64,000 nucleotides of DNA from Pedobacter indicus (GTDB taxonomy: Bacteria; Bacteroidota; Bacteroidia; Sphingobacteriales; Sphingobacteriaceae), in contig NZ_QRGB01000001.1 of assembly GCF_003449035.1 (NCBI RefSeq), positions 2,976,001 to 3,040,000 on the forward strand. The letters are read 5' to 3'. Below the pieces are notes generated by a model. It had not been told where the DNA came from. It ran no database searches and saw only the letters and a list, made by a program, of their open reading frames with translations. The position numbers and the translations under genes are program-made. Positions 1 through 64,000 of this stretch are shown one piece after another (the stretch's first letter is position 1; each line of letters starts with the position of its first letter).

Positions 1-330
1 GGAAAATTTGAAATTAAAACCAGAAAAAACGGCGAGTTCCAATTTAACTTAAAAGCGTCAAATGGTCAGGTAATTTTGACTAGTGAAGGTTACAGCAGTA
101 AGGCTAGTTGTCTCAACGGCATTGAATCCGTGAGAAAAAACTCTCAGGATGAAAGCAAATTTGACAAGAAAACCTCATCTAACGGCAAGTACTATTTTAA
201 TCTAAAAGCCACTAACGGTCAGATCATTGGCGGAAGCGAAATGTATCAATCTTCCTCGGGAAGAGCTAATGGTATTGCTTCGGTAAAGAAGAATGCACCA
301 GAAGCGGCCATTGTAGAAATTGAGAAATAG
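1..330 (+). CDS. DUF1508 (YegP-type) protein, 5' end cut by window edge
   Basis: The frame is open from the first base of the window and stops at 328-330, so the gene is 5'-partial. Translation from base 1 begins GKFEIKTRKNGEF; family members usually start MGKFEI, so probably only the initiator Met is missing. Two tandem DUF1508 repeats are visible, each with a K.NG.(F/Y)xFNLKA(S/T)NGQ(V/I)I core followed by a (N)GI.SV(R/K)KN segment. Such proteins are about 110 residues long. The molecular function is not established. It converges on the 2-hydroxyacid dehydrogenase gene, 23 bases away. Confidence 0.88.
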   Translation, partial: GKFEIKTRKNGEFQFNLKASNGQVILTSEGYSSKASCLNGIESVRKNSQDESKFDKKTSSNGKYYFNLKATNGQIIGGSEMYQSSSGRANGIASVKKNAPEAAIVEIEK

Positions 331-353
331 GTTTACCCAAAAAGCATAAGAAT

Positions 354-1286
354 TTAATAACCCATAGTGAGGTCAACAAGGTCTTCTATGGGTTTTTTAT
401 TCATAAAACGATCTAAATTCCTAAGAAAACGACCTATTTTTCCCTGATCCTCGTCAATGCTTCCGCCACCGGTATGCTGTGTAAGGATCACGTTTTCCAT
501 ATCCCATAGTGGATTATCCTTGGGCAATGGCTCTTGGTTTGTGACATCGATAATAGCGCCGCCTAATTTCTTCGACTGTAGGTTCTTGATGAGTTCCCCC
601 TCATTCGTTGTATTACCTCTACCCACATTTGCGTAAACACTCCCCTTTTTCATAGATTCAAAAAACTCTTTTGAAACATATTGTTCAGCGGTACCGGGAA
701 GCGTATTTATAACCAGGTCAGTATCGCTTAACACTTTCAATACATCTGAAAAGTCATGGATATCAGCTATTGGGCTTGTCCTTGCACTTAGCTTCACTTC
801 CGCCCCAAAACCTTTTAACATTTTCCGGATAGCTAACCCGATAGTTCCACTACCTAATATCAAAACCTTTTTATCGCCAAGACAATGGAGTGTTCTTCTT
901 AACTGTAACCCTTCCCACTTTTTCTTCTGTTGAAGCTTTATCAGTTTATCCATTCCTCTATAATAGGCTAATATTCCAGCCAACATGGTTTCAGCACACG
1001 CTTGAGCGAATAAGTCGCCCATATTAGCAACTGGGAAAGGTAACTTCAGCCCTTTATATTGATTAAAACCAGCCGAGTCAATTTGCCAAAACTTGAGCTT
1101 CGGGGGAATATTCTCAAACCATTCAGGTGGTGGGTTACCCATAAGAACATCGCATTCCTCGAATGCAAGGCGAGCTTGATCGTTGCGCATCTTGTCTCTA
1201 AAGACAAACTGTATTGTTGTTAATTTTTCATTTTTAAATTCATTATAAAACTTCTCATTAAAGGAGCTGTATATAAAGACTTTCAT
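354..1286 (-). CDS. D-isomer-specific 2-hydroxyacid dehydrogenase, NAD-binding
   Basis: A 310-residue protein of the D-2-hydroxyacid dehydrogenase family, which reduces 2-oxoacids with NAD(P)H in the cytoplasm. The dinucleotide-binding loop GSGTIG is at about residues 145-150. The expected catalytic residues are present: Arg-223 in NVGRGN, Glu-252 in NQEPLP and His-271 in TQHTGG. The N-terminal substrate domain is divergent, so the substrate (glyoxylate, hydroxypyruvate or other) cannot be read. It starts with ATG and shares an 89-base upstream gap with the divergent gene at 1376. Confidence 0.85.
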   Translation of the reverse strand: MKVFIYSSFNEKFYNEFKNEKLTTIQFVFRDKMRNDQARLAFEECDVLMGNPPPEWFENIPPKLKFWQIDSAGFNQYKGLKLPFPVANMGDLFAQACAETMLAGILAYYRGMDKLIKLQQKKKWEGLQLRRTLHCLGDKKVLILGSGTIGLAIRKMLKGFGAEVKLSARTSPIADIHDFSDVLKVLSDTDLVINTLPGTAEQYVSKEFFESMKKGSVYANVGRGNTTNEGELIKNLQSKKLGGAIIDVTNQEPLPKDNPLWDMENVILTQHTGGGSIDEDQGKIGRFLRNLDRFMNKKPIEDLVDLTMGY

Positions 1287-1375
1287 GACTATTGCTTTTC
1301 TAATTATTTGTTTGCACCCTGAACGATGGGTCTTAAAGATAGCATAAAGAAAGAACTTTTTCGTATTTTGGTTCT

Positions 1376-2518
1376 ATGATATCTGAACCTACCTACCTGG
1401 CAGCTAAAATGGTTTCCTCTACTTTGCGAGAACATTTCGAACAGCAATTTCCCTCTTCAGCGAAGAAAACCAAAAAGAACCCTTTGGCACCAGATCAATA
1501 TGTAATCGAAGGGCTTATAGATGCAGCCTTTTGGGCCAGCCTACGTCACGAGGAAGGTTACGTACCGAAAATATCCATGGCATTTCTACCGCCTGCAGCT
1601 GGTGAAAATAACCTTGTGTTCAACGAGCCGCAGCGACTGACACCTCACAATTTGGTTAAACTATCACCTGCTGTTATTTTACCGGGAGTCCATCTGGGTA
1701 TTTGGAGAGACGAGGATCGGCTTATTATCTGGGGAACAACCCATAAGGTACCAACATCTTGCTTTGTACTGGAGGTTATTGAGGCAGGTTTGCTAGTTGT
1801 GAAACAAAAGAACAATGATATTGGGGCCAAGTTTATCAATATCGCCATGTTACGTGGTAATCAGATAAAATTAGTAGACGAAAACCAATGGGGACTCTTT
1901 AATGATCGTCTCGATATCTTAAGTGCTCTGTTGGGCTTTCCGGTATCGCCAGAACAAGGTGAAGACGCTAATATTTTGGTTGAGCTTGCCTTAGCGATGC
2001 GCAGGCACGGGCGCGGCGCCTTGATGCTGGTTGTGCCAAACCAAGAGGACAACTGGTTAAAGTCTATCGTACAGCCTATCCGATATCAGTTTGACCCAGC
2101 CTATTCTATTGTACCTAACGGTATGGGGAAAAATAGTAAAAAACGATCAGAAGAAACGTATAAAGCACAATTGCGCCGATCGATCGATTCAATTGCAGGC
2201 TTTACGGCTGTTGACGGTGCAACTGTTGTTACGAGAGATCATCGTTTACTGGCGTTCGGGACGAAAGTGACCCGAGTGGATGGACGAAAGCCTGTAAAGC
2301 AAATTTTATATTCCGAACCGACGGCCGGAAGGGAGAGAAAATTACGAGGTATTGCAGAAGTGGGAGGAACACGGCACCTTGCCGCTGCACAATTTGCCTA
2401 CGATCAACGCGACGCATTAGCGATGGTGGCCTCGCAGGATGGCTTTTTTACAGTCTTCGCATGGTCTGACGAACTTGAGATTGTACACGCTCACCGAATA
2501 GACATGCTGTTAATGTAA
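1376..2518 (+). CDS. Diadenylate-cyclase-like (DACNV-type) protein with degenerate catalytic motif
   Basis: A 380-residue protein whose C-terminal half resembles the DisA_N/DAC diadenylate cyclase fold. RHGRGALMLVVP (residues 210-221) matches the early core strand, VDGATVV (279-285) matches the DGA motif, and GGTRHLAAAQFAYDQ (330-344) aligns with the GTRHRAA motif. The RHR triad that contacts ATP reads RHL here, so canonical c-di-AMP synthesis is doubtful. The first ~200 residues are not recognised. No transmembrane segment is seen. Bacteroidota proteins of this kind are, to my knowledge, annotated as probable DACNV sensor domains. The fold is an inference from motif order. Confidence 0.68.
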   Translation: MISEPTYLAAKMVSSTLREHFEQQFPSSAKKTKKNPLAPDQYVIEGLIDAAFWASLRHEEGYVPKISMAFLPPAAGENNLVFNEPQRLTPHNLVKLSPAVILPGVHLGIWRDEDRLIIWGTTHKVPTSCFVLEVIEAGLLVVKQKNNDIGAKFINIAMLRGNQIKLVDENQWGLFNDRLDILSALLGFPVSPEQGEDANILVELALAMRRHGRGALMLVVPNQEDNWLKSIVQPIRYQFDPAYSIVPNGMGKNSKKRSEETYKAQLRRSIDSIAGFTAVDGATVVTRDHRLLAFGTKVTRVDGRKPVKQILYSEPTAGRERKLRGIAEVGGTRHLAAAQFAYDQRDALAMVASQDGFFTVFAWSDELEIVHAHRIDMLLM

Positions 2519-2594
2519 CAAAGCCCCCATCCGCTGAAAGGGACGAAAAGAAAACCCTTCCAGCAAACGAGAACTTTGCAATACTTTGATTGTA

Positions 2595-3071
2595 TTATTT
2601 AAATACAAATCGGAAGCCAAGACCAAAGCGACCGGGCAAGAAATCACTACCACCGTCATAGAACTCCATTCTTGGGCGCCAATCAAATGAAAGTGCTAAT
2701 GGTGCATTCGTAATTTTGTAATCTAAACCCAATGTTCCTACAAGCGATATGTCAGAATTTGAGTTGGCAAAGGAAAACGCAGGACCCGCACCTAAATACC
2801 ACTGGAGCCCCTCAGCACCAGAAATGCCTTGGTGATATTGATAAAGAGCCTGAATAGAAGTAAAATTATTATTGAAAAGGACGGCACCTTCAACAGCGTT
2901 ATTCGCTGAGAAGAAGTGCTTAATGTGAGGCCCCACTAAGGTAGCTCCATCGCCAAAATCAATTAATAAACCAGCTCCGGTTCTATACTGAGCCTTAGCA
3001 TTGGACGAAAACATCAAAATTGCTGAACAGAAGAAGACAGCGACTAAATGTGAAATTTTTAGTTTTTTCAT
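2595..3071 (-). CDS. Small exported protein, probable outer-membrane beta-barrel
   Basis: A 158-residue protein with a clear signal peptide ending near SSNAKAQ (residues 1-28), followed by alternating polar/aromatic stretches typical of short beta-barrels. It ends in an aromatic strand (RFGLGFRFVFK), the usual signal for Bam-mediated insertion. No catalytic motif is visible and no named family was recognised. The gene is monocistronic. The upstream region carries a 7-1-7 inverted repeat (GCCTGAA-A-TTCAGGC, 3116-3130) that could be an operator. Confidence 0.7.
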   Translation of the reverse strand: MKKLKISHLVAVFFCSAILMFSSNAKAQYRTGAGLLIDFGDGATLVGPHIKHFFSANNAVEGAVLFNNNFTSIQALYQYHQGISGAEGLQWYLGAGPAFSFANSNSDISLVGTLGLDYKITNAPLALSFDWRPRMEFYDGGSDFLPGRFGLGFRFVFK

Positions 3072-3354
3072 GGTCTGGGTTTTTGTAATATAATATGAAT
3101 TTAAATTTAATTATTGCCTGAAATTCAGGCTAGTTAGCTATACAAATATGATTAAAAAGTTCTTAATTCGGAAGATGTTCTTGACATAATCACAAAATTA
3201 TTATTACAAAGATAATTGCCGTAATACCCTCTTACAATCCTCTCATTTAAGGAAACTCACCTCCCCCTTTTTAGGTATTTTTAGGATTAGCCTTCCAAAT
3301 ATATTGAGCTATCGAAAAACGTTTCTAAATTTACTGATATAAACAAACTGAACC

Positions 3355-5250
3355 TTGACAAGATTCCTCGTCCATATTCTTCTGCTTTTTGCTTGTCTGC
3401 CTGTTTCAGCCCAGCGGATTGATAGTCTGATGAACAGGGTTACGAAAGAAAAGTCGATTACAGAAAAAGTGTTGCTATTATTTGAAATATCAGACTATTG
3501 GTCTTACAGAGATAGTACAAAAGCATTGGAGTTTTTAGATAAAGGCAAAGCTCTTGCGGACGGAAATGACTACCTAGAAGCTGTTTCGCTATTTTATGAA
3601 GGTGGAGTTTATTTTGACTATGATATTGACCGTTCCCAGCAACTGTATATGGAAAGCGCAAAACGGCTCGAGAGCTTCCATACGCCGGAGGCTTATGGGT
3701 ATAAGGCGAGATTGTGGCATAACTACGCGACGCTCGACCAGTTTAGGGGGAACGATCGCTCTTTTCTAGATATTACTCTTAAGTATTGTATTCCTTATGC
3801 CGAAAGATCGGGCAATAATGTGATTTTGTCCGGTTATTTATCTGACGTTGGGATGATCTTCTATAACCATAAATCTTATGAGAAGTCGATCGACTACTAC
3901 AATCAGGCGATTGAAGTGTTGAGCAAAGAAAAGAATGATGGAGAAAACCTTCCTCGTGCTTATATTAATATGGCACAGTCACAGGTCTATCAACAAGATC
4001 TGAATGGTGCGAATAAATCATTGGACAATGCTTATGAATTGCTAGAAGTGTTTCCGGAATCTAAAATCTTTGCTTTCTATTATACGGTCAAATCGATGTA
4101 TCATCGACTAAATAATGAGCCGGCCTTATCGCTTGAAAGTATCGAGCGTGGAATTGAGCATGCTAATAGATTAAAAGCAGACTATGATTTGCTTACCTTA
4201 CAATATGAAAAATACCAAGTATATAAGCTGCAAGGAAATTATCAGGCTGCTAAAGCGCAATTAGAAAGCATATTAGGAAATAATAAATACGACGCACTCC
4301 GGAAAAACAGACTCGCTTTTTTGGTGGAACTCGCTGAGGTTGAGGCGGAATTAGGAGATCACCAGCGGGCTTATGAGCTACTTGATGAATATCGCTTACT
4401 GAGCGACACCCTCCACGCAGAAAATGTGCGTGCGCAAATCGCCAGTATGGAAGCTAGATACCGAACATCGGAACAAGAAAAGGAAATCCTGACGCTGCAA
4501 AACAAAAGACGGATCGAGTCTATGTTTCTATGGGGTAGCGCAGTGTTTATTATCCTACTTAGTTGTATTTTCTTTTATGCGTTAAAACTGCGTAAACGAC
4601 GGAATCAACAGCAGATGCTTTCTTTAGAACAACAGAGAGAAATTGAGGTTGCCAGAGCATTAATGGATGGAGAAGAACAAGAACGTTTACGCTTGGCGCG
4701 TGATCTCCACGACGGACTTGGAGGTATGATAACGGGAATTAAGATGAAATTGGACACGAAGGCCCGAATGACGGAAGATGAAGATCTGACAAAGACGGTG
4801 GAGCAATTAGACATGACTCTAACGGAATTACGACGTACAGCACGAAACCTGATACCTGAAAACCTGCTAAAATATGGATTGGAAGATGCGCTGAAAGATT
4901 TCTGCCAATCGTTGAACACGGACGATGTTCAAATCAGCTTCTACTGCAACGATCTTTCTCCTATAACAGATAAAAACGTACAGTTGATTCTTTACCACGT
5001 GATGCTTGAATTGGTAAACAACGCTATCAGACATGCCGATGCTAGCCAAATATTATTACAATGCACATTAGAAGGCAATTTGCTTCTGATTGATGTAGAA
5101 GACAATGGTAAGGGTTTTGATGTCGAAAAGACAAAACGCAATATGGGGTTAAACAACATAGAAATGAGAGTGGCCTACCTCGAAGGTAAAATGAATATCG
5201 ATTCGCAACTGGGTAAGGGTACGATCATAAGCATAGAATGTCATATATGA
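3355..5250 (+). CDS. TPR-containing sensor histidine kinase (HisKA_3 type)
   Basis: A 631-residue membrane histidine kinase. A signal peptide (residues 1-20) leads into a periplasmic sensor region of TPR-like helical repeats (about 25-380), then one transmembrane helix (about 392-411), a coiled linker and a HisKA_3 domain with phospho-acceptor His-452 in ARDLHDGLGG. The ATPase domain has the N box (LVNNAIRHA), G1 (DNGKGF) and MGLNNI. The start is TTG: an in-frame TGA at 3349 lies just upstream, no ATG occurs before residue 26, and the signal peptide requires this start. The ligand is unknown. The 3' end overlaps its response regulator, so the two are translated as a pair. Confidence 0.92.
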   Translation: MTRFLVHILLLFACLPVSAQRIDSLMNRVTKEKSITEKVLLLFEISDYWSYRDSTKALEFLDKGKALADGNDYLEAVSLFYEGGVYFDYDIDRSQQLYMESAKRLESFHTPEAYGYKARLWHNYATLDQFRGNDRSFLDITLKYCIPYAERSGNNVILSGYLSDVGMIFYNHKSYEKSIDYYNQAIEVLSKEKNDGENLPRAYINMAQSQVYQQDLNGANKSLDNAYELLEVFPESKIFAFYYTVKSMYHRLNNEPALSLESIERGIEHANRLKADYDLLTLQYEKYQVYKLQGNYQAAKAQLESILGNNKYDALRKNRLAFLVELAEVEAELGDHQRAYELLDEYRLLSDTLHAENVRAQIASMEARYRTSEQEKEILTLQNKRRIESMFLWGSAVFIILLSCIFFYALKLRKRRNQQQMLSLEQQREIEVARALMDGEEQERLRLARDLHDGLGGMITGIKMKLDTKARMTEDEDLTKTVEQLDMTLTELRRTARNLIPENLLKYGLEDALKDFCQSLNTDDVQISFYCNDLSPITDKNVQLILYHVMLELVNNAIRHADASQILLQCTLEGNLLLIDVEDNGKGFDVEKTKRNMGLNNIEMRVAYLEGKMNIDSQLGKGTIISIECHI

Positions 5251-5876
5251 AAAAGATAAGAATCATTATCTGTGATGACCACCCTCTTATAACCGAGGGG
5301 ATCCATAGCTTTATTGTGCAAAAAAGTGATATGGAGGTGGTTGCCACAGCTAAGAGTGGAGGCGAATTGATGAGCATATTGAGCGATGATATTGCTGACG
5401 TCCTTTTGCTAGATGTTAACTTACCCGACGATAATGGTATCGACCTTTGTGTACAGGTAAAAAAAATGTATCCGGACATCAAGATCTTGGGTTTGAGCAA
5501 TTTTAACGAGCGAAGCGTCATCGTCAGGATGTTGAACAATGGCGCCTCGGGCTACCTGGTCAAAAGTGAGTCGGTACAGGTTGTGGAACAAGCAATACGT
5601 CATATTTACGACGGAGGGGTTTATTTCGGTAAAGAAGCGCAGAAAACATTGAATTCCTTGACTAAAAAGGAGTTACTGGAAATTCCGCCGATAACAAAGC
5701 GTGAAAAAGAGGTACTTCAATATCTGGATGCAGGTTTAAGCTCTCCAATGATCGCTGAGAAAATGTTTATCAGCTCCTTAACTGTTGATAGTCACCGAAA
5801 AAACCTTCTCCGGAAGTTCGATGTCAGTAAAACCATCAACCTGGTGCAAAAAGCAAAAGAAATGGGAATAATTTAA
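5247..5876 (+). CDS. NarL/LuxR-family response regulator
   Basis: A receiver plus LuxR-type helix-turn-helix protein, partner of the preceding kinase. The acidic pocket (CDDH), phospho-acceptor Asp in LLLDVNLPD and the conserved Lys in GYLVKS are all present. The C-terminal region (ITKREKEVLQYLDAGLSS...) is the GerE/LuxR DNA-binding domain. An ATG at 5238 is possible, but the ATG at 5247 forms an ATGA overlap with the kinase stop codon, the usual translational-coupling arrangement, so I chose it (209 residues). Target genes cannot be read from sequence. Confidence 0.93.
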   Translation: MKKIRIIICDDHPLITEGIHSFIVQKSDMEVVATAKSGGELMSILSDDIADVLLLDVNLPDDNGIDLCVQVKKMYPDIKILGLSNFNERSVIVRMLNNGASGYLVKSESVQVVEQAIRHIYDGGVYFGKEAQKTLNSLTKKELLEIPPITKREKEVLQYLDAGLSSPMIAEKMFISSLTVDSHRKNLLRKFDVSKTINLVQKAKEMGII

Positions 5877-5963
5877 ATCAATCATATTATTGTTGATCAA
5901 AATTTTCTTTCATCGGATGGAATGTGAGTTCTTTTTTATATATTGGATAAAAATTACATTACC

Positions 5964-6383
5964 ATGACATACAAGAAAACCTTAACCCTTCTTGCTATTA
6001 TTTCTTTGGGGATCGGCTTAAGCGCTTTTATGCCAAAAGAAGGTCAACCCGCTACGCAAGAGTACCGAGCTAAAAATTTAAAAGTTTTACCTAAGGACAT
6101 CAGCAAAGAAGAACTTGATGACGTAATGGACGGATTTAAAGTTGCATTGGGTGTGAAATGTGGCCATTGTCATGCGCCACGCAAGGATGATGCTTCTAAA
6201 CTAGACTTTGCAAGCGACGATAAAATAGAAAAGGAAATTGCGAGAAAAATGATGAAAATGACGGCGAAAATAAACAAGAAATATTTTCACCGTGTTGATG
6301 AAGAGGGCATAATGGCTAATATTTCCTGCATGACCTGCCATAACGGAAAAGTTAGTCCCGAAACAATTGCTATTCAGAAATAA
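5964..6383 (+). CDS. Exported c-type cytochrome, photosynthetic-reaction-centre-cytochrome-like
   Basis: A 139-residue protein with an N-terminal signal sequence (MTYKKTLTLLAIISLGIGLS) and two haem-attachment motifs: CGHCH at residues 66-70 and CMTCH at 122-126. The layout (VLPKDISKEELDDVM before the first motif, long K-rich helix between) matches the short Bacteroidota cytochromes related to the reaction-centre cytochrome c family. It probably carries electrons in the periplasm. The longer frame from TTG 5943 adds seven residues before the signal peptide and was not used. The adjacent sugar oxidoreductase cluster could be its electron donor, but that is inference. Confidence 0.85.
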   Translation: MTYKKTLTLLAIISLGIGLSAFMPKEGQPATQEYRAKNLKVLPKDISKEELDDVMDGFKVALGVKCGHCHAPRKDDASKLDFASDDKIEKEIARKMMKMTAKINKKYFHRVDEEGIMANISCMTCHNGKVSPETIAIQK

Positions 6384-6393
6384 AGCGCTACAG

Positions 6394-6410
6394 AACTCTA
6401 CATCAGAGTT
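6394..6410. terminator. Weak hairpin between convergent genes
   Basis: AACTCT-ACATC-AGAGTT forms a 6-bp stem with a 5-base loop between the convergent cytochrome (stop 6383) and DUF1080 (stop 6419) genes. There is no T-tract, so terminator activity is uncertain. Confidence 0.3.
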
Positions 6411-6418
6411 GGTATGTA

Positions 6419-7168
6419 TTAATTTATTTCTGCGGCAATCTGCTCAGCTGAGGTTACTCCTGGTGGCAATTTAATTACTTTGAGATTGCGGAAGTGTATT
6501 TCTGCACCCTCTGATTCAAGGCATAAATAACCTTTTTTAATTGTTGATTTGCTTATACCATTGACAAACTTGCCGTTGACTGACAATTTAATTGTACCAT
6601 CAATACAAATCACTTCATACGTATTCCACTCTCCTTTCCCTTTTGCTCTGTTTTCAATGGATTTGCTCCGCTCACCCCGAGGGTTGTCAGGAATAGTTTT
6701 TACACCACCGACGCCAAATAATTCGCCATGTACATAAGCTATTGGAGGTTTTACTCCATCGCGGATATTTTGATTGACCCAATCAAGTTCCAGCATCTGA
6801 ACTTCGACTCCACCAGGCAAGCGATTATCACCAGGTTTGGCATCACTCCATACAAACATCCCCGAGTTACCGCCGGCTTCCATATGGCGCCATTCAACGT
6901 GGATAATGAAATTTTCATAGTGGTTTGTTGACCGCATAACGCCTATTGGCAAACCCTCACATACAAGAAGGTCGTCTTCGATCCGCCAAGTTTCTGGAGT
7001 GGTATTTACATCAATCCATTGAATTGTTTTTCCTGCATCGGTTTTCCCCGAAATCAAATCGTAATAATCGATCTCCGTTCCAAACTGAATACCTTTATCT
7101 TGTGCAGGTACGCGATGAGCGAAGCATAGCAAAAAAAGTGCTGTAATACCTAAAATGTAAGATTTCAT
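6419..7168 (-). CDS. Exported DUF1080 protein (3-keto-disaccharide hydrolase family)
   Basis: A 249-residue protein with a signal peptide (about residues 1-23, ending VPAQ) and one DUF1080 jelly-roll domain: [29 protein letters not shown] and the late [19 protein letters not shown] strand are typical. Characterised DUF1080 members hydrolyse 3-keto-glycosides, products of oxidative glycoside cleavage. It lies 18 bases after the Tat-exported Gfo/Idh oxidoreductase on the same strand, so both are likely co-transcribed and act on the same sugar in the periplasm. Substrate identity cannot be read. Confidence 0.87.
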
Positions 7169-7186
7169 AATTTAGAAGCTTATAAA

Positions 7187-8497
7187 CTAACTTATTTTCG
7201 TTACTCCGGGAACCGCAATAGGGGGCATATCAATCTTCAGATCCCATGTATAGCTAGCGACATCAGGTCCTAATGATTTAGGCGAATTCAGTGCTTCTTC
7301 AAAAGTAATACGCTGACCGGTATAAGCAACCATGCGACCCCAGATAGCTAAGAGTGTGCTGTTGGCCATGTAGTCTCCGTCATGAATAGGCCTCCCGCTA
7401 CGAATGGAAGCGAAAAGCTCATCGTGCTGAGTCTGATACATGTTATTTTTCTGACCAGAAAACTTCCAGGGTTTCTGACCTTTAATTTCATATTGACTTC
7501 CGATATTAACGATAGCATTTCCTGCTGTTCCCATTACGTCGACACTGTTCCGATTGGTTGTACCCGCTTGCTGTCTTGTAAAGTGATAGCCTTTTGCTCC
7601 ATCTTTATATTCAAACTCGACGGCAAAATGATCATAGATGTTACCATATTGGGGATCAACACGAACTTGACGACCTCCAGTACCCATTGCGCTCACTGGC
7701 ATGACGTCTCCCATGGCCCATGACATCATATCTAAACTATGAACAGCCTGCTCCACAATGAAATCACCGGATAGCCAGTTATAGTAATACCAATTTCTCA
7801 TTTGGTAAGTCATCTCCGTCCAATCCTCTTCACGAGGGAAATACCAAACTTCACCTCCGTTACGGAATGTTGTAATAGCTTTAATACCCCCCACATCACC
7901 TTCTAATACTTTTGTGAATGTTGCTCGGTTGGGGTTGTCATAGCGAAAACAGAAACCAGATACCAGCGATAAATTTTTCTCTTTTGCTTTCTTCGATAGT
8001 TCAATCACTTTTCTTACCCCCGGTGCATCGACGGCAACCGGTTTCTCGCAAAAAATATGCTTCCCGGCTTCGACAGCTGCTTCCAGATGTAACGGTCTAA
8101 AACCCGGAGGAGCTGTCAACAAAACGACATCAACTCCTGAATCAATAACCTTCTGATAAGCGTCAAAGCCTATAAACCTATTTTTCTTATCAACTTTAAG
8201 TTGCTTCGGATTTATTTTTTCCAAAGATGAATAGGCTCCTTCTAACCTATCAGGGAATACATCACCCATGGCCGTGAGCTCGACATTTGGGTCAGCCTTC
8301 ATCGCTTGAGCTGCGGCACCCGTGCCTCGACCTCCACAACCAATTAATCCAACCTTGATTATAGATTTTTGTCCAGCAAATACAGATGAAGCCGCTAAAG
8401 GACTAGCTAACGAACTTGCTAAAAGGACTAAGCCTGAGTTCTTGAGAAAGGATCTTCTGCTAGAATTAATAAAAAGGTTCTTCTTGTTGTCATGCAT
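7187..8497 (-). CDS. Tat-exported Gfo/Idh/MocA-family oxidoreductase
   Basis: A 436-residue protein with a twin-arginine signal (SRRSFLK at 13-19, hydrophobic stretch to about 41), a Rossmann motif VGLIGCGGRGTG (about 49-60) and the family motif EKPVAVD (151-157). The C-terminal half has the conserved region for substrate binding (WYYYNWLSGDFIVEQAVHSLD). Export through Tat fits a cofactor-loaded folded enzyme working in the periplasm. Together with the next gene, DUF1080, it suggests oxidation of a glycoside at C3 followed by cleavage. A palindrome resembling a LacI-family operator lies just upstream. Confidence 0.9.
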   Translation of the reverse strand: MHDNKKNLFINSSRRSFLKNSGLVLLASSLASPLAASSVFAGQKSIIKVGLIGCGGRGTGAAAQAMKADPNVELTAMGDVFPDRLEGAYSSLEKINPKQLKVDKKNRFIGFDAYQKVIDSGVDVVLLTAPPGFRPLHLEAAVEAGKHIFCEKPVAVDAPGVRKVIELSKKAKEKNLSLVSGFCFRYDNPNRATFTKVLEGDVGGIKAITTFRNGGEVWYFPREEDWTEMTYQMRNWYYYNWLSGDFIVEQAVHSLDMMSWAMGDVMPVSAMGTGGRQVRVDPQYGNIYDHFAVEFEYKDGAKGYHFTRQQAGTTNRNSVDVMGTAGNAIVNIGSQYEIKGQKPWKFSGQKNNMYQTQHDELFASIRSGRPIHDGDYMANSTLLAIWGRMVAYTGQRITFEEALNSPKSLGPDVASYTWDLKIDMPPIAVPGVTKIS

Positions 8498-8518
8498 GTT
8501 ATGTCACAATTTATGTTT

Positions 8519-8528
8519 ACGTTAACGT
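8519..8528. promoter_or_regulatory. ACGTTAACGT palindrome, possible LacI-family operator
   Basis: A perfect 10-bp palindrome centred 26 bases upstream of the Gfo/Idh start codon, in a TTTACGTTAACGTGG context. LacI-family regulators of sugar genes bind short palindromes with a central CG-rich or TTAA core of this sort. A -7-like box for the same gene (CAAACTTA on this strand, 8574-8581) lies further upstream, which would place the palindrome in the 5' leader. No regulator gene is nearby. Confidence 0.35.
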
Positions 8529-8612
8529 GGCTAATAAATTCGCCTTTAAGATAAACGATTCTTGGTAAAGTATCAAACTTACCTGACAATAATTCGTGCC
8601 TGACGGTAATTT

Positions 8613-10013
8613 TTAGACCCTCACTGCTTTTACTGCAGCTGCATCAAGCATAAAATTATGTAGATCGGTATTCTTTACAAACTGAGGAAGTTGTTCTGCT
8701 CCCGGGCCATACATGGTTAACTCCACAAAATCTGAAGAATGTCCGGTTGACCCGAATGCAACACCCGTATATTTTGAAGCTATCCTTGCAAAAACATCAA
8801 CTGGAACTCCTTTAGACTCTGAACCTTGATAATATCTCAATATTTGCTGCGCTTCATCCTGACTCAATGTGAAGCCTTGAGCTGCATTGACTAAATCAAT
8901 CAGTTTCGATCTATTAAAAGACGCATCCAATTGATTGAGAATCCAGTTATTACTCTGTTTAACTGTTTGCAATAACTCAAATTTCTTATCACTTGAGAAT
9001 AGTCCCGGATTAGCATTACCATGGTCGGTAGTAATAATAACCAACGTTTCACCATCTTTTTCTGCAAAATCAATTGCTTCTTTAATCGCTTCATCAAAAG
9101 CGATTTGCTCATAAATCAATGCAGCTGCATCATTGGAGTGAGCCGCCCAGTCGACTGCCCCACCCTCTATTTGCATAACAAAACCTTTATTATTTTGCTT
9201 CAAGCGGTTAATAGCTATTTTAGTCATTTCCGCCAAGGTTGGAATCCGGTTCTGAAGTTCAGTACTTGATTGAACATCTACTACATATGGCAAACCGTCT
9301 TTATGAAAAACCCCTAAAATTGGTTTCGTATCCGAAGATGAAAGGCTCTGAAGCTCTTTTTTATTTTTTACTACTGAATATCCTTTTTGTGAAAACTTCC
9401 GAAAAAGATCAACCCGATCTTTACGGTCTTCTGCGCTGAAAAACTCCGACCCCGCACCCATCATCACATCAAACTCAAGCTTCAGGTACTCTTCGGCTAT
9501 GATTGATTGATCACCTCGACTAGCGACATTGACACAAAAGCCAGCAGGAGTAGCATGTGTAATGGGTACGCTGGTGACGCATCCAACTGATTTACCAGCT
9601 TCTTTAAACTTTTGCAATATAGGCTTATTGAAAGACCCATCTGGATTAACATTTAAAGCACCGTTATTAACACGAACGCCTCCGCCCCAAGAAGAGCTCC
9701 CGGCAGCAGAATCGGTAACTAATGCATTGGCAGAAGCGGTGTCCATTAACGCTCGTGTTGCTGTTCCCTTATTGTAAAGAGACATCCAGGTGGATTGGCG
9801 GCCCTCTTTTCGTTGAAGCATCAGGTCGGCTAACGTGAGTGTTCCGGTACTCATTCCATCGCTTACCATGAAGATAATATTCTTCGCTCGTTTACCTTGA
9901 TGAGGCAACGTTGGAAGTTGCTTCTGGCTTCCGGCTAATAAATCTAGAGGTGAGATTAAACTAGCACCTGCAGCAATCATGGATCCCTTCTTAAAAAAGG
10001 CTCTTCTTTTCAT
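8613..10013 (-). CDS. Alkaline phosphatase, Tat-like signal
   Basis: A 466-residue alkaline phosphatase. The N-terminus (KRRAFFKKG, then a hydrophobic stretch to LLAG) looks like a twin-arginine signal for export to the periplasm. Metal-site and catalytic motifs are present: VSDGMS (Asp-52), the nucleophile Ser-102 in LVTDSAAG, an MQIEGGAVDWAAHSND segment, ITTDHG, and a C-terminal GHSSD. It releases phosphate from organic esters. It is transcribed alone, 115 bases upstream of the Gfo/Idh gene on the same strand, so it could also feed into that transcript. Confidence 0.93.
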   Translation of the reverse strand: MKRRAFFKKGSMIAAGASLISPLDLLAGSQKQLPTLPHQGKRAKNIIFMVSDGMSTGTLTLADLMLQRKEGRQSTWMSLYNKGTATRALMDTASANALVTDSAAGSSSWGGGVRVNNGALNVNPDGSFNKPILQKFKEAGKSVGCVTSVPITHATPAGFCVNVASRGDQSIIAEEYLKLEFDVMMGAGSEFFSAEDRKDRVDLFRKFSQKGYSVVKNKKELQSLSSSDTKPILGVFHKDGLPYVVDVQSSTELQNRIPTLAEMTKIAINRLKQNNKGFVMQIEGGAVDWAAHSNDAAALIYEQIAFDEAIKEAIDFAEKDGETLVIITTDHGNANPGLFSSDKKFELLQTVKQSNNWILNQLDASFNRSKLIDLVNAAQGFTLSQDEAQQILRYYQGSESKGVPVDVFARIASKYTGVAFGSTGHSSDFVELTMYGPGAEQLPQFVKNTDLHNFMLDAAAVKAVRV

Positions 10014-10156
10014 AATCCAATTAAATATTTAAGAATTTATAGACTGCGGCATGCGTGAAGCCACAGCACATTTAACATATCCACAAAGATTGTCTTTTGG
10101 GATGAATATGCTATTAATTAAATATTATGTAAATGTGAAATGCAGGTTTATTCACA

Positions 10157-10357
10157 TTATTCTTCGGTCAATATAGCTGCTACACGTCCAATTTGGCCAT
10201 CTTCTAAGCGCACTTTGATTCCCCGAGAATGTTTGGGTGCCGAAGTTAAGATATCTTTTACTCTGCCCTGTGTCTGTTTTCCACTTCGCTGATCTTCCTT
10301 TCGGATAATAGCAACTGCTAGCCCTGGGTGAATATTCTTTCTGTTTTGTCCGTTCAT
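10157..10357 (-). CDS. YwbE family protein (DUF2196)
   Basis: A 66-residue basic protein starting MNGQNRKNIHPGLAV. The segments PGLAVAIIRKEDQRSGK and TQGRVKDILTSAPKHSRGIKV, followed by LEDGQIGRV, are diagnostic of the YwbE family, which is widespread in Bacillota and Bacteroidota and of unknown function. Length matches the family. Confidence 0.88.
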   Translation of the reverse strand: MNGQNRKNIHPGLAVAIIRKEDQRSGKQTQGRVKDILTSAPKHSRGIKVRLEDGQIGRVAAILTEE

Positions 10358-10404
10358 GATCTTTCTGTTTGATTATAATACCTATATCAATTAAGCTGGG
10401 ATAC

Positions 10405-10412
10405 CAAAAATA
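10405..10412 (-). promoter_or_regulatory. -7 box (TATTTTTG) for the YwbE gene
   Basis: CAAAAATA on this strand reads TATTTTTG toward the YwbE gene, matching the Bacteroidota TAnnTTTG -7 consensus. A leader of about 40 bases is implied. No good -33 TTG was seen. Confidence 0.4.
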
Positions 10413-10479
10413 TAAAAAAATATCGGATATTTTCCACGCTTTGTATACGTTTAAGTACACTTTGAATTATTTTCTACAA

Positions 10480-10516
10480 AAAATTATAACACTAGCTATC
10501 AGCATGTTATAATTTT
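10480..10516. repeat. 12-bp perfect inverted repeat upstream of sigma-54-type promoter
   Basis: AAAATTATAACA (10480-10491) and TGTTATAATTTT (10505-10516) are perfect inverted copies separated by 13 bases. The right arm ends about 11 bases before the -24/-12 promoter of the outer-membrane protein gene. It could be a binding site for an activator or repressor acting on that promoter, though enhancer-binding proteins usually bind further upstream. Confidence 0.6.
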
Positions 10517-10526
10517 AATGCATTTT

Positions 10527-10543
10527 TTGGCGTGACACTTGCA
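10527..10543 (+). promoter_or_regulatory. Sigma-54 (-24/-12) type promoter
   Basis: TTGGCGTGACACTTGCA matches the sigma-54 consensus TGGCRYR-N4-TTGCW at every position, with exactly 10 bases between the invariant GG (10529-10530) and GC (10541-10542). The start of transcription would fall near 10554, about 28 bases before the ATG of the outer-membrane protein. Activation would need an ATP-dependent enhancer-binding protein. Confidence 0.65.
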
Positions 10544-10581
10544 AAGAGCTTGGTGTTTTAAATAACAAAAAAATAGAAACT

Positions 10582-11193
10582 ATGAAAAAATTATTCTTAT
10601 CTGCAGTTGCAGTGCTATTTGGATTTGGAGCATTTGCTCAGGAACTAGGATATGGATTTAAAGCGGGGGTGAATTTACCCAACTATAATTTCAGCAACAG
10701 TGACTTTGAAACGAAAAGTACAACGAATTTCCACGTAACAGGTTACTTGGACGCACCGATTAACCAAATGTTCTCGATCCAACCAGGAGTGTCTTTACAA
10801 GGTAAAGGGGCTAAATTGGAAAATGACTTGGGAAGCTGGAAACAAAACACCATGTGGATTGAAATTCCAGTAAATGCAGTTGCTAAATTCCCCACAATGG
10901 GCGGCGGTAACTTCTTCCTAGGTGCTGGTCCTTATGCCGCATTTGGTATTTCAGGTGAAAACAAAATTGAAAGCGGTGATGTTGAAATAAGCGATGAGTT
11001 TGAATTTGGTAAAGACGGAACTCAAAAGGGAACTGACTTTGGTGTTAACTTCTTGGGTGGATATCGTCTTGGAAATGGTTTAACTCTGGGGGCTGGTTAC
11101 GGTTTAGGTCTTGCTGACATTATGCCTGATAACAGCTCGGATGTTAAACAAAACAACCGGGTGCTTTCGTTCTCGATCGGTTACGAATTATAA
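10582..11193 (+). CDS. Outer-membrane beta-barrel protein (OMP_b-brl_2-like)
   Basis: A 203-residue protein with a 20-residue signal peptide (cleavage after FGFGAFAQ). The mature part shows porin-like strands: GYGFKAGVNLPNY, an INQMFSIQPGVSLQGKG strand, FFLGAGPYAAFGI, and a final LSFSIGYEL strand with a C-terminal hydrophobic residue. This layout fits the eight-stranded PorT/OmpX-like barrels common in Bacteroidota. It stands alone between a sigma-54-type promoter and a strong terminator. Function beyond membrane location is unknown; the promoter suggests induction by an envelope or nutrient signal. Confidence 0.87.
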   Translation: MKKLFLSAVAVLFGFGAFAQELGYGFKAGVNLPNYNFSNSDFETKSTTNFHVTGYLDAPINQMFSIQPGVSLQGKGAKLENDLGSWKQNTMWIEIPVNAVAKFPTMGGGNFFLGAGPYAAFGISGENKIESGDVEISDEFEFGKDGTQKGTDFGVNFLGGYRLGNGLTLGAGYGLGLADIMPDNSSDVKQNNRVLSFSIGYEL

Positions 11194-11212
11194 AGATTAA
11201 GATCAACAATTG

Positions 11213-11246
11213 AAAAAGGCTGTTTCTTTCGAAACGGCCTTTTTTT
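11213..11246 (+). terminator. Rho-independent terminator
   Basis: A GGCTGTTTC stem pairs with GAAACGGCC (one G-T wobble), loop TTTC, flanked by an A-run and a T-run. It ends the outer-membrane protein transcript. Confidence 0.88.
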
Positions 11247-11247
11247 G

Positions 11248-11255
11248 TAATTTTG
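11248..11255 (+). promoter_or_regulatory. Possible -7 box (TAATTTTG)
   Basis: TAATTTTG fits the TAnnTTTG consensus directly after the terminator and would give a leader of about 45 bases for the membrane protein at 11303. Confidence 0.35.
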
Positions 11256-11302
11256 TTTTATAAATATTTAGAACACGCATAAGAATAAGAACTTTGATTA
11301 AT

Positions 11303-11848
11303 ATGCTTCAATCCATTTATAAACCGCTGTGGTTGATGTTGGTCGTAATTTTACTTCCCCTGTCCAGCCAAGCTCAAAAAAATGAGATCAACCATTTTAT
11401 AGTTAAAGAAACGCTGATAAAAAATGGTAAGCTGGCGATTATAGCTACTGATTCGCTTGAAAATCCATTGGAGTATGTTAACGGAACCTTCCAATTTACT
11501 GTTAATGGATTTACATCGGGTTTAGAGTTCTTAGACGGTGTAGCCACAACAGATAACGAGGTGGAAAATTCAACATTTGCTTTTATAAAGCATGTCAACA
11601 CAAACGGTTCACACGGACAGTTATTCTATATCAACAAGACTGAAAGCGGCTTAGATATATTCAAAATCAGTTGGATTTGGCTTATTTTAGTTCCACTGGC
11701 TTTGGTTCTAATTGTAATGATGTTCAGAAAATTTCTAACTGCAGCTATCATCATCTTTCTGATAATAATCTACTTCAACTATAAAAAAGGGCTTGACGTG
11801 ACAACCTTTTTTGACACCATTGTACATGGAATACAGAACTTGATCTAA
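11303..11848 (+). CDS. Hypothetical exported membrane protein
   Basis: Not assigned to a family. From ATG 11303 (the longer frame uses TTG 11294 and only adds three residues) the 181-residue product has a signal peptide ending near LSSQAQ, a soluble extracytoplasmic domain of about 100 residues, and two adjacent C-terminal hydrophobic helices (about 130-147 and 152-165) followed by a short tail. No catalytic motif is visible. It converges on tamL, with 13 bases between the stop codons. Confidence 0.7.
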   Translation: MLQSIYKPLWLMLVVILLPLSSQAQKNEINHFIVKETLIKNGKLAIIATDSLENPLEYVNGTFQFTVNGFTSGLEFLDGVATTDNEVENSTFAFIKHVNTNGSHGQLFYINKTESGLDIFKISWIWLILVPLALVLIVMMFRKFLTAAIIIFLIIIYFNYKKGLDVTTFFDTIVHGIQNLI

Positions 11849-11861
11849 ACTCAATTAGATA

Positions 11862-14213
11862 TTAAAACGGCATACCGATTCCAAAGTTGTATTGGATAAA
11901 ATTGTATTTGTCGGGAAAGTTTGTCTGATAGTATCGATCTCTGAACTCCTTACTATCAAACAGTTCGCCTATTACCCACCGATCAGAGCCCTCAAACTGG
12001 GGATCCCTGATTTTTGCTGCTATATCGAGCCGAAAAACAAAATAATCTAAATCGAAACGGAAACCGAACCCCCCGCCAATGGCGATTTGGTCTACAAAGC
12101 TATTCCACTTAAACTGCCCGTTTGGATTAACACCATTATCACGTAAACGCCAGATATTACCGGCATCGACAAAGGTTGCTCCTTTGAGCTTAGCGCCCCA
12201 GAAGTTATTGAGAATTTTAAAGCGATATTCCACGTTCGCCTCCATCTTTATCTCACCTAATTGATCCAAGTTGCGAAGATTTAGTCGCAGTGAATCTGGC
12301 AGAACGGAGCGGTTGTAGCCTCCCGGACCCAGTGTTCTGGCTTGCCAAGCACGAATACCACTCATTCCACCCCCATAGAAATTCTTTTCGAAAATCAGGA
12401 AATCTTGATTATTCCCGTAAGGCACCGCAATACCCGGATTGAACCGGAAAACCAATTGCTTTTCACCTCCTAAATGTTTATAAAAGCGAAAATCGGTCTC
12501 TACTTTAGTATACTGAAGGTAAGGAACCCCAAACAGTGTTTTCTCGCCGCTTTCGTTCTTGTCAAAATTGACAACTGAACTCAACAAACTTAGTGTATTT
12601 CCGCTGAGATCGAGTGTTCCTCGAAAATAAATAAAGTCATCTAGGGTATTTAACCTTAAATTATTAAATGTATATGCATATTGACTACCCAAACCGAAAT
12701 AAGCTCGATCATTGGTTTCAATATATAACCGATAGCCTTCTCTGTCAAGCTGTTCTTTGAAATCAGGAGCCAAACGTCCAATTCGATATTCTAGCAAAAT
12801 AGGTGTTACTTGATGTAACTTATATTTGGTTTCGTTCCATGCATATCCGACTGAGTTAATAAAATAGCGGTTGGAATAGGTGTTCTTTTGATCAAAAATT
12901 TGCCAATTACTGGAGAAAATAGTACGTGGCATCCCATTGCGGCCGATTATAGGAATCCTAAACGGTACCAGCAACCGAGGTATTGTCAGCGTGGCACCTA
13001 ATTGGAGATCACGATTAAAGACACGGTCTAACAGATGCCCCTCCAGCTCTGAATCAAATAAAACTCCAAATTGAGCTTTCAATTCCAGCTGTTCCGCTCC
13101 TCCGAAAAGGTTACGATTAGTATAGGTATTACCTATATTGAATCCACTTCTTCCAGAATTGAACGTATATTCACCTTCAACTCGATTAGCCATGCGTTTT
13201 AATGGAACTAATTCATAATAGGCATTAAGCAGTGTCGAATCAGATTTTCGGTAATCGACCTTTACACTTTTAAAAGCATTTAATTCATAAAGCCGGTCAT
13301 ACGTTAAGTTTTCATAGTCAATATTATAAATATTGCCCCGCTTTAAAAAGATATATCGGTTGATAGGTTGGGCTCTGAATTTATTACTGTGATCCGTATA
13401 ATACATTCCTCGCCTGAGGGTATCGAGTGAAGGGTTCTCAATGGTGGAATCACCGCTGGTGGAAATCTGAACAAAACTACTGTCAATCCGGTAAATAGTA
13501 TGTTTAGCTTTATTTTCTGGATTATCGATAATTAATTTTAAATCGACAAAATTTCCGGCTTTATTAGAATCAACCTCGAAACGAATATACTGACGTAAAA
13601 AATCATAGTAACCAATGCGTCTTCCAAGATTGTAGAGATGCTCACGTACGATGACCAACGAGTCTGTATCATAACGCATACCAGGGCTCAACAATTTCAC
13701 CGTATCACGGAATCTATGATAAAACGAATCTAAACGTTTGTCTGCAATCTCGGTTTTAAAATTTTCGATATGAAACGGATCTCCTTGATCAACTTGAAAT
13801 ACAATATGAGCTTTTTGCTTGTTGATAGAAACAGAGTCGCTTACTTTCGCGTTGAAATAGCCCTTTGTAAATAGAAAACGTTCTATCTGACTTCGTGATA
13901 TTTCTACCAAAGAGCTATCCAAAATACTTGGGGCTTCCCCTACGTTCCGAATATTCGATGTGCGATAATGTCCGTCCTGACCATTTGCGAAATTGTATAT
14001 AAATAAATTGATGGGTGAGTTTGGACGGATATCTTTTTGTACATATTCAGAGGCGGCCTCCTCAAAACGCTGCTCAATTCCTTCCAATTTAACTTTGGTC
14101 ACCAGTTTTTGATCGTCTTCAAGTAATTTCGTTGATCGACAAGATGTAACAAATAGCGTGAAAAGCGCTATTATTGTAAAAAAAAATAATTTCGAAGTTG
14201 ATAATGCTCTCAA
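11862..14213 (-). CDS. tamL: TamL-like BamA/TamA-family outer-membrane lipoprotein
   Basis: A 783-residue protein with a lipoprotein signal (hydrophobic run then FVTSC, lipid Cys-25), POTRA-like repeats in the first ~350 residues and a C-terminal Omp85 beta-barrel (GGGMSGIRAWQARTLGPG carries the conserved RGF-like loop; final strand FIQYNFGIGMPF). In Bacteroidota the lipidated TamA equivalent is called TamL and works with TamB in envelope assembly; no tamB is next to it here. The start must be TTG: the signal peptide begins there, an in-frame stop lies 18 bases upstream, and no other start codon exists before the lipobox. The 5' end overlaps the divergent methyltransferase start. Confidence 0.87.
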   Translation of the reverse strand: MRALSTSKLFFFTIIALFTLFVTSCRSTKLLEDDQKLVTKVKLEGIEQRFEEAASEYVQKDIRPNSPINLFIYNFANGQDGHYRTSNIRNVGEAPSILDSSLVEISRSQIERFLFTKGYFNAKVSDSVSINKQKAHIVFQVDQGDPFHIENFKTEIADKRLDSFYHRFRDTVKLLSPGMRYDTDSLVIVREHLYNLGRRIGYYDFLRQYIRFEVDSNKAGNFVDLKLIIDNPENKAKHTIYRIDSSFVQISTSGDSTIENPSLDTLRRGMYYTDHSNKFRAQPINRYIFLKRGNIYNIDYENLTYDRLYELNAFKSVKVDYRKSDSTLLNAYYELVPLKRMANRVEGEYTFNSGRSGFNIGNTYTNRNLFGGAEQLELKAQFGVLFDSELEGHLLDRVFNRDLQLGATLTIPRLLVPFRIPIIGRNGMPRTIFSSNWQIFDQKNTYSNRYFINSVGYAWNETKYKLHQVTPILLEYRIGRLAPDFKEQLDREGYRLYIETNDRAYFGLGSQYAYTFNNLRLNTLDDFIYFRGTLDLSGNTLSLLSSVVNFDKNESGEKTLFGVPYLQYTKVETDFRFYKHLGGEKQLVFRFNPGIAVPYGNNQDFLIFEKNFYGGGMSGIRAWQARTLGPGGYNRSVLPDSLRLNLRNLDQLGEIKMEANVEYRFKILNNFWGAKLKGATFVDAGNIWRLRDNGVNPNGQFKWNSFVDQIAIGGGFGFRFDLDYFVFRLDIAAKIRDPQFEGSDRWVIGELFDSKEFRDRYYQTNFPDKYNFIQYNFGIGMPF

Positions 14214-14953
14214 AATCTCAAATAAGTCTAATCAAGTCACTTCAATTAAAAAAATACCGAAAAAGCCACAAGCTCTTTATTGTGGAGGGTATTAAATCCA
14301 TAACGGAGTTTTTTAACGAAGATTATACTTTACACAGTTTATACTATCTCCCTGAACTTTCGTCAAAAGTGCTCAATTTTCTGGATAAAATAAAAGGAAT
14401 AGAAGTTTCTTCCCAAGATTTAAAGAAAATAAGCGCATTAACAAACCCTCAGGGTGCGTTAGCTTTATTTCAAATACCAGACCACAAGTTGGAACCGTCA
14501 AAAATTACCGACAAATTTTATTTTGTGCTCGACTTTATACAAGATCCTGGCAATTTAGGTACCATTATCCGGACAGTCGATTGGTTTGGAATGGATATGT
14601 TGATTTGTTCTGACGATACAACCGATGCTTACAGCCCGAAGGTGGTACAGGCGAGCATGGGATCATTGGCGAGAGTAAAAGTCATTTATTGTGATCTTAA
14701 GACGTTATTAACAGAAACGGAAGTAAAAATTTATGCTGCTACGTTGGACGGAAACTCAATTTATGAAACTGATTTTCAGCAAGGAGGATTAATTGTACTG
14801 GGGAATGAAGGGAATGGAATCCGTTCGGAAATAGAACGGTTTATACAGAAAAAAATCACAATTCCACGAAATGGCAAAGCAGAATCATTGAATGTTGCGA
14901 TTTCATCTGCCATTATTTGTTCGGAAATATCCAGAAAAATAAAAAAAACTTAG
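14204..14953 (+). CDS. TrmH/SpoU-family RNA 2'-O-methyltransferase (RlmB-like)
   Basis: A 249-residue SPOUT methyltransferase that uses S-adenosylmethionine to methylate rRNA or tRNA ribose. An N-terminal substrate-binding domain (KYRKSHKLFIVEG) precedes the knotted catalytic domain with motif 1 DFIQDPGNLGTIIRT, motif 2 IVLGNEGNGI and motif 3 IPRNGKAESLNVAISSAI. The family start MLSKSQI corresponds to ATG 14204, not the TTG at 14198. It overlaps the 5' end of divergent tamL by 10 bases. Exact target nucleotide cannot be read. Confidence 0.92.
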   Translation: MLSKSQISLIKSLQLKKYRKSHKLFIVEGIKSITEFFNEDYTLHSLYYLPELSSKVLNFLDKIKGIEVSSQDLKKISALTNPQGALALFQIPDHKLEPSKITDKFYFVLDFIQDPGNLGTIIRTVDWFGMDMLICSDDTTDAYSPKVVQASMGSLARVKVIYCDLKTLLTETEVKIYAATLDGNSIYETDFQQGGLIVLGNEGNGIRSEIERFIQKKITIPRNGKAESLNVAISSAIICSEISRKIKKT

Positions 14954-14972
14954 ACTTGCTGGATTAATTTAC

Positions 14973-14980
14973 TATTTTTG
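14973..14980 (+). promoter_or_regulatory. -7 box (TATTTTTG) for tRNA-Cys
   Basis: TATTTTTG lies 18 bases before the tRNA 5' end and matches TAnnTTTG. A TTG at 14955-14957 is somewhat close (15-base spacing) for a -33 element. Confidence 0.45.
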
Positions 14981-14998
14981 CATTCCTTTACTGGAAAG

Positions 14999-15069
14999 GG
15001 TCGGATGGCCGAGTGGCTAGGCAGAGGTCTGCAAAACCTTTTACAGCGGTTCGAATCCGCTTCCGACCT
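14999..15069 (+). tRNA. tRNA-Cys (anticodon GCA)
   Basis: Acceptor arms GGTCGGA (14999-15005) and TCCGACC (15062-15068) pair perfectly, followed by discriminator T. The D arm, anticodon stem GAGGT/ACCTT with loop CTGCAAA, and the T arm GCGG-TTCGAAT-CCGC are all present. Anticodon GCA is at 15031-15033, reading cysteine UGC/UGU. CCA is not encoded. It is followed after 27 bases by a small protein gene with no obvious promoter of its own. Confidence 0.97.
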
Positions 15070-15096
15070 CGTAATAAATTTTAAAAAAACACGACA

Positions 15097-15279
15097 ATGG
15101 GAGTTACACGTTTAAAAAGAAAAGATAGAAGAAATAAAACAACTGCCAAGAAAGAAGTTCAATTTCTAAAATTAGGCCGTAACATTGAAACTGGAAGCCG
15201 CTCAGAGATGCCAGCCAATGCACAAGTTGTTAAAAACAATGCAATTCTAGACAAATTGGAAGCGGATTTGAAGAAATAA
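15097..15279 (+). CDS. Small basic protein of unknown function
   Basis: A 60-residue, lysine/arginine-rich protein (MGVTRLKRKDRRNKTTAKKEV). The N-terminus is strongly basic and the C-terminus ends with a helical, charged LDKLEADLKK. I do not recognise a named family. Its position supports a real gene: an ATG 27 bases after tRNA-Cys and a strong terminator 24 bases after its stop. Nucleic-acid binding is plausible from charge alone but unproven. Confidence 0.7.
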   Translation: MGVTRLKRKDRRNKTTAKKEVQFLKLGRNIETGSRSEMPANAQVVKNNAILDKLEADLKK

Positions 15280-15302
15280 TCCTTGTTGATTAAGGATATG
15301 GC

Positions 15303-15337
15303 AAAAAACTGAAAGGCAATACCTTTCAGTTTTTTTT
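15303..15337. terminator. Bidirectional rho-independent terminator
   Basis: A perfect stem AAAAAACTGAAAGG / CCTTTCAGTTTTTT with loop CAATA separates the convergent small protein gene (stop 15279) and pyrD (stop 15346). A- and T-runs on the two sides allow termination in both directions. Confidence 0.9.
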
Positions 15338-15345
15338 ATTCTTAT

Positions 15346-16377
15346 TCATTCTTTTTTCACCAAACGCTTGCAAATTTGTTTAACCAACTGAGGCCCCTCA
15401 TAAATCAAGCCCGTGTAAATCTGTACGAGACTCGCACCCGCTTGCAATTTAGCTAGCGCATCTGCAGGTGAATGAATACCTCCTACGCCGATAATCGGAA
15501 AACGTTGATTAGATTTTTCAGCTAAATAACGAATAACTTCTGTAGATCGTACCGCGAGTGGTTTGCCGCTTACACCTCCGGCTTCATTAATCAGCGAAGT
15601 TTGACTTTGCAAACCTTCCCGGTCAATCGTCGTGTTTGTTGCGATAACCCCCGCTATTTTGGTGTCTATTACAATCTCAACAATATCGTCAAGTTGACTG
15701 TCTGTCAGATCGGGAGCGATTTTCAATAAGATAGGCTTAGGTATTTCGCGAGCTTCATTGCGTTGCTGGAGTGTATGGAGTATTTTCTTTAGAGGCTCCT
15801 TTTCCTGCAAATCACGAAGACCCGGTGTATTAGGCGAACTCACGTTGACAACAAAATAATCCACGTACTCGAATAGCTTGTCAAAGCAAATTACATAATC
15901 ATCGACAGCGTTTTCATTCGGCGTTGTTTTGTTCTTACCTATATTGCCTCCTACAATCAAACCATCTCTTTCAGTAAAATATTTCAAGCGTAAAGCCGCG
16001 ACATCTACACCTTGGTTATTGAAACCCATTCGATTAATCAACGCACTATCCTTGGTCAACCTAAACATGCGAGGCTTATCATTACCTGGTTGTGGCCTCG
16101 GGGTAACGGTACCAATTTCAATAAAACCAAACCCAAGCGAGGCCATCTCTTGTGTAAATTCAGCATTCTTATCAAAACCTGCCGCCAAGCCTACCGGGTT
16201 TTTAAACTTAACACCAAATACGGTTCGCTCCAAGGCGGGGTTTTCATAAGAAAAAGAAGCTTTCATCAACTTCTTGGAACCCCAAATCTTTAAGAATCTT
16301 TTGAGTCCGCCCGTAACGGTGTAATGTGCTGTTTCGGGATCTAATGAGAAAAAAAGAGGTTTGACAAGTTTGTACAT
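15346..16377 (-). CDS. pyrD: Dihydroorotate dehydrogenase (quinone), class 2
   Basis: A 343-residue FMN enzyme of pyrimidine synthesis that oxidises dihydroorotate to orotate and passes electrons to membrane quinone. The class 2 N-terminal helix ([19 protein letters not shown]) is present. Further motifs are [31 protein letters not shown] with the catalytic Ser, LLKIAPDLT and GVGGIHS. The start is ATG 16377, the family start; a longer frame begins upstream inside the promoter of the divergent gene. The -7 box sits only 4 bases before this ATG, so the mRNA is probably leaderless. Confidence 0.95.
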
Positions 16378-16381
16378 AAGG

Positions 16382-16389
16382 CAAAGATA
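16382..16389 (-). promoter_or_regulatory. -7 box (TATCTTTG) of pyrD, leaderless arrangement
   Basis: CAAAGATA on this strand reads TATCTTTG toward pyrD and matches TAnnTTTG. Only 4 bases separate it from the ATG at 16377, so transcription should begin at or next to the start codon. Confidence 0.6.
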
Positions 16390-16408
16390 GAAACAATTTA
16401 AAAAATTG

Positions 16409-16416
16409 TACTTTTG
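16409..16416 (+). promoter_or_regulatory. -7 box (TACTTTTG) of the ABC-F gene, leaderless arrangement
   Basis: TACTTTTG matches TAnnTTTG and ends 7 bases before the ATG at 16424. It decides the start: the longer frame from 16406 would begin upstream of and inside the promoter box. Confidence 0.6.
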
Positions 16417-16423
16417 CAGCGAA

Positions 16424-18349
16424 ATGATATCTATCAATAACTTAACTTACGAAATAGGTGCACGAGCTTTATATGACGAAGCAAATTGGCATATAAAGCC
16501 TGGAGAAAAAACCGGACTTATTGGAGCTAACGGAACGGGCAAGACCACGCTTTTGAAGTTAATTGTGGGTGAATTACAGCCTACCCGAGGTACGATCTCT
16601 ATGGCTAAGGGCCTAAAGATCGGATATCTAAATCAGGATCTTCTATCATATCACTCAGACAAAAACATCTTACAGGTTTCAATGGAAGCTTTTGAGAGAC
16701 AAAATGAATTGCATGATCAGATAGAAGAGTTACTCAAAAAGCTCGAAACGGATTACAGTGAGGATATACTACACAAACTAAGTGATAAACAAGCCGAATT
16801 TGAAGCACTCGATGGCTACAATATAGAATACAAAGCAGCTAGCGTTTTGGCCGGATTGGGTTTCGATGAAAGAGATCAGCAGCGCCAACTATCCGAATTT
16901 TCAGGAGGATGGAGAATGCGGGTTATGCTAGCACGAATCTTACTTCAGGCACCCGACTTGCTTTTACTTGACGAACCTACAAACCACTTAGACTTACCTT
17001 CAATTCAATGGCTAGAAAACTATTTGCAGGCATTTGAAGGAGCGGTAATCATAGTTTCCCATGACCGATATTTCCTGGACCGCGTAATTGAAAAAACAGT
17101 TGAATCAAAAAGAGGGAAGCTCAATATATATGCGGGAAACTACAGTTTCTACCTGGAAGAAAAAGCACAACGTGAGGAAATACAAAGCAATCAGTACAAA
17201 AACCAACAAGCTAAAATCAAACAAGAAGAAAAACTAATTGAGCGTTTCCGTGCTAAAGCAAGTAAAGCGAAGATGGTTCAGAGTCGGATAAAAGCTCTGG
17301 ATAAAATGGAAAAGGTGGACGCGGTCGATGATTACAACCCGATCGTTAATTTTAGTTTCCGTTTTAGTAAACAATCAGGCAGGCATGTTAAGACATTGAA
17401 GAATATTAGCAAGGCTTACCCGGGTGTACCTATTCTGAAGAACGCAGACGGACTTATTGAGAAGGGAGACAAAATAGCATTAATCGGTGCAAACGGTCGA
17501 GGAAAGTCTACTTTACTCAGGATTATAGCGGGTGCGGATCCTGACTTTGGAGGAACGGCGGAATCGGGCCATAATGTGACGCAAACTTTTTTTGCACAAC
17601 ACCAATTGGAGGCTTTACATCTGGAAAATGAAATTCTGCAAGAACTACAGGCCTTCGCACCGAAACATACCGAGACAGAGCTTCGAACCATTTTAGGATC
17701 TTTTCTGTTCACAGGAGACGATGTTTTCAAAAAAGTCAAAGTCTTGTCCGGTGGAGAAAAGTCGCGCGTAGCTTTGGCAAAAGCATTAACCGCCGACGCG
17801 AATTTCCTATTACTTGATGAGCCAACAAATCACTTGGATATTCAATCAATAAACATTCTGATTCAGGCTTTGAAACAATATGAAGGCACGTTTGTTGTCG
17901 TTTCCCACGACCGTTACTTATTAGACAATGTCGCAAATAAGATTTGGTATATTGACGATATGAAAATCAAAGAATATCCTGGTACGTATCAAGAATATGA
18001 AGATTGGAAGCTCATTAAAGAAAACAATAGTACTCATAAGGAGCATGTAAAGGAAAAAAAAGTAAAGAAAAACAGCGAATCCAATAACGCAGATAAGAAC
18101 ACAAGAGAACGTCGGGCTTTAAGCTTAAATAAAGATTTAGATCGCCTGGATAAAGACATCATGGCGATTAATAATAAAATAAAAGAAATAGAAACCAAGC
18201 TTACTGATCCAGAGGTTTACCAAGACATGGAAAAGTTGACCAAGCTTAACAAGGATTATGAATATAACAAGTCAGAACAGGCTACTCTCCAAGAAAAATG
18301 GGAGCGCATTGCGGATGAAATTCTGGAACTTGAACAATTAGAAAGTTAA
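16424..18349 (+). CDS. ABC-F family ATPase (ribosome-associated type)
   Basis: A 641-residue soluble protein with two ABC ATPase domains and no membrane part. The first Walker A is GANGTGKT (residues 34-41), with signature [11 protein letters not shown] and Walker [13 protein letters not shown]. The second half has [21 protein letters not shown] and [12 protein letters not shown] basic linker between the domains and a C-terminal coiled coil (from about residue 560) resemble Uup/YfmR-type proteins, which act on the ribosomal E site. The start ATG 16424 follows a -7 box. A thioesterase gene follows after 7 bases and is likely co-transcribed. Confidence 0.93.
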
Positions 18350-18356
18350 AGTAAAG

Positions 18357-18890
18357 ATGAAGAAAAAATTTGCAAAGGATTCACATGTAGTCATGAACGA
18401 ATTGGTTCTACCTAACGATACCAATCCACTAAATAATCTTATGGGCGGGCGGCTTCTTCATTGGATGGACATAGCCGGTGCGATTTCTGCACAAAAACAT
18501 TGTGACAGGGTTGTAGTCACGGCTTCTGTTGATAATGTATCATTTAAACATCCGGTTAAACTAGGTGCGGTAATAACAATCGAAGCGCAGGTAACCCGAG
18601 CATTTAACACGTCAGTGGAAGTTCGGTTAACTGTATGGGCACAAAACATGCCTGGGGGGACTAAGGTAATATCTAACCAAGCTTTCTATACCTTTGTTGC
18701 AATCGATGAAAACTCAAATACTGTCAAAGTTCCCCAACTTGTTCCGGAAACAGAAGATGAGAAAGAATTCTATAAGAGTGCGATTCAACGGCGAGAGATA
18801 CGGTTGGTTTTAGCTGGAAGGTTAGCAGTCTCAGAAGCTTCTGAACTGCGAAGCATTCTTAACTCAAATTCAAATACACCAAGGCTTTAG
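18357..18890 (+). CDS. Acyl-CoA thioesterase, hotdog fold
   Basis: A 177-residue hotdog-fold thioesterase of the YciA/BACH type that hydrolyses acyl-CoA esters. NPLNNLMGGRLLHWMDIAGAISAQKHC contains the conserved N...GG..L.WMD active-site helix, and VDNVSFKHPVKLGAVITIEAQV is the following strand pair. It starts 7 bases after the ABC-F stop, so the two form an operon. It converges on the EVE gene, with the stop codons overlapping by 4 bases (18887-18890). Confidence 0.9.
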   Translation: MKKKFAKDSHVVMNELVLPNDTNPLNNLMGGRLLHWMDIAGAISAQKHCDRVVVTASVDNVSFKHPVKLGAVITIEAQVTRAFNTSVEVRLTVWAQNMPGGTKVISNQAFYTFVAIDENSNTVKVPQLVPETEDEKEFYKSAIQRREIRLVLAGRLAVSEASELRSILNSNSNTPRL

Positions 18891-19291
18891 CTTCCCAGTT
18901 CGACTATCCGATCAAACTCTTCCCGTTTCAAAGGCATTACGGATAGTCTGCTCTGCTTTACCAATGCTGTTTCTTTTAATAGATCATCATTTTTGATCGT
19001 TTCCAGACTTACCGGGTTCTTTAATTCTTCAACGGGAGACAAGTCAACTACAACCCAACGGTCATCAGTCGTAGTTGGATCCTGATAAAATTCGTTAACG
19101 ACTTTAGCTATTCCTACAACTTCCTTTCCTTCATTACTATGGTAAAAAAGTACCAGATCGCCCTTTTTCATATCCTTTAAATTGTTTCTAGCCTGATAAT
19201 TACGCACACCATCCCAGAATGTTTGCTTATCTTTCAGAAATTGTTGCCAGCTGTATTTAAAAGGTTCGGATTTAACTAAGAAATAATTCAT
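18887..19291 (-). CDS. EVE domain protein
   Basis: A 134-residue single-domain EVE protein: MNYFLVKSEPFKYSW, FWDGVRNYQARNNLKDMKKGDLVLFYHSN and GIAKVVNEFYQDPTT are family hallmarks. EVE domains belong to the PUA-like superfamily and are thought to bind modified bases in DNA or RNA. ATG 19291 is the family start; a longer frame from 19336 adds a non-conserved extension. A -7-like box (CAAATCTA, 19334-19341) lies upstream. Confidence 0.93.
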   Translation of the reverse strand: MNYFLVKSEPFKYSWQQFLKDKQTFWDGVRNYQARNNLKDMKKGDLVLFYHSNEGKEVVGIAKVVNEFYQDPTTTDDRWVVVDLSPVEELKNPVSLETIKNDDLLKETALVKQSRLSVMPLKREEFDRIVELGS

Positions 19292-19368
19292 ATTCAAAAA
19301 AAAGAGAGATTCAGGAAAATCCCCAAACCTCTCCAAATCTAATAAAATTCAGCAACTAATGGCTACTT

Positions 19369-19866
19369 TTAATGACTACTTTGACCATCTATCCCATGTG
19401 CATGCCCATGCGACAGTTCATCCTCTGTAGCTTCACGAACCTCTAATACTTCAATATCAAAGTGAAGATCTTGTCCCGCCATGGGATGATTCAGATCTAC
19501 AACAACAACTTCTGGACTCACCTCTACTACCTTCGCACGGAATTGATTTCCTTGGTTGTCTTGTAGAGGAATAATTTCTCCAACAGGTGGGATACCAGAC
19601 TCTTTAAACATATCAGCAGGGAGCTGAGCTACCGCTGCTTCATCGACATCGCCATAAGCATCAACTGCTTTCAGTTCAAAATCAACAGTATCACCTTTTT
19701 TTAAGCCTTGTATATTTTCTTCGAATTTAGGCAACATCATACCCACACCCGATAAGAAAACTAAAGGGTTTTCCTTGTTTGCTTCCTCTACAAACTCCTT
19801 CTCTCCATTGTTTAATTTGTGTAACTTGTAAGTTAGCGCTACTACGGTGTTTGGTTGTATATTCAT
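19369..19866 (-). CDS. FKBP-type peptidyl-prolyl isomerase, SlyD-like
   Basis: A 165-residue SlyD-type prolyl isomerase and folding helper. The split FKBP domain surrounds an insert-in-flap region: VALTYKLHKLNNGEKE, NPLVFLSGVGMMLPKFEENIQGLKKGD, the insert (AYGDVDEAAVAQLPADMF), then VVVVDLNHPMAGQDLHFDIEVLEV. The His-containing tail (SHGHAHGIDGQSSH) suggests metal binding as in SlyD. It follows the DUF255 gene on the same strand after 23 bases and is probably co-transcribed with it. Confidence 0.93.
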   Translation of the reverse strand: MNIQPNTVVALTYKLHKLNNGEKEFVEEANKENPLVFLSGVGMMLPKFEENIQGLKKGDTVDFELKAVDAYGDVDEAAVAQLPADMFKESGIPPVGEIIPLQDNQGNQFRAKVVEVSPEVVVVDLNHPMAGQDLHFDIEVLEVREATEDELSHGHAHGIDGQSSH

Positions 19867-19889
19867 CTTATCAAAATTGTGGAGAGCTT

Positions 19890-21908
19890 TTAATTACTCT
19901 CCGGATTAAAAATTAAATTTAAGGCAGCTGGTATACTATTTACCGGCTTGCTGCAACTTTTGTTTCTACAAACATATACTTTCGTTGTTTGTCCAATTTT
20001 ATTTTTTAGTAAAGGAAGACTCTCTTCTGTACCCCCAAGGGTTATACGATTCGGAAGATAGACCTGATCTAATTCTTTTCTATATTTATGTAATTTTGGC
20101 CCAGTGATAGCAATTTCATTAACACCAACAACCTCTTCTAATACCAATATTGCCCAATTCGAAAACGCGGAAGGGTAAGTTTTGATCTGTGGAAAAACAT
20201 TACCCAAAGTCTGCATAGCCATTGAACGATAGTTATCATCATCAAAAAACAAGCCTAACTTGAATAATTGACCGACAAAAACTGAATTGGAAGAAGGAAT
20301 GACATCATCCATAACTTCCTTTTTATCGGCAATTAGCTGCTCCGCCTCTTGAGAACTGTAATTGAACACAGTATCACCTTTCTGCCAGAAATCAACCAAT
20401 ACCCTGTCTGTTAATTTTTTAGCTCGGAGCAGGTAGCCGACTTCGAACGTACATTCATACAATCCGATCAAAGCATCAATATAAAATGCATAATCATCTA
20501 AAAAACCAAGAATCTGACGTCCCCGATGTTCTGGCTGTCTTAACAATCTGTCATTCGCTTTTAAAAGATTTTCACTAATAAATTGATCACACTTTTTTGC
20601 GACATCCAAAAAATCCGGTTGATCAAACACACGATACGCATCAGATAAGGATCTGATCATCATGGCATTCCACGAACAAAGAATTTTATCGTCTAAAGCA
20701 GGACGATTCCTTTTTTCACGATAGTCCCATAGCCTCCTTTTCGTTTCGGCGAGATAGTTTTCCCATTCCTGTGCTGTATAACCAACGTCTTGCGCCAATG
20801 TGTCAGCATGCTCGTCGATCTTTAGCACATTCGTATTCATTTCTGCCCAGTTCCCTTCTGAAGATATTTGAAAATAATGAACAAACGATTCCGCATCATC
20901 ACCCAAAGCCTCGCGAATTTCTCGTTCCGTAAAACAATAGTATTTACCTTCAACACCATCACTATCCGCATCGAGCGAACTGTAAAATGCACCAGAAGGA
21001 TGTGTCATTTCCCTTTTTACCCATGCTATTGTTTCATATACAATACGTTTATAGTGGGGATCTCTTTTATGGAGATAGGCTTCACTGTAAAGACTGATTA
21101 ACAGAGCATTATCATACAGCATTTTCTCAAAGTGAGGGATGTGCCACTCAGCATCGACGGAATAACGTGCAAAACCACCTCCTACCTGGTCATAGATCCC
21201 TCCACAAGCTATTTTTTTTAAGGTAAAATGTACATGGTCTAATACAGTGTTATCTTTCGTGTGAAATCCATAACGTAAAAGAAAGAGCCAGTTATTGGGT
21301 AGAGGGAACTTTGGTACCCGACGATTTCCCCCGTACTTAGCATCAAATGAATTTTTCCAGTCGCTCACCATATCAATTAAGTCCTGCAACCGAAAAGGTT
21401 CTTGTACTTCATTGTATGGGATCAAATCTGACCGGACAATACCTTCTGTCAAACGTTCAGCATAATCGTAGGCTACGTCTGGCTTTTCAAGCCACGTCTC
21501 GTTCAGTTGAATTAAAATACTGATCCATTCTTCGGGCTTAAAATAAGTCCCGCCGTATATTGGCCGACCATCGGGAAGGCAAATAACGTTGAGCGGCCAC
21601 CCGCCTTGCCCTTTCATTAACTGTACGGCCGTCATATAAACCTGATCGATATCAGGACGTTCTTCACGATCAACTTTGACAGCTACAAAATGATCATTCA
21701 TCACTTTCGCCACTTCGGTATTTTCGAAACTCTCTCTCTCCATCACATGACACCAATGACAGGCCGCATATCCTATACTGATGATGATTAATTTATTTTC
21801 CTTTTTCGCTTTGGATAGGGCTTCTTCACCCCAAGGATACCAGTCAACAGGATTATACTGATGCTGTTTCAAATATGGAGAAGATTCTAATTGTAACCGA
21901 TTCGGCAT
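19890..21908 (-). CDS. DUF255 thioredoxin-domain protein (YyaL/SPATA20-like)
   Basis: A 672-residue protein with an N-terminal DUF255 thioredoxin-like domain ([28 protein letters not shown] motif at residues 50-53, [21 protein letters not shown]) and a long helical six-hairpin/glycosidase-like C-terminal region. This is the YyaL family, which is conserved from bacteria to animals. Function is not settled; a cellobiose-epimerase-like fold has been noted for the C-terminal part. Length is normal for the family. Confidence 0.92.
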
Positions 21909-21961
21909 ATATTATATAAATGTAAGATTTTCAATGAAGAATAGAAAATTACAGGAAGGAT

Positions 21962-21991
21962 AAGCTAATATTTAGGTTTTAACCTTAGCTT
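21962..21991. repeat. Nested inverted repeat in divergent intergenic region
   Basis: AAGCTAA...TTAGCTT encloses AGGTT-TT-AACCT, followed by a T-run, between the divergent DUF255 and aminopeptidase genes. It could be a hairpin or a regulator site; its position upstream of both genes argues against a simple terminator. Confidence 0.4.
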
Positions 21992-22025
21992 TTTAGTAAC
22001 TTGCAAACTTATTAATTCGTAATAT

Positions 22026-23804
22026 ATGACACCTTTTAACAAACTCTCCCTTTTAAGAGAGAAGATGAAAGAAAAAAATATTGATGCTTATATTATTGCT
22101 TCTGCAGATCCTCATATGAGTGAATATCTACCAGATCGATATAAAAATATGGAGTGGTTGTCAGGCTTTACCGGTTCAGCAGGAACATTAGTAATTACGG
22201 CCGATTTTGCTGGTTTGTGGACTGATAGCCGCTATTTTGTTCAGGCTGGGGAGCAGCTAAAAGACACAGGTTTTGAATTGGTTAAACTAAAAAACCAAGG
22301 AGCTCCAGAATATATTGACTGGTTAGCAAAGCACTTGACCCAAGATGCAACAGTCGGTTTTGATGGTAAACTGATGTCAATAGCGGTTGCCAAAGAGGCG
22401 ATAGAGACTTTGCAGACGAGAAATATTCGTGTTATTTCAGATATTGACCTAATTGACGATATCTGGACTGACCGTCCGTCTTTGCCGACCGAAAAGGCAT
22501 ACTTGTTAGACGAAGAAACGACGGGCAAATCTGTCGCAGAAAAGATCTCGGAGATAAGAAGCAGGCTAAGAGAAAGTGGAGCCACAGCTCATCTTATTTC
22601 ATCACTGGACGATATATCTTGGATCTTTAACCTTCGTGGATCCGACGTAAAATGCAATCCGGTTGTATTGAGTTTCGCTATTATTGAACCGGAGGATGTC
22701 CAACTATTTATCGATAAAACCAAGTTAAGTGGGGATGATATTGAAAAGCTCCACAGATCAAAGGTATCGATTCAGGAATATGACGCAATAGAACATGCGA
22801 TCACATCGTTACCTGGGGATGCTACAGTTTTTGTTGATCCTAAACGTAACTGCTTCGCTTATTATTCCCTCATTCCGACGACATGCAAAAAGGTAGAAAA
22901 TATTAATCCAAGTACTTTTTTAAAAGCAGTAAAAAATGAGGTTGAACTTACTCATACTCGTACAACGATGGTTAAAGACGGTACAGCACTAACCAACTTT
23001 TTCTATTGGTTGGAAATGAGTATTGGGAAAAAAGAGATCACCGAAATTACGATTGCAGAAAAGCTGAAAGAATTCAGGGCCAAACAAGAAGGCTTCGTGG
23101 GTGAGAGCTTTGATACGATTGCAGGCTATAAGGCTCATGGTGCCCTCCCTCATTACAAAGCTACCGAAGAAAACAAATCTACGTTGGAACCAAACGGGTT
23201 ATTGCTTATTGATTCAGGTGGACAATATACAACAGGGACTACAGATATTACCCGAGTTATCTCATTAGGAAATCCTAGTCCGGAGGAAAAAAGAGATTAT
23301 ACACTTGTGCTTAAGGCGATGATTGAAGGAAGTACTACTAACTTCCCTACTGGTACAAAGGGTTATCAGATTGACGCGATAACTCGCAGACCTCTCTGGG
23401 ATCATTTCAAAAACTATGGACATGGCACCGGCCATGGCGTTGGTTTCTTCTTGAACGTACATGAGGGTCCACATGTGTTTAACACGGCGAACATCAACAT
23501 CGCGATTGAGCCCAACATGATCACTTCAATAGAACCTGGTCTTTACATTGAAGGGCGTTACGGCATTCGCATAGAAAACCTTGTAGCTAGTCATATTGAA
23601 GCCGAAAATCAATTTGGCCAATTCCAATGCTTCGAGACTTTGACATTATGCTATATAGAAACGTCGTTAGTAGACAAGGATTTACTGAATGATAAGCACA
23701 TAGAGTGGCTGAATAACTATCATGCTGTTGTATTCGAGAAAATTTCCCCTCATCTGGACAATAGCGAACGAGAATGGTTCAAAAATAAAACAAAAGCAAT
23801 CTAA
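22026..23804 (+). CDS. Xaa-Pro aminopeptidase (M24 family)
   Basis: A 592-residue aminopeptidase P that removes N-terminal residues before proline. It has three parts: two creatinase-like N-terminal domains (to about residue 310) and a C-terminal pita-bread catalytic domain. Dimetal ligands are visible: Asp residues in LLIDSGGQYTTGTTDITR, His in GHGTGHGVG and Glu residues in TSIEPGLYIEGRYGIRIENL. The length matches the eukaryote-like three-domain form found in Bacteroidota. The stop codon overlaps the mazG start by one base (TAATG), so translation is likely coupled. Confidence 0.95.
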   Translation: MTPFNKLSLLREKMKEKNIDAYIIASADPHMSEYLPDRYKNMEWLSGFTGSAGTLVITADFAGLWTDSRYFVQAGEQLKDTGFELVKLKNQGAPEYIDWLAKHLTQDATVGFDGKLMSIAVAKEAIETLQTRNIRVISDIDLIDDIWTDRPSLPTEKAYLLDEETTGKSVAEKISEIRSRLRESGATAHLISSLDDISWIFNLRGSDVKCNPVVLSFAIIEPEDVQLFIDKTKLSGDDIEKLHRSKVSIQEYDAIEHAITSLPGDATVFVDPKRNCFAYYSLIPTTCKKVENINPSTFLKAVKNEVELTHTRTTMVKDGTALTNFFYWLEMSIGKKEITEITIAEKLKEFRAKQEGFVGESFDTIAGYKAHGALPHYKATEENKSTLEPNGLLLIDSGGQYTTGTTDITRVISLGNPSPEEKRDYTLVLKAMIEGSTTNFPTGTKGYQIDAITRRPLWDHFKNYGHGTGHGVGFFLNVHEGPHVFNTANINIAIEPNMITSIEPGLYIEGRYGIRIENLVASHIEAENQFGQFQCFETLTLCYIETSLVDKDLLNDKHIEWLNNYHAVVFEKISPHLDNSEREWFKNKTKAI

Positions 23805-24610
23805 TGGGTAAAACTCCTCCTCCTCCACAAACTAGTGCAACCGGAGCCTTTCAAAGGTTATTAGAAATCATGAATACGCTCAGGACAGACTGCCCTTGGG
23901 ACCGAAAGCAAACGATGCTAAGCTTGCGGCACCTGACAATTGAGGAAATGTATGAATTAGCCGATGCCATTCTTGAAAATGACCTCCCGGAAATTAAAAA
24001 GGAACTAGGAGATATTCTCTTGCACATTGTTTTCTATGCAAAAATTGCTGAAGAACAACAGGCTTTCGACATTACAGAAGTGCTCAATACTATTTGTGAT
24101 AAACTCATCAATAGACACCCTCATATTTATGGCGATGTAGCTGTAGATGATGAAGATGATGTAAAACAGAATTGGGAGCAAATTAAGCTTAAAGAAGGCA
24201 ATAAGTCTGTTTTGGGCGGTGTTCCCCAATCTCTACCGGCCTTGGTAAAAGCTTATAGAATCCAGGACAAAGTCCGAGGGGTAGGATTCAACTGGGAAGA
24301 GAAAGCTCAGGTATGGAAAAAAGTTGAAGAAGAGTTGAACGAATTCAAAAATGAATTCAATATCAGTGAGGAGAAAGATATCGATCAGGAAAAAGCAGAG
24401 GCCGAATTTGGAGACGTTTTATTTTCGCTGATCAATTACGCCCGTTTTCTGGACATTAACCCAGAAAATGCTCTTGAAAGAACAAACAAGAAATTTATTA
24501 AACGATTTTCTCATTTAGAGAAAAGAGCAAAGGAAGAGGGCAAAAACTTACACGACATGTCATTGGAAGAAATGGATGTATATTGGAACGAAGCGAAAAC
24601 TTTCGAATAA
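23804..24610 (+). CDS. mazG: Nucleoside triphosphate pyrophosphohydrolase MazG
   Basis: A 268-residue two-domain MazG protein that hydrolyses NTPs to NMP and PPi, a housecleaning role that can also lower (p)ppGpp. The first EExxE-type helix (LTIEEMYELADAI) with KKELGDILLHIVFYAKI and the second (KKVEEELNEFKNEF ... AEFGDVLFSLINYARF) both carry the Mg-binding acidic residues. The start codon overlaps the aminopeptidase stop. Confidence 0.95.
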   Translation: MGKTPPPPQTSATGAFQRLLEIMNTLRTDCPWDRKQTMLSLRHLTIEEMYELADAILENDLPEIKKELGDILLHIVFYAKIAEEQQAFDITEVLNTICDKLINRHPHIYGDVAVDDEDDVKQNWEQIKLKEGNKSVLGGVPQSLPALVKAYRIQDKVRGVGFNWEEKAQVWKKVEEELNEFKNEFNISEEKDIDQEKAEAEFGDVLFSLINYARFLDINPENALERTNKKFIKRFSHLEKRAKEEGKNLHDMSLEEMDVYWNEAKTFE

Positions 24611-25049
24611 TATTATCCGTTGTGCTTTTTAAATAATACTTAACTTCAATTTTACGCAAAGAAAACTTAGTCGGTCAATTTGTTTGAAATCAATTTGCCT
24701 TTATCAAAGTTTTCTTCACCATGAGTACGCTTATCAAAGCGCTAAACGACAGAACGGAAGATGAGCATGTACAAGATCAACGCAAAAAGGGTGAAAAACA
24801 AAAATCACTTTTGGGTACCTTGGCAAGACGTTGTAAAGGGTATTTAGCAATTAATTATCTATTAATTCCCTATTCCTCCCGTATAAATAGACGAAAATTG
24901 GGATGTATCAGCAAATAACTCGGTAAAAAATCACCTATAAATCCGAACAAGGTCTTAAGGTGATTCCATTCTCAATACGCTTTATCAGAGAAATGAACAA
25001 TTTTTTAGGCCCTTTTATTAATATTAACCCTAATGCACAAAGGGCAATA
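24611..25049. other. 439-base region without a confident gene
   Basis: Between mazG and the convergent permease gene. One 65-codon frame (24721-24918, +) starts at ATG and encodes a charged peptide with no recognised domain and no clear promoter; I do not call it a gene. No tRNA, strong terminator or repeat was seen. Confidence 0.5.
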
Positions 25050-26279
25050 TTACTTAAAACTTATAGCTTTTACCGGATTAATCCTGCTCACTAAACCTGA
25101 GGGTATCAGCAACACCAGTAGACAAATTATCAATGTGCCTCCATTTAACATAACTACATCGGCGAATGAAATAGATATTGGCACATGATCTACATAATAA
25201 GACGCCTCATCTAGCTTGAACAGACGAGTGGTTGATTGGAGTAAGCAGAGTCCCAGCCCTACTAAATTGCCCAGTAGCAGGCCATAACCGATCAAATATG
25301 CAGAATTATACAGAAAGATTTGCCTAATCCCTCCATTCGTAAATCCCAATGCTTTTAATATACCTATCATCCCCGTGCGTTCTAAAATCATAATGAGTAA
25401 GGCAGAAATCATATTAATAACAGCAACCAGTACCATCAGAACAAGAATCACTTCCGTATTCACATCTAAAAGATCCAACCACTTAAAAACTTCGGGGTAA
25501 TAATCTACAATGCTGACCGCCCTAAGATCAATCGGCAGACTGTTAACAATATCAGTAGTCGTTGTTTCGATATCACTAAAATCATTCACACGCATCTCAT
25601 AGCCTCCTACCGTATTTTGATCCCAATTATTTAGACGTTGAATAAGTGGTAAGCTGCCAATGACATAGACCTTATCAATTTCTTCAACACCCAAATTAAA
25701 TATCCCCACAATCTCAAATTTTCTTTTCCGAATAGGTTCTTGAACGAAATACATCAGGAAATCATCGCCTAGACTTAAACTCAACCGGTTCGCTAAGGTT
25801 TGCGAGACAAGGATTTGAGTATTTGCAGCATTGGCATCACTAAAGTCAATCCCTTTACCTTCGACAAGGATTTCGGCAAGATAGCTTTGATCATACCGTG
25901 CGTCGATTCCTTTCAAGACGACACCCTCTACCTCATCGTTGACGTTAATAATTCCAGGTTTCGTAGCGAAAGGATAGATGGATTTGACATTATCAATTGC
26001 TTTTAACTCGGTAGTCGCTGTGTCGCTCAACGAAATTGGCATATTATCGTACGCTATATTCAGATCATACTGAAAAGCAATGACATCGCCGCTAAATCCC
26101 CGTTGTTTTTCTATAATTTCATTCTTGAACCCTTTTAACACAGCTACCGCCAAAATCATGACTGTAAGCCCCAGCATAATACCAGCGATAGCTACTCGTA
26201 CAATTAACTTCGAGAATGTACGATTACTTTTCGTTGTTATACGTTTGGCTATGAATAAAGGAAAGTTCAAATTAGACAC
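25050..26279 (-). CDS. FtsX/LolC-type ABC transporter permease
   Basis: A 409-residue permease with one N-terminal transmembrane helix (residues ~27-48), a large periplasmic MacB-like domain (~50-265) and three C-terminal helices (~278-298, ~325-345, ~375-395), the type VII ABC layout. The cytoplasmic motif MIGILKALGFTNGGIRQIFL is characteristic of LolC/LolE, which release lipoproteins from the inner membrane. The ATPase partner is not in the window. A -7 box at 26298-26305 drives it. Confidence 0.9.
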   Translation of the reverse strand: MSNLNFPLFIAKRITTKSNRTFSKLIVRVAIAGIMLGLTVMILAVAVLKGFKNEIIEKQRGFSGDVIAFQYDLNIAYDNMPISLSDTATTELKAIDNVKSIYPFATKPGIINVNDEVEGVVLKGIDARYDQSYLAEILVEGKGIDFSDANAANTQILVSQTLANRLSLSLGDDFLMYFVQEPIRKRKFEIVGIFNLGVEEIDKVYVIGSLPLIQRLNNWDQNTVGGYEMRVNDFSDIETTTTDIVNSLPIDLRAVSIVDYYPEVFKWLDLLDVNTEVILVLMVLVAVINMISALLIMILERTGMIGILKALGFTNGGIRQIFLYNSAYLIGYGLLLGNLVGLGLCLLQSTTRLFKLDEASYYVDHVPISISFADVVMLNGGTLIICLLVLLIPSGLVSRINPVKAISFK

Positions 26280-26297
26280 ATATTATTTTTACCTTCG

Positions 26298-26305
26298 CAA
26301 AGGTA
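26298..26305 (-). promoter_or_regulatory. -7 box (TACCTTTG) for the permease gene
   Basis: CAAAGGTA on this strand reads TACCTTTG toward the permease and matches TAnnTTTG, 18 bases from the ATG. Confidence 0.5.
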
Positions 26306-26340
26306 AAGAATGTATTTAAGAATCTTTTAATTAATAGTAT

Positions 26341-27258
26341 ATGTCGATTATTTTCATGGGGACTCCAGACTTTGCAGTTGCTTCGCTTAAAGCGTTATTA
26401 GATGCAGGAGAGAAAGTAGTTGCAGTGGTTACAGCACCTGATAAACCAGCGGGTCGAGGGCAGAAGCTTCATCAATCTGCTGTAAAACGTTATGCTCAGG
26501 AACAAAGCTTGGCCATTATGCAACCGACAAACTTGAAAGATCCTGATTTTCTGAGCGAGTTAAAAAGCTACCAGGCTGAACTTCAGATCGTCGTGGCTTT
26601 TAGGATGTTACCTGAAGTCGTGTGGAGTATGCCGAAAAAAGGGACGATAAACCTGCATGCTTCTTTATTGCCTCAGTACCGAGGTGCTGCGCCGATTAAC
26701 CATGCCATTATAAATGGCGAAAAAGAAAGTGGTGTGACAACATTCTTACTTCAACACGAAATCGACACCGGTAATATTTTATTCTCCGAAAAAGTGCCGA
26801 TCAGCAACAATGATACAGCCGGAGATTTACATGACGAGCTTATGAAAGTTGGCGCACAACTTTTGGTCAAGACAGTTCAGGCAATTAAGCAAAATAAAAT
26901 AGAAGGAACACCACAACAAACAGATAAGGAGACGCTAAAAAGCGCACCGAAAATTCACAAGGATGATTGTAAAATCAACTGGGCACAGTCTGCTAAAAAC
27001 CTACATAACTTCATCAGAGGCCTAAGCCCCTATCCTACTGCCTATACCCGGTTAAATGGTAAGATTTTAAAAATTTTTAAGGCCTCTCCAATTTACGAAA
27101 AACCTGACATAGCGGTCGGAGATTATAAGAGCGACGGCAAAAGCTTTCTTCGATACGCTTGCACTGATGGATACATCGATGTAGAAGTTCTGCAAATCGA
27201 AGGCAAGAAGCGTATGAGTGTCACTGATTTTTTAAGAGGATATCAAATAGGGCAATAA
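26341..27258 (+). CDS. fmt: Methionyl-tRNA formyltransferase
   Basis: A 305-residue enzyme that formylates initiator Met-tRNA using 10-formyl-THF. N-terminal IIFMGTPDFAV, the folate/catalytic signature NLHASLLPQYRGAAPI with Asn-104 and His-106, and the catalytic-Asp region HEIDTGNILF are present. The C-terminal tRNA-binding OB-like domain starts near residue 210. It converges on the class IV aminotransferase with only 3 bases between stops. Confidence 0.97.
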   Translation: MSIIFMGTPDFAVASLKALLDAGEKVVAVVTAPDKPAGRGQKLHQSAVKRYAQEQSLAIMQPTNLKDPDFLSELKSYQAELQIVVAFRMLPEVVWSMPKKGTINLHASLLPQYRGAAPINHAIINGEKESGVTTFLLQHEIDTGNILFSEKVPISNNDTAGDLHDELMKVGAQLLVKTVQAIKQNKIEGTPQQTDKETLKSAPKIHKDDCKINWAQSAKNLHNFIRGLSPYPTAYTRLNGKILKIFKASPIYEKPDIAVGDYKSDGKSFLRYACTDGYIDVEVLQIEGKKRMSVTDFLRGYQIGQ

Positions 27259-27261
27259 AAT

Positions 27262-28128
27262 CTATTCTGTATCCCGTGTATCTAACCAACATTCATATTG
27301 GCTCCAGAATTCCTTTGATAGACGGTTGAAATATCGCTTTTTCTTATATCCTAAAACACACTGCATCCCGTGTACCGCATTGGTTAGGAATATTTCTTCT
27401 GCCTCGTTAAGAATGTGCGGATTAATTTGAGCCTCGATAATTTCAATCCCGGTTTCGCCAGCAAAATCAATTATTGAACGGCGCATAACACCGTCAACAC
27501 AACCCTCGGTCAACGCTGGTGTATATATGTTATTTTGGTAGATAACAAAGATATTGGAGGAGGAGGATTCACAGATAAATCCCTCCTGATTTAAAATAAC
27601 GACATCGTCTAAACCATGCTTCTTTCTATAGTTTGCAGCAAGAACATAAAGAAGCGCATTGCTGGACTTAAGACCCGATAACGTATTAACTGACTTTCGA
27701 TGATCAGGAAAAATATCGATAATCAGCCCTGCTTGGTTATGAATATTAATCTTCTTGTCTAACCGACTTGCCTCCAGAAGATAGGCAGGCATATTTGTTG
27801 TTGGGGTATAGAGTCCTTCGCCATCACGGAACACCGCTAGGCGAATACGGCATTCGCTCTCTAATAAATCATTTTTTTTCAGAAGTGCTTCAACACGGCT
27901 CAGAATAAAGCTTTCATCAAACATATTGAGCCTGTCAAACTGCAATAGACTCACACCCTCCTTCAGACGCTGAACATGGTAGTTTAAAAGATGTATTTTT
28001 CCGTTTTCACAACGCATTGTTTCAAAAATCCCATCTCCATACCTAAAGCTTCGATTGGTTGTCTGAAATATTGCATCTGTACTTCTATAAAATTCACCAT
28101 TATAATCTAAATAGCGAGCTGGATTCAT
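27262..28128 (-). CDS. Class IV PLP aminotransferase (IlvE/PabC-like)
   Basis: A 288-residue fold-type IV PLP enzyme. RSFRYGDGIFETMRCENGKIHLL is the typical N-terminal motif, LSGLKSSNALLYVLAANYRKK carries the PLP-binding Lys, and EGFICESSSSNIFVIYQNNIYTPALTEGCVDGVMRR is the cofactor-phosphate region. Length and motifs fit either aminodeoxychorismate lyase or a branched-chain aminotransferase; I cannot separate these by eye. A PabB-like gene lies 11 kb away. ATG 28128 was chosen because the longer frame from 28200 overlaps the preceding gene and lacks family similarity. Confidence 0.9.
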   Translation of the reverse strand: MNPARYLDYNGEFYRSTDAIFQTTNRSFRYGDGIFETMRCENGKIHLLNYHVQRLKEGVSLLQFDRLNMFDESFILSRVEALLKKNDLLESECRIRLAVFRDGEGLYTPTTNMPAYLLEASRLDKKINIHNQAGLIIDIFPDHRKSVNTLSGLKSSNALLYVLAANYRKKHGLDDVVILNQEGFICESSSSNIFVIYQNNIYTPALTEGCVDGVMRRSIIDFAGETGIEIIEAQINPHILNEAEEIFLTNAVHGMQCVLGYKKKRYFNRLSKEFWSQYECWLDTRDTE

Positions 28129-28165
28129 TAAGGTATTTTTATTTATATATATACTAAATAATAGT

Positions 28166-29212
28166 TTAATCTTGCTTATTCTCTCGATCATATTGAACAT
28201 ACGATCGCCACTTTTCTAAACATAAACGGAAATCATCAGGCAATGGTTTATCGAATGTCATTTTTTTCTTTGTTCGTGGATGTATGAATCCTATTGACTC
28301 CGCATGCAGCGCTTGCCGTGGTAAAATAGCAAAACAATTATCAATAAATTGTTTATATTTCGAGAAGACTGTTCCTTTCAATATTCGATCGCCACCATAA
28401 GTAGCATCGTTAAACAGCGGGTGTCCGATAGACCTCATATGAGCACGGATCTGATGAGTGCGACCAGTTTCTAATTGACATTCTATCAACGTAATGTAAC
28501 CAAGTCGCTCTAAGATTTTATAGTGAGTTACAGACCATTTACCATTCTCTTCATTGTCATACATATCCATCACCCGTCGATCCTTCAAACTACGTCCTAT
28601 AAATCCAGTAACAGTGCCATTTTCTAACAAATCGCCCCAAACCATAGCAATGTATTTGCGGTGGATACTATGGTCAAAAAACTGTTTCGCAAGATGAGTC
28701 ATGGTAAATTCGTTTTTTGCAATGAGGAGCAATCCGCTCGTGTCTTTATCTATTCGATGAACCAAGCCTGGTCTGCCATCATTACCGGGCATTTCAGGCA
28801 ATGAATTAAAGTGGTATGTCAAAGCATTCACCAAAGTACCCGAATAATTGTTGTAGCCGGGATGGACAACCATTCCTGCTTCTTTGTTAACTACTAGCAG
28901 ATCTTGATCTTCATAGACAATATCGAGCGGGATATTTTCCGGATAAACCTCAGTATCCCGCGGTGGATGTGGAAATACCACTGAAATTGCGTCAAGCGGT
29001 TTAACTTTATAACTAGCCTTTATTTCCTGGTTATTTACCAATACGTTACCGGCGTCAATAGCGTTCTTTATTCTGTTCCGAGATGCGTTTTCTATTCGGT
29101 GCATCAGAAACTTATCAATACGCAACAGACTTTGTCCTTTATCCACTACGATCCTAAAGTGCTCAAATAAATCCTGTTCTTCGTTCTCCTGTGGATTAAG
29201 TTCATTATTCAT
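28166..29212 (-). CDS. RluA-family 23S rRNA pseudouridine synthase (RluD-like)
   Basis: A 348-residue enzyme with an N-terminal S4 RNA-binding domain (RIDKFLMHRIENASRNRIKNAIDAGNVLVNN) and the RluA catalytic domain. The catalytic motif GLVHRIDKDTSGLLLIAKN contains the Asp nucleophile, and QLETGRTHQIRAHM is the second conserved block. It isomerises uridines in large-subunit rRNA, probably positions equivalent to those of RluD. The -7 box lies only 5 bases before the ATG. Confidence 0.94.
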   Translation of the reverse strand: MNNELNPQENEEQDLFEHFRIVVDKGQSLLRIDKFLMHRIENASRNRIKNAIDAGNVLVNNQEIKASYKVKPLDAISVVFPHPPRDTEVYPENIPLDIVYEDQDLLVVNKEAGMVVHPGYNNYSGTLVNALTYHFNSLPEMPGNDGRPGLVHRIDKDTSGLLLIAKNEFTMTHLAKQFFDHSIHRKYIAMVWGDLLENGTVTGFIGRSLKDRRVMDMYDNEENGKWSVTHYKILERLGYITLIECQLETGRTHQIRAHMRSIGHPLFNDATYGGDRILKGTVFSKYKQFIDNCFAILPRQALHAESIGFIHPRTKKKMTFDKPLPDDFRLCLEKWRSYVQYDRENKQD

Positions 29213-29217
29213 AACTG

Positions 29218-29225
29218 CAAAAATA
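29218..29225 (-). promoter_or_regulatory. -7 box (TATTTTTG) of the pseudouridine synthase, leaderless arrangement
   Basis: CAAAAATA on this strand reads TATTTTTG toward the synthase; 5 bases separate it from the ATG at 29212. Confidence 0.5.
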
Positions 29226-29292
29226 AGATATGTTCATCAATTGCGATCAGGATTCACTAGTTTTATCTAACTTTTATCGTCAGGCATCTTAT

Positions 29293-30204
29293 ATGGAACT
29301 TAACTTTGATTTCTATAGTCCGGAACAAGCGTTAGTCATACCCTCAGCGGTTGAAAGGGGAATTAAAATATCGATCAAGCGAGATGATTTGATTCACCCT
29401 TATATCTCAGGAAATAAATGGCGGAAATTAAAATATCCATTACAAAAGGCGCGAGAGCAAGAAAAGTCGAAGTTAGTAACTTTTGGAGGTGCTTGGTCAA
29501 ATCACCTTCTGGCGACTGCTTGTGCCGGAGCACAATTCAAGTTCAAAACGATTGGGTATGTACGGGGCGAGCAAGTATATAATCCTGTACTGAATCTTTG
29601 TCGATTATTTGGAATGGATCTTCGTTTTGTAAGTAGAGAAATGTACCGTGACAAACACAATTTATTTGACCGGAACCATAAGCATGATTCCACTGCCTTT
29701 TTTATTGATGAAGGCGGTTATTCTGCAGACGGAGCAAAAGGGTGTGAAGAAATCATCAGTGAACTGAAAGATCAGTATGATCATCTGTTTGTAGCCTGTG
29801 GAACAGGTACAACCTTAGCCGGCATATCCCAAGGTGCTTCATTATATTGCCCACATGCTCAGGTTCATGGTATTCCCGTTTTAAAAGGCGGCTCCTTTAT
29901 CGAAAACGCAGTAAAGTCTATCTACCCTAATGCGAATTTCAGGTTGCACTTAGATTATCATTTTGGTGGTTATGCGAAAACAACACCACCGCTCATATCT
30001 TTTATCCAAGATTTTTGTCAAAATACGGGTATTCTGATAGAGCCTGTCTATACAGGTAAGTTGCTTTTTGGAATCCAGAAGCTGATCGAAAAAGGTCATT
30101 TTAGCTCGGGAGATCGGTTATGTGTTATCCATACCGGAGGTCTGACAGGTTTTTTAGGATTTCAAACTAATTTTTTGTTAGATTTGGATAGAACCAATTC
30201 TTGA
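29293..30204 (+). CDS. PLP-dependent D-cysteine desulfhydrase / ACC deaminase family protein
   Basis: A 303-residue (from ATG 29293) fold-type II PLP enzyme. IKRDDLIHPYISGNKWRKLKYPL contains the PLP Lys in GNKWRKL, and TFGGAWSNHLLATA, ACGTGTTLAG and HTGGLTG are the phosphate-binding and active-site loops. The family includes ACC deaminase and D-cysteine desulfhydrase; substrate cannot be told apart by eye. An ATG at 29230 would add 21 residues; the family start resembles MELNFDFYSPEQ, so the inner ATG is preferred. Confidence 0.87.
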   Translation: MELNFDFYSPEQALVIPSAVERGIKISIKRDDLIHPYISGNKWRKLKYPLQKAREQEKSKLVTFGGAWSNHLLATACAGAQFKFKTIGYVRGEQVYNPVLNLCRLFGMDLRFVSREMYRDKHNLFDRNHKHDSTAFFIDEGGYSADGAKGCEEIISELKDQYDHLFVACGTGTTLAGISQGASLYCPHAQVHGIPVLKGGSFIENAVKSIYPNANFRLHLDYHFGGYAKTTPPLISFIQDFCQNTGILIEPVYTGKLLFGIQKLIEKGHFSSGDRLCVIHTGGLTGFLGFQTNFLLDLDRTNS

Positions 30205-30232
30205 TATATCTGTACCGTTTAACCTCACAATT

Positions 30233-31567
30233 ATGTACAAGCTCTCCGTAACACCCGATCAAGTTCAAAACGCATTATCCCGTCACATCTTAGCAGATGG
30301 CTATGATCTCACCTTCGATATGGCACGCAGCCATGGAGTCTATATCCATGATTCGAAAAACGACCGTGAACTGCTTGATTTCTTTACTTGCTTCGCATCT
30401 GTTCCTTTAGGATATAACCACCCTAAAATGGTAAATGATGCGCCTTTTAAAGAAAGTCTACTTCTGGCTGCTATGAGTAACCCTTCTAACTCCGACGTAT
30501 ACACACAAGAGTTTGCTGAATTTGTAAAAACGTTCTCTAGGGTGGGAATCCCGTCATTTATGCCCCATGCATTTTTTATTTCTGGAGGTGCGCTGGCCGT
30601 AGAAAATGCTCTCAAAACTGCGATGGACTGGAAAGTTCAAAAAAATTTTGAAAAAGGTTATAAAGAAGCGAAAGGTTTTAAAGTTCTCCACTTTAAACAT
30701 GCCTTTCATGGGCGAAGTGGCTATACATTGAGCTTAACGAACACATTGCCAGACAAAACGAAGTGGTTCGCACAGTTTAATTGGCCGAGGGTTTCTTCTC
30801 CTGAAATTAGCTTCCCTCTCACTGAAGAGAATCTGACCAATGTAAAAAAATCAGAGAATGCCACATTGGCGGAAATTGAAGATGCATTCAACGAAAATAA
30901 AGATGATATTTGTGCAATTCTGATTGAACCCATTATTTCAGAAGGAGGCGACAAGCATTTCAGAAAAGAATTTCTTGAAGCAATCAGGCAGATTTGTGAT
31001 GAGAAAGAAGCACTTTTGATTTATGATGAGGTACAAACTGGTGTCGGCCTAACAGGTAAGTTTTGGTGTTTTGAACACTTTGGCCCAAACGCACGACCAG
31101 ACATATTGGCTTTTGGGAAAAAGATGCAGGTGTGCGGTATCTTAGCGGGAGAACGGATTGATGAAATTAAGAACAATGTATTTAGGGTATCTTCAAGGAT
31201 TAATTCTACTTGGGGCGGGAACTTGGCTGACATGGTCAGATCAACAAAGGTCTTACAAATTATAGAAGAGGACCGACTTGTGGAAAACGCTGAGCGAGTA
31301 GGTAAATATTTACTACAAAAGCTTAGCGATTTGGCTAATCATTCAGAACTTGTTTCCAATGTGCGTGGCCGGGGACTATTAGTGTCATTTGATTTCCCAT
31401 CAAAAGAAATTAGGGATAGGTTCATTCAAAAAGCACTGAAGGAAAATGCCTTATTCTTAGGGTGTGGTGAAAAATCAATTCGCTTTAGACCGGCACTTAT
31501 TATTCAGGAAAAAGAGATTGACTTGGGAATAGCAATTATACGCAAAGTCTTGGTTAATCTTGAATGA
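30233..31567 (+). CDS. lat: L-lysine 6-transaminase
   Basis: A 444-residue class III PLP aminotransferase of the lysine epsilon-aminotransferase type, which converts L-lysine and 2-oxoglutarate to 2-aminoadipate 6-semialdehyde and glutamate. FFISGGALAVENALKTAMDWK, LHFKHAFHGRSGYTLSLTNT, LLIYDEVQTGVGLTGKFW and ILAFGKKMQVCGI (PLP Lys at 296/297) closely follow the Lat family. The preceding desulfhydrase ends 28 bases upstream, so the two may be co-transcribed. A glutaryl-CoA-dehydrogenase-like gene lies nearby. Confidence 0.93.
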   Translation: MYKLSVTPDQVQNALSRHILADGYDLTFDMARSHGVYIHDSKNDRELLDFFTCFASVPLGYNHPKMVNDAPFKESLLLAAMSNPSNSDVYTQEFAEFVKTFSRVGIPSFMPHAFFISGGALAVENALKTAMDWKVQKNFEKGYKEAKGFKVLHFKHAFHGRSGYTLSLTNTLPDKTKWFAQFNWPRVSSPEISFPLTEENLTNVKKSENATLAEIEDAFNENKDDICAILIEPIISEGGDKHFRKEFLEAIRQICDEKEALLIYDEVQTGVGLTGKFWCFEHFGPNARPDILAFGKKMQVCGILAGERIDEIKNNVFRVSSRINSTWGGNLADMVRSTKVLQIIEEDRLVENAERVGKYLLQKLSDLANHSELVSNVRGRGLLVSFDFPSKEIRDRFIQKALKENALFLGCGEKSIRFRPALIIQEKEIDLGIAIIRKVLVNLE

Positions 31568-31594
31568 GGATCAACGCGTATCAATTAACATTTT

Positions 31595-31990
31595 ATGAAT
31601 AAAGTAAACAAAAAAAGACTCATTTGGTTGGGGATTATCGTATTAATTGTCTTATATATTGTTGTTAGCGATTCTTCATTGCTAACAAATACAAAAGAAA
31701 TCCGTGGAGGCTTTACTGAAGTAGCTTTCAATCGCAATGAAAACAATTCTGGTCCCGTAGTTAGAATCTATGCTGTTAAAGTAGATAGTCCGCTCGTGGC
31801 TGACTTTGATTCTTACGGAAGCTCAATGCCTCATACAGAGCACGGAACAACTAAGATATTCTTTTTTGATGCCAAGCAAGGCGCACCTGAAAAACTTTCA
31901 TTGCAACCTCCTTATTACGATACAACACAGTATAGTGCTATATGGGTATTCCAAAAAAATGCAGTGGGGAAAACTACTACAAGTAACTAA
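31595..31990 (+). CDS. Hypothetical membrane-anchored protein
   Basis: A 131-residue protein with one N-terminal membrane helix (residues ~9-24, LIWLGIIVLIVLYIVV) and a soluble extracytoplasmic domain. No family recognised. It begins 27 bases after lat on the same strand and may be translated from the same mRNA. Confidence 0.7.
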   Translation: MNKVNKKRLIWLGIIVLIVLYIVVSDSSLLTNTKEIRGGFTEVAFNRNENNSGPVVRIYAVKVDSPLVADFDSYGSSMPHTEHGTTKIFFFDAKQGAPEKLSLQPPYYDTTQYSAIWVFQKNAVGKTTTSN

Positions 31991-31996
31991 AGAGTG

Positions 31997-32022
31997 TCGC
32001 ATGTTCACGGGAACATGTGACC
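31997..32022. terminator. Hairpin between convergent genes
   Basis: GTCGCATGTTC pairs with GAACATGTGAC (one G-T wobble), loop ACGG, between the stops at 31990 (+) and 32027 (-). There is no strong T-tract, but the 11-bp stem and its position suggest a bidirectional terminator. Confidence 0.5.
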
Positions 32023-32026
32023 ATTC

Positions 32027-33385
32027 TTAAACAAAAGCGCTAAACCCAGTTATCGCTCTACCGACAATTAGCGAATTGATCTCTTTTGTACCTTCATAAG
32101 AGTAAATAGCCTCAGCGTCAGCTACAAAACGAGCGACATCATGCTCAAGTAAAATCCCGTTCCCTCCCATCACCTCACGTGCTTTACTAACTATGTCACG
32201 CATCCGTAAAGTGCAAAACACCTTAGCTAGTGACGCATGTTCATCTTTAAGCAATTCTTGATCCTGTAATTCAGAAAGGCGGAACACTAGCGTTTGCATC
32301 GATGTTAAATTAGATAGCATTTCTACTAAATGATTCTGAATCAACTGAAAAGATGCTATCGGCTTACCGAACTGTTCACGTTTCCGAGTATAGTCTAATG
32401 CATTCTCATATGCACCTCTTGCACATCCGACTGCCATCCATGCAACACCAGCACGTGTCATTCTCAAAACATTAGCTGTATCTTTAAAAGAATTAGCCTT
32501 TGGCATACGATCGGCTTCAGGAACTAAACAATTCTTCATGGTGATCAAACCATTTTGTACAATACGGAGAGACATTTTCCCTTTCATCTTTTCTACCTCA
32601 TAACCGGGGTTGTCTTTTCTTACCAAAAACCCTTTAACCTGATTATCGTCAACATCTCTCGCCCAGATAATAGTAACATCGGAAAAGGGAGCATTTCCAA
32701 TCCATTTTTTTTGCCCATTTAAAACCCACCCGTCATCTGTTTTTTTACATGTCGTAGTGAGCCCGCCGGCCGCACCTGATCCGACTTCTGGCTCGGTTAA
32801 ACCAAAGGCACCTATTTTTTCAAGTTTCTGCATTGAGGGGAGCCACTCATTTTTTTGTTCATCAGAGCCACACATATATATTGAACCCATAGCCAGACCA
32901 CTTTGGACCCCGAAAAATGTTGCTATTGACGAATCTACCCTGGCCATCTCCATAGCAATGATCCCTTCCATAAGGAACGAAAGATTAGGACAACCATAGC
33001 CTTCATAGGTTACCCCGCAAAGATTCAGTTCGGCAAATTTAGGTATGATTTCGAATGGAAATTCATCACGCAGCCAATAACGATTAACCAAGGGCTTAAT
33101 CTCAGTCTCCATAAAGTCACGCACTTTTAATTGGATAGCTCGTTCTTCGTCTGTGAGACGTAAATGAATCTCATAGAAGTCGCCATTAATGCCCGGAAGT
33201 ACCCGTTCTTTTTTATCCGCATTAAGCATCTTCATAAGAGCAGCTAGCTGGCCGTCATCTAATTTCGAAAAACCATCAAGCGCTTTCGGCAAATCAACTT
33301 TCGCGGATAATTTGTCTAGCTTATCAAAATCAATCTGATGTAATAGCTTAAATGCGTTCTTAATCTTTGAAAAGGGGTTTGCCAT
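32027..33385 (-). CDS. Acyl-CoA dehydrogenase, glutaryl-CoA dehydrogenase-like
   Basis: A 452-residue FAD acyl-CoA dehydrogenase. GAFGLTEPEVGSGAAGGLTTTC and GWVLNGQKKWIGNAPFSDV are the FAD/substrate motifs, and the C-terminal YEGTKEINSLIVGRAITG carries the catalytic Glu-431 in the position and sequence context seen in glutaryl-CoA dehydrogenases. That enzyme oxidises and decarboxylates glutaryl-CoA in lysine breakdown, which fits the neighbouring lat gene. An N-terminal extension of about 50 residues is unusual compared with 390-residue members. Confidence 0.87.
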   Translation of the reverse strand: MANPFSKIKNAFKLLHQIDFDKLDKLSAKVDLPKALDGFSKLDDGQLAALMKMLNADKKERVLPGINGDFYEIHLRLTDEERAIQLKVRDFMETEIKPLVNRYWLRDEFPFEIIPKFAELNLCGVTYEGYGCPNLSFLMEGIIAMEMARVDSSIATFFGVQSGLAMGSIYMCGSDEQKNEWLPSMQKLEKIGAFGLTEPEVGSGAAGGLTTTCKKTDDGWVLNGQKKWIGNAPFSDVTIIWARDVDDNQVKGFLVRKDNPGYEVEKMKGKMSLRIVQNGLITMKNCLVPEADRMPKANSFKDTANVLRMTRAGVAWMAVGCARGAYENALDYTRKREQFGKPIASFQLIQNHLVEMLSNLTSMQTLVFRLSELQDQELLKDEHASLAKVFCTLRMRDIVSKAREVMGGNGILLEHDVARFVADAEAIYSYEGTKEINSLIVGRAITGFSAFV

Positions 33386-33443
33386 GACTTTATCATTTAA
33401 TATTTATAATAAGTGGAGCGTCAGTGTTTGAGATGATTAGCGA

Positions 33444-34184
33444 TCACAGCAAATCAAAGAGACTATTTACTCCCAAATATCTGCTACAAGTGAAGCCCTC
33501 ACCATGACTTACATGAATATCTTTCCCATATTCAATTGCCCGGCTTTCAATTGCTTTCAAAAACTCTGGACGAGATATGTAAGTCTGAGGCTCTTCTACC
33601 TGATAATCAGAATTAAAGAATTGACTTTTGAAAGCCTGTATCACTGCAATCTTCTCTTCCCAATATTCGCTGATATCCACAACGATATCAGGTTTAATAT
33701 AACGGTCTTGAATCAGCCCTAGAAGCAATCTCGGACGGTGAGGCTCTTGTTCCATGCCCTCGTAACTTGTGCTAATTCGTCGTAGACCCGATAAAAAAAC
33801 AGCATCATTCACCAATTTGCTAGCTCTGCCATGATCAGGATGACGATCTTCCAGTGCATTTGTAATAATAATCTCAGGTTGATAACGTCTTATTACCTCT
33901 ATAACTTTAAGTTGGTGTTCTTCATCATTTTGAAAGAAACCATCACGCATCTTTAGGTTTTCCCGAACAACAATCCCTAAAAGCTGTGACGCTTTTGCCG
34001 CCTCCTCAAAGCGAGTAGCTGCTGTACCACGTGTGCCTAATTCCCCCTGCGTTAAATCGACTACACCCACTCGTTTCCCTGAATCAACGGCTTTCAGGAT
34101 TGTGCCTGCGCAGCCAAGTTCTGCATCATCCGGATGCACCACTATCACCAATAAATCAAGCTTATCTTTGTTTTCAGATTCCAT
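33444..34184 (-). CDS. bshB1: Bacillithiol biosynthesis deacetylase BshB1
   Basis: A 246-residue LmbE-family zinc deacetylase that removes the acetyl group from GlcNAc-malate in bacillithiol synthesis. VVHPDDAELGCAGTI (His-17, Asp-20) and the later EDRHPDHGRASKLVNDAVFLSGL carry the zinc ligands, and VGVVDLTQGELGTRGTAATR is the usual second block. Other bsh genes are not in the window. It follows the same strand as the acyl-CoA dehydrogenase but with a 58-base gap. Confidence 0.94.
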   Translation of the reverse strand: MESENKDKLDLLVIVVHPDDAELGCAGTILKAVDSGKRVGVVDLTQGELGTRGTAATRFEEAAKASQLLGIVVRENLKMRDGFFQNDEEHQLKVIEVIRRYQPEIIITNALEDRHPDHGRASKLVNDAVFLSGLRRISTSYEGMEQEPHRPRLLLGLIQDRYIKPDIVVDISEYWEEKIAVIQAFKSQFFNSDYQVEEPQTYISRPEFLKAIESRAIEYGKDIHVSHGEGFTCSRYLGVNSLFDLL

Positions 34185-34257
34185 TTTTTAATTGTGTATT
34201 ATCAGTTCTTATTAGCAATCCACTTCGGTAAGATAAGAACTAAAAGATTTAAGAATG

Positions 34258-34875
34258 TTAATAATAGAAATAACTACCGCGCTCGGCATTACGAATGATA
34301 TTTTCAATATCTCGGTCCTCGCTTCGACTATATTCGCTTTTTAAATTATGTCCGAAAACCTTTGCCAGTGACTGGTAGAAAAAAGCAGGAACACCTCCTC
34401 TTAACTCCTTAACTACCTCATAACTAGAATTACCCGTTTGGCGGTCGATCAATTTCAACAGAATCGCTCCTTGAGAAACAGACATGTTTTTAATTTCTTT
34501 ATTAAACATTTCTTTTATCTCACTTTCACACTGCCTCACCAATTTTCTCTGTTCCTTTTTACTATCGGTTAAAGCAAGGTCCCGATGAAGCTGCTCATAT
34601 TTCTCTTGTGCAATTTTTGCATAAGGAAGGACCTTAAGAACATTATATTTCAGACGGTTATAAGCTTTTCGATCTGCTTCGGTTTTAAAGGTTCTACGAC
34701 CGTATATATTTACTTCACGCAAAAGAATCCAAGGAACCTTCTCTCCGTCCAGCATGGTAGTAGGAACATTTATCGGGATTTGCCCCGCATCTAAACGAGA
34801 TTCGGAATCCTGAGCATAAAGGTTTGCACCCAAAAAAACTAAGGAAGAAACTAAAAAAAGTGCCAAATATTTCAT
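34258..34875 (-). CDS. DUF4294 exported protein
   Basis: A 205-residue protein starting with a signal peptide (MKYLALFLVSSLVFLGANLYAQ). The mature region (VPWILLREVNIYGRRTFKTEADRKAYNRLKYNVLKVLPYAK ... LVRQCESEIKEMFNKEIKNMSVSQGAILLKLIDRQTG) matches DUF4294, a family restricted to Bacteroidota with no assigned function. The start was placed at ATG 34875 because of the signal peptide; the longer frame adds 62 residues that cross into the promoter of the divergent Rel/SpoT gene. Confidence 0.88.
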   Translation of the reverse strand: MKYLALFLVSSLVFLGANLYAQDSESRLDAGQIPINVPTTMLDGEKVPWILLREVNIYGRRTFKTEADRKAYNRLKYNVLKVLPYAKIAQEKYEQLHRDLALTDSKKEQRKLVRQCESEIKEMFNKEIKNMSVSQGAILLKLIDRQTGNSSYEVVKELRGGVPAFFYQSLAKVFGHNLKSEYSRSEDRDIENIIRNAERGSYFYY

Positions 34876-34937
34876 ATATTTAACTAAGCCCAAATCAGAA
34901 ATAAAGTTATAAAAAATTTCTTTTAAAAGATAATAAA

Positions 34938-34945
34938 TACCTTTG
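34938..34945 (+). promoter_or_regulatory. -7 box (TACCTTTG) for the Rel/SpoT gene
   Basis: TACCTTTG matches TAnnTTTG and lies 36 bases before ATG 34982. The longest frame (TTG 34943) starts inside this box, which rules that start out. Confidence 0.55.
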
Positions 34946-34981
34946 AGGCTGTTATACAAAGACGAAAAACAGAAGTTATAT

Positions 34982-37195
34982 ATGAAGGAAATAGTAATCG
35001 ATTTAGAAGCGGAAAAGAAGGAGATTCTAAAACGATATCGTGCTCTTTTAAGAGCCTGCAAACCTACCCTTCAAAAAGGAGATAAGCAGATGATACGTAA
35101 AGCATTCGATATGGCATTGGAAAGCCATAAAGATATGCGTAGAAAATCTGGAGAACCGTATATATATCATCCAATCGCCGTTGCTCAAATTGCGGCAGAG
35201 GAGATAGGTCTTGGTACAACATCTATTGTATGTGCTCTACTACATGATGTTGTTGAAGATACCGATGTCTCTCTCTTAGACATTGAATTGATTTTTGGGA
35301 AGAAAGTGAGTAAAATTATCGATGGACTAACAAAGATCTCTGGAATTTTTGACCCCAATAGCTCCATTCAGGCAGAAAATTTCCGAAAAATGCTACTGAC
35401 CTTGGCAGACGATGTCCGAGTTATTCTGATCAAGTTAGCAGACCGTCTACACAATATGCGGACGATGGATTTCATGCCACGAGACAAACAACTTAAAATC
35501 GCGTCAGAAACTAGTTACTTATATGCCCCTCTTGCCCATCGATTAGGCTTGTATGCTATCAAATCGGAATTGGAAGATCTTTCGATGAAATATACCGATC
35601 AGGATACTTACAAGTTTATCGCAAAAAAACTGAATGAAAAAAAGGCTGAACGTGAAAGATATATCATTGAATTCATTGAGCCAATAGAAGAAATATTAAA
35701 GGAACAAGGACTTGACGCACACATTTTTGGCCGACCAAAATCCATCCATTCCATTTGGAATAAAATGCGAAAAAAGTCAACACCATTTGAAGAAGTCTAC
35801 GACCTCTTTGCTATCCGGATTATTATTAACTCCAAACCCGAGTTTGAGAAAGCAGATTGTTGGAAAGCTTATTCAATCGTGACTGATTTATACAGACCAA
35901 ATCCGGATCGATTGAGAGATTGGATCTCATCGCCTAAAGGCAACGGATACGAATCTTTGCATACAACAGTTATGGGTCCGAAAGGCCAATGGGTTGAGGT
36001 TCAGATAAGAACAACACGAATGAATGAGATTGCCGAAAAAGGTTTTGCCGCCCACTGGAAATACAAAGAATCGAACTCAGACAACGGATTGGATCAATGG
36101 ATACAAAAAGTTCGCGATATTCTTAGCAATCCGGAAAGTAATGCACTTGATTTTGTGGCAGACTTCAAAATGAATCTCTTTTCAGATGAGATCTTTATTT
36201 TTACACCAAAGGGAGCTCTGATACAATTACCCCAAGGAGCGACCGCATTGGATTTTGCGTTTGAAATTCATTCAGACCTCGGAGCCAGTTGTATAGGGGC
36301 AAAAGTAAATCATAAACTTGTCCCTATCTCGCACATTCTTCAGAATGGGGATCAGGTTGAAATCATAACTTCTACCAAGCAAACTCCAAAAGAAGATTGG
36401 TTAAATATCGTTAAAACAGCGAAAGCAAAATCAAAAATTAAATCTTCGTTAAAAGAAGAAAAACGACGTGTTGCAGAAGATGGAAAAGAAATTCTAGAGA
36501 GAAAACTAAAGTCGCTCAAAATCACATATAACACGGACAATCTCAATAAGCTAGCGTATTATTTTAAACTTCCCTCAACTCAAGATTTATTCTACAACGT
36601 TGCTAAAGAAGAGATCGACATAAAAGATTTGAAAGAATTCGCTGTCTCTGAAAAGTCAAATGAACTGGGACTCAATCATTTCAACTCACACGTTGAGGGG
36701 TTAGTAAAAAAAATCAACAAGAAGGGTCAAGAGACACTACTCATCGGTGATGAACTTCAAAAAATAGATTACACGCTATCTCCTTGTTGCAACCCAATTC
36801 CAGGTGATGACGTATTTGGCTTCGTAACGGTGAGTGATGGAATTAAAATCCATCGAAGTAATTGCCCAAACGCCGCAAGTTTAATGGCAAACTACGCATA
36901 CCGTATTGTAAAGGCTAAATGGACCTCACAAAAAGAACTTGCGTTTCTAACTGGCTTATCGATTGTCGGCATTGATGATGTCGGCTTAGTAAATCGGATT
37001 ACAAAGGTGATCTCTGAGGACTTTAAAATCAATATCCGATCAATCACGATCTCTAGTAATGAGGGTATTTTCGAAGGGTCAATTATGATCTTTGTGAACA
37101 GTACCGAGCATTTGGAAGCACTAATTAAGAGGTTAAAACAAATTAAAGGCATCACTGCAGTGAATCGTTTTGAATCTGAGGTGATAACACAGTAA
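34982..37195 (+). CDS. Bifunctional (p)ppGpp synthetase/hydrolase (Rel/SpoT)
   Basis: A 737-residue long RSH protein controlling the stringent response. The hydrolase domain is intact (ALLHDVVEDTD, His-88/Asp-89). The synthetase domain shows EVYDLFAIRI, SPKGNGYESLHTTV and EVQIRTTRMNEIAEKGFAAHWKYKE. A TGS domain (IFIFTPKGALIQLPQGATALDFAFEIHSDLG), a CC/ZFD-like region (LSPCCNPIPGDDVFGFV) and a C-terminal ACT domain follow, the full canonical layout. The start at ATG 34982 is downstream of a -7 box. Confidence 0.96.
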   Translation: MKEIVIDLEAEKKEILKRYRALLRACKPTLQKGDKQMIRKAFDMALESHKDMRRKSGEPYIYHPIAVAQIAAEEIGLGTTSIVCALLHDVVEDTDVSLLDIELIFGKKVSKIIDGLTKISGIFDPNSSIQAENFRKMLLTLADDVRVILIKLADRLHNMRTMDFMPRDKQLKIASETSYLYAPLAHRLGLYAIKSELEDLSMKYTDQDTYKFIAKKLNEKKAERERYIIEFIEPIEEILKEQGLDAHIFGRPKSIHSIWNKMRKKSTPFEEVYDLFAIRIIINSKPEFEKADCWKAYSIVTDLYRPNPDRLRDWISSPKGNGYESLHTTVMGPKGQWVEVQIRTTRMNEIAEKGFAAHWKYKESNSDNGLDQWIQKVRDILSNPESNALDFVADFKMNLFSDEIFIFTPKGALIQLPQGATALDFAFEIHSDLGASCIGAKVNHKLVPISHILQNGDQVEIITSTKQTPKEDWLNIVKTAKAKSKIKSSLKEEKRRVAEDGKEILERKLKSLKITYNTDNLNKLAYYFKLPSTQDLFYNVAKEEIDIKDLKEFAVSEKSNELGLNHFNSHVEGLVKKINKKGQETLLIGDELQKIDYTLSPCCNPIPGDDVFGFVTVSDGIKIHRSNCPNAASLMANYAYRIVKAKWTSQKELAFLTGLSIVGIDDVGLVNRITKVISEDFKINIRSITISSNEGIFEGSIMIFVNSTEHLEALIKRLKQIKGITAVNRFESEVITQ

Positions 37196-37270
37196 TGTCA
37201 CAATATGACCGTCTAAAGAAAAAACGAAATCACAATTACCCGAACATTCACATTTTCAATTTTTTTTGGG

Positions 37271-37278
37271 TAAATTTG
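37271..37278 (+). promoter_or_regulatory. -7 box (TAAATTTG) for the Fur-family gene
   Basis: TAAATTTG matches TAnnTTTG and lies 18 bases before the ATG at 37297. Confidence 0.5.
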
Positions 37279-37296
37279 ACTTTTTAACAAAAACAA

Positions 37297-37800
37297 ATGA
37301 CTAAGCAAGACTCATTTCAAGTTGTAAAGAAGATTTTTGAAGCCTATCTTGAGAATAAGAACTTGAGAAAAACTCCTGAACGCTTTGCCATATTGGAAGA
37401 AATCTACTCCCGTAATGATCACTTCGACGTGGAATCTCTTTACATCCACATGAAGAATAAAAAATATCGTGTCAGCAGAGCAACTGTTTACAATACGCTA
37501 GAATTATTGGTTTCGTGTGATTTGGTTAAGAAACATCAGTTTGGAAAGAACATGGCACAGTTCGAAAAATCCTACGGGTTTAAGCAACATGACCATGTCA
37601 TCTGTATTGAGTGTAGCAAAGTTGTTGAGTTTTGCGACCCGCGCATCCATCAAATTCAAACAATGATTGGTGAGTTGCTCAACTTTGACATTAAACATCA
37701 TTCATTAAACCTTTATGGTGTATGTAGTTCATGTGCCACCAAGCGTGCGAAACGAGAAGAAAACTCATTAGAAAAAACCTCTTCTCGAGCCTATACGTAA
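37297..37800 (+). CDS. Fur-family metal-dependent transcriptional regulator
   Basis: A 167-residue Fur-superfamily repressor. The winged-helix domain ([48 protein letters not shown]) is followed by the metal-binding dimerisation domain with [17 protein letters not shown] and the second CSSC pair for structural zinc. Fur, PerR and Zur cannot be separated by eye. It is followed by purA after 48 bases; no Fur-box palindrome was identified. Confidence 0.95.
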
Positions 37801-37848
37801 TCTTTATTATTTAAAATATATAATTCTCACTCTCTATTTCAAATAACT

Positions 37849-39123
37849 ATGCAAGTTGATATACTTTTGGGTCTTCAATGGGGCGATGAAGGTAAAGGAA
37901 AAATCGTTGACGTTCTTTGTTCTCAATACGATCTGATTGCGCGCTTTCAAGGTGGTCCAAATGCAGGACATACATTGGAGTTCGATGATCAAAAATATGT
38001 ATTGAATACCATTCCGTCTGGCATTTTCAATCGAAAGACATTAAACCTAATTGGAAATGGTGTAGTCATTGACCCAATTATATTAAAAAGAGAAATAGAC
38101 AATCTAAAGAAGAGTGGTTACGATCCCATCAGTACGGGCAACCTAGTCATCGCGAGAAAGGCACACCTGATACTACCGACACATCAACTATTAGATGCCG
38201 CCTCTGAGTCTAAAATGGGAGCCGATAAGATCGGTTCTACACTAAAAGGGATTGGACCAACGTATATGGACAAGACCGGCCGGAATGGATTGCGTGTAGG
38301 TGACACAACTTTAAGGGATTTTAAGGAACGTTATCAGCGTCTGGTAGAAAAACACCAATCGATTCTATCTCATTATGGAGAGATACCGGACTTTTCGGAA
38401 AAGGAAACCGCTTTCTTCGAAGCAATCGAATTTTTAAAATCAATACCTCACGTAGATAGTGAGCATCTGGTAAATAAATACCTAAAGGAAGGCAAATCTG
38501 TCTTAGCTGAGGGAGCTCAAGGAACACTCTTAGATATCGACTTTGGCTCTTATCCTTTTGTAACTTCATCAAATACTACATCAGCTGGGGCGTGTACAGG
38601 TCTTGGAATTGCTCCAAAAACAATTGGCAAGGTAATTGGCATCTTTAAGGCCTATTGCACACGCGTTGGAGGTGGTCCATTTCCTACAGAATTGGACGAT
38701 GAGATAGGAGAAGAACTACGACAAATCGGCCATGAGTTTGGTGCGACGACAGGTAGATCTCGTAGAACTGGTTGGATTGATATTCCGGCGTTACGTTATG
38801 CTATCATGTTGAATGGTGTCACCGAATTAGTTATGACTAAAGCCGATGTGTTGAGTGGTTTCAAAGAAATCAGCGTATGTACACACTACATCCACAACGG
38901 CAATAAAATCGATTACATGCCTTATGATATTATCACTGAACAACCGGTTCCGGTCTTTGAAAACCTATCAGGCTGGCAAGAAGATATCACAAAAGTAACC
39001 AACAAAGATGAAATACCAGAAGCTCTACAGTCTTATATACATTATTTAGAGGACAAACTCGAGGTTCCGATTCGTTACCTTTCTGTGGGTCCTGATCGGG
39101 TGCAAACTTTGGTTTTAAAATAA
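37849..39123 (+). CDS. purA: Adenylosuccinate synthetase
   Basis: A 424-residue GTP-dependent enzyme that joins IMP and aspartate in AMP synthesis. GLQWGDEGKGKIVD at the N-terminus holds the P-loop and catalytic Asp; NAGHTLEF, IGSTLKGIGPTYMDKTGRNGLRVGD, LAEGAQGTLLDIDFGSYPFVTSSN and TTGRSRRTGWIDIPALRYA are family signatures. Length is standard. It follows the Fur-family gene and precedes the chorismate-binding enzyme by 6 bases, so the last two share a transcript. Confidence 0.97.
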   Translation: MQVDILLGLQWGDEGKGKIVDVLCSQYDLIARFQGGPNAGHTLEFDDQKYVLNTIPSGIFNRKTLNLIGNGVVIDPIILKREIDNLKKSGYDPISTGNLVIARKAHLILPTHQLLDAASESKMGADKIGSTLKGIGPTYMDKTGRNGLRVGDTTLRDFKERYQRLVEKHQSILSHYGEIPDFSEKETAFFEAIEFLKSIPHVDSEHLVNKYLKEGKSVLAEGAQGTLLDIDFGSYPFVTSSNTTSAGACTGLGIAPKTIGKVIGIFKAYCTRVGGGPFPTELDDEIGEELRQIGHEFGATTGRSRRTGWIDIPALRYAIMLNGVTELVMTKADVLSGFKEISVCTHYIHNGNKIDYMPYDIITEQPVPVFENLSGWQEDITKVTNKDEIPEALQSYIHYLEDKLEVPIRYLSVGPDRVQTLVLK

Positions 39124-39129
39124 CTACCA

Positions 39130-40353
39130 GTGGTTTACGAACCCAACGACATTAATTTATTTAAAGAAAAAGCCCGTTTATGGGCTTCTTCTTTTTCTAC
39201 CGTATGCATAATGGATTCTAATGGGTATTCTGACCCCTATGGATCCTTTGCATTACGAATTGCTATCGGAGAAAAAGACCGTTATCAATCAAATGATCAT
39301 GAAAAAATAAAGGAACTAGAACATTTCATAGATAGACATCCAAACACGTTCATCCCCGGTTATTTTTCGTACGATAGACATATATTTTTCTTTGTTCCCA
39401 AAATCCTGCTTGATATCACCGAAAAAACAGTTATCATACATGCGGCTGACCCAAATTCGGTTGTTCAAAAAATTGAAGAAACTCCGATTAAATATCAAAA
39501 GGTCAACTTTCAAGGGAAAATTCAACCATGCATGAGTCGCGACGATTATCGCAATGCTTTTAATGCCTTACGAAAGCATATTTTAAGAGGTGATATCTAC
39601 GAAGTGAACCTCTGTCAGGAGTTTTATGCAGAAAATGCCAGCCTAGACCCTTTTGCTGCCTACATCGAGTTAAATGCTATTTCGCCAACACCGTTTTCTT
39701 GTTTTTTCAAATATGATGATATTTCGTTGATTTCTGCATCACCTGAACGCTTTTTATATCACAATCATAATACAATTATCTCCCAGCCTATTAAGGGCAC
39801 CGCACCTAGAGGCAAGACTCCCTACGAGGATAAGGCTATTGTCGAAAAGCTAAAAAATAGCCCTAAAGAACAGAGTGAAAATATTATGATTGTTGACCTT
39901 GTCAGAAATGATCTTACGGCCAGTGCCCAACCCGGCACGGTAACAGTCAATGAACTGTTGGGAGTCTATAGTTTTAAACAGGTACACCAACTCATTTCTA
40001 CCGTCAGCTGCAAAGCAAAGTCCGGCATTGATTCGACTAACATAATTGCGAATACGTTTCCACCAGGTTCTATGACAGGTGCTCCGAAACTTCGTGCAAT
40101 GGAACTCATCGGAAAATACGAGAAGTCTAAAAGAGGAATCTATTCTGGTTCGATCGGGTACTTTGAAGGAAAAGGAAAATTCGATTTTAATGTCGTGATC
40201 CGAACATTAATATATAATACCAAGGAAAATTACCTATCATTTCATGTCGGCGGAGCAGTGACCGCCCAATCTATTGAGGAAGACGAGTACAATGAATGTT
40301 TATTAAAAGCATCCGCCATACGACAGATGCTTTCAAAAAATGCTATTACCTAG
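39130..40353 (+). CDS. Chorismate-binding enzyme, PabB/TrpE-like component I
   Basis: A 407-residue chorismate-utilising enzyme, most like aminodeoxychorismate synthase component I. LRGDIYEVNLCQEF, ISASPERFLY, PIKGTAPRGKT, ENIMIVDLVRNDL, FPPGSMTGAPKLRAMELI and the final GGAVTAQSIEEDEYNEC are the conserved blocks around the active site. The PIKGT motif, with Lys rather than the Ala of anthranilate synthase, favours the PabB (aminodeoxychorismate) role. The start is GTG, 6 bases after purA. The 3' end overlaps the convergent M48 gene by 8 bases. Confidence 0.92.
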   Translation: MVYEPNDINLFKEKARLWASSFSTVCIMDSNGYSDPYGSFALRIAIGEKDRYQSNDHEKIKELEHFIDRHPNTFIPGYFSYDRHIFFFVPKILLDITEKTVIIHAADPNSVVQKIEETPIKYQKVNFQGKIQPCMSRDDYRNAFNALRKHILRGDIYEVNLCQEFYAENASLDPFAAYIELNAISPTPFSCFFKYDDISLISASPERFLYHNHNTIISQPIKGTAPRGKTPYEDKAIVEKLKNSPKEQSENIMIVDLVRNDLTASAQPGTVTVNELLGVYSFKQVHQLISTVSCKAKSGIDSTNIIANTFPPGSMTGAPKLRAMELIGKYEKSKRGIYSGSIGYFEGKGKFDFNVVIRTLIYNTKENYLSFHVGGAVTAQSIEEDEYNECLLKASAIRQMLSKNAIT

Positions 40354-41155
40354 CCTTATAATATTCCATTGCTTCTGGAATCAGCTTTTGTATATTTTTA
40401 ATGCGTCTAGCATCGCTTGGGTGAGAGCTTAAAAACTCAGGTGGAGCTCCAGCTCCTTCTTTCGCATCCATCATACGCGTCCAGAATTCTGCAGCTTCAT
40501 TCGGGTTATAACCTGCCATGGCCATAAAAATCAACCCCATACGATCCGCTTCTGATTCCTGATTACGAGAATAGTTTAGCAAAGCCAATTGTCCACCAAT
40601 ACCGTACAGCTGATTAACAACAGCTTGTGTTGCTTGTGATTGACCGGAAGAGGCTACACCAACAACAGCGCCTCCCCCTTGGGCTAGAACCATCTGCGAT
40701 GCACGCTCAGCCGAGTGTTTTGCAATCGCGTGGGCAATCTCATGCCCCATTACTGCAGCTAACCCCGCCTCATTTTTCGTAACAGGTAAAATCCCCGTAA
40801 AGATAGCAACCTTACCTCCCGGCATACACCATGCATTTATATTTTTATCTTTTACCAGAGCAAATTGCCAATCAAAATTATATTGATCACCCATGCCATT
40901 TTCATTAAAGTATGTCGTAATAGCTCTCGAAATCCGCTGACCAACACGCTGAACTTCATTCGCGTCAGACGTTCCTTTAATGACTGTTGTTTCCGGACTA
41001 TTTAGAAAATCCCTGTAGGCCAAAGAAGCTTGCTCCCTTAATCCACTATCGTCAATAAGACTCAACTGCTTCCGACCGGTAAATGGCACTGTTGAACAGG
41101 CGCTTATTAATCCAATTAATAAAAAACTGCCAATTATCCTTTGTATATTTTTCAT
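40346..41155 (-). CDS. M48-family metallopeptidase lipoprotein
   Basis: A 269-residue lipoprotein (LISACS lipobox, Cys-20) with an M48 zinc-peptidase domain. GHEIAHAIAKH gives the HExxH motif at residues 138-142, and NQESEADRMGLIFMAMAGYNP holds the third ligand Glu. INAWCMPGGKVAIFTGIL is the usual strand before it. Such LoiP/BepA-like enzymes act on outer-membrane proteins in the periplasm. Its last 8 bases overlap the convergent PabB-like gene. Confidence 0.94.
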   Translation of the reverse strand: MKNIQRIIGSFLLIGLISACSTVPFTGRKQLSLIDDSGLREQASLAYRDFLNSPETTVIKGTSDANEVQRVGQRISRAITTYFNENGMGDQYNFDWQFALVKDKNINAWCMPGGKVAIFTGILPVTKNEAGLAAVMGHEIAHAIAKHSAERASQMVLAQGGGAVVGVASSGQSQATQAVVNQLYGIGGQLALLNYSRNQESEADRMGLIFMAMAGYNPNEAAEFWTRMMDAKEGAGAPPEFLSSHPSDARRIKNIQKLIPEAMEYYKAR

Positions 41156-41227
41156 TGCATCCTAAAATTTAAATTGTTTTCAAAAAGTAAAAAAGCAATT
41201 TATATGCCACTTAGAAATCGGCAGAAA

Positions 41228-41869
41228 TTATTTTCCTGCGAATAAATTAACTTTTGATTCCTTGCCTTTGAGAAGTCGCTCAATATTTTTCTGGTGAGTT
41301 ATCAGAATAAGTGCACAGATGCAGATTCCATAAAGTAGTATCGACTTCACAGAGGTATGGAAAACAAACGAAACACTGAACGGAAAGGCAAAGCCTGCAG
41401 AGATCGAACTAAGAGAAACGTATCTCGTTGTTATCAGCACCACAAGAAACACACCTACGCATATCATTGCTGCGCCGAAGTGGATAGCAAGCACCATCCC
41501 GAAAAGAGTTGCTACACCTTTTCCTCCACGGAAACCCGCAAATACAGGAAACAAGTGCCCTAAAACCGCTATGACGCCCAAAATAAGTTGATAGTTTATA
41601 AAGAGGATCGAACTCTCGGGCCCCGTCACCGAAACACCGATAAAATAAGCTAAATTGGTTGCCGTCCACCCCTTTGCAATATCGATAACCATAACGCCCA
41701 CACCCGCCTTCGCCCCCAATACCCTGAACGTATTTGTTGCTCCTGCATTTCCGCTACCGAATTCACGGACATCGACTCCGTAAAAAGATTGACCTAACCA
41801 CACGGCAGTAGGTATCGACCCAAACAGGTAAGCGGCTAATAAGGCTAGAATAGAAGCAAAAGATATCAT
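41228..41869 (-). CDS. plsY: Glycerol-3-phosphate acyltransferase PlsY
   Basis: A 213-residue polytopic membrane enzyme that acylates glycerol-3-phosphate with acyl-phosphate in phospholipid synthesis. All three family motifs are seen: GSIPTAVWLG, REFGSGNAGATNTFRVLG and a GHLFPVFAGFRGGKGVAT block. About five to six hydrophobic helices are visible. Its start overlaps the nadC stop by 4 bases, so the two are translationally coupled. Confidence 0.96.
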   Translation of the reverse strand: MISFASILALLAAYLFGSIPTAVWLGQSFYGVDVREFGSGNAGATNTFRVLGAKAGVGVMVIDIAKGWTATNLAYFIGVSVTGPESSILFINYQLILGVIAVLGHLFPVFAGFRGGKGVATLFGMVLAIHFGAAMICVGVFLVVLITTRYVSLSSISAGFAFPFSVSFVFHTSVKSILLYGICICALILITHQKNIERLLKGKESKVNLFAGK

Positions 41870-42738
41870 TTATCTACTGGCTTGTTTGCATCACTTTTAA
41901 GACTAATATCTAAACTTTTAACGGAATGAGTCAAAGCCCCCATTGATATATAGTCTACGCCACAAAGAGCGTAGTCGTAAGCGTTTTCAAAGGTAATACC
42001 TCCCGATGCCTCAGTAATAAATCTCCCGTCGACAAGTTTAACAGCCTCTTTCAATATATCGAGATCAAAGTTATCTAACAATATTCTTTCAACGCCTCCA
42101 TGATCAATAACCTGGTTCAGTTCCTGAAGATTCCGTACCTCGATTTCGATATCAATTTTCTTTGGCAACGTTTTCCGATACTCATTAGCGGCATCTAGCG
42201 CCTTTTTAATCCCACCAGCAAAATCAACATGATTATCTTTAATAAGAATCATATCATATAGACCGAAACGATGATTTACACCTCCTCCGATCCGAACTGC
42301 CTCTTTTTCTAGAAACCGTAACCCAGGTGTTGTTTTACGAGTGTCCAGCACTTTAGTCTTAGTTCCTGCTAATGATTGAACAACCCGATTCGTCACCGTC
42401 GCAATCCCACTCATTCGCTGCATAACGTTCAAAACAAGTCGCTCAGCAAGTAATATACTATGCACACTACCCTCTACTTCAAGAAGAATATCTCCTGGCT
42501 TAACCCGATTACCATCAGCGATTAAGGGATTGATTTTCAACGCAGGATCGATTTGATGAAAAACAGCAAGAGCCACTTTAACACCGGCTAATATCCCTGC
42601 CTCTTTTATTAACATATATGCTTTCCCAGTACTTCCTTTCGGTATCGTAGATAACGATGTATGATCACCATCACCGACATCTTCTCTGATCGCCATTTCG
42701 ACGAATTGATAAATAACACTCTTTCCTATTTGATCCAT
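41866..42738 (-). CDS. nadC: Nicotinate-nucleotide pyrophosphorylase (carboxylating)
   Basis: A 290-residue enzyme that makes nicotinate mononucleotide from quinolinate and PRPP in NAD synthesis. AIREDVGDGDHTS, RLVLNVMQRMSGIAT, VLDTRKTTPGLRFLEKEAVRIGGGVNHR, LIKDNH and EIEVRNLQEL are diagnostic. ATG 42738 is the family start; the longest frame starts at a TTG within the -7 box. It is transcribed with plsY. Confidence 0.96.
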   Translation of the reverse strand: MDQIGKSVIYQFVEMAIREDVGDGDHTSLSTIPKGSTGKAYMLIKEAGILAGVKVALAVFHQIDPALKINPLIADGNRVKPGDILLEVEGSVHSILLAERLVLNVMQRMSGIATVTNRVVQSLAGTKTKVLDTRKTTPGLRFLEKEAVRIGGGVNHRFGLYDMILIKDNHVDFAGGIKKALDAANEYRKTLPKKIDIEIEVRNLQELNQVIDHGGVERILLDNFDLDILKEAVKLVDGRFITEASGGITFENAYDYALCGVDYISMGALTHSVKSLDISLKSDANKPVDK

Positions 42739-42756
42739 ATCGATTATTTTTCGAGT

Positions 42757-42764
42757 CAAAAATA
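42757..42764 (-). promoter_or_regulatory. -7 box (TATTTTTG) for nadC-plsY
   Basis: CAAAAATA on this strand reads TATTTTTG toward nadC, 18 bases from ATG 42738, and matches TAnnTTTG. Confidence 0.5.
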
Positions 42765-42808
42765 ATAAATTGCCTCGAAAAACAACGCTATTCTACAAAA
42801 TCACTATC

Positions 42809-43201
42809 CTAGTCAACGGCCTTTTCAATTCTCAGTTCAACTATTTGTGCTTTGTTACTATCAACTCGGAGGGAGTATGAAACTCTGAAATTACCCTTAT
42901 TCGTGGCCAATTCAATCACTGCATGTTTATAGCTTGTACTGTTATTTAGGCGGTGGATAATTTTTGCAGAACGTGGTTCATGGGCGTTCAAAAAACTATT
43001 CAATATGATCTCGGCCTGTACTTTAGAGTAAACGTTACTGTCATTTAAAATTGAAAGATTAATGGTGGACGCGAAATGTTCGGATATTTCTTTGGTGTTG
43101 CCCGACTGAAAAGAGCTAGAAATCTCTTCAATAATGTCGCCTCCAACGTTCGAAAACGTAAAAAAACACAGCAACAGCGCCTTTATAAAGAAAACTTTCA
43201 T
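42809..43201 (-). CDS. DUF4783 exported protein
   Basis: A 130-residue protein with a signal peptide (about residues 1-20) and a DUF4783 domain: DIIEEISSSFQSGNTKEISEHF, VYSKVQAEIILNSFLNAHEP and NKGNFRVSYSLRVDS...IVELRIEKA. The fold resembles NTF2-like proteins and the family is limited to Bacteroidota. Function is unknown. A full promoter lies upstream. It ends 44 bases before the nadC -7 box. Confidence 0.9.
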   Translation of the reverse strand: MKVFFIKALLLCFFTFSNVGGDIIEEISSSFQSGNTKEISEHFASTINLSILNDSNVYSKVQAEIILNSFLNAHEPRSAKIIHRLNNSTSYKHAVIELATNKGNFRVSYSLRVDSNKAQIVELRIEKAVD

Positions 43202-43230
43202 TTATTATGTATATCTAATTAATATATAGT

Positions 43231-43262
43231 CAAAATTATTAAACCATTTCTTTCGAACCAAA
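43231..43262 (-). promoter_or_regulatory. Complete Bacteroidota-type promoter for the DUF4783 gene
   Basis: Toward the gene it reads TTTG (43259-43262), a 20-base spacer, then TAATTTTG (43231-43238), matching -33 TTTG and -7 TAnnTTTG with ideal spacing. The leader would be about 25 bases. Confidence 0.6.
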
Positions 43263-43320
43263 AATATGCCAGTAATTATAAAACGCGGTGGATTCTTATT
43301 CTAGTCGCCTAATTATTTTG

Positions 43321-43328
43321 TAGATTTG
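43321..43328 (+). promoter_or_regulatory. -7 box (TAGATTTG) for gpmI
   Basis: TAGATTTG matches TAnnTTTG, 22 bases before the gpmI ATG. No clear -33 TTG. Confidence 0.5.
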
Positions 43329-43350
43329 CCATTATAAACATTACAACTAG

Positions 43351-44877
43351 ATGCAAAATAATAAGAAAGTAATGCTTATGATCCTCGACGGTTGGGGTTA
43401 TGGTAAGCATGATACAAGCAATGCTGTAGAGGCAGCACAAACACCTTTTTTTAATAGCCTAATAGAAAAATACCCCAATTCAAAATTACAGGCATCAGGC
43501 GAATTTGTCGGTTTACCCGACGGACAGATGGGAAATTCTGAAGTTGGACATATGAATTTGGGAGCTGGTCGAATTGTATATCAAGAACTTGGCCGGATCA
43601 ACAAGGCGATCATTGATGACGAACTAAAAAGCAATGACACTCTTGTAGAAGCATTTAATTATGCCAAAGCCAACCATAAAAAAACACATTTCATTGGTCT
43701 TTTGTCAGACGGTGGTGTACATTCACACATTAACCATCTGATAGGTTTAGTAAAAGCCGCGACCGAAGCAGGCTTACAAGACGTATTTATTCATGCTTTC
43801 TTGGATGGTCGCGATACGGATCCCAATTCTGGAAAAGGCCACCTGGAAACACTGCAAACAAACTTATCCTCTCTTGGTACAGGTGAGATCGCCAGTGCAA
43901 TCGGTCGATACTATGCTATGGACAGAGATAACCGCTGGGAGCGCGTTCAGCAGGCCTATGATCTTCTTGTTCACGGTAAAGGGGCAACGACCACCGACAT
44001 CATAGCCGCGGTCGAAAAATCTTATCAGAACGGCGTTACAGATGAATTCGTAAAACCTATTGTCAAAGTGAACCAAGCAGGCCAACCAGTCACTAAGATT
44101 GAAGATGGTGATGTTGTTATTTGTTACAATTTCAGGACAGACCGTGCGAGAGAAATCACAACCGCCTTGACCCAAAAACCACTACCCGAATATGGTATGC
44201 ATCCATTAACACTGCACTATGTTACGATGACTACATACGATGAGACATTTGCAAATATAAATGTAGTCTTCAAAAAAGATGACATTACGCAAACTCTCGG
44301 CGAAATATTGGAACAAAATGGTAAAACGCAAGTACGCATAGCAGAAACCGAAAAATATCCGCATGTCACTTTCTTCTTTTCTGGAGGACGGGAAAAGGAA
44401 TTTATTAACGAAAGACGGCTCTTAATTCCATCACCAAAGGTTGCTACCTACGATTTACAACCTGAAATGAGCGCTCAGGGTATAGCAGACACTATCTGCT
44501 CCGACATCGAAAGTAATCAGCCAGACTTCATATGCCTTAACTTTGCTAATCCAGATATGGTTGGCCACACTGGTGTATTCGAAGCGGTTGTCAAAGCAGT
44601 GGAAAAGGTTGATCAATGTGCCCAACAGACCGTTGAGTGTGGATTGAGGAACGGCTATTCTTTCATCATTCTTGCAGATCATGGCAATGCAGAATTTATG
44701 ATAAACGGAGATGGCTCGGTGAATACCGCACATACGACGAACCTTGTTCCCTGCATCCTGATAGATAAGGATCATCATTCGATTAAAGACGGCAAGCTCG
44801 GCGACGTTGCACCTACTATTTTGAAATTATTAGGCGCTCCCGTCCCAGAAGCGATGACCGGAACACCATTGGTATAA
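43351..44877 (+). CDS. gpmI: 2,3-bisphosphoglycerate-independent phosphoglycerate mutase
   Basis: A 508-residue Mn-dependent glycolytic enzyme interconverting 3- and 2-phosphoglycerate. MLMILDGWGYG gives the first metal site, GQMGNSEVGHMNLGAGR the catalytic Ser-63, and ADHGNAEFM plus NTAHTTNLVPCIL the C-terminal ligands. The inserted transferase domain (DGRDTDPNSGKGHLE, IGRYYAMDRDNRW) is intact. A small lipoprotein gene follows after 41 bases. Confidence 0.97.
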   Translation: MQNNKKVMLMILDGWGYGKHDTSNAVEAAQTPFFNSLIEKYPNSKLQASGEFVGLPDGQMGNSEVGHMNLGAGRIVYQELGRINKAIIDDELKSNDTLVEAFNYAKANHKKTHFIGLLSDGGVHSHINHLIGLVKAATEAGLQDVFIHAFLDGRDTDPNSGKGHLETLQTNLSSLGTGEIASAIGRYYAMDRDNRWERVQQAYDLLVHGKGATTTDIIAAVEKSYQNGVTDEFVKPIVKVNQAGQPVTKIEDGDVVICYNFRTDRAREITTALTQKPLPEYGMHPLTLHYVTMTTYDETFANINVVFKKDDITQTLGEILEQNGKTQVRIAETEKYPHVTFFFSGGREKEFINERRLLIPSPKVATYDLQPEMSAQGIADTICSDIESNQPDFICLNFANPDMVGHTGVFEAVVKAVEKVDQCAQQTVECGLRNGYSFIILADHGNAEFMINGDGSVNTAHTTNLVPCILIDKDHHSIKDGKLGDVAPTILKLLGAPVPEAMTGTPLV

Positions 44878-44918
44878 GAAGACCCTAAAAGTATAAGACG
44901 AGCCAAAAGTAAAAACAT

Positions 44919-45458
44919 ATGCGTAAACGTATTCTTCCGTTCTGTCTTGTAATTGGACTTTTAAGTTCTTGCGGGGAGAGTGAGCAAACTACTCAAAACC
45001 TTCAAACAGAAGTTTATTTTGACATAAAGGGCTTTTTTGAAGAAGAAGCGGTCAGACTATCGGGAAATTCCAACCCTGTACACAAGGAAATTACGCGAAA
45101 CCGTGAAGAAACAGAAAGTAAAAACATTACAATCAAAGACTGGAAAAAAGAACTGAGTCTCTTTATTGAATCCGATATAAACAAACCTGCATGGACCTCG
45201 AGCTACCAGGTACGTGAAGAGGGAGATAGTACCGTTTATATCACTTCCGATCCTAATCTCAGAACAAAGAAAATTGTTATCAATATGGAAGACGAAAAGG
45301 TAGCTGCTATCACCATTTCAAATGAAGTAACCAACCAGTTGTACACCAGTCAAGAAAAATTATATTACTCGCCCGATTCACTTTACCGTATCGAAAAAAA
45401 ACAAGATGTCCGCGTAATTGGCAGTAATCAATACCTGGTTACCGGAAAATTTAAATAA
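44919..45458 (+). CDS. Hypothetical lipoprotein
   Basis: A 179-residue protein with a lipoprotein signal (IGLLSSCGESEQ; lipid Cys-18). The mature part is charged and lacks recognised motifs. It lies 41 bases after gpmI and ends at a strong terminator, so it is probably the last gene of the gpmI transcript. Confidence 0.75.
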   Translation: MRKRILPFCLVIGLLSSCGESEQTTQNLQTEVYFDIKGFFEEEAVRLSGNSNPVHKEITRNREETESKNITIKDWKKELSLFIESDINKPAWTSSYQVREEGDSTVYITSDPNLRTKKIVINMEDEKVAAITISNEVTNQLYTSQEKLYYSPDSLYRIEKKQDVRVIGSNQYLVTGKFK

Positions 45459-45460
45459 TA

Positions 45461-45499
45461 AAAAAAGCCCGGTTGACGGAATGTCAACCGGGCTTTTTT
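45461..45499. terminator. Strong bidirectional terminator
   Basis: A perfect 17-bp stem (AAAAAAGCCCGGTTGAC / GTCAACCGGGCTTTTTT) with loop GGAAT lies between the convergent lipoprotein (stop 45458) and TPR (stop 45516) genes. Confidence 0.95.
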
Positions 45500-45515
45500 G
45501 TATAATTATAACCGA

Positions 45516-46187
45516 TTATAAACTAGAGCGGTATACTTTCAGTTTTTTCAACTCCAGATTCAAATCCTTTCTCGATGGATTTTTTGCTAAAACTGTCTCC
45601 AAATCCTTAATAGATCCGTCGTAATAAGTTGCTGCCGCTTCCTTGTTATAATTCTTGGAAGTTGGCGTGCCGACCAAGTTCCCCAAATCCCTATAAGCCA
45701 TAGCTCGGTTCTGATACAGCTTCATATCACTATCATCTAATCCAATAGCTTTATTATAATCAGCAATACTTGACTCTAATAGATCAGCGCGCTGCTTATC
45801 ATTCAATTTTGTTTGCGGATCGGCGGCCAACGTATTTGAAACCTTCGCACGATAATAATAAGCGTTCACATCGTCAGGTCTGCCGTTCAGAACAGCAGAG
45901 AATGACTCGATTGATTTTTTATACTCACCGATCTGATATTGTGAATAACCTAGCATATACATTAAATCCAGATTATTCTTTTCATCCGGCAGTGCCTTTT
46001 CTAAATTAGTTACAGCCGCTTTAAAGTCACCATCAATCAATGCTTTCTGTCCAAGTTTTACATAAGGGTTAGAGCTTTCAATATTTTGTGCACTTTGTCC
46101 GAACGCAAAGCCTCCTACCATCAGTAACATTCCAATAAGTACTGTCTTCTTCGCAGCTCTGCGAATCTTATCCAAATTAACTTTCAT
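45516..46187 (-). CDS. Exported tetratricopeptide-repeat protein
   Basis: A 223-residue protein with an N-terminal signal (hydrophobic run to GFAFGQ) and at least three TPR units: SNPYVKLGQKALIDGDFKAAVTNLEKALP, NLDLMYMLGYSQYQIGEYKKSIESFSAVL and DVNAYYYRAKVSNTL...ADYNKAIGL. TPRs scaffold protein contacts; the partner is unknown. It is monocistronic. Confidence 0.85.
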   Translation of the reverse strand: MKVNLDKIRRAAKKTVLIGMLLMVGGFAFGQSAQNIESSNPYVKLGQKALIDGDFKAAVTNLEKALPDEKNNLDLMYMLGYSQYQIGEYKKSIESFSAVLNGRPDDVNAYYYRAKVSNTLAADPQTKLNDKQRADLLESSIADYNKAIGLDDSDMKLYQNRAMAYRDLGNLVGTPTSKNYNKEAAATYYDGSIKDLETVLAKNPSRKDLNLELKKLKVYRSSL

Positions 46188-46368
46188 AAAATAATTTTCT
46201 TGCTTAATTTTTAACCTAATCTAAAGTTAGTCATTTCCACTCAAAGCTATTGATTAAAAACTAACTCTTTTTATTTTTTCTCAAGCAGATTGCAAAAACA
46301 ATACCGAAAATTATTCAGGCAGCTGACTTGGGACAGAAAATTTGTCGCCTTTATCTGCTGCTCAGCCA

Positions 46369-46385
46369 TTGGCATAAGGCTTGCG
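46369..46385 (+). promoter_or_regulatory. Sigma-54 (-24/-12) type promoter upstream of lon
   Basis: TTGGCATAAGGCTTGCG fits TGGC-N7-TTGC with exactly 10 bases between GG (46371-46372) and GC (46383-46384). Transcription would start near 46396, giving a leader of about 90 bases. That leader contains an 8-bp inverted repeat, ATAGAGGT (46417-46424) with ACCTCTAT (46451-46458). A GACA...TGTC inverted repeat lies about 30 bases upstream of the promoter. Confidence 0.6.
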
Positions 46386-46484
46386 TGTATAGTAGTTTAA
46401 TCATATAATATAATAAATAGAGGTATTAGCGGCCATTATGTCAGACGTTCACCTCTATATAAACAAGATAAATCAACAGACTCT

Positions 46485-48944
46485 ATGAGTTACAAAAACC
46501 CATTCGATTTCCACCAAGTTCTTCCACTAATTGATGAAGAAACTGAATTTTTCCCGTTGTTATCTCAAGAAGACGAGGATGAAATGAATACCGCTGAGAT
46601 GCCAGATGTTCTATCTATCCTTCCATTGCGGAACATGGTTATTTTTCCAGGCATCGTTATTCCTATTACTGTCGGAAGAGACAAATCCATCAACCTCGTC
46701 AAAGATTCTTACAAAGGAGACAAACTGATCGGTGTTGCCACGCAATTAATGACCGAAACTGAAGATCCTACGTTCGATCAGCTTTATAAAGTAGGTGTCA
46801 CCGCCAAGATTATAAAAATTTTACAAATGCCTGATGGCAACATGACGGTCATCATCCAAGGCAAGCAGCGTATTACCCTGAAAGAAGAAGTTCAGTCCGA
46901 GCCCTACATTAAAGCGACAGTCGAACGGTTTAAGGAAGCCAAACATCGTACCAGCAAAGAGTTAGATGCTATTTTAAGTTCAATACGTGAACTTTCAATG
47001 GAGATCATCCAGTTATCACCCAACATACCGAGTGAGGCGGGGATTGCTATTAAGAACATTGAAAGCCCAGCTTTCTTAGTCAACTTTATCTCTTCAAATG
47101 TCAATGCTGATCTCGCCTTCAAACAAGAACTTTTAGAGTTAAAAAGCTTAAAGGAAAGAGCCAAGCGGCTGCTTCAGCAACTAACTGTCGAGCTACAGGT
47201 ACTCGAACTAAAAAATCAGATTCAGAACAAGGTGCGCGTTGATCTGGACAAACAACAGCGCGAATATTTCCTCAACCAGCAACTCAAGACCATTCAAGAA
47301 GAACTAGGCGGTAACACACCTGATTTAGAGATAGAAGAACTTGAAAAACGAGCGAAAACGAAAAAATGGGATACCGATGTTCGAAAGCACTTCCAAAAAG
47401 AACTCGCAAAACTACAACGAATCAACCCAGCCGCGGCCGATTATTCCGTACAACTTAATTACCTCGAAGTTCTTCTGGATTTGCCTTGGAACGAGTTTAC
47501 CAAAGATAACTTCGATTTAAAACGAGCTCAAAAAGTACTTGATAAAGACCATTACGGTTTGGAGAAAGTCAAAAAGCGTATTATTGAATACTTGGCTGTT
47601 TTAAAGCTGAAAAACAACATGAAGGCTCCGATCCTTTGTCTGGTAGGGCCACCCGGTGTCGGTAAAACATCTTTAGGAAAGTCCATTGCGTCTGCTCTTG
47701 GTCGCAAATATGTTCGCGTGGCCTTGGGTGGGGTGCGTGATGAAGCGGATATCCGTGGTCATCGAAAAACTTATATTGGTGCCATGCCCGGACGAATCAT
47801 CCAGTCACTTAAAAAAGCAGAATCAGCCAATCCGGTGTTTGTGTTAGACGAGATTGATAAGGTCGGGAGTGATTTCCGCGGCGACCCTTCCTCTGCCCTA
47901 TTAGAGGTGTTAGATCCGGAACAAAACAATGCGTTTTATGACCATTATGTAGAGGTCGATTTTAACCTCTCCAACATCATGTTCATCGCCACGGCCAACT
48001 CGCTGAGTAACATTCAACCTGCTTTACTTGATCGTATGGAAATCATTGAAGTGAATGGTTATACCATAGAGGAGAAAATACAAATAGCTAGAAAGCATTT
48101 GCTTCCTAAACAAAGAGAGCAGCACGGTCTCAAAGCAAAAGACATCAGCTTAAAAGGCAATGTCATTGAAAGAATCATTGAAGACTATACACGAGAATCG
48201 GGTGTACGCGGATTAGAGAAGAAAATCGGTTCTGTAGTTCGCGGTGTCGCCACCCATATTGTCATGGAAGATCCCATCGGCCCATCAATCAGCAATAAAG
48301 AAATCGAAGACATCCTCGGTGCACCAATCTATGACAAAGATCTTTACGAGAATAATGATGTTGCGGGCGTTGTTACCGGACTGGCTTGGACACAGGTAGG
48401 TGGCGACATCCTTTTTATCGAATCCAGCTTAAGTCCGGGCAAAGGCAAATTGACCCTAACGGGAAATCTAGGCGATGTTATGAAGGAGTCTGCAGCTATA
48501 GCTATGGCCTATCTTCGCGCGCATGCCCAGGAGATCCACATCGATCCGCTTGTATTCGACAAATGGGATGTTCACATTCACGTCCCCGCCGGTGCTACCC
48601 CGAAAGATGGCCCTTCCGCGGGAATCACCATGCTAACCGCCTTGGCCTCCGTTTTCACACAGCGCAAGGTCAAGAAAAATCTCGCGATGACCGGCGAGAT
48701 TACACTGCGTGGCAAAGTATTGGCTGTCGGCGGCATCAAAGAGAAGATACTTGCAGCGAAACGAGCAAACATCAAGGAGATCATCCTTTCGAAATCAAAT
48801 CGAAAAGATATATTAGAAATCAAAGAAGACTACATCAAGGATCTAAACTTCCATTATGTCGATGAGATGAATGAAGTAATTAAATTAGCTCTGCTTGATG
48901 AGAAAGTAAAGAAGCCTCTAGATTTAAGCCCGAAAGAGCAATAA
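46485..48944 (+). CDS. lon: ATP-dependent protease Lon
   Basis: An 819-residue LonA protease that degrades damaged and regulatory proteins in the cytoplasm. The N-terminal LAN domain (LSILPLRNMVIFPGIVIPITVGR) is followed by a coiled region, the AAA+ domain with Walker A GPPGVGKT (residues 388-395) and Walker B VFVLDEIDKV, and a protease domain with catalytic Ser-711 (KDGPSAG) and Lys-754 (GGIKEK). About 40 extra N-terminal residues precede the LAN domain, as is common in Bacteroidota. Regulation may be through sigma-54. Confidence 0.97.
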   Translation: MSYKNPFDFHQVLPLIDEETEFFPLLSQEDEDEMNTAEMPDVLSILPLRNMVIFPGIVIPITVGRDKSINLVKDSYKGDKLIGVATQLMTETEDPTFDQLYKVGVTAKIIKILQMPDGNMTVIIQGKQRITLKEEVQSEPYIKATVERFKEAKHRTSKELDAILSSIRELSMEIIQLSPNIPSEAGIAIKNIESPAFLVNFISSNVNADLAFKQELLELKSLKERAKRLLQQLTVELQVLELKNQIQNKVRVDLDKQQREYFLNQQLKTIQEELGGNTPDLEIEELEKRAKTKKWDTDVRKHFQKELAKLQRINPAAADYSVQLNYLEVLLDLPWNEFTKDNFDLKRAQKVLDKDHYGLEKVKKRIIEYLAVLKLKNNMKAPILCLVGPPGVGKTSLGKSIASALGRKYVRVALGGVRDEADIRGHRKTYIGAMPGRIIQSLKKAESANPVFVLDEIDKVGSDFRGDPSSALLEVLDPEQNNAFYDHYVEVDFNLSNIMFIATANSLSNIQPALLDRMEIIEVNGYTIEEKIQIARKHLLPKQREQHGLKAKDISLKGNVIERIIEDYTRESGVRGLEKKIGSVVRGVATHIVMEDPIGPSISNKEIEDILGAPIYDKDLYENNDVAGVVTGLAWTQVGGDILFIESSLSPGKGKLTLTGNLGDVMKESAAIAMAYLRAHAQEIHIDPLVFDKWDVHIHVPAGATPKDGPSAGITMLTALASVFTQRKVKKNLAMTGEITLRGKVLAVGGIKEKILAAKRANIKEIILSKSNRKDILEIKEDYIKDLNFHYVDEMNEVIKLALLDEKVKKPLDLSPKEQ

Positions 48945-48974
48945 TAGTAAAGCAAGTAACACAAACTTGTGGAC

Positions 48975-49035
48975 TATATATCAAATAAAGGAGGGGGTGT
49001 ATTCATCATACACCCCCTCCTTTATTTGATATATA
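48975..49035. terminator. Perfect 28-bp hairpin between convergent lon and glutamate dehydrogenase genes
   Basis: Arms 48975-49002 and 49008-49035 are perfect inverted copies, loop TCATC. The core is GGAGGGGGTGTAT with AT-rich outer parts. It lies between the stops of lon (48944) and the minus-strand dehydrogenase (49061), the place for a bidirectional terminator. The stem is much longer than usual. Confidence 0.85.
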
Positions 49036-49060
49036 TAGTTCGTTTTTTTAGATACTCTTC

Positions 49061-50503
49061 CTATGGCCAGATGCCCATATTTTTATAAGATTCAGCAATC
49101 TTATTGATAGCACCCACCAATGCCGCTGTCCGCAAACCCGGAATCTGGTCATTGCTCACATATACCTCACGTATTTCATGATATGACCGTATCATCGTAT
49201 CTTCCAACCCTGAATTCACCAGTTCCTCTTCCGATGCGCCTTTTACAATAATCTTACGCTGCTCATCAGTCAACGAAGCACCGGTCACTCCTTCCACCAT
49301 ATTTACAATATTCAGGTTTGCAGTTTCCGTATATCTTCTATCCATTCTGCCGAATGCGATATGCGAAAGATTTTTTAACCATTCGAAGTAAGATACCGTT
49401 ACTCCTCCCGCATTACAGAACATATCCGGGATGATCATACCTCGACCGCCTTCAACAAAAATGTCAGCTGCAGCGGGTGTCGTTGGTCCATTCGCACCTT
49501 CGGCTATTATTTTTGCCTGAATCCTTTTCACATTCTCTTCTGTTATTTGATTCTCCAAAGCTGCAGGAACCAAGATATCACAAGCCTGCTCTAATCCTTC
49601 CGCCGGTGATGAGAACTCCTTCTGTGACTTCCCAAAATTCATAATTGAGCCCGTTTCCTTACGATGTTGCAACACTTCATCCGGGTCTAATCCATCCGCA
49701 TTATAAATGGCACCATCGAATTCACATATCCCAACGATAATCGCACCGAACTCTAATAACACTTTTGCAGAGAAGTACCCTACATTCCCCAACCCTTGGA
49801 TGATGATTCTTTTACCTTCTATACCCGGCGTCAGACCAATCTTCTTCATATCTTCCGCAACACTGACACACTCACGTATCGCAATCGCGACCCCACGCCC
49901 GGTAGCTCCGCGACGTCCAGCAATTCCGTGCAATGATAATGGTTTACCCGTAACACATCCCAGAGCATCCAGTTGTCCAGGATTCATTGCCAGATAGGTA
50001 TCCGCAATCCAACTCATTTCCCTTTCGCCCGTCCCATAGTCAGGGGCAGGCACATCAACTGCTGGTCCGATAAAATTTTTCTTAATCAGCTCCACAGTAT
50101 AACGTCGCGTAATATTCTCCAGCTCTCGCACAGAGTACTGGCGTGGATCTATTTTTATCCCACCCTTGGCTCCACCAAATGGAACATTCACAATTGCACA
50201 TTTGTAGCTCATCAATGCCGCCAGCGCCATCACTTCATCTTCGTTCACCATATCACTATAGCGAATTCCACCTTTTGTCGGTGTTTTATGATGCGAATGC
50301 TGGACTCTCCATGCATCAATCACTTCCAACCCTCCGTTATCCCTTTTAATGGGAAACTGAAAACGATACACGCTATTGCAAGCTTTAATTTGATTCAACA
50401 AGCCTGCGTCATGATTTGTAAATTGTGCCGCTCGGTTAAAGAATTCACTAACATCATGAAAAAAATGAGGTTGTTCTTTCGCTAGTGCTATCGAATTTGC
50501 CAT
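49061..50503 (-). CDS. Glu/Leu/Phe/Val dehydrogenase (glutamate dehydrogenase type)
   Basis: A 480-residue NAD(P)-dependent amino acid dehydrogenase. [40 protein letters not shown] contains the substrate Lys and catalytic Lys region, [21 protein letters not shown] the Asp, and [13 protein letters not shown] the Rossmann motif. Size and sequence favour glutamate dehydrogenase. A 43-base gap separates it from the upstream ccmD-like gene on the same strand. Confidence 0.95.
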
Positions 50504-50546
50504 AAATTTTGATTACTTATTGATTAATTTAATTGGAATCAAGGAC

Positions 50547-50777
50547 TTAGTTATCAAGTTTCTTGTTTTTCCTCTCCAGTTTACCTATCCTTCTATCAAT
50601 CGTGATCAGATAGATGATAAAGCCTATGAAAATTACTAATAAAACAAGAACCACCACATAGATCTTTCCAGAGCTACGAAGACCGGTAGCCATTTCAACG
50701 CCACTACCTGACTGAGCAAATGTAGCCAAGAAGTTTAAACTGGTCAACAGTATTAAAAGAAATGCTTTTTTCATCAA
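50547..50777 (-). CDS. CcmD-family small membrane protein
   Basis: A 76-residue protein with a signal-like N-terminus (to FAQS) and one central membrane helix (IYVVVLVLLVIFIGFIIYLI) followed by a basic tail (RRIGKLERKNKK). This matches the CcmD-like proteins found beside ccmC in Bacteroidota, part of cytochrome c maturation. Its position directly after ccmC supports the call. Confidence 0.82.
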   Translation of the reverse strand: MMKKAFLLILLTSLNFLATFAQSGSGVEMATGLRSSGKIYVVVLVLLVIFIGFIIYLITIDRRIGKLERKNKKLDN

Positions 50778-50802
50778 AAAATCGTTTTTTTATTATTAGG
50801 AA

Positions 50803-50837
50803 CAAAATTATTTAAAGGTTTGCTACGTTTTTTCAAA
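50803..50837 (-). promoter_or_regulatory. Possible promoter for the ccmD-like gene
   Basis: Toward the gene it reads TTTG (50834-50837), 23-base spacer, TAATTTTG (50803-50810). Spacing is at the long end of the accepted range. Confidence 0.4.
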
Positions 50838-50881
50838 CAGCGTACCCTTCTAGCTATCAATTTGATTAATCAAAGGAAAAA

Positions 50882-51547
50882 CTAAATGGATTCATTTTCC
50901 CTATATTCCAACTTTCTGACCCTGTATCTCAAGGTCATCATCCACACTCCGATCAACATCCAACCCAATACCGCCGGCCTGAAGACCCACTGCATCGTCC
51001 CATCCATATCATAGCCGGCGAAACCCGGATTACCACCATTTCCCGGATGCAGAGAATCCGTCATCCGCGGCAATATAAAAAGCAAAACGATCATAATCGG
51101 AAAAGCGAAAATATTATAGATAGCCGAAATCTTCGCGCGCTTCTGCTCTTCGTCCAACGCGTTCCGCAGTACTACGTATGCTAAATACATTAATGATGCA
51201 ATCGCAGAACTATTCAACTTTGGATCATTCGGCCATGGGTCGCCCCAGGTTATATTTGCCCACAACATACCGCTTACCAAACCAAACACACAAAAAACTA
51301 GCCCCACATTCACACTTTCCACCGCTATAAAGTCATCGGTTGGCTTACTTGAACTCAGATATCTGATGCTGTATATCACTGAAATCAGGTACATCAACAA
51401 CATCGCAAACCACATTGGTACATGATAATATACCACCCGGATACTCTCGTGTAAAATCGGCAAAGCAGGAACTTTCCCTAGCATCCCGGAAACAATCGTA
51501 TAAGCCACGATCGCTGCACCTAAAATTTTCCACCAATAAGCTTTCAT
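50882..51547 (-). CDS. ccmC: Cytochrome c biogenesis protein CcmC/CcsA
   Basis: A 221-residue membrane protein with six predicted helices and the haem-handling WWD-type loop, here ANITWGDPWPNDPKLNS. Flanking histidines are present in YYHVPMW (after helix 1) and near DSLHPGNGGN. It passes haem to the periplasmic side in system I cytochrome c assembly. Neighbouring CcmB and CcmD-like genes lie on the same strand. The ATPase CcmA is not in the window. Confidence 0.93.
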   Translation of the reverse strand: MKAYWWKILGAAIVAYTIVSGMLGKVPALPILHESIRVVYYHVPMWFAMLLMYLISVIYSIRYLSSSKPTDDFIAVESVNVGLVFCVFGLVSGMLWANITWGDPWPNDPKLNSSAIASLMYLAYVVLRNALDEEQKRAKISAIYNIFAFPIMIVLLFILPRMTDSLHPGNGGNPGFAGYDMDGTMQWVFRPAVLGWMLIGVWMMTLRYRVRKLEYRENESI

Positions 51548-51608
51548 TTAACTCTATTTATTAAAAAACGTATCACTGTTACCTTAATAATACTAGTCAT
51601 GAATGATA

Positions 51609-52268
51609 CTAGTCACGCCAAATGTAAGGAAACAATAACAAAGAAACCGCAATTACGATCGCATTTATTGCTAGCAAAACAATGATCTCATCGTAGCTAA
51701 CCGATCGATCCAGCCCGTCCATCGCATTCTTTGATAGTTTAATCAGTACAATCAATAAAGGTATTATCACCGGGAAGCCCAGGACAGCCATTAAAGTACC
51801 ACTATTATTCGCCTTTGCGCTGATACCCGAAATCATCGTTAGAACAGTTGCAAAACTAATACTCCCTAATACAACCGACAAAAAATAAAGAGGCGGATCC
51901 CCCAGTGGATTTTTAAACACCACCGAATAAACAAAAAATGCTAAGACCGAAAGCCCCAGCATCAATATCACATTATAGATAACTTTTGAAAGAATAATTG
52001 CATGCGGGCTCACCAATGTATAATAATACAGCTGCCTCCCTTTACTCTCCTGTACAAAACTCTTCGCAATTGCATTAATTGATGCAAAAAGCAAAATAAT
52101 CCAGAACAATGCATTCCAGACCGTTCCGTCCACGCTTCGAAAAGCCTGGTAACACACAAATACTGTCGATACCACATAAAGCAAAATGCTGTTGAGGGCG
52201 TATTTTGATCGCCACTCCAACAGCATTTCTTTGTATACTAAATATCGTATCTGCGTCAAGAAGTTCAT
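51609..52268 (-). CDS. ccmB: Haem exporter/ABC permease CcmB
   Basis: A 219-residue ABC-2-type permease with six hydrophobic helices. QIRYLVYKEMLLEWRSKYALNSILLYV and ESKGRQLYYYTLVSPHAIILSKVIYN are typical of CcmB. It precedes ccmC on the same strand after 61 bases. ATG 52268 was chosen because the -7 box overlaps the upstream ATG at 52277. Confidence 0.93.
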   Translation of the reverse strand: MNFLTQIRYLVYKEMLLEWRSKYALNSILLYVVSTVFVCYQAFRSVDGTVWNALFWIILLFASINAIAKSFVQESKGRQLYYYTLVSPHAIILSKVIYNVILMLGLSVLAFFVYSVVFKNPLGDPPLYFLSVVLGSISFATVLTMISGISAKANNSGTLMAVLGFPVIIPLLIVLIKLSKNAMDGLDRSVSYDEIIVLLAINAIVIAVSLLLFPYIWRD

Positions 52269-52274
52269 CTTTGT

Positions 52275-52282
52275 CAAAGATA
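52275..52282 (-). promoter_or_regulatory. -7 box (TATCTTTG) of ccmB, leaderless arrangement
   Basis: CAAAGATA on this strand reads TATCTTTG toward ccmB and lies 6 bases from ATG 52268. It overlaps the alternative ATG at 52277. Confidence 0.55.
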
Positions 52283-52343
52283 CAACTCAGGTCGAACTTT
52301 GACTAGCGAAACCACAGAATAATTACATTTAGTAATCTACATA

Positions 52344-52718
52344 TTAATATTTATTCGCTTTGTTTGCAGCGTCATCAGCTAGATCAGATGCACTATGAGC
52401 AGCCTTCCTACCCAGATCTTCCGCGTCATCTTTCAGGCGATTCGCTTTATCTTTAACCGTATTCGCCGTATCTTCCAACTTCTCCTTTCCTTCAGCATAC
52501 TTCTTCTTTGCCTTCGATTTTGCCTTATCGGCATATTCCGAGGCACGCTCCATTCCCTCACTAGCTTTTTCCTTCACCGTGCTTGAAAAATCGTTAAAAG
52601 TCTCCATAGCTTTGTCCAGACATTTCCGGCCATCTTTGGTTCCAAAGAAATACCATGCTGCAGCTCCTGCTGCCAAGCCCATCATTGCAAATCCTGCTAA
52701 ACTCGATCTTTTGCTCAT
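52344..52718 (-). CDS. YtxH-like small membrane-anchored stress-type protein
   Basis: A 124-residue protein from ATG 52718. A glycine/alanine-rich membrane helix (SLAGFAMMGLAAGAAAWYFFGTKDGRK) is followed by a long highly charged amphipathic region (KAKSKAKKKYAEGKEKLEDTAN...) resembling YtxH and LEA/apolipoprotein-like helices. The role is not established; such proteins are often induced by stress. An upstream ATG at 52769 would add 17 basic residues and cannot be excluded. Confidence 0.75.
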   Translation of the reverse strand: MSKRSSLAGFAMMGLAAGAAAWYFFGTKDGRKCLDKAMETFNDFSSTVKEKASEGMERASEYADKAKSKAKKKYAEGKEKLEDTANTVKDKANRLKDDAEDLGRKAAHSASDLADDAANKANKY

Positions 52719-52834
52719 CTTATTTTTTCTTTTAAATGTTTTTTTAATTGCTTTAACTTGTTTGTTCATCGTATAAATCAACTGTTTACAATCTCAACAA
52801 GGAAAACATTTAATTGTTTTCAAAAAAAAACGAG

Positions 52835-53976
52835 TTACAACAAATCTTTTACAGCTACTACCGGCACATCTGCTCGCCCCGGCTGTGACAAAGGTTGATG
52901 ATTAGCAAAAGCATATCCTTCCTTGTCTGATATATCCCACAACATTGGCTTCAAAAAACTAATAGCAGCTACATAACCCTGTGATATAGCCGCTAAGTTC
53001 GCCGTCTCTTTTGAATTTTTAGCTTCATTTTCAATCTCGAACGGCCCATCAAAACCTTTTTTCGTCAGCAGATCTACAAAGGCCCTCCAGTCCATGCTGT
53101 CCGAGCCCCCAAAACCCGGCAACATAGCTTCATAGTGATGACGATCCCAACTATGCTGAGGTACAGCCACATCCGCCTTCTTTGCCAGATCAGCATTGAC
53201 TAATTGCATAGGATACATCCCCCCCAATCGATTCTTGCTTTCGTTTTCAGGTTTCTCGTTGTTTTCACGTGGATTCGATGAATCCTTTCAATATCACTTG
53301 CTTTAATGACATCTACCGGATCCGTATTCTGCCACACATCGTGCGAAGGGTCGTAGATTTCGCCATGGGCTTTACTCGGAATCATCGCGTACATTAACTT
53401 TCTGGCAGCCAGCACTCCCGGAAGATTATTAAAAGTATTTGTATAACCAGCCTCACGCCATCCCTCCATCGGACAGTTCTCATATACCACGGTTACCCCC
53501 AGGTCCTCTGCGTACTTAATGATCGGATTAAAAACCCGGTAATATTCATCCAGGTTCTTCTGAAAACCATTCTCCTGATTGCCCAGTTCATGATTATAAC
53601 CCACAAAAGCTCCAACCTTCACGTTGTTCTCATCCCCACCGAGCAGATGGGCTATACGGATCAGTTTAAGCAAATGGTTTTGGTTTTTTACACGCTCCGC
53701 TTCATCCCCTCCGATCATGTTTTCGAAAGCCCCTAAAGACAGCCCTAGCTTATTTTGGTTGAATGTATCGATGAGCTTCTTCGCATCCTCCGTCCCGAAA
53801 CCCTCATACTCCAAATGTGTAGCCGTATGATCCTCTCTCGTCCCGTCCTTTCTAAAAACACACAGATCAATCCCCTGAGCACCCACCTCCAAAGTCTTCG
53901 CAATCAACTGCTCTAAATTTAACTGATCAAAAGCCGAGCTCATAACCCAAATCGGATTATTAAGTTTTTTCTTCAT
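52835..53976 (-). pseudogene. Sugar phosphate isomerase/epimerase split by a frameshift in a G7 tract
   Basis: Two overlapping frames together encode a TIM-barrel isomerase/epimerase of about 377 residues. The first (53976 down to the tract) contains the ligand Glu in VVYENCPMEGW and YDPSHDVW, and reads ARIDWGG before running out of frame. The second resumes with MYPMQLVNADLAKK and contains the final metal-ligand region FEIENEA. The break falls at seven Gs (C7 at 53219-53225 on this strand); eight Gs would restore one frame. As read, the first product lacks the C-terminal ligand and would be inactive. A sequencing error in the homopolymer is the main alternative. Confidence 0.8.
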
Positions 53977-53993
53977 ATTCTAAAAAATTTATA

Positions 53994-54791
53994 TCAACAA
54001 TATCGTATTAAGTAACGCCCTTCCATTTCGGTTAACGCTACCCGCTCCTCAAATATACCAAAAACAGCAGACCCGCTTCCACTCATCGAAGCATATATTG
54101 CACCCTTCTGATACAGTTCATCCTTTATCTCTTCCACCACAGGATATTTTTTGATGATCGATCGCTCAAAATCATTTACAATTACCTCGCGCCATTCACT
54201 GACATCCAACTTTATGTTCGACCGCAATTGCCTTCCTTCATTGTTTATATAAACATTACTAAAAGCCTCAGCAGTAGAAATATGTATATCTGGCTTTACA
54301 ACAATAATTTGATAAGCACTCAAATCAAGCTCTATCTTTTCAAACTCATCACCTCGCGCCTTTGCAAAGGCAGGTTCGTTCTCAATAAAAAAAGCGCAAT
54401 CAGCCCCTAGGCGACGGGCACAAGCTTGCATATCCTCCACATTCATACCCAGAGAAAAACGCTTATTCAAAAGTTTGATGAGAAAACCCGCATCAGCCGA
54501 ACCGCCCCCTAATCCAGCGCCCATGGGTATCGCCTTATGCAGGTGAATATGAAGAGGAGGCAAATCAAAATCTGCTTGCAATAGTGAATATACCCTCGCA
54601 CAGATATTCTCCGTATCTTCAGGCATTTTCATTCCCGTTAAAAAAATAGCATTATCCTCTGCCTCAATCACTTCCAATGCGTCACATAAACGGATAGGAT
54701 AGAAAACAGTTTCCAGCTCATGGTAGCCATCAGGGCGCTTCCCGGTTACCTGCAAACCGATATTGATCTTTGCGTTCGGAAACGTAATCAT
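53994..54791 (-). CDS. ispE: 4-diphosphocytidyl-2-C-methyl-D-erythritol kinase
   Basis: A 265-residue GHMP kinase of the MEP isoprenoid pathway. FPNAKINIGLQVTGKRPDGYHELETVFYPI is the N-terminal signature, IPMGAGLGGGSADAGF the ATP-binding loop, and MSGSGSAVFGIF the C-terminal GHMP motif. Its ATG overlaps the stop of the upstream DUF2027-like gene by 4 bases, so the two are translationally coupled. Confidence 0.96.
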   Translation of the reverse strand: MITFPNAKINIGLQVTGKRPDGYHELETVFYPIRLCDALEVIEAEDNAIFLTGMKMPEDTENICARVYSLLQADFDLPPLHIHLHKAIPMGAGLGGGSADAGFLIKLLNKRFSLGMNVEDMQACARRLGADCAFFIENEPAFAKARGDEFEKIELDLSAYQIIVVKPDIHISTAEAFSNVYINNEGRQLRSNIKLDVSEWREVIVNDFERSIIKKYPVVEEIKDELYQKGAIYASMSGSGSAVFGIFEERVALTEMEGRYLIRYC

Positions 54792-55432
54792 CTTTTGGGT
54801 CGATGAGAAATAAAATGTTCTTTTAGCCTATCGACCTCCAGCTCATTCTTCTCATCCAGTTGAAACAGCCAAGCTTTTTTACCTAAGAGACCTACCTCTT
54901 TTTTTGAAGTAGATATATCCACCGGACGAACCCTCTTATCAACGATCAGGGGCTCTTTATAATCCAACGATTGTTCCGAAAAGAAAATAACCTGAAAATT
55001 ATATAATGGCCAATCTCCGACGGAGACCGAATTCGCGGCGTGAATCTTTACTACAGAGCGAGGTTTCAACTCACCATGAAATTCACCCAAGACCGTCTTA
55101 TTCTTTTTTGAATTAAATGCAAGCAATAAATGATATGAACTCTCATTTACCAACCAGAATTCTACCAAGCCCTGCTTCTGTTCACTCGTAAGAGCCAAAT
55201 ACACCCCCTCATGAATAAACTTCTCATTCTTCACAGCTTCTGTTTGAAAAGCCTGATCATCCTCCCGTTCCATACGACCGTGGACCAATGTTACCTTCGA
55301 AGCCGGTACAGGTATCTCGAAACCATCCTCTCCCGTAACTGCCACCATATTTTCATCGATGATACGAGTAATGTAGCCTTCGGCACTTTCCTCCACCAAG
55401 CGAACAAAGTCGCCTAACTTATATTTGCTCAT
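54788..55432 (-). CDS. DUF2027-like protein, short form without Smr domain
   Basis: A 214-residue protein. The N-terminus (MSKYKLGDFVRLVEESAEGYITRIIDENMVAVTGEDGFEIPVPASKVTLVH) matches the DUF2027/MutS2-related start seen in Bacteroidota, and a central beta-rich domain (ALTSEQKQGLVEFWLVNESSYHLLLAFN) follows. Most relatives I know carry a C-terminal Smr nuclease-like domain; here the protein stops at about where it would begin. Function unknown. It starts 10 bases after the E1 gene, in the same operon. Confidence 0.7.
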   Translation of the reverse strand: MSKYKLGDFVRLVEESAEGYITRIIDENMVAVTGEDGFEIPVPASKVTLVHGRMEREDDQAFQTEAVKNEKFIHEGVYLALTSEQKQGLVEFWLVNESSYHLLLAFNSKKNKTVLGEFHGELKPRSVVKIHAANSVSVGDWPLYNFQVIFFSEQSLDYKEPLIVDKRVRPVDISTSKKEVGLLGKKAWLFQLDEKNELEVDRLKEHFISHRPKR

Positions 55433-55442
55433 CTATTTTATC

Positions 55443-57848
55443 TTAAAAAATCGCCGGATATTGCTGAGGATCTGCCTCATGCATAATTGCGTATACAGCC
55501 TCAATAACGTCATCTTTCGATGGTTTCGTAAAATAATCCCCATCCGTACCATACGGCGGACGATGTTCGTGCGCTGTTAGTGTCCTTGGCTGACCGTCCA
55601 AATGAAAATAACCGTTTTGCTGTTCAAGAATCTGCTGCAATATAAAAGCAGACCCTCCGCCTGGCATATCCTCATCTACGATCAGCAGATGGTTCGTCTT
55701 TTCAAGTGATCTAGCACAAAGCTGATGTTTATCAAATGGAAGCAACGTCTGTGGATCGATAATCTCAATCGATATACCCAGTTCCTCCAGTTCCGGAGCA
55801 GCCTCTTCCACCACACGCAGCGTAGACCCATAAGACACCACTGTAACATCCCTTCCTTCCCTTATTAACTCTGCCTCGCCCAGCGGCACCGTAAACTCAC
55901 CCACATTCTCCGGTAGTGCCTCCTTCAGGCGATATCCATTCAAGCTCTCAATCATCAATGCCGGCTCATCCGATCGGAAAAGTGTATTATACATACCCGC
56001 GGCCTGCGTCATATTTCTTGGCACACAAATATGCAATCCTCTGAGCGTATCCAAAATCATTGCCATTGGCGAGCCCGAGTGCCAAATCCCCTCCAATCGA
56101 TGCCCCCTGGTACGAATAATCACCGGGGCTTTCTGTCCACCCTTCGTTCGGTAACTCAACGATGCCAGATCATCGCTCAACGCAGTAATCCCATAAATCA
56201 GGTAATCCAGGTATTGGATCTCCGCAATGGGCCTCAAGCCCCGTAACGCCAGACCGATCCCCTGCCCGATGATCGAGCTCTCCCGAATCCCCGTATCAAA
56301 GATCCGCTCTTCACCAAACTTCGCTTGCAATCCCGCGAAACCCTGGTTCACATCACCGATCACCCCCACATCTTCACCAAAAGCCAATAAACGGTTATCT
56401 CGTGCAAAGTTGGCAGCGAAACAAGCATTCAACACCTCCCTTCCATCTACCTTTTTCGCATCGTCATTATATTGAGGATCAACACGCTCAATAAAATCAA
56501 CTCCATCTTTACTTTCCGTAAAAAGTTTTGAGTGAAAGCGGTCAAAATTTACTTCACTTCGTTCCTGATACCAGCTGACTAATTCTTCTCTTTGAGACGA
56601 ACCCTGATGACGAGTCACGCGTAAAGCCTTTCGCACAACACCGTAAATATCTTTCAGAGAAGGCTCATGAAACGTCCGCAAGCTCTCTGCCAGCGCCGTT
56701 GCTTCATCATCGTTCAAATCCGTTACAAGCTGTACCGCTTCCCTTTTTTCCGTTTCAAAAACAGCGATGTAGTCATCCCATGCCTGTTTTTGTATACTTT
56801 TAACCTTCGCTTTCGATTCCTTTTCAAGCTCTTCCAGGCTTTCCTGATCAATTATTTCCGTATCCAGGATCCACTCCCGCATCTTTTTGATGCAATCAAA
56901 TTCTTCCTCCCAAGCCAGTCTTTCTTCCGACTTATAACGCTCATGTGATCCTGATGTCGAGTGCCCTTGAGGCTGCGTCATTTCCGTCACATGAATCATC
57001 ACTGGTATCTGTTTCTCCCGACAAATCTGTATTGCACGCTCATAAGTAGCCACCAACGCAGGGTAATCCCAGCCTCTAACTTTAAATATCTCATATCCTT
57101 CACCCTTCTCATCACGCTGAAATCCCCTCAATACTTCTGAAATATCCCCTTTTGTTGTCTGTATAGAATTAGGAACCGATATACCGTAGCCATCATCCCA
57201 AATAGAAATCGCCATAGGAACCTGCATTACCCCTGCCGCATTAATCGTTTCGAAAAATACACCTTCCGATGTAGACGCATTCCCGACCGTGCCGAAAGCC
57301 ACCTCATTCCCCTGATCCGAAAACAAAGTCATATGCGATAGATCCTCCCTTTCCCGATATATCTTTGAAGCCTGGGCCAGTCCCAACAGACGTGGCATCT
57401 GTCCGCCAGTCGTTGATATATCCGAAGAAGAATTCTTTTGCTGTAACTGATCTACCCAAGCGCCGTCTTCGTCAATAATCCTCGTAGAAAAATGGCAATT
57501 CATCTGCCGCCCTCCAGAAGAAGGCTCTGCTTCCAGGTCTGGATGCGCGTACAGCTGAGCAAAAAACTTATGATAATCTGTTATGCCTGTAGCAAAAGCA
57601 AAGGTCTGGTCCCTATAATAGCCCGAGCGCCAATCACCCTCCCTAAACACCTTCGCCATAGCTATCTGTGCCAACTCTTTACCATCCCCAAAAATACCGA
57701 ATTTCGCCTTCCCAGTTAACACCTCCTTCCTTCCGATCAGACTTATTTGCCGACTTTCATAAGCTAAAAGATAATCACTAATAAGCTGATCTTTAAAGTC
57801 TTCGTAGCTAAGTTTGTTATTTGAGAGTAAATTCGTGGTTTCTGACAT
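55443..57848 (-). CDS. 2-oxoacid dehydrogenase E1, fused alpha and beta subunits
   Basis: An 801-residue thiamine-diphosphate enzyme in which E1 alpha (residues ~25-400) and E1 beta (~465-800) form one chain. The alpha part has GRQMNCHFS and the diphosphate-binding GNASTSEGVFFETINAAG; the beta part has LLAFGEDVGVIGDVNQGFAGLQAKFG, RIFDTGIRESSIIGQGIGLALRG and the C-terminal transketolase domain. It most resembles 2-oxoisovalerate (branched-chain) dehydrogenase E1 of Bacteroidota and would feed iso-CoA primers to branched fatty acids. It heads a four-gene run with DUF2027-like, ispE and the broken isomerase. Confidence 0.93.
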   Translation of the reverse strand: MSETTNLLSNNKLSYEDFKDQLISDYLLAYESRQISLIGRKEVLTGKAKFGIFGDGKELAQIAMAKVFREGDWRSGYYRDQTFAFATGITDYHKFFAQLYAHPDLEAEPSSGGRQMNCHFSTRIIDEDGAWVDQLQQKNSSSDISTTGGQMPRLLGLAQASKIYREREDLSHMTLFSDQGNEVAFGTVGNASTSEGVFFETINAAGVMQVPMAISIWDDGYGISVPNSIQTTKGDISEVLRGFQRDEKGEGYEIFKVRGWDYPALVATYERAIQICREKQIPVMIHVTEMTQPQGHSTSGSHERYKSEERLAWEEEFDCIKKMREWILDTEIIDQESLEELEKESKAKVKSIQKQAWDDYIAVFETEKREAVQLVTDLNDDEATALAESLRTFHEPSLKDIYGVVRKALRVTRHQGSSQREELVSWYQERSEVNFDRFHSKLFTESKDGVDFIERVDPQYNDDAKKVDGREVLNACFAANFARDNRLLAFGEDVGVIGDVNQGFAGLQAKFGEERIFDTGIRESSIIGQGIGLALRGLRPIAEIQYLDYLIYGITALSDDLASLSYRTKGGQKAPVIIRTRGHRLEGIWHSGSPMAMILDTLRGLHICVPRNMTQAAGMYNTLFRSDEPALMIESLNGYRLKEALPENVGEFTVPLGEAELIREGRDVTVVSYGSTLRVVEEAAPELEELGISIEIIDPQTLLPFDKHQLCARSLEKTNHLLIVDEDMPGGGSAFILQQILEQQNGYFHLDGQPRTLTAHEHRPPYGTDGDYFTKPSKDDVIEAVYAIMHEADPQQYPAIF

Positions 57849-57889
57849 GATTCTTGCTCTATACTCTAACTGATGGTTATCTGAAAGAT

Positions 57890-57897
57890 CAAAGATA
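57890..57897 (-). promoter_or_regulatory. -7 box (TATCTTTG) for the E1 operon
   Basis: CAAAGATA on this strand reads TATCTTTG toward the E1 gene, about 41 bases from its ATG. It is back-to-back with the DUF1573 promoter. Confidence 0.5.
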
Positions 57898-57923
57898 AAG
57901 AAAATATAACAAACAATTATTTG

Positions 57924-57931
57924 TACTTTTG
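57924..57931 (+). promoter_or_regulatory. -7 box (TACTTTTG) for the DUF1573 gene
   Basis: TACTTTTG matches TAnnTTTG and lies 47 bases before the ATG at 57979. Confidence 0.5.
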
Positions 57932-57978
57932 ATCATAGGCACGTTAATCATTGATTTACTGTACTAAAATTTACTAAA

Positions 57979-58362
57979 ATGAAAAAATCACTTTTATTAC
58001 TTTTCATAGCCGTTTCTTTTATCGGCTTTTCATCTATGATTGCTCAAGACGCACCAGAATTTAAGTTTGAACAAGAAACCCATGACTTCGGTAAAATACC
58101 TCAAGGAACGCCCGTTAGCCATGAATTCACTTTTACCAATACCGGGTCTGAACCGTTAATCATCAACAAAGTAGAGTCTACGTGTGGATGCACCGTACCT
58201 GAATACACTAAAACCCCAGTCAAACCGGGCGAAACCGGTAAAATCAAAATCACATTTGATGCTGCCGCTGCCAGTCCGTTTTCTAAGATGGTAACGATAC
58301 GGTCCAATGCCAAAACACCAGTTAAAGCACTGTATATCAAAGGAGTCGTACAGAAAAAATAA
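57979..58362 (+). CDS. DUF1573 exported protein
   Basis: A 127-residue protein with a signal peptide (about residues 1-22) and a DUF1573 immunoglobulin-like domain: FEQETHDFGKIPQGTPVSHEFTFTNTGSEPLIINKVESTCGCTVPEYTKTPVKPGETGKI. The conserved CGC is present. The family is abundant in Bacteroidota and found in the envelope, without a settled role. An aminotransferase gene follows after 29 bases. Confidence 0.92.
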   Translation: MKKSLLLLFIAVSFIGFSSMIAQDAPEFKFEQETHDFGKIPQGTPVSHEFTFTNTGSEPLIINKVESTCGCTVPEYTKTPVKPGETGKIKITFDAAAASPFSKMVTIRSNAKTPVKALYIKGVVQKK

Positions 58363-58391
58363 AACAAACATCTAAGAACACATTCTTTACA

Positions 58392-59585
58392 ATGCCAGAA
58401 ATTTCGAAAAAAGGCATCGCCATGCCTGCTTCACCTATTCGGAAGCTTACCCCCTTTGCCGATTTGGCAAAGAAAAATGGCAAAAAAATATATCATCTAA
58501 ACATTGGCCAACCTGATATCGCTACACCCGATATTATGCTCGATGCGGTTAAGAACATCGATTTTAAAGTATGGGCTTATACCGCTTCCGAAGGCACTGA
58601 ATCCTACCGGGACAAACTCAGTGAATATTACAATCATTTAGGTTACGGAGTCAGCAGTACGGATATCCTGGTTACCAATGGAGGGTCGGAAGCGATTACC
58701 TTCGCCATGCAATCTTGCCTGAGCCAAGGTGATGAAATCATCATTCCCGAGCCTTTCTATGCTAACTATAACGGCTTTGCCTGTATGGCTGATGTTGTTA
58801 TCAGGCCTATTCTTTCTACGATCGAGAATGGTTTCGCTTTGCCACCTATTTCTGAATTCGAGAAGTCTATCAACGCAAAAACCAAAGCCATCTTTATTTG
58901 CAATCCCAATAACCCGACGGGCTATCTCTATTCCAGAGAAGAATTGGAAATCCTGCGTGACCTCTGTTTAAAATACAACCTCTACCTGTTCTCTGACGAG
59001 GCCTACCGCGAGTTCTGCTACGATGGACGTGAGTTTGTATCGCCGATGCATTTGGAAGGATTAGAAGAAAACGTTGTTGTATTAGACACTGTTTCCAAAC
59101 GTTATAGTGCCTGTGGCGCCCGTCTGGGGTGCTTGATCACCAAAAATCAGAAAGTCTACCAAGCTGCGCTTAAATTCGCACAAGCCAGACTTAGTCCGCC
59201 AATGGTAGCTCAGATAGCAGGCGAGGCCGCAGTAGACACTCCCGCAAGTTATTTCCAAGAAGTTAAAGAAGAATACACCCAGCGTCGCAACCTGCTGGCT
59301 GACGGTCTCAACAGCATTCCCGGCGTCAAATGCCCCATTCCTGGTGGTGCTTTCTATATCGTAGCTCAACTACCGATAGATGATGCCGATAAGTTCTGCC
59401 AATGGATGCTGGAGAAATTTGATTATAACAACCAAACCGTTATGATGGCACCAGCTACCGGCTTCTACAGCAGTGATGGTGAAGGAAAAAACGAAGTCCG
59501 TTTAGCTTACGTATTGAATCAAGACGACTTAAAGAAAGCTCTTATTTGCCTTGAAAAAGGACTGGAAGTCTATAATTCACAATAG
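58392..59585 (+). CDS. Class I/II PLP-dependent aminotransferase
   Basis: A 397-residue fold-type I aminotransferase similar to aspartate aminotransferases. YHLNIGQPDIATPDIM at the N-terminus, FICNPNNPTGYLYSREEL, the Asp in LFSDEAYREF, and the PLP Lys in DTVSKRYSACGARLG are all seen. The substrate is not certain. It ends before a terminator-like double hairpin, so it is probably not part of the biosynthetic cluster that follows, although an amino-acid role there cannot be excluded. Confidence 0.92.
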   Translation: MPEISKKGIAMPASPIRKLTPFADLAKKNGKKIYHLNIGQPDIATPDIMLDAVKNIDFKVWAYTASEGTESYRDKLSEYYNHLGYGVSSTDILVTNGGSEAITFAMQSCLSQGDEIIIPEPFYANYNGFACMADVVIRPILSTIENGFALPPISEFEKSINAKTKAIFICNPNNPTGYLYSREELEILRDLCLKYNLYLFSDEAYREFCYDGREFVSPMHLEGLEENVVVLDTVSKRYSACGARLGCLITKNQKVYQAALKFAQARLSPPMVAQIAGEAAVDTPASYFQEVKEEYTQRRNLLADGLNSIPGVKCPIPGGAFYIVAQLPIDDADKFCQWMLEKFDYNNQTVMMAPATGFYSSDGEGKNEVRLAYVLNQDDLKKALICLEKGLEVYNSQ

Positions 59586-59634
59586 TTTACAAAACAGAAA
59601 AACCAAAATACCCATTAATCGGTATTGATACCCC

Positions 59635-59688
59635 AACCCTAGCGAGATACCTTTATTAAAAATTTTAAAGGTATGTTCTAGGGTTTTT
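59635..59688 (+). terminator. Nested double hairpin followed by T-run, terminator or attenuator
   Basis: Outer arms AACCCTAG (59635-59642) and CTAGGGTT (59678-59685) enclose inner arms ATACCTTTA (59647-59655) and TAAAGGTAT (59666-59674), and a T-run follows. It lies between the aminotransferase stop (59585) and the NRPS-PKS start (59728), so it ends the first transcript or attenuates the second. Confidence 0.65.
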
Positions 59689-59705
59689 CATGTGGCCCTG
59701 GAACA

Positions 59706-59726
59706 TTCCTTTATCAAATAAAGGAA
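59706..59726 (+). promoter_or_regulatory. 9-bp hairpin immediately before the NRPS-PKS start codon
   Basis: TTCCTTTAT (59706-59714) and ATAAAGGAA (59718-59726) form a perfect 9-bp stem with a 3-base loop, ending one base before the ATG at 59728. Such a structure would block ribosome access unless melted, so it may limit or regulate translation of the giant enzyme. Confidence 0.55.
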
Positions 59727-59727
59727 A

Positions 59728-62700
59728 ATGGGTAATAGTACATATCAAACCAAGACCATTGTCGACTTATTCAAAGAACAAGTTGACCGAACGCCTAATC
59801 ATATTGCTGTCGAATTCAACAATGAAAGCCTAAGCTATCGCGAACTCGATGAAAAATCAAATCAATTAGCACATTATTTACAATCTGCTGGCGTCGGCGA
59901 AGAAACCCTTGTACCCATCTGCTTAAACCGCTCGATGGACATGATCATCGGCGCTTTGGGTATCCTAAAAACTGGTGGAGCCTATGTCCCTATTGACCCT
60001 GATTATCCGATTGACCGCATCCTCTATACCATAGAAGATACACAGGCCACAGTCGTTATTACCGAAAGTGGCACCATCTTGTCTAACACGGAAATAAAAA
60101 ACGCGAAAACCATCTTACTCGATCAGGAACAGAGCGCAATCAAAAAACAAGAAAAAAGTTCCCCCGAAATCACCGTCAAGCCCGAAAACCTTTGTTATAT
60201 CATTTATACATCTGGCTCAACAGGGCGACCTAAAGGGGTGATGATTGAGCACAGGAACGTAGTTAGGCTCTTTTTCAATGATTCGCCTTTATTTGACTTT
60301 AATGAGAATGATATTTGGACCATGTTCCATTCATTCTGTTTTGATTTTTCGGTATGGGAGATGTATGGTGCATTACTTTTCGGGGGCAAAGTAATCGTAA
60401 TTCCTAAAAATACGGCTCAAGACAGCGCTGCTTACGCAGAACTTTTGGAGATAAAGAATGTCACCGTTCTTAACCAAACACCGTCAGCTTTCTATCTTCT
60501 CCAAGAACATATTTTAGATAGAAAACCCAATTTGAACATACGCTTCATCATATTCGGTGGGGAGGCACTCAATCCCAGCAAACTAAAACAATGGAAAGAA
60601 ACGTATCCAAAATGTAAATTAATTAACATGTACGGCATCACCGAAACGACTGTACATGTTACTTATCAAGAAATAAGTCAAGAGCATTGCGAAAGCAGTA
60701 AGAGCGTTATCGGCAAACCTATTCCAACCCTATACACCTACATCTTAGATGAAAATCAAAAACAAGTTCCTTATGGAGTTGAAGGAGAACTTTATGTCGG
60801 TGGCGCCGGATTAGCGCGTGGTTATCTTAACATGCCCGACCTGACTTCCGAGCGCTTTATCCTTGATCATCTCGGCTCGGAACCTTCAGCAAGGCTTTAT
60901 CGAACAGGTGACTTAGCTAAAATGCATGAAAATAAAGAATTAGAATATCTAGGAAGAATCGATGATCAAGTCAAAATACGCGGATTTAGAATCGAACTTG
61001 CTGAGATCGAATCTGTTCTTCTCGAAATACCGACAATAAACCAGGCTATTGTTCTTGCCAATGAAGATCAGGCTGGCAACAAACGACTAGTCGCATATTT
61101 GGTGACAGAAGAACAGCTAGAAAACGATACAATTACCAATCATTTAGCTACTAAACTCCCCAGCTATATGATTCCTCAACTATTCGTTCCTATCGAAAGC
61201 ATACCGCTTACATCAAACGGCAAGGTCGACAAAAAAAACCTGCCAAATCCGGATGCATCAGATTTAATCAAAACGCTGTTTGTGGCCTCCCGAAACGAGC
61301 TAGAACAAACGTTGGTGGCACTTATTAAAAACGTCCTTCAAGTCAACCGGGTTGGTATTGACGATAACTTCTTTGAATTGGGAGGGAATTCCTTATTAGC
61401 ACAAAAAGTGATCTCCAACTTATCGGAAATAAACGTCAAGCTGCCAATCACAAAAATTTATCAATATCCCACCGTCCGAAAACTTGCCGGTGAGCTCCAG
61501 AGAGACGAAAAAACAACACACACGAAACGGAAACCCAGACCGGCCCAGCAATCAGACGTCGCCGTTATAGGTATGGCTGGACGCTTTCCTGGAGCCAGTA
61601 CCATCAACGAACTCTGGCAGAATTTGAGGTACGGAAAGGAAAGCATTACATTCTTTTCAAAGGAGGAACTAGACCATTCTCTTCCGCAATCTCTGATAGA
61701 AGACGCTGACTACGTAGCCGCACGTGGCGTTATTTCCGATGCGAAGGTTTTTGACGCAAATTTCTTTGAAATCAACACCAAAATCGCGGAGGTGTTAGAT
61801 CCTCAACACCGAAAGTTCCTTGAAATCTCATGGGAGGCGTTGGAGCAGGCAGGCTACGCATCCTGTGCCGGAGAATCGATCGGCGTTTATGCAGGATCAA
61901 GCAGCAATACCTATTTCAATAACAATATCTATCCAAACAAAGATCTTATGGCGCGGGTTGGAGACTTCCAAGTTCTTACCTTGAGCGACAAAGACTTTCT
62001 CGCTACCCGGGTCGCTTATTGCCTCGATTTGAAAGGGCCAGCAGTCACCATACAGTCCGCCTGCTCAACTTCCCTCCTCGCTATCGCTGAAGCCGTAAAA
62101 AGCATTAGAACCGGACAGTGCGACCTTGCTTTAGCTGGCGGAGTCGCCATCAATGTGCCGATCAATACCGGGCATTTATATGAAGAAGGTTCCATACTTA
62201 GCTCCGATGGGCACTGCCGTACATTCGATGCAGATGCTAAAGGTACCGTCTTTAGCGATGGAGCAGCCGTTGTACTTTTAAAAGATTTGAAACAGGCAGA
62301 AGAAGATGGGGATACCATTTATGGTGTGATCAAAGGAATCGGCATCAATAACGACGGTGGCGGTAAAGGAAGCTTTACGGCGCCAAGCTCTGAAGGCCAA
62401 GCAACAAGTATCATGAATGCACTAGAAGATGCTCAAGTTGACCCAGCAAGTATCTCTTATGTTGAAGCCCATGGAACCGCTACACCGATCGGCGACCCAA
62501 TTGAAATCGAAGGGCTGAACATTGCTTTTGGAGAACAAGAGAAGAAACAATATTGTGCCCTCGGTTCTATTAAGAGTAATATGGGACATTTAACTCAAGC
62601 AGCTGGTGCTGCAGGTTTCATCAAAACTGTTCTCTCGCTTCACCATCAGGAACTACCACCGTCTATCAACTTCAGCAAACCCAACCCACATCTGAATCTC

Positions 62701-64000
62701 GAAGAAAGTCCTTTTTATGTAAACGATCAATTATCCAAGTGGGAATCTGACGGCATCAGACGAGCCGGCGTCAGCTCCTTTGGTGTAGGCGGCACCAATG
62801 TCCATGTCATACTAGAAGAATACCAACAAACAGAAAAAGAAAGCTCGGCTGGTCGCCCGTATGAACTGTTAACTTGGTCCGCTAAATCCCAAGAGAGTGT
62901 TGATGCTTATGCAGAAAAACTCAAAGATCATATCCAAGAAAACTCAGATCTTAATTTGGCGGACGTAGCTTACAGTCTACAGACCAGCAAGGCGACCTTT
63001 AATAATCGTCGATTTGCAATTGCCTCAAACAATCAAGATTTAATCGAAAAGCTCAATCCTCTATTCCAGTCGGCCGATACTAAAAATTTAAAAGAGAAAC
63101 CCAGCAACCTCATATTTGTATTCCCAGGTCAGGGGGCTCAATACATCAATATGGGTAAAGAGCTGTACGCAAACGAAGCGATATTCAAAGAGGCTGTCGA
63201 CGAATGCGCCGAGTTATTGAAGTCCGAATTAGGAGAAGATATAAGGGACATCATCTTTACTGACAGTGAGAATAAACACAAAATTGATACGCTCAACAAT
63301 ACCTATTACACTCAACCCGCATTGTTCGTAAGCGAATATGCACTTGCTAAGCTTTGGATGTCACTAGGTGCAGAACCAAACTGGTATATCGGTCACAGCA
63401 TCGGCGAATTCGTAGCAGCCCATTTAGCCGACGTCTTCAGTTTAAAAGACGCATTGCACCTCATTGCCAATCGCGGTAAATTAATGAGCAGTCTGGCTGC
63501 CGGAAGCATGTTAGCGGTTCGTACAAACCATAAAAACATCGAAGGGTTCCTGCCGACTGAATTATCACTCGCCGCAATCAACAGCCAACATCTATGTGTA
63601 GTAGCAGGTCCATCAGAAGCTGTGCAGAAATTTATACACACACTCGGAGAAAACGAAATCGTATCTAAATTACTGCACACCAGCCATGCGTTCCACTCGT
63701 CGATGATGGATCAGATTGTTGAACCATTTGCTGAACTAACAAAATCTCTGACCTTAAATGTGCCACAAAAGCCCATTATCTCAACCGTTACCGGCACCTG
63801 GCTAAAAGACTCCGATGCAACCGACCCTATCTACTGGGCAAAGCATTTACGGTCAACTGTACGCTTCTCCGATGCCGTCCAAACAGCTTTAGAAGAAGAA
63901 CCCAACTCTTTGTTTATTGAAATAGGGCCGCGGAATGGTTCCACGACTTTAATTCGCCAACATATTGAAAAACAGAGCGCAACTGCTATTGCGGCACTTG
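59728..64000 (+). CDS. Hybrid NRPS-PKS megaenzyme, first module (A-PCP-KS-AT), 3' end beyond window
   Basis: Open from ATG 59728 through the window end (1,424 codons seen). An adenylation domain (~10-500) carries YTSGSTGRPKG (160-170), YRTGDL and GRIDDQVKIRGFR; its pocket residues Asp206, Phe207, Trp210, Asn249, Ile275, Gly277, Met301, Val309, His310, Lys499 read DFWNIGMVHK, the classical threonine code. A carrier domain has phosphopantetheine Ser-555 (LGGNSL). A ketosynthase (~609-1030) has Cys-779 (SACSTSL), His-915 and His-954. The acyltransferase (from ~1130) has Ser-1224 (GHSIGE) and HAFH (1320-1323), the malonyl-type motif. No condensation domain precedes the adenylation domain, so this is a chain-starting module that should load threonine and extend it with malonyl units. 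Later domains and partner genes are outside the window. Confidence 0.96.
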   Translation, partial: MGNSTYQTKTIVDLFKEQVDRTPNHIAVEFNNESLSYRELDEKSNQLAHYLQSAGVGEETLVPICLNRSMDMIIGALGILKTGGAYVPIDPDYPIDRILYTIEDTQATVVITESGTILSNTEIKNAKTILLDQEQSAIKKQEKSSPEITVKPENLCYIIYTSGSTGRPKGVMIEHRNVVRLFFNDSPLFDFNENDIWTMFHSFCFDFSVWEMYGALLFGGKVIVIPKNTAQDSAAYAELLEIKNVTVLNQTPSAFYLLQEHILDRKPNLNIRFIIFGGEALNPSKLKQWKETYPKCKLINMYGITETTVHVTYQEISQEHCESSKSVIGKPIPTLYTYILDENQKQVPYGVEGELYVGGAGLARGYLNMPDLTSERFILDHLGSEPSARLYRTGDLAKMHENKELEYLGRIDDQVKIRGFRIELAEIESVLLEIPTINQAIVLANEDQAGNKRLVAYLVTEEQLENDTITNHLATKLPSYMIPQLFVPIESIPLTSNGKVDKKNLPNPDASDLIKTLFVASRNELEQTLVALIKNVLQVNRVGIDDNFFELGGNSLLAQKVISNLSEINVKLPITKIYQYPTVRKLAGELQRDEKTTHTKRKPRPAQQSDVAVIGMAGRFPGASTINELWQNLRYGKESITFFSKEELDHSLPQSLIEDADYVAARGVISDAKVFDANFFEINTKIAEVLDPQHRKFLEISWEALEQAGYASCAGESIGVYAGSSSNTYFNNNIYPNKDLMARVGDFQVLTLSDKDFLATRVAYCLDLKGPAVTIQSACSTSLLAIAEAVKSIRTGQCDLALAGGVAINVPINTGHLYEEGSILSSDGHCRTFDADAKGTVFSDGAAVVLLKDLKQAEEDGDTIYGVIKGIGINNDGGGKGSFTAPSSEGQATSIMNALEDAQVDPASISYVEAHGTATPIGDPIEIEGLNIAFGEQEKKQYCALGSIKSNMGHLTQAAGAAGFIKTVLSLHHQELPPSINFSKPNPHLNLEESPFYVNDQLSKWESDGIRRAGVSSFGVGGTNVHVILEEYQQTEKESSAGRPYELLTWSAKSQESVDAYAEKLKDHIQENSDLNLADVAYSLQTSKATFNNRRFAIASNNQDLIEKLNPLFQSADTKNLKEKPSNLIFVFPGQGAQYINMGKELYANEAIFKEAVDECAELLKSELGEDIRDIIFTDSENKHKIDTLNNTYYTQPALFVSEYALAKLWMSLGAEPNWYIGHSIGEFVAAHLADVFSLKDALHLIANRGKLMSSLAAGSMLAVRTNHKNIEGFLPTELSLAAINSQHLCVVAGPSEAVQKFIHTLGENEIVSKLLHTSHAFHSSMMDQIVEPFAELTKSLTLNVPQKPIISTVTGTWLKDSDATDPIYWAKHLRSTVRFSDAVQTALEEEPNSLFIEIGPRNGSTTLIRQHIEKQSATAIAAL

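Follow-up and report, generated by a model that had tools for sequence, protein, structure and literature searches.

The window, i.e. the whole stretch of 64,000 nucleotides that was analysed (C1:2976001-3040000 of genome G000), ends inside a large gene. A single open reading frame begins at 59728 and is still open, after 1424 aa, where the window stops; in the genome stretch beyond the window it is completed to a protein of 2195 aa (gene 1, L003:728-7315). Because the window cuts the gene, the original prediction missed the rest of it. Coordinates past the window are given on L003 (C1:3035001-3055000) and L004 (the following 20 kb). The features are as follows.

59728..64000, onward to C1:3042315 (L003:7315), + strand: gene 1, hybrid NRPS-PKS starter protein, 5' 1424 of 2195 aa in the window (open frame, Pfam)
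59752..61242 (aa 9-505), + strand: adenylation domain A1 with a threonine-type code (Pfam PF00501/PF13193, code, nearest solved pocket regions)
61306..61491 (aa 527-588), + strand: peptidyl carrier domain PCP1, Ser within LGGNS (Pfam PF00550, motif)
61552..62673 (aa 609-982), + strand: ketosynthase, active Cys 779, both His motifs kept (Pfam PF00109/PF02801, motifs)
63112..64000, + strand: acyltransferase, malonyl-type, GHSIGE from aa 1222 and HAFH from aa 1320 (Pfam PF00698, motifs)
L003:7242-15788: gene 2 (start at 7326, directly after the gene 1 stop, is likelier)
L003:15904-16659: PPTase, after gene 2
L003:16684-18495: MsbA-like ABC exporter, after the PPTase

The Pfam spans in gene 1 are AMP-binding at aa 15-367, PP-binding at 527-588, ketoacyl-synt at 609-982 and Acyl_transf_1 at 1129-1447, and the matches of the A, KS and AT domains (E 1e-42 to 1e-94) are strong enough to exclude chance. 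The AT domain extends beyond the window by about 68 bases; GHSIGE and HAFH both lie inside the window. Past the AT, Pfam detects a second PP-binding domain (ACP, about aa 1538-1622) and a class III aminotransferase (AMT, about aa 1728-2152), the full order being A-PCP-KS-AT-ACP-aminotransferase, with no KR, DH or ER domain found by Pfam in gene 1. The KS Cys and His residues, the carrier Ser and the AT motifs are all intact, and a KS with the Cys-His-His set, an AT in the same protein and an ACP make up a cis-AT type I PKS module. Neither Pfam nor the genome search found a C domain in gene 1; the only two C domains detected by the profile search of the genome both sit in gene 2, and the N-terminal A-PCP with no C domain upstream is the arrangement of a chain-initiating loading module. 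The original prediction had proposed precisely a chain-initiating A-PCP-KS-AT without a C domain and, from GHSIGE and HAFH, a malonyl-type AT, and both proposals hold. Five ketoacyl-synthase matches occur in the genome, namely gene 1, two full-model matches in frames of about 440 aa (the length of FabF) and two short partial ones. The order of genes and domains, the intact catalytic residues, the codes and the family distribution presented here are direct observations.

At the GrsA positions, the pocket of A1, which keeps the Asp235 equivalent (aa 206, position 60343), reads DFWNIGMVHK and fits the threonine pattern DFWN(I/V)GMVHK; the same ten residues had been read as the textbook threonine code in the original prediction, and the assignment of threonine to A1 is well supported. 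Loading of 2-aminobutyrate, serine, allo-threonine or a larger beta-hydroxy amino acid by an otherwise identical assembly line is unlikely in our view, although the solved structures lend it some grounds: the best chains for the pocket region (L003:1328-1675, window 60328-60675) are, in this order, ObiF1, an A domain for a large beta-hydroxy amino acid, 5n9w, the threonine-specific Thr1 of the 4-chlorothreonine pathway, and CytC1, whose substrate is 2-aminobutyrate/valine. The ten-letter code itself could be compatible with allo-Thr, Abu or Ser as well. However, this code is the exact threonine one, 5n9w differs from A1 at one code position (by our reading of the alignment), and the only other homologues with the code of A1, two Parapedobacter proteins, own the A domains most similar to it (58% identity, the next six being at or below 46%). 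As to the chain built on the threonyl starter, the original prediction ended with 4-amino-5-hydroxy-3-oxohexanoyl. Such an intermediate would indeed be formed, but probably only transiently, to be turned into 3,4-diamino-5-hydroxyhexanoyl, since the same protein bears the ACP and a MycA-type aminotransferase that would exchange the 3-oxo group for a 3-amino one; this domain lies beyond the window. Among solved structures, the best matches of the AMT are those of mycosubtilin synthase subunit A (6kfu, 6kfm; E 1e-116), the runner-up being a free glutamate-1-semialdehyde aminomutase (E 1e-47). Its class III type, its place after the ACP, its proximity to MycA and its PLP lysine (K1975) are those of a MycA-type assembly-line aminotransferase, and we infer that it transaminates the beta-ketoacyl-ACP. 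The MycA domain puts an amino group into a polyketide intermediate with Gln as the donor (Aron et al., 2005, via PMC3870968). That the beta-keto chain is kept and handed unchanged to gene 2, the AMT being inactive or acting elsewhere, is consistent with the intact KS and AT and with the lack of a KR between AT and ACP, yet we regard it as highly improbable: the AMT is closely related to the MycA domain, which has been characterised, and retains the PLP lysine and the FDE motif, which are kept in 70/71 and 71/71 full-length homologues, respectively (the malonyl AT motif HAFH is present in 70/71). A point against the amination is that we know of no characterised precedent for an aminotransferase acting on a beta-keto chain that also bears a free 4-amino group.

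Gene 2 has the order C-A-methyltransferase-PCP-C-A-PCP-TE and keeps HHxxxDG in both C domains, ELGTGGG in the methyltransferase and GYSFGG in the TE. The methyltransferase is inserted between core motifs A8 and A10 of A2, the usual site of N-methyltransferases, and from this position of the domain we suppose that it probably performs N-methylation. With the lysine of NGKIDRK added to DITQITGIW, the A2 code becomes DITQITGIWK, the N given at the tenth position by the automatic alignment being due to the disturbance of the alignment by the inserted methyltransferase. Among solved pockets, that of A2 comes nearest to 4zxh (AB3403) and 5u89 (DhbF type), both glycine-type; the A2 code departs from the glycine consensus by T at 239 and I/T at 299/301, and the residue may be a small amino acid other than glycine. 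For A3, which reads DVQFMAQVVK, the pocket region is matched best by the first modules of GrsB and TycB (67 and 66 bits, the next match having 42), both of them proline modules.

Taken as a whole, the cluster would encode a three-residue hybrid line, and for all its substrates, steps, product structure and function we rely on sequence. A1 would activate L-Thr and load it onto PCP1; the KS would join threonyl-PCP with malonyl-ACP into 4-amino-5-hydroxy-3-oxohexanoyl-ACP, and the built-in AMT would convert the latter into 3,4-diamino-5-hydroxyhexanoyl-ACP. Gene 2 would then add a glycine-like residue (A2), probably N-methylated, and a proline-like residue (A3), after which the TE would free the product; the dedicated PPTase would prime the carriers, and the ABC exporter would probably export the product. 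By our arithmetic, the predicted product is about C14H26N4O5 with [M+H]+ of about 331.198 if hydrolysed, or 313.19 if cyclised. We estimate the probability of this reading (threonine plus malonate, 3-amination, N-methyl-Gly-like and Pro-like residues, TE release, and membership in a Bacteroidota-wide family with an exchanged starter) at about 0.72.

The arrangement is by no means confined to this genome. Near full-length homologues of the ACP-AMT region are present in 42 of the 201 genomes of Sphingobacteriaceae, the own genome included, mostly at 59-67% identity. When 84,980 species genomes were scanned, 191 relatives were confirmed, 80 of which were kept: these belong to Pedobacter, Parapedobacter, Mucilaginibacter, Hymenobacter, Spirosoma, Larkinella, Fibrella, Segetibacter, Flavobacterium, Maribacter and others, and to one Verrucomicrobiales MAG. 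Nearly all of them share A-PCP-KS-AT-ACP-AMT followed by C-A-(MT)-PCP-TE, and about 40 loci contain a PPTase. Our comparison set comprised 71 full-length proteins, nearly all from Bacteroidota, with starter codes that are proline-like (39), Asp/Asn-like (11), of the DAQF.GV type (6), for threonine (3), for serine (3) or others (9); the first A domain of the second protein is glycine-like in 44 of 68 cases. On the KS+AMT tree the starter class requires 13 changes or more, as against 4 on the A-domain tree, these counts being undated tree minima from quick FastTree runs. Since, in addition, A1 is nearest to the Parapedobacter threonine domains while the KS and AMT of gene 1 are closest to loci other than this pair, the trees indicate repeated replacement of the starter A domain on a constant KS-AT-ACP-AMT chassis. 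In Parapedobacter soli (L032:5117-18427), two AMT starter proteins stand in tandem, the code being that for threonine in one of them and that for serine in the other; this pair suggests a duplication and a later change of starter. About 10 related loci contain, upstream of the synthase, a JmjC/cupin-like hydroxylase (named by eye; for example L033:1838-2818), possibly a tailoring enzyme.

Among the closest known systems is the locus of Parapedobacter indicus (L028): it has a threonine starter code, an AMT protein and a two-module second protein, also with an embedded MT and a Pro-like last A domain. Its A1 is 58% identical to that of the window, whereas its second-module code is DALAQGVIA as opposed to DITQITGIW, and no ABC exporter was found in the stretch examined. 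The mycosubtilin/iturin synthases (MycA, ItuA) resemble gene 1 in KS-AT-ACP-AMT, with a GSAM-type aminotransferase at the PKS-NRPS junction; however, they come from another phylum, start from a fatty acyl group by means of an acyl ligase and make a 7-residue lipopeptide, while gene 1 is loaded by an amino-acid A-PCP. In place of the fatty acyl-AMP ligase that characterises the iturin family, gene 1 starts with an A domain for amino acids that retains Asp235. The zwittermicin and cylindrospermopsin starters likewise combine an A-PCP-loaded amino acid with extension by a cis-AT KS, but in those lines the ketone is reduced (KR) or other extenders are used, with no AMT after the amino-acid starter. 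In the table of Milano et al. (2013; PMC3870968), Pedobacter heparinus C6XWU5 is entered as A-CP-KS-AT-CP-PLP1 of the GSA group with the prediction Nrp-Mal-Gly-Pk and no product; it is like gene 1 in its published domain layout (A-CP-KS-AT-CP-PLP, GSA), the comparison being one of layouts and not of sequences. The prediction for C6XWU5 contains Gly and no second amino acid, in contrast to the two further residues and N-methylation predicted for the window cluster. Surveys of Pedobacter and Bacteroidetes count NRPS-PKS hybrids and place few clusters near MIBiG entries, and the passages of these surveys consulted here do not describe the present one. Our literature searches returned nothing specific on a product or on an AMT route to vicinal diamines for this type of synthase and no close characterised reference cluster. 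The earlier statement that the starter matches no known product therefore stands, but the arrangement itself is not rare, occurring in the 42 genomes mentioned and having been tabulated in 2013; the cluster starts with threonine and belongs to a common Bacteroidota family without a characterised product.

Within the genus, the genome G017 keeps the genes upstream of the cluster (a DUF1573-like gene and the class I aminotransferase gene, at 73-74% identity), and the homologue search found no synthase homologue in it; the cluster has therefore been gained or lost at this point. The upstream class I aminotransferase (58392-59585) was considered as a cluster member and rejected, being kept in G017, which lacks the synthase. 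Elsewhere in the window (52835-53976, - strand), a sugar-phosphate isomerase/epimerase-like gene (by eye) lies in two overlapping frames of 130 and 258 aa; one frame of G017 matches both pieces (90% and 67% identity), and a frameshift or an assembly error is therefore likely.

Directly downstream of the cluster lies an exopolysaccharide-type locus (L004:3-20000, C1:3055003-3075000). Genes 3' of the exporter are glycosyltransferases and UbiA-like, acyltransferase-3-like, Wzx-, Wzy- and Wzc-like genes, named by sequence similarity, with Pfam confirming UbiA only. Among the 62 loci that reach 18 kb, 34 contain at least one polysaccharide-gene homologue (E 1e-15). Two or more such genes occur in 10/20 downstream 20-kb stretches vs 1/40 control stretches of the same contigs, the Fisher p of about 2e-5 being too optimistic because the genomes are related; for upstream stretches the count is 3/19. 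Counted on both sides, 12/20 genomes have polysaccharide genes, but this count spans 40 kb and cannot fairly be set beside the 20-kb controls; the comparison used here is the downstream one. Loci with the linkage occur in Pedobacter, Parapedobacter, Mucilaginibacter, Segetibacter, Spirosoma and Fibrella. One might suppose, then, that the product, released or carrier-bound, decorates the neighbouring exopolysaccharide (as an amide on an amino sugar) or acts together with it instead of being a free metabolite, the abutting Wzx/Wzy/Wzc-like and glycosyltransferase genes and the excess over the controls speaking for it. We consider this quite improbable, however: gene 2 terminates in a canonical TE, no constant partner acting as an acyltransferase to sugar was identified, the fact that recombination hot spots are found at polysaccharide loci could by itself account for the linkage, and the related genomes are not independent. 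Nothing relevant to PKS/NRPS-made O-antigen acyl groups was returned by a literature search. Equally doubtful is the broader proposal that such lines throughout Bacteroidota make vicinal 3,4-diamino acids whose side chain can be exchanged, and that they belong to exopolysaccharide loci, the product being a surface decoration or partner and not a free antibiotic.

If the threonine-started, aminated three-residue line is the correct reading, vicinal diamino acids are made in many genomes by a route that varies by swapping the starter A domain only, and one method would therefore open a family of compounds without known identity. All genomic condensation domains lie within this synthase cluster in 18 of the 20 genomes examined, and its being the only NRPS there suggests that its ecological role is conserved. 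The polysaccharide linkage poses a testable question, namely whether the product is free or bound to the cell surface.

Two more features of the polysaccharide locus may be mentioned. A squalene-cyclase-like repeat protein (L004:655-2749, weak NCBIfam match) adjoins the UbiA prenyltransferase, with no homologues of either found near other family members. Further on (L004:7003-9508), a right-handed beta-helix-like surface protein seems to be interrupted by an IS3-like transposase pair (about 7572-8692, named by eye), which leaves pieces at L004:7003-7521 and 8711-9508.
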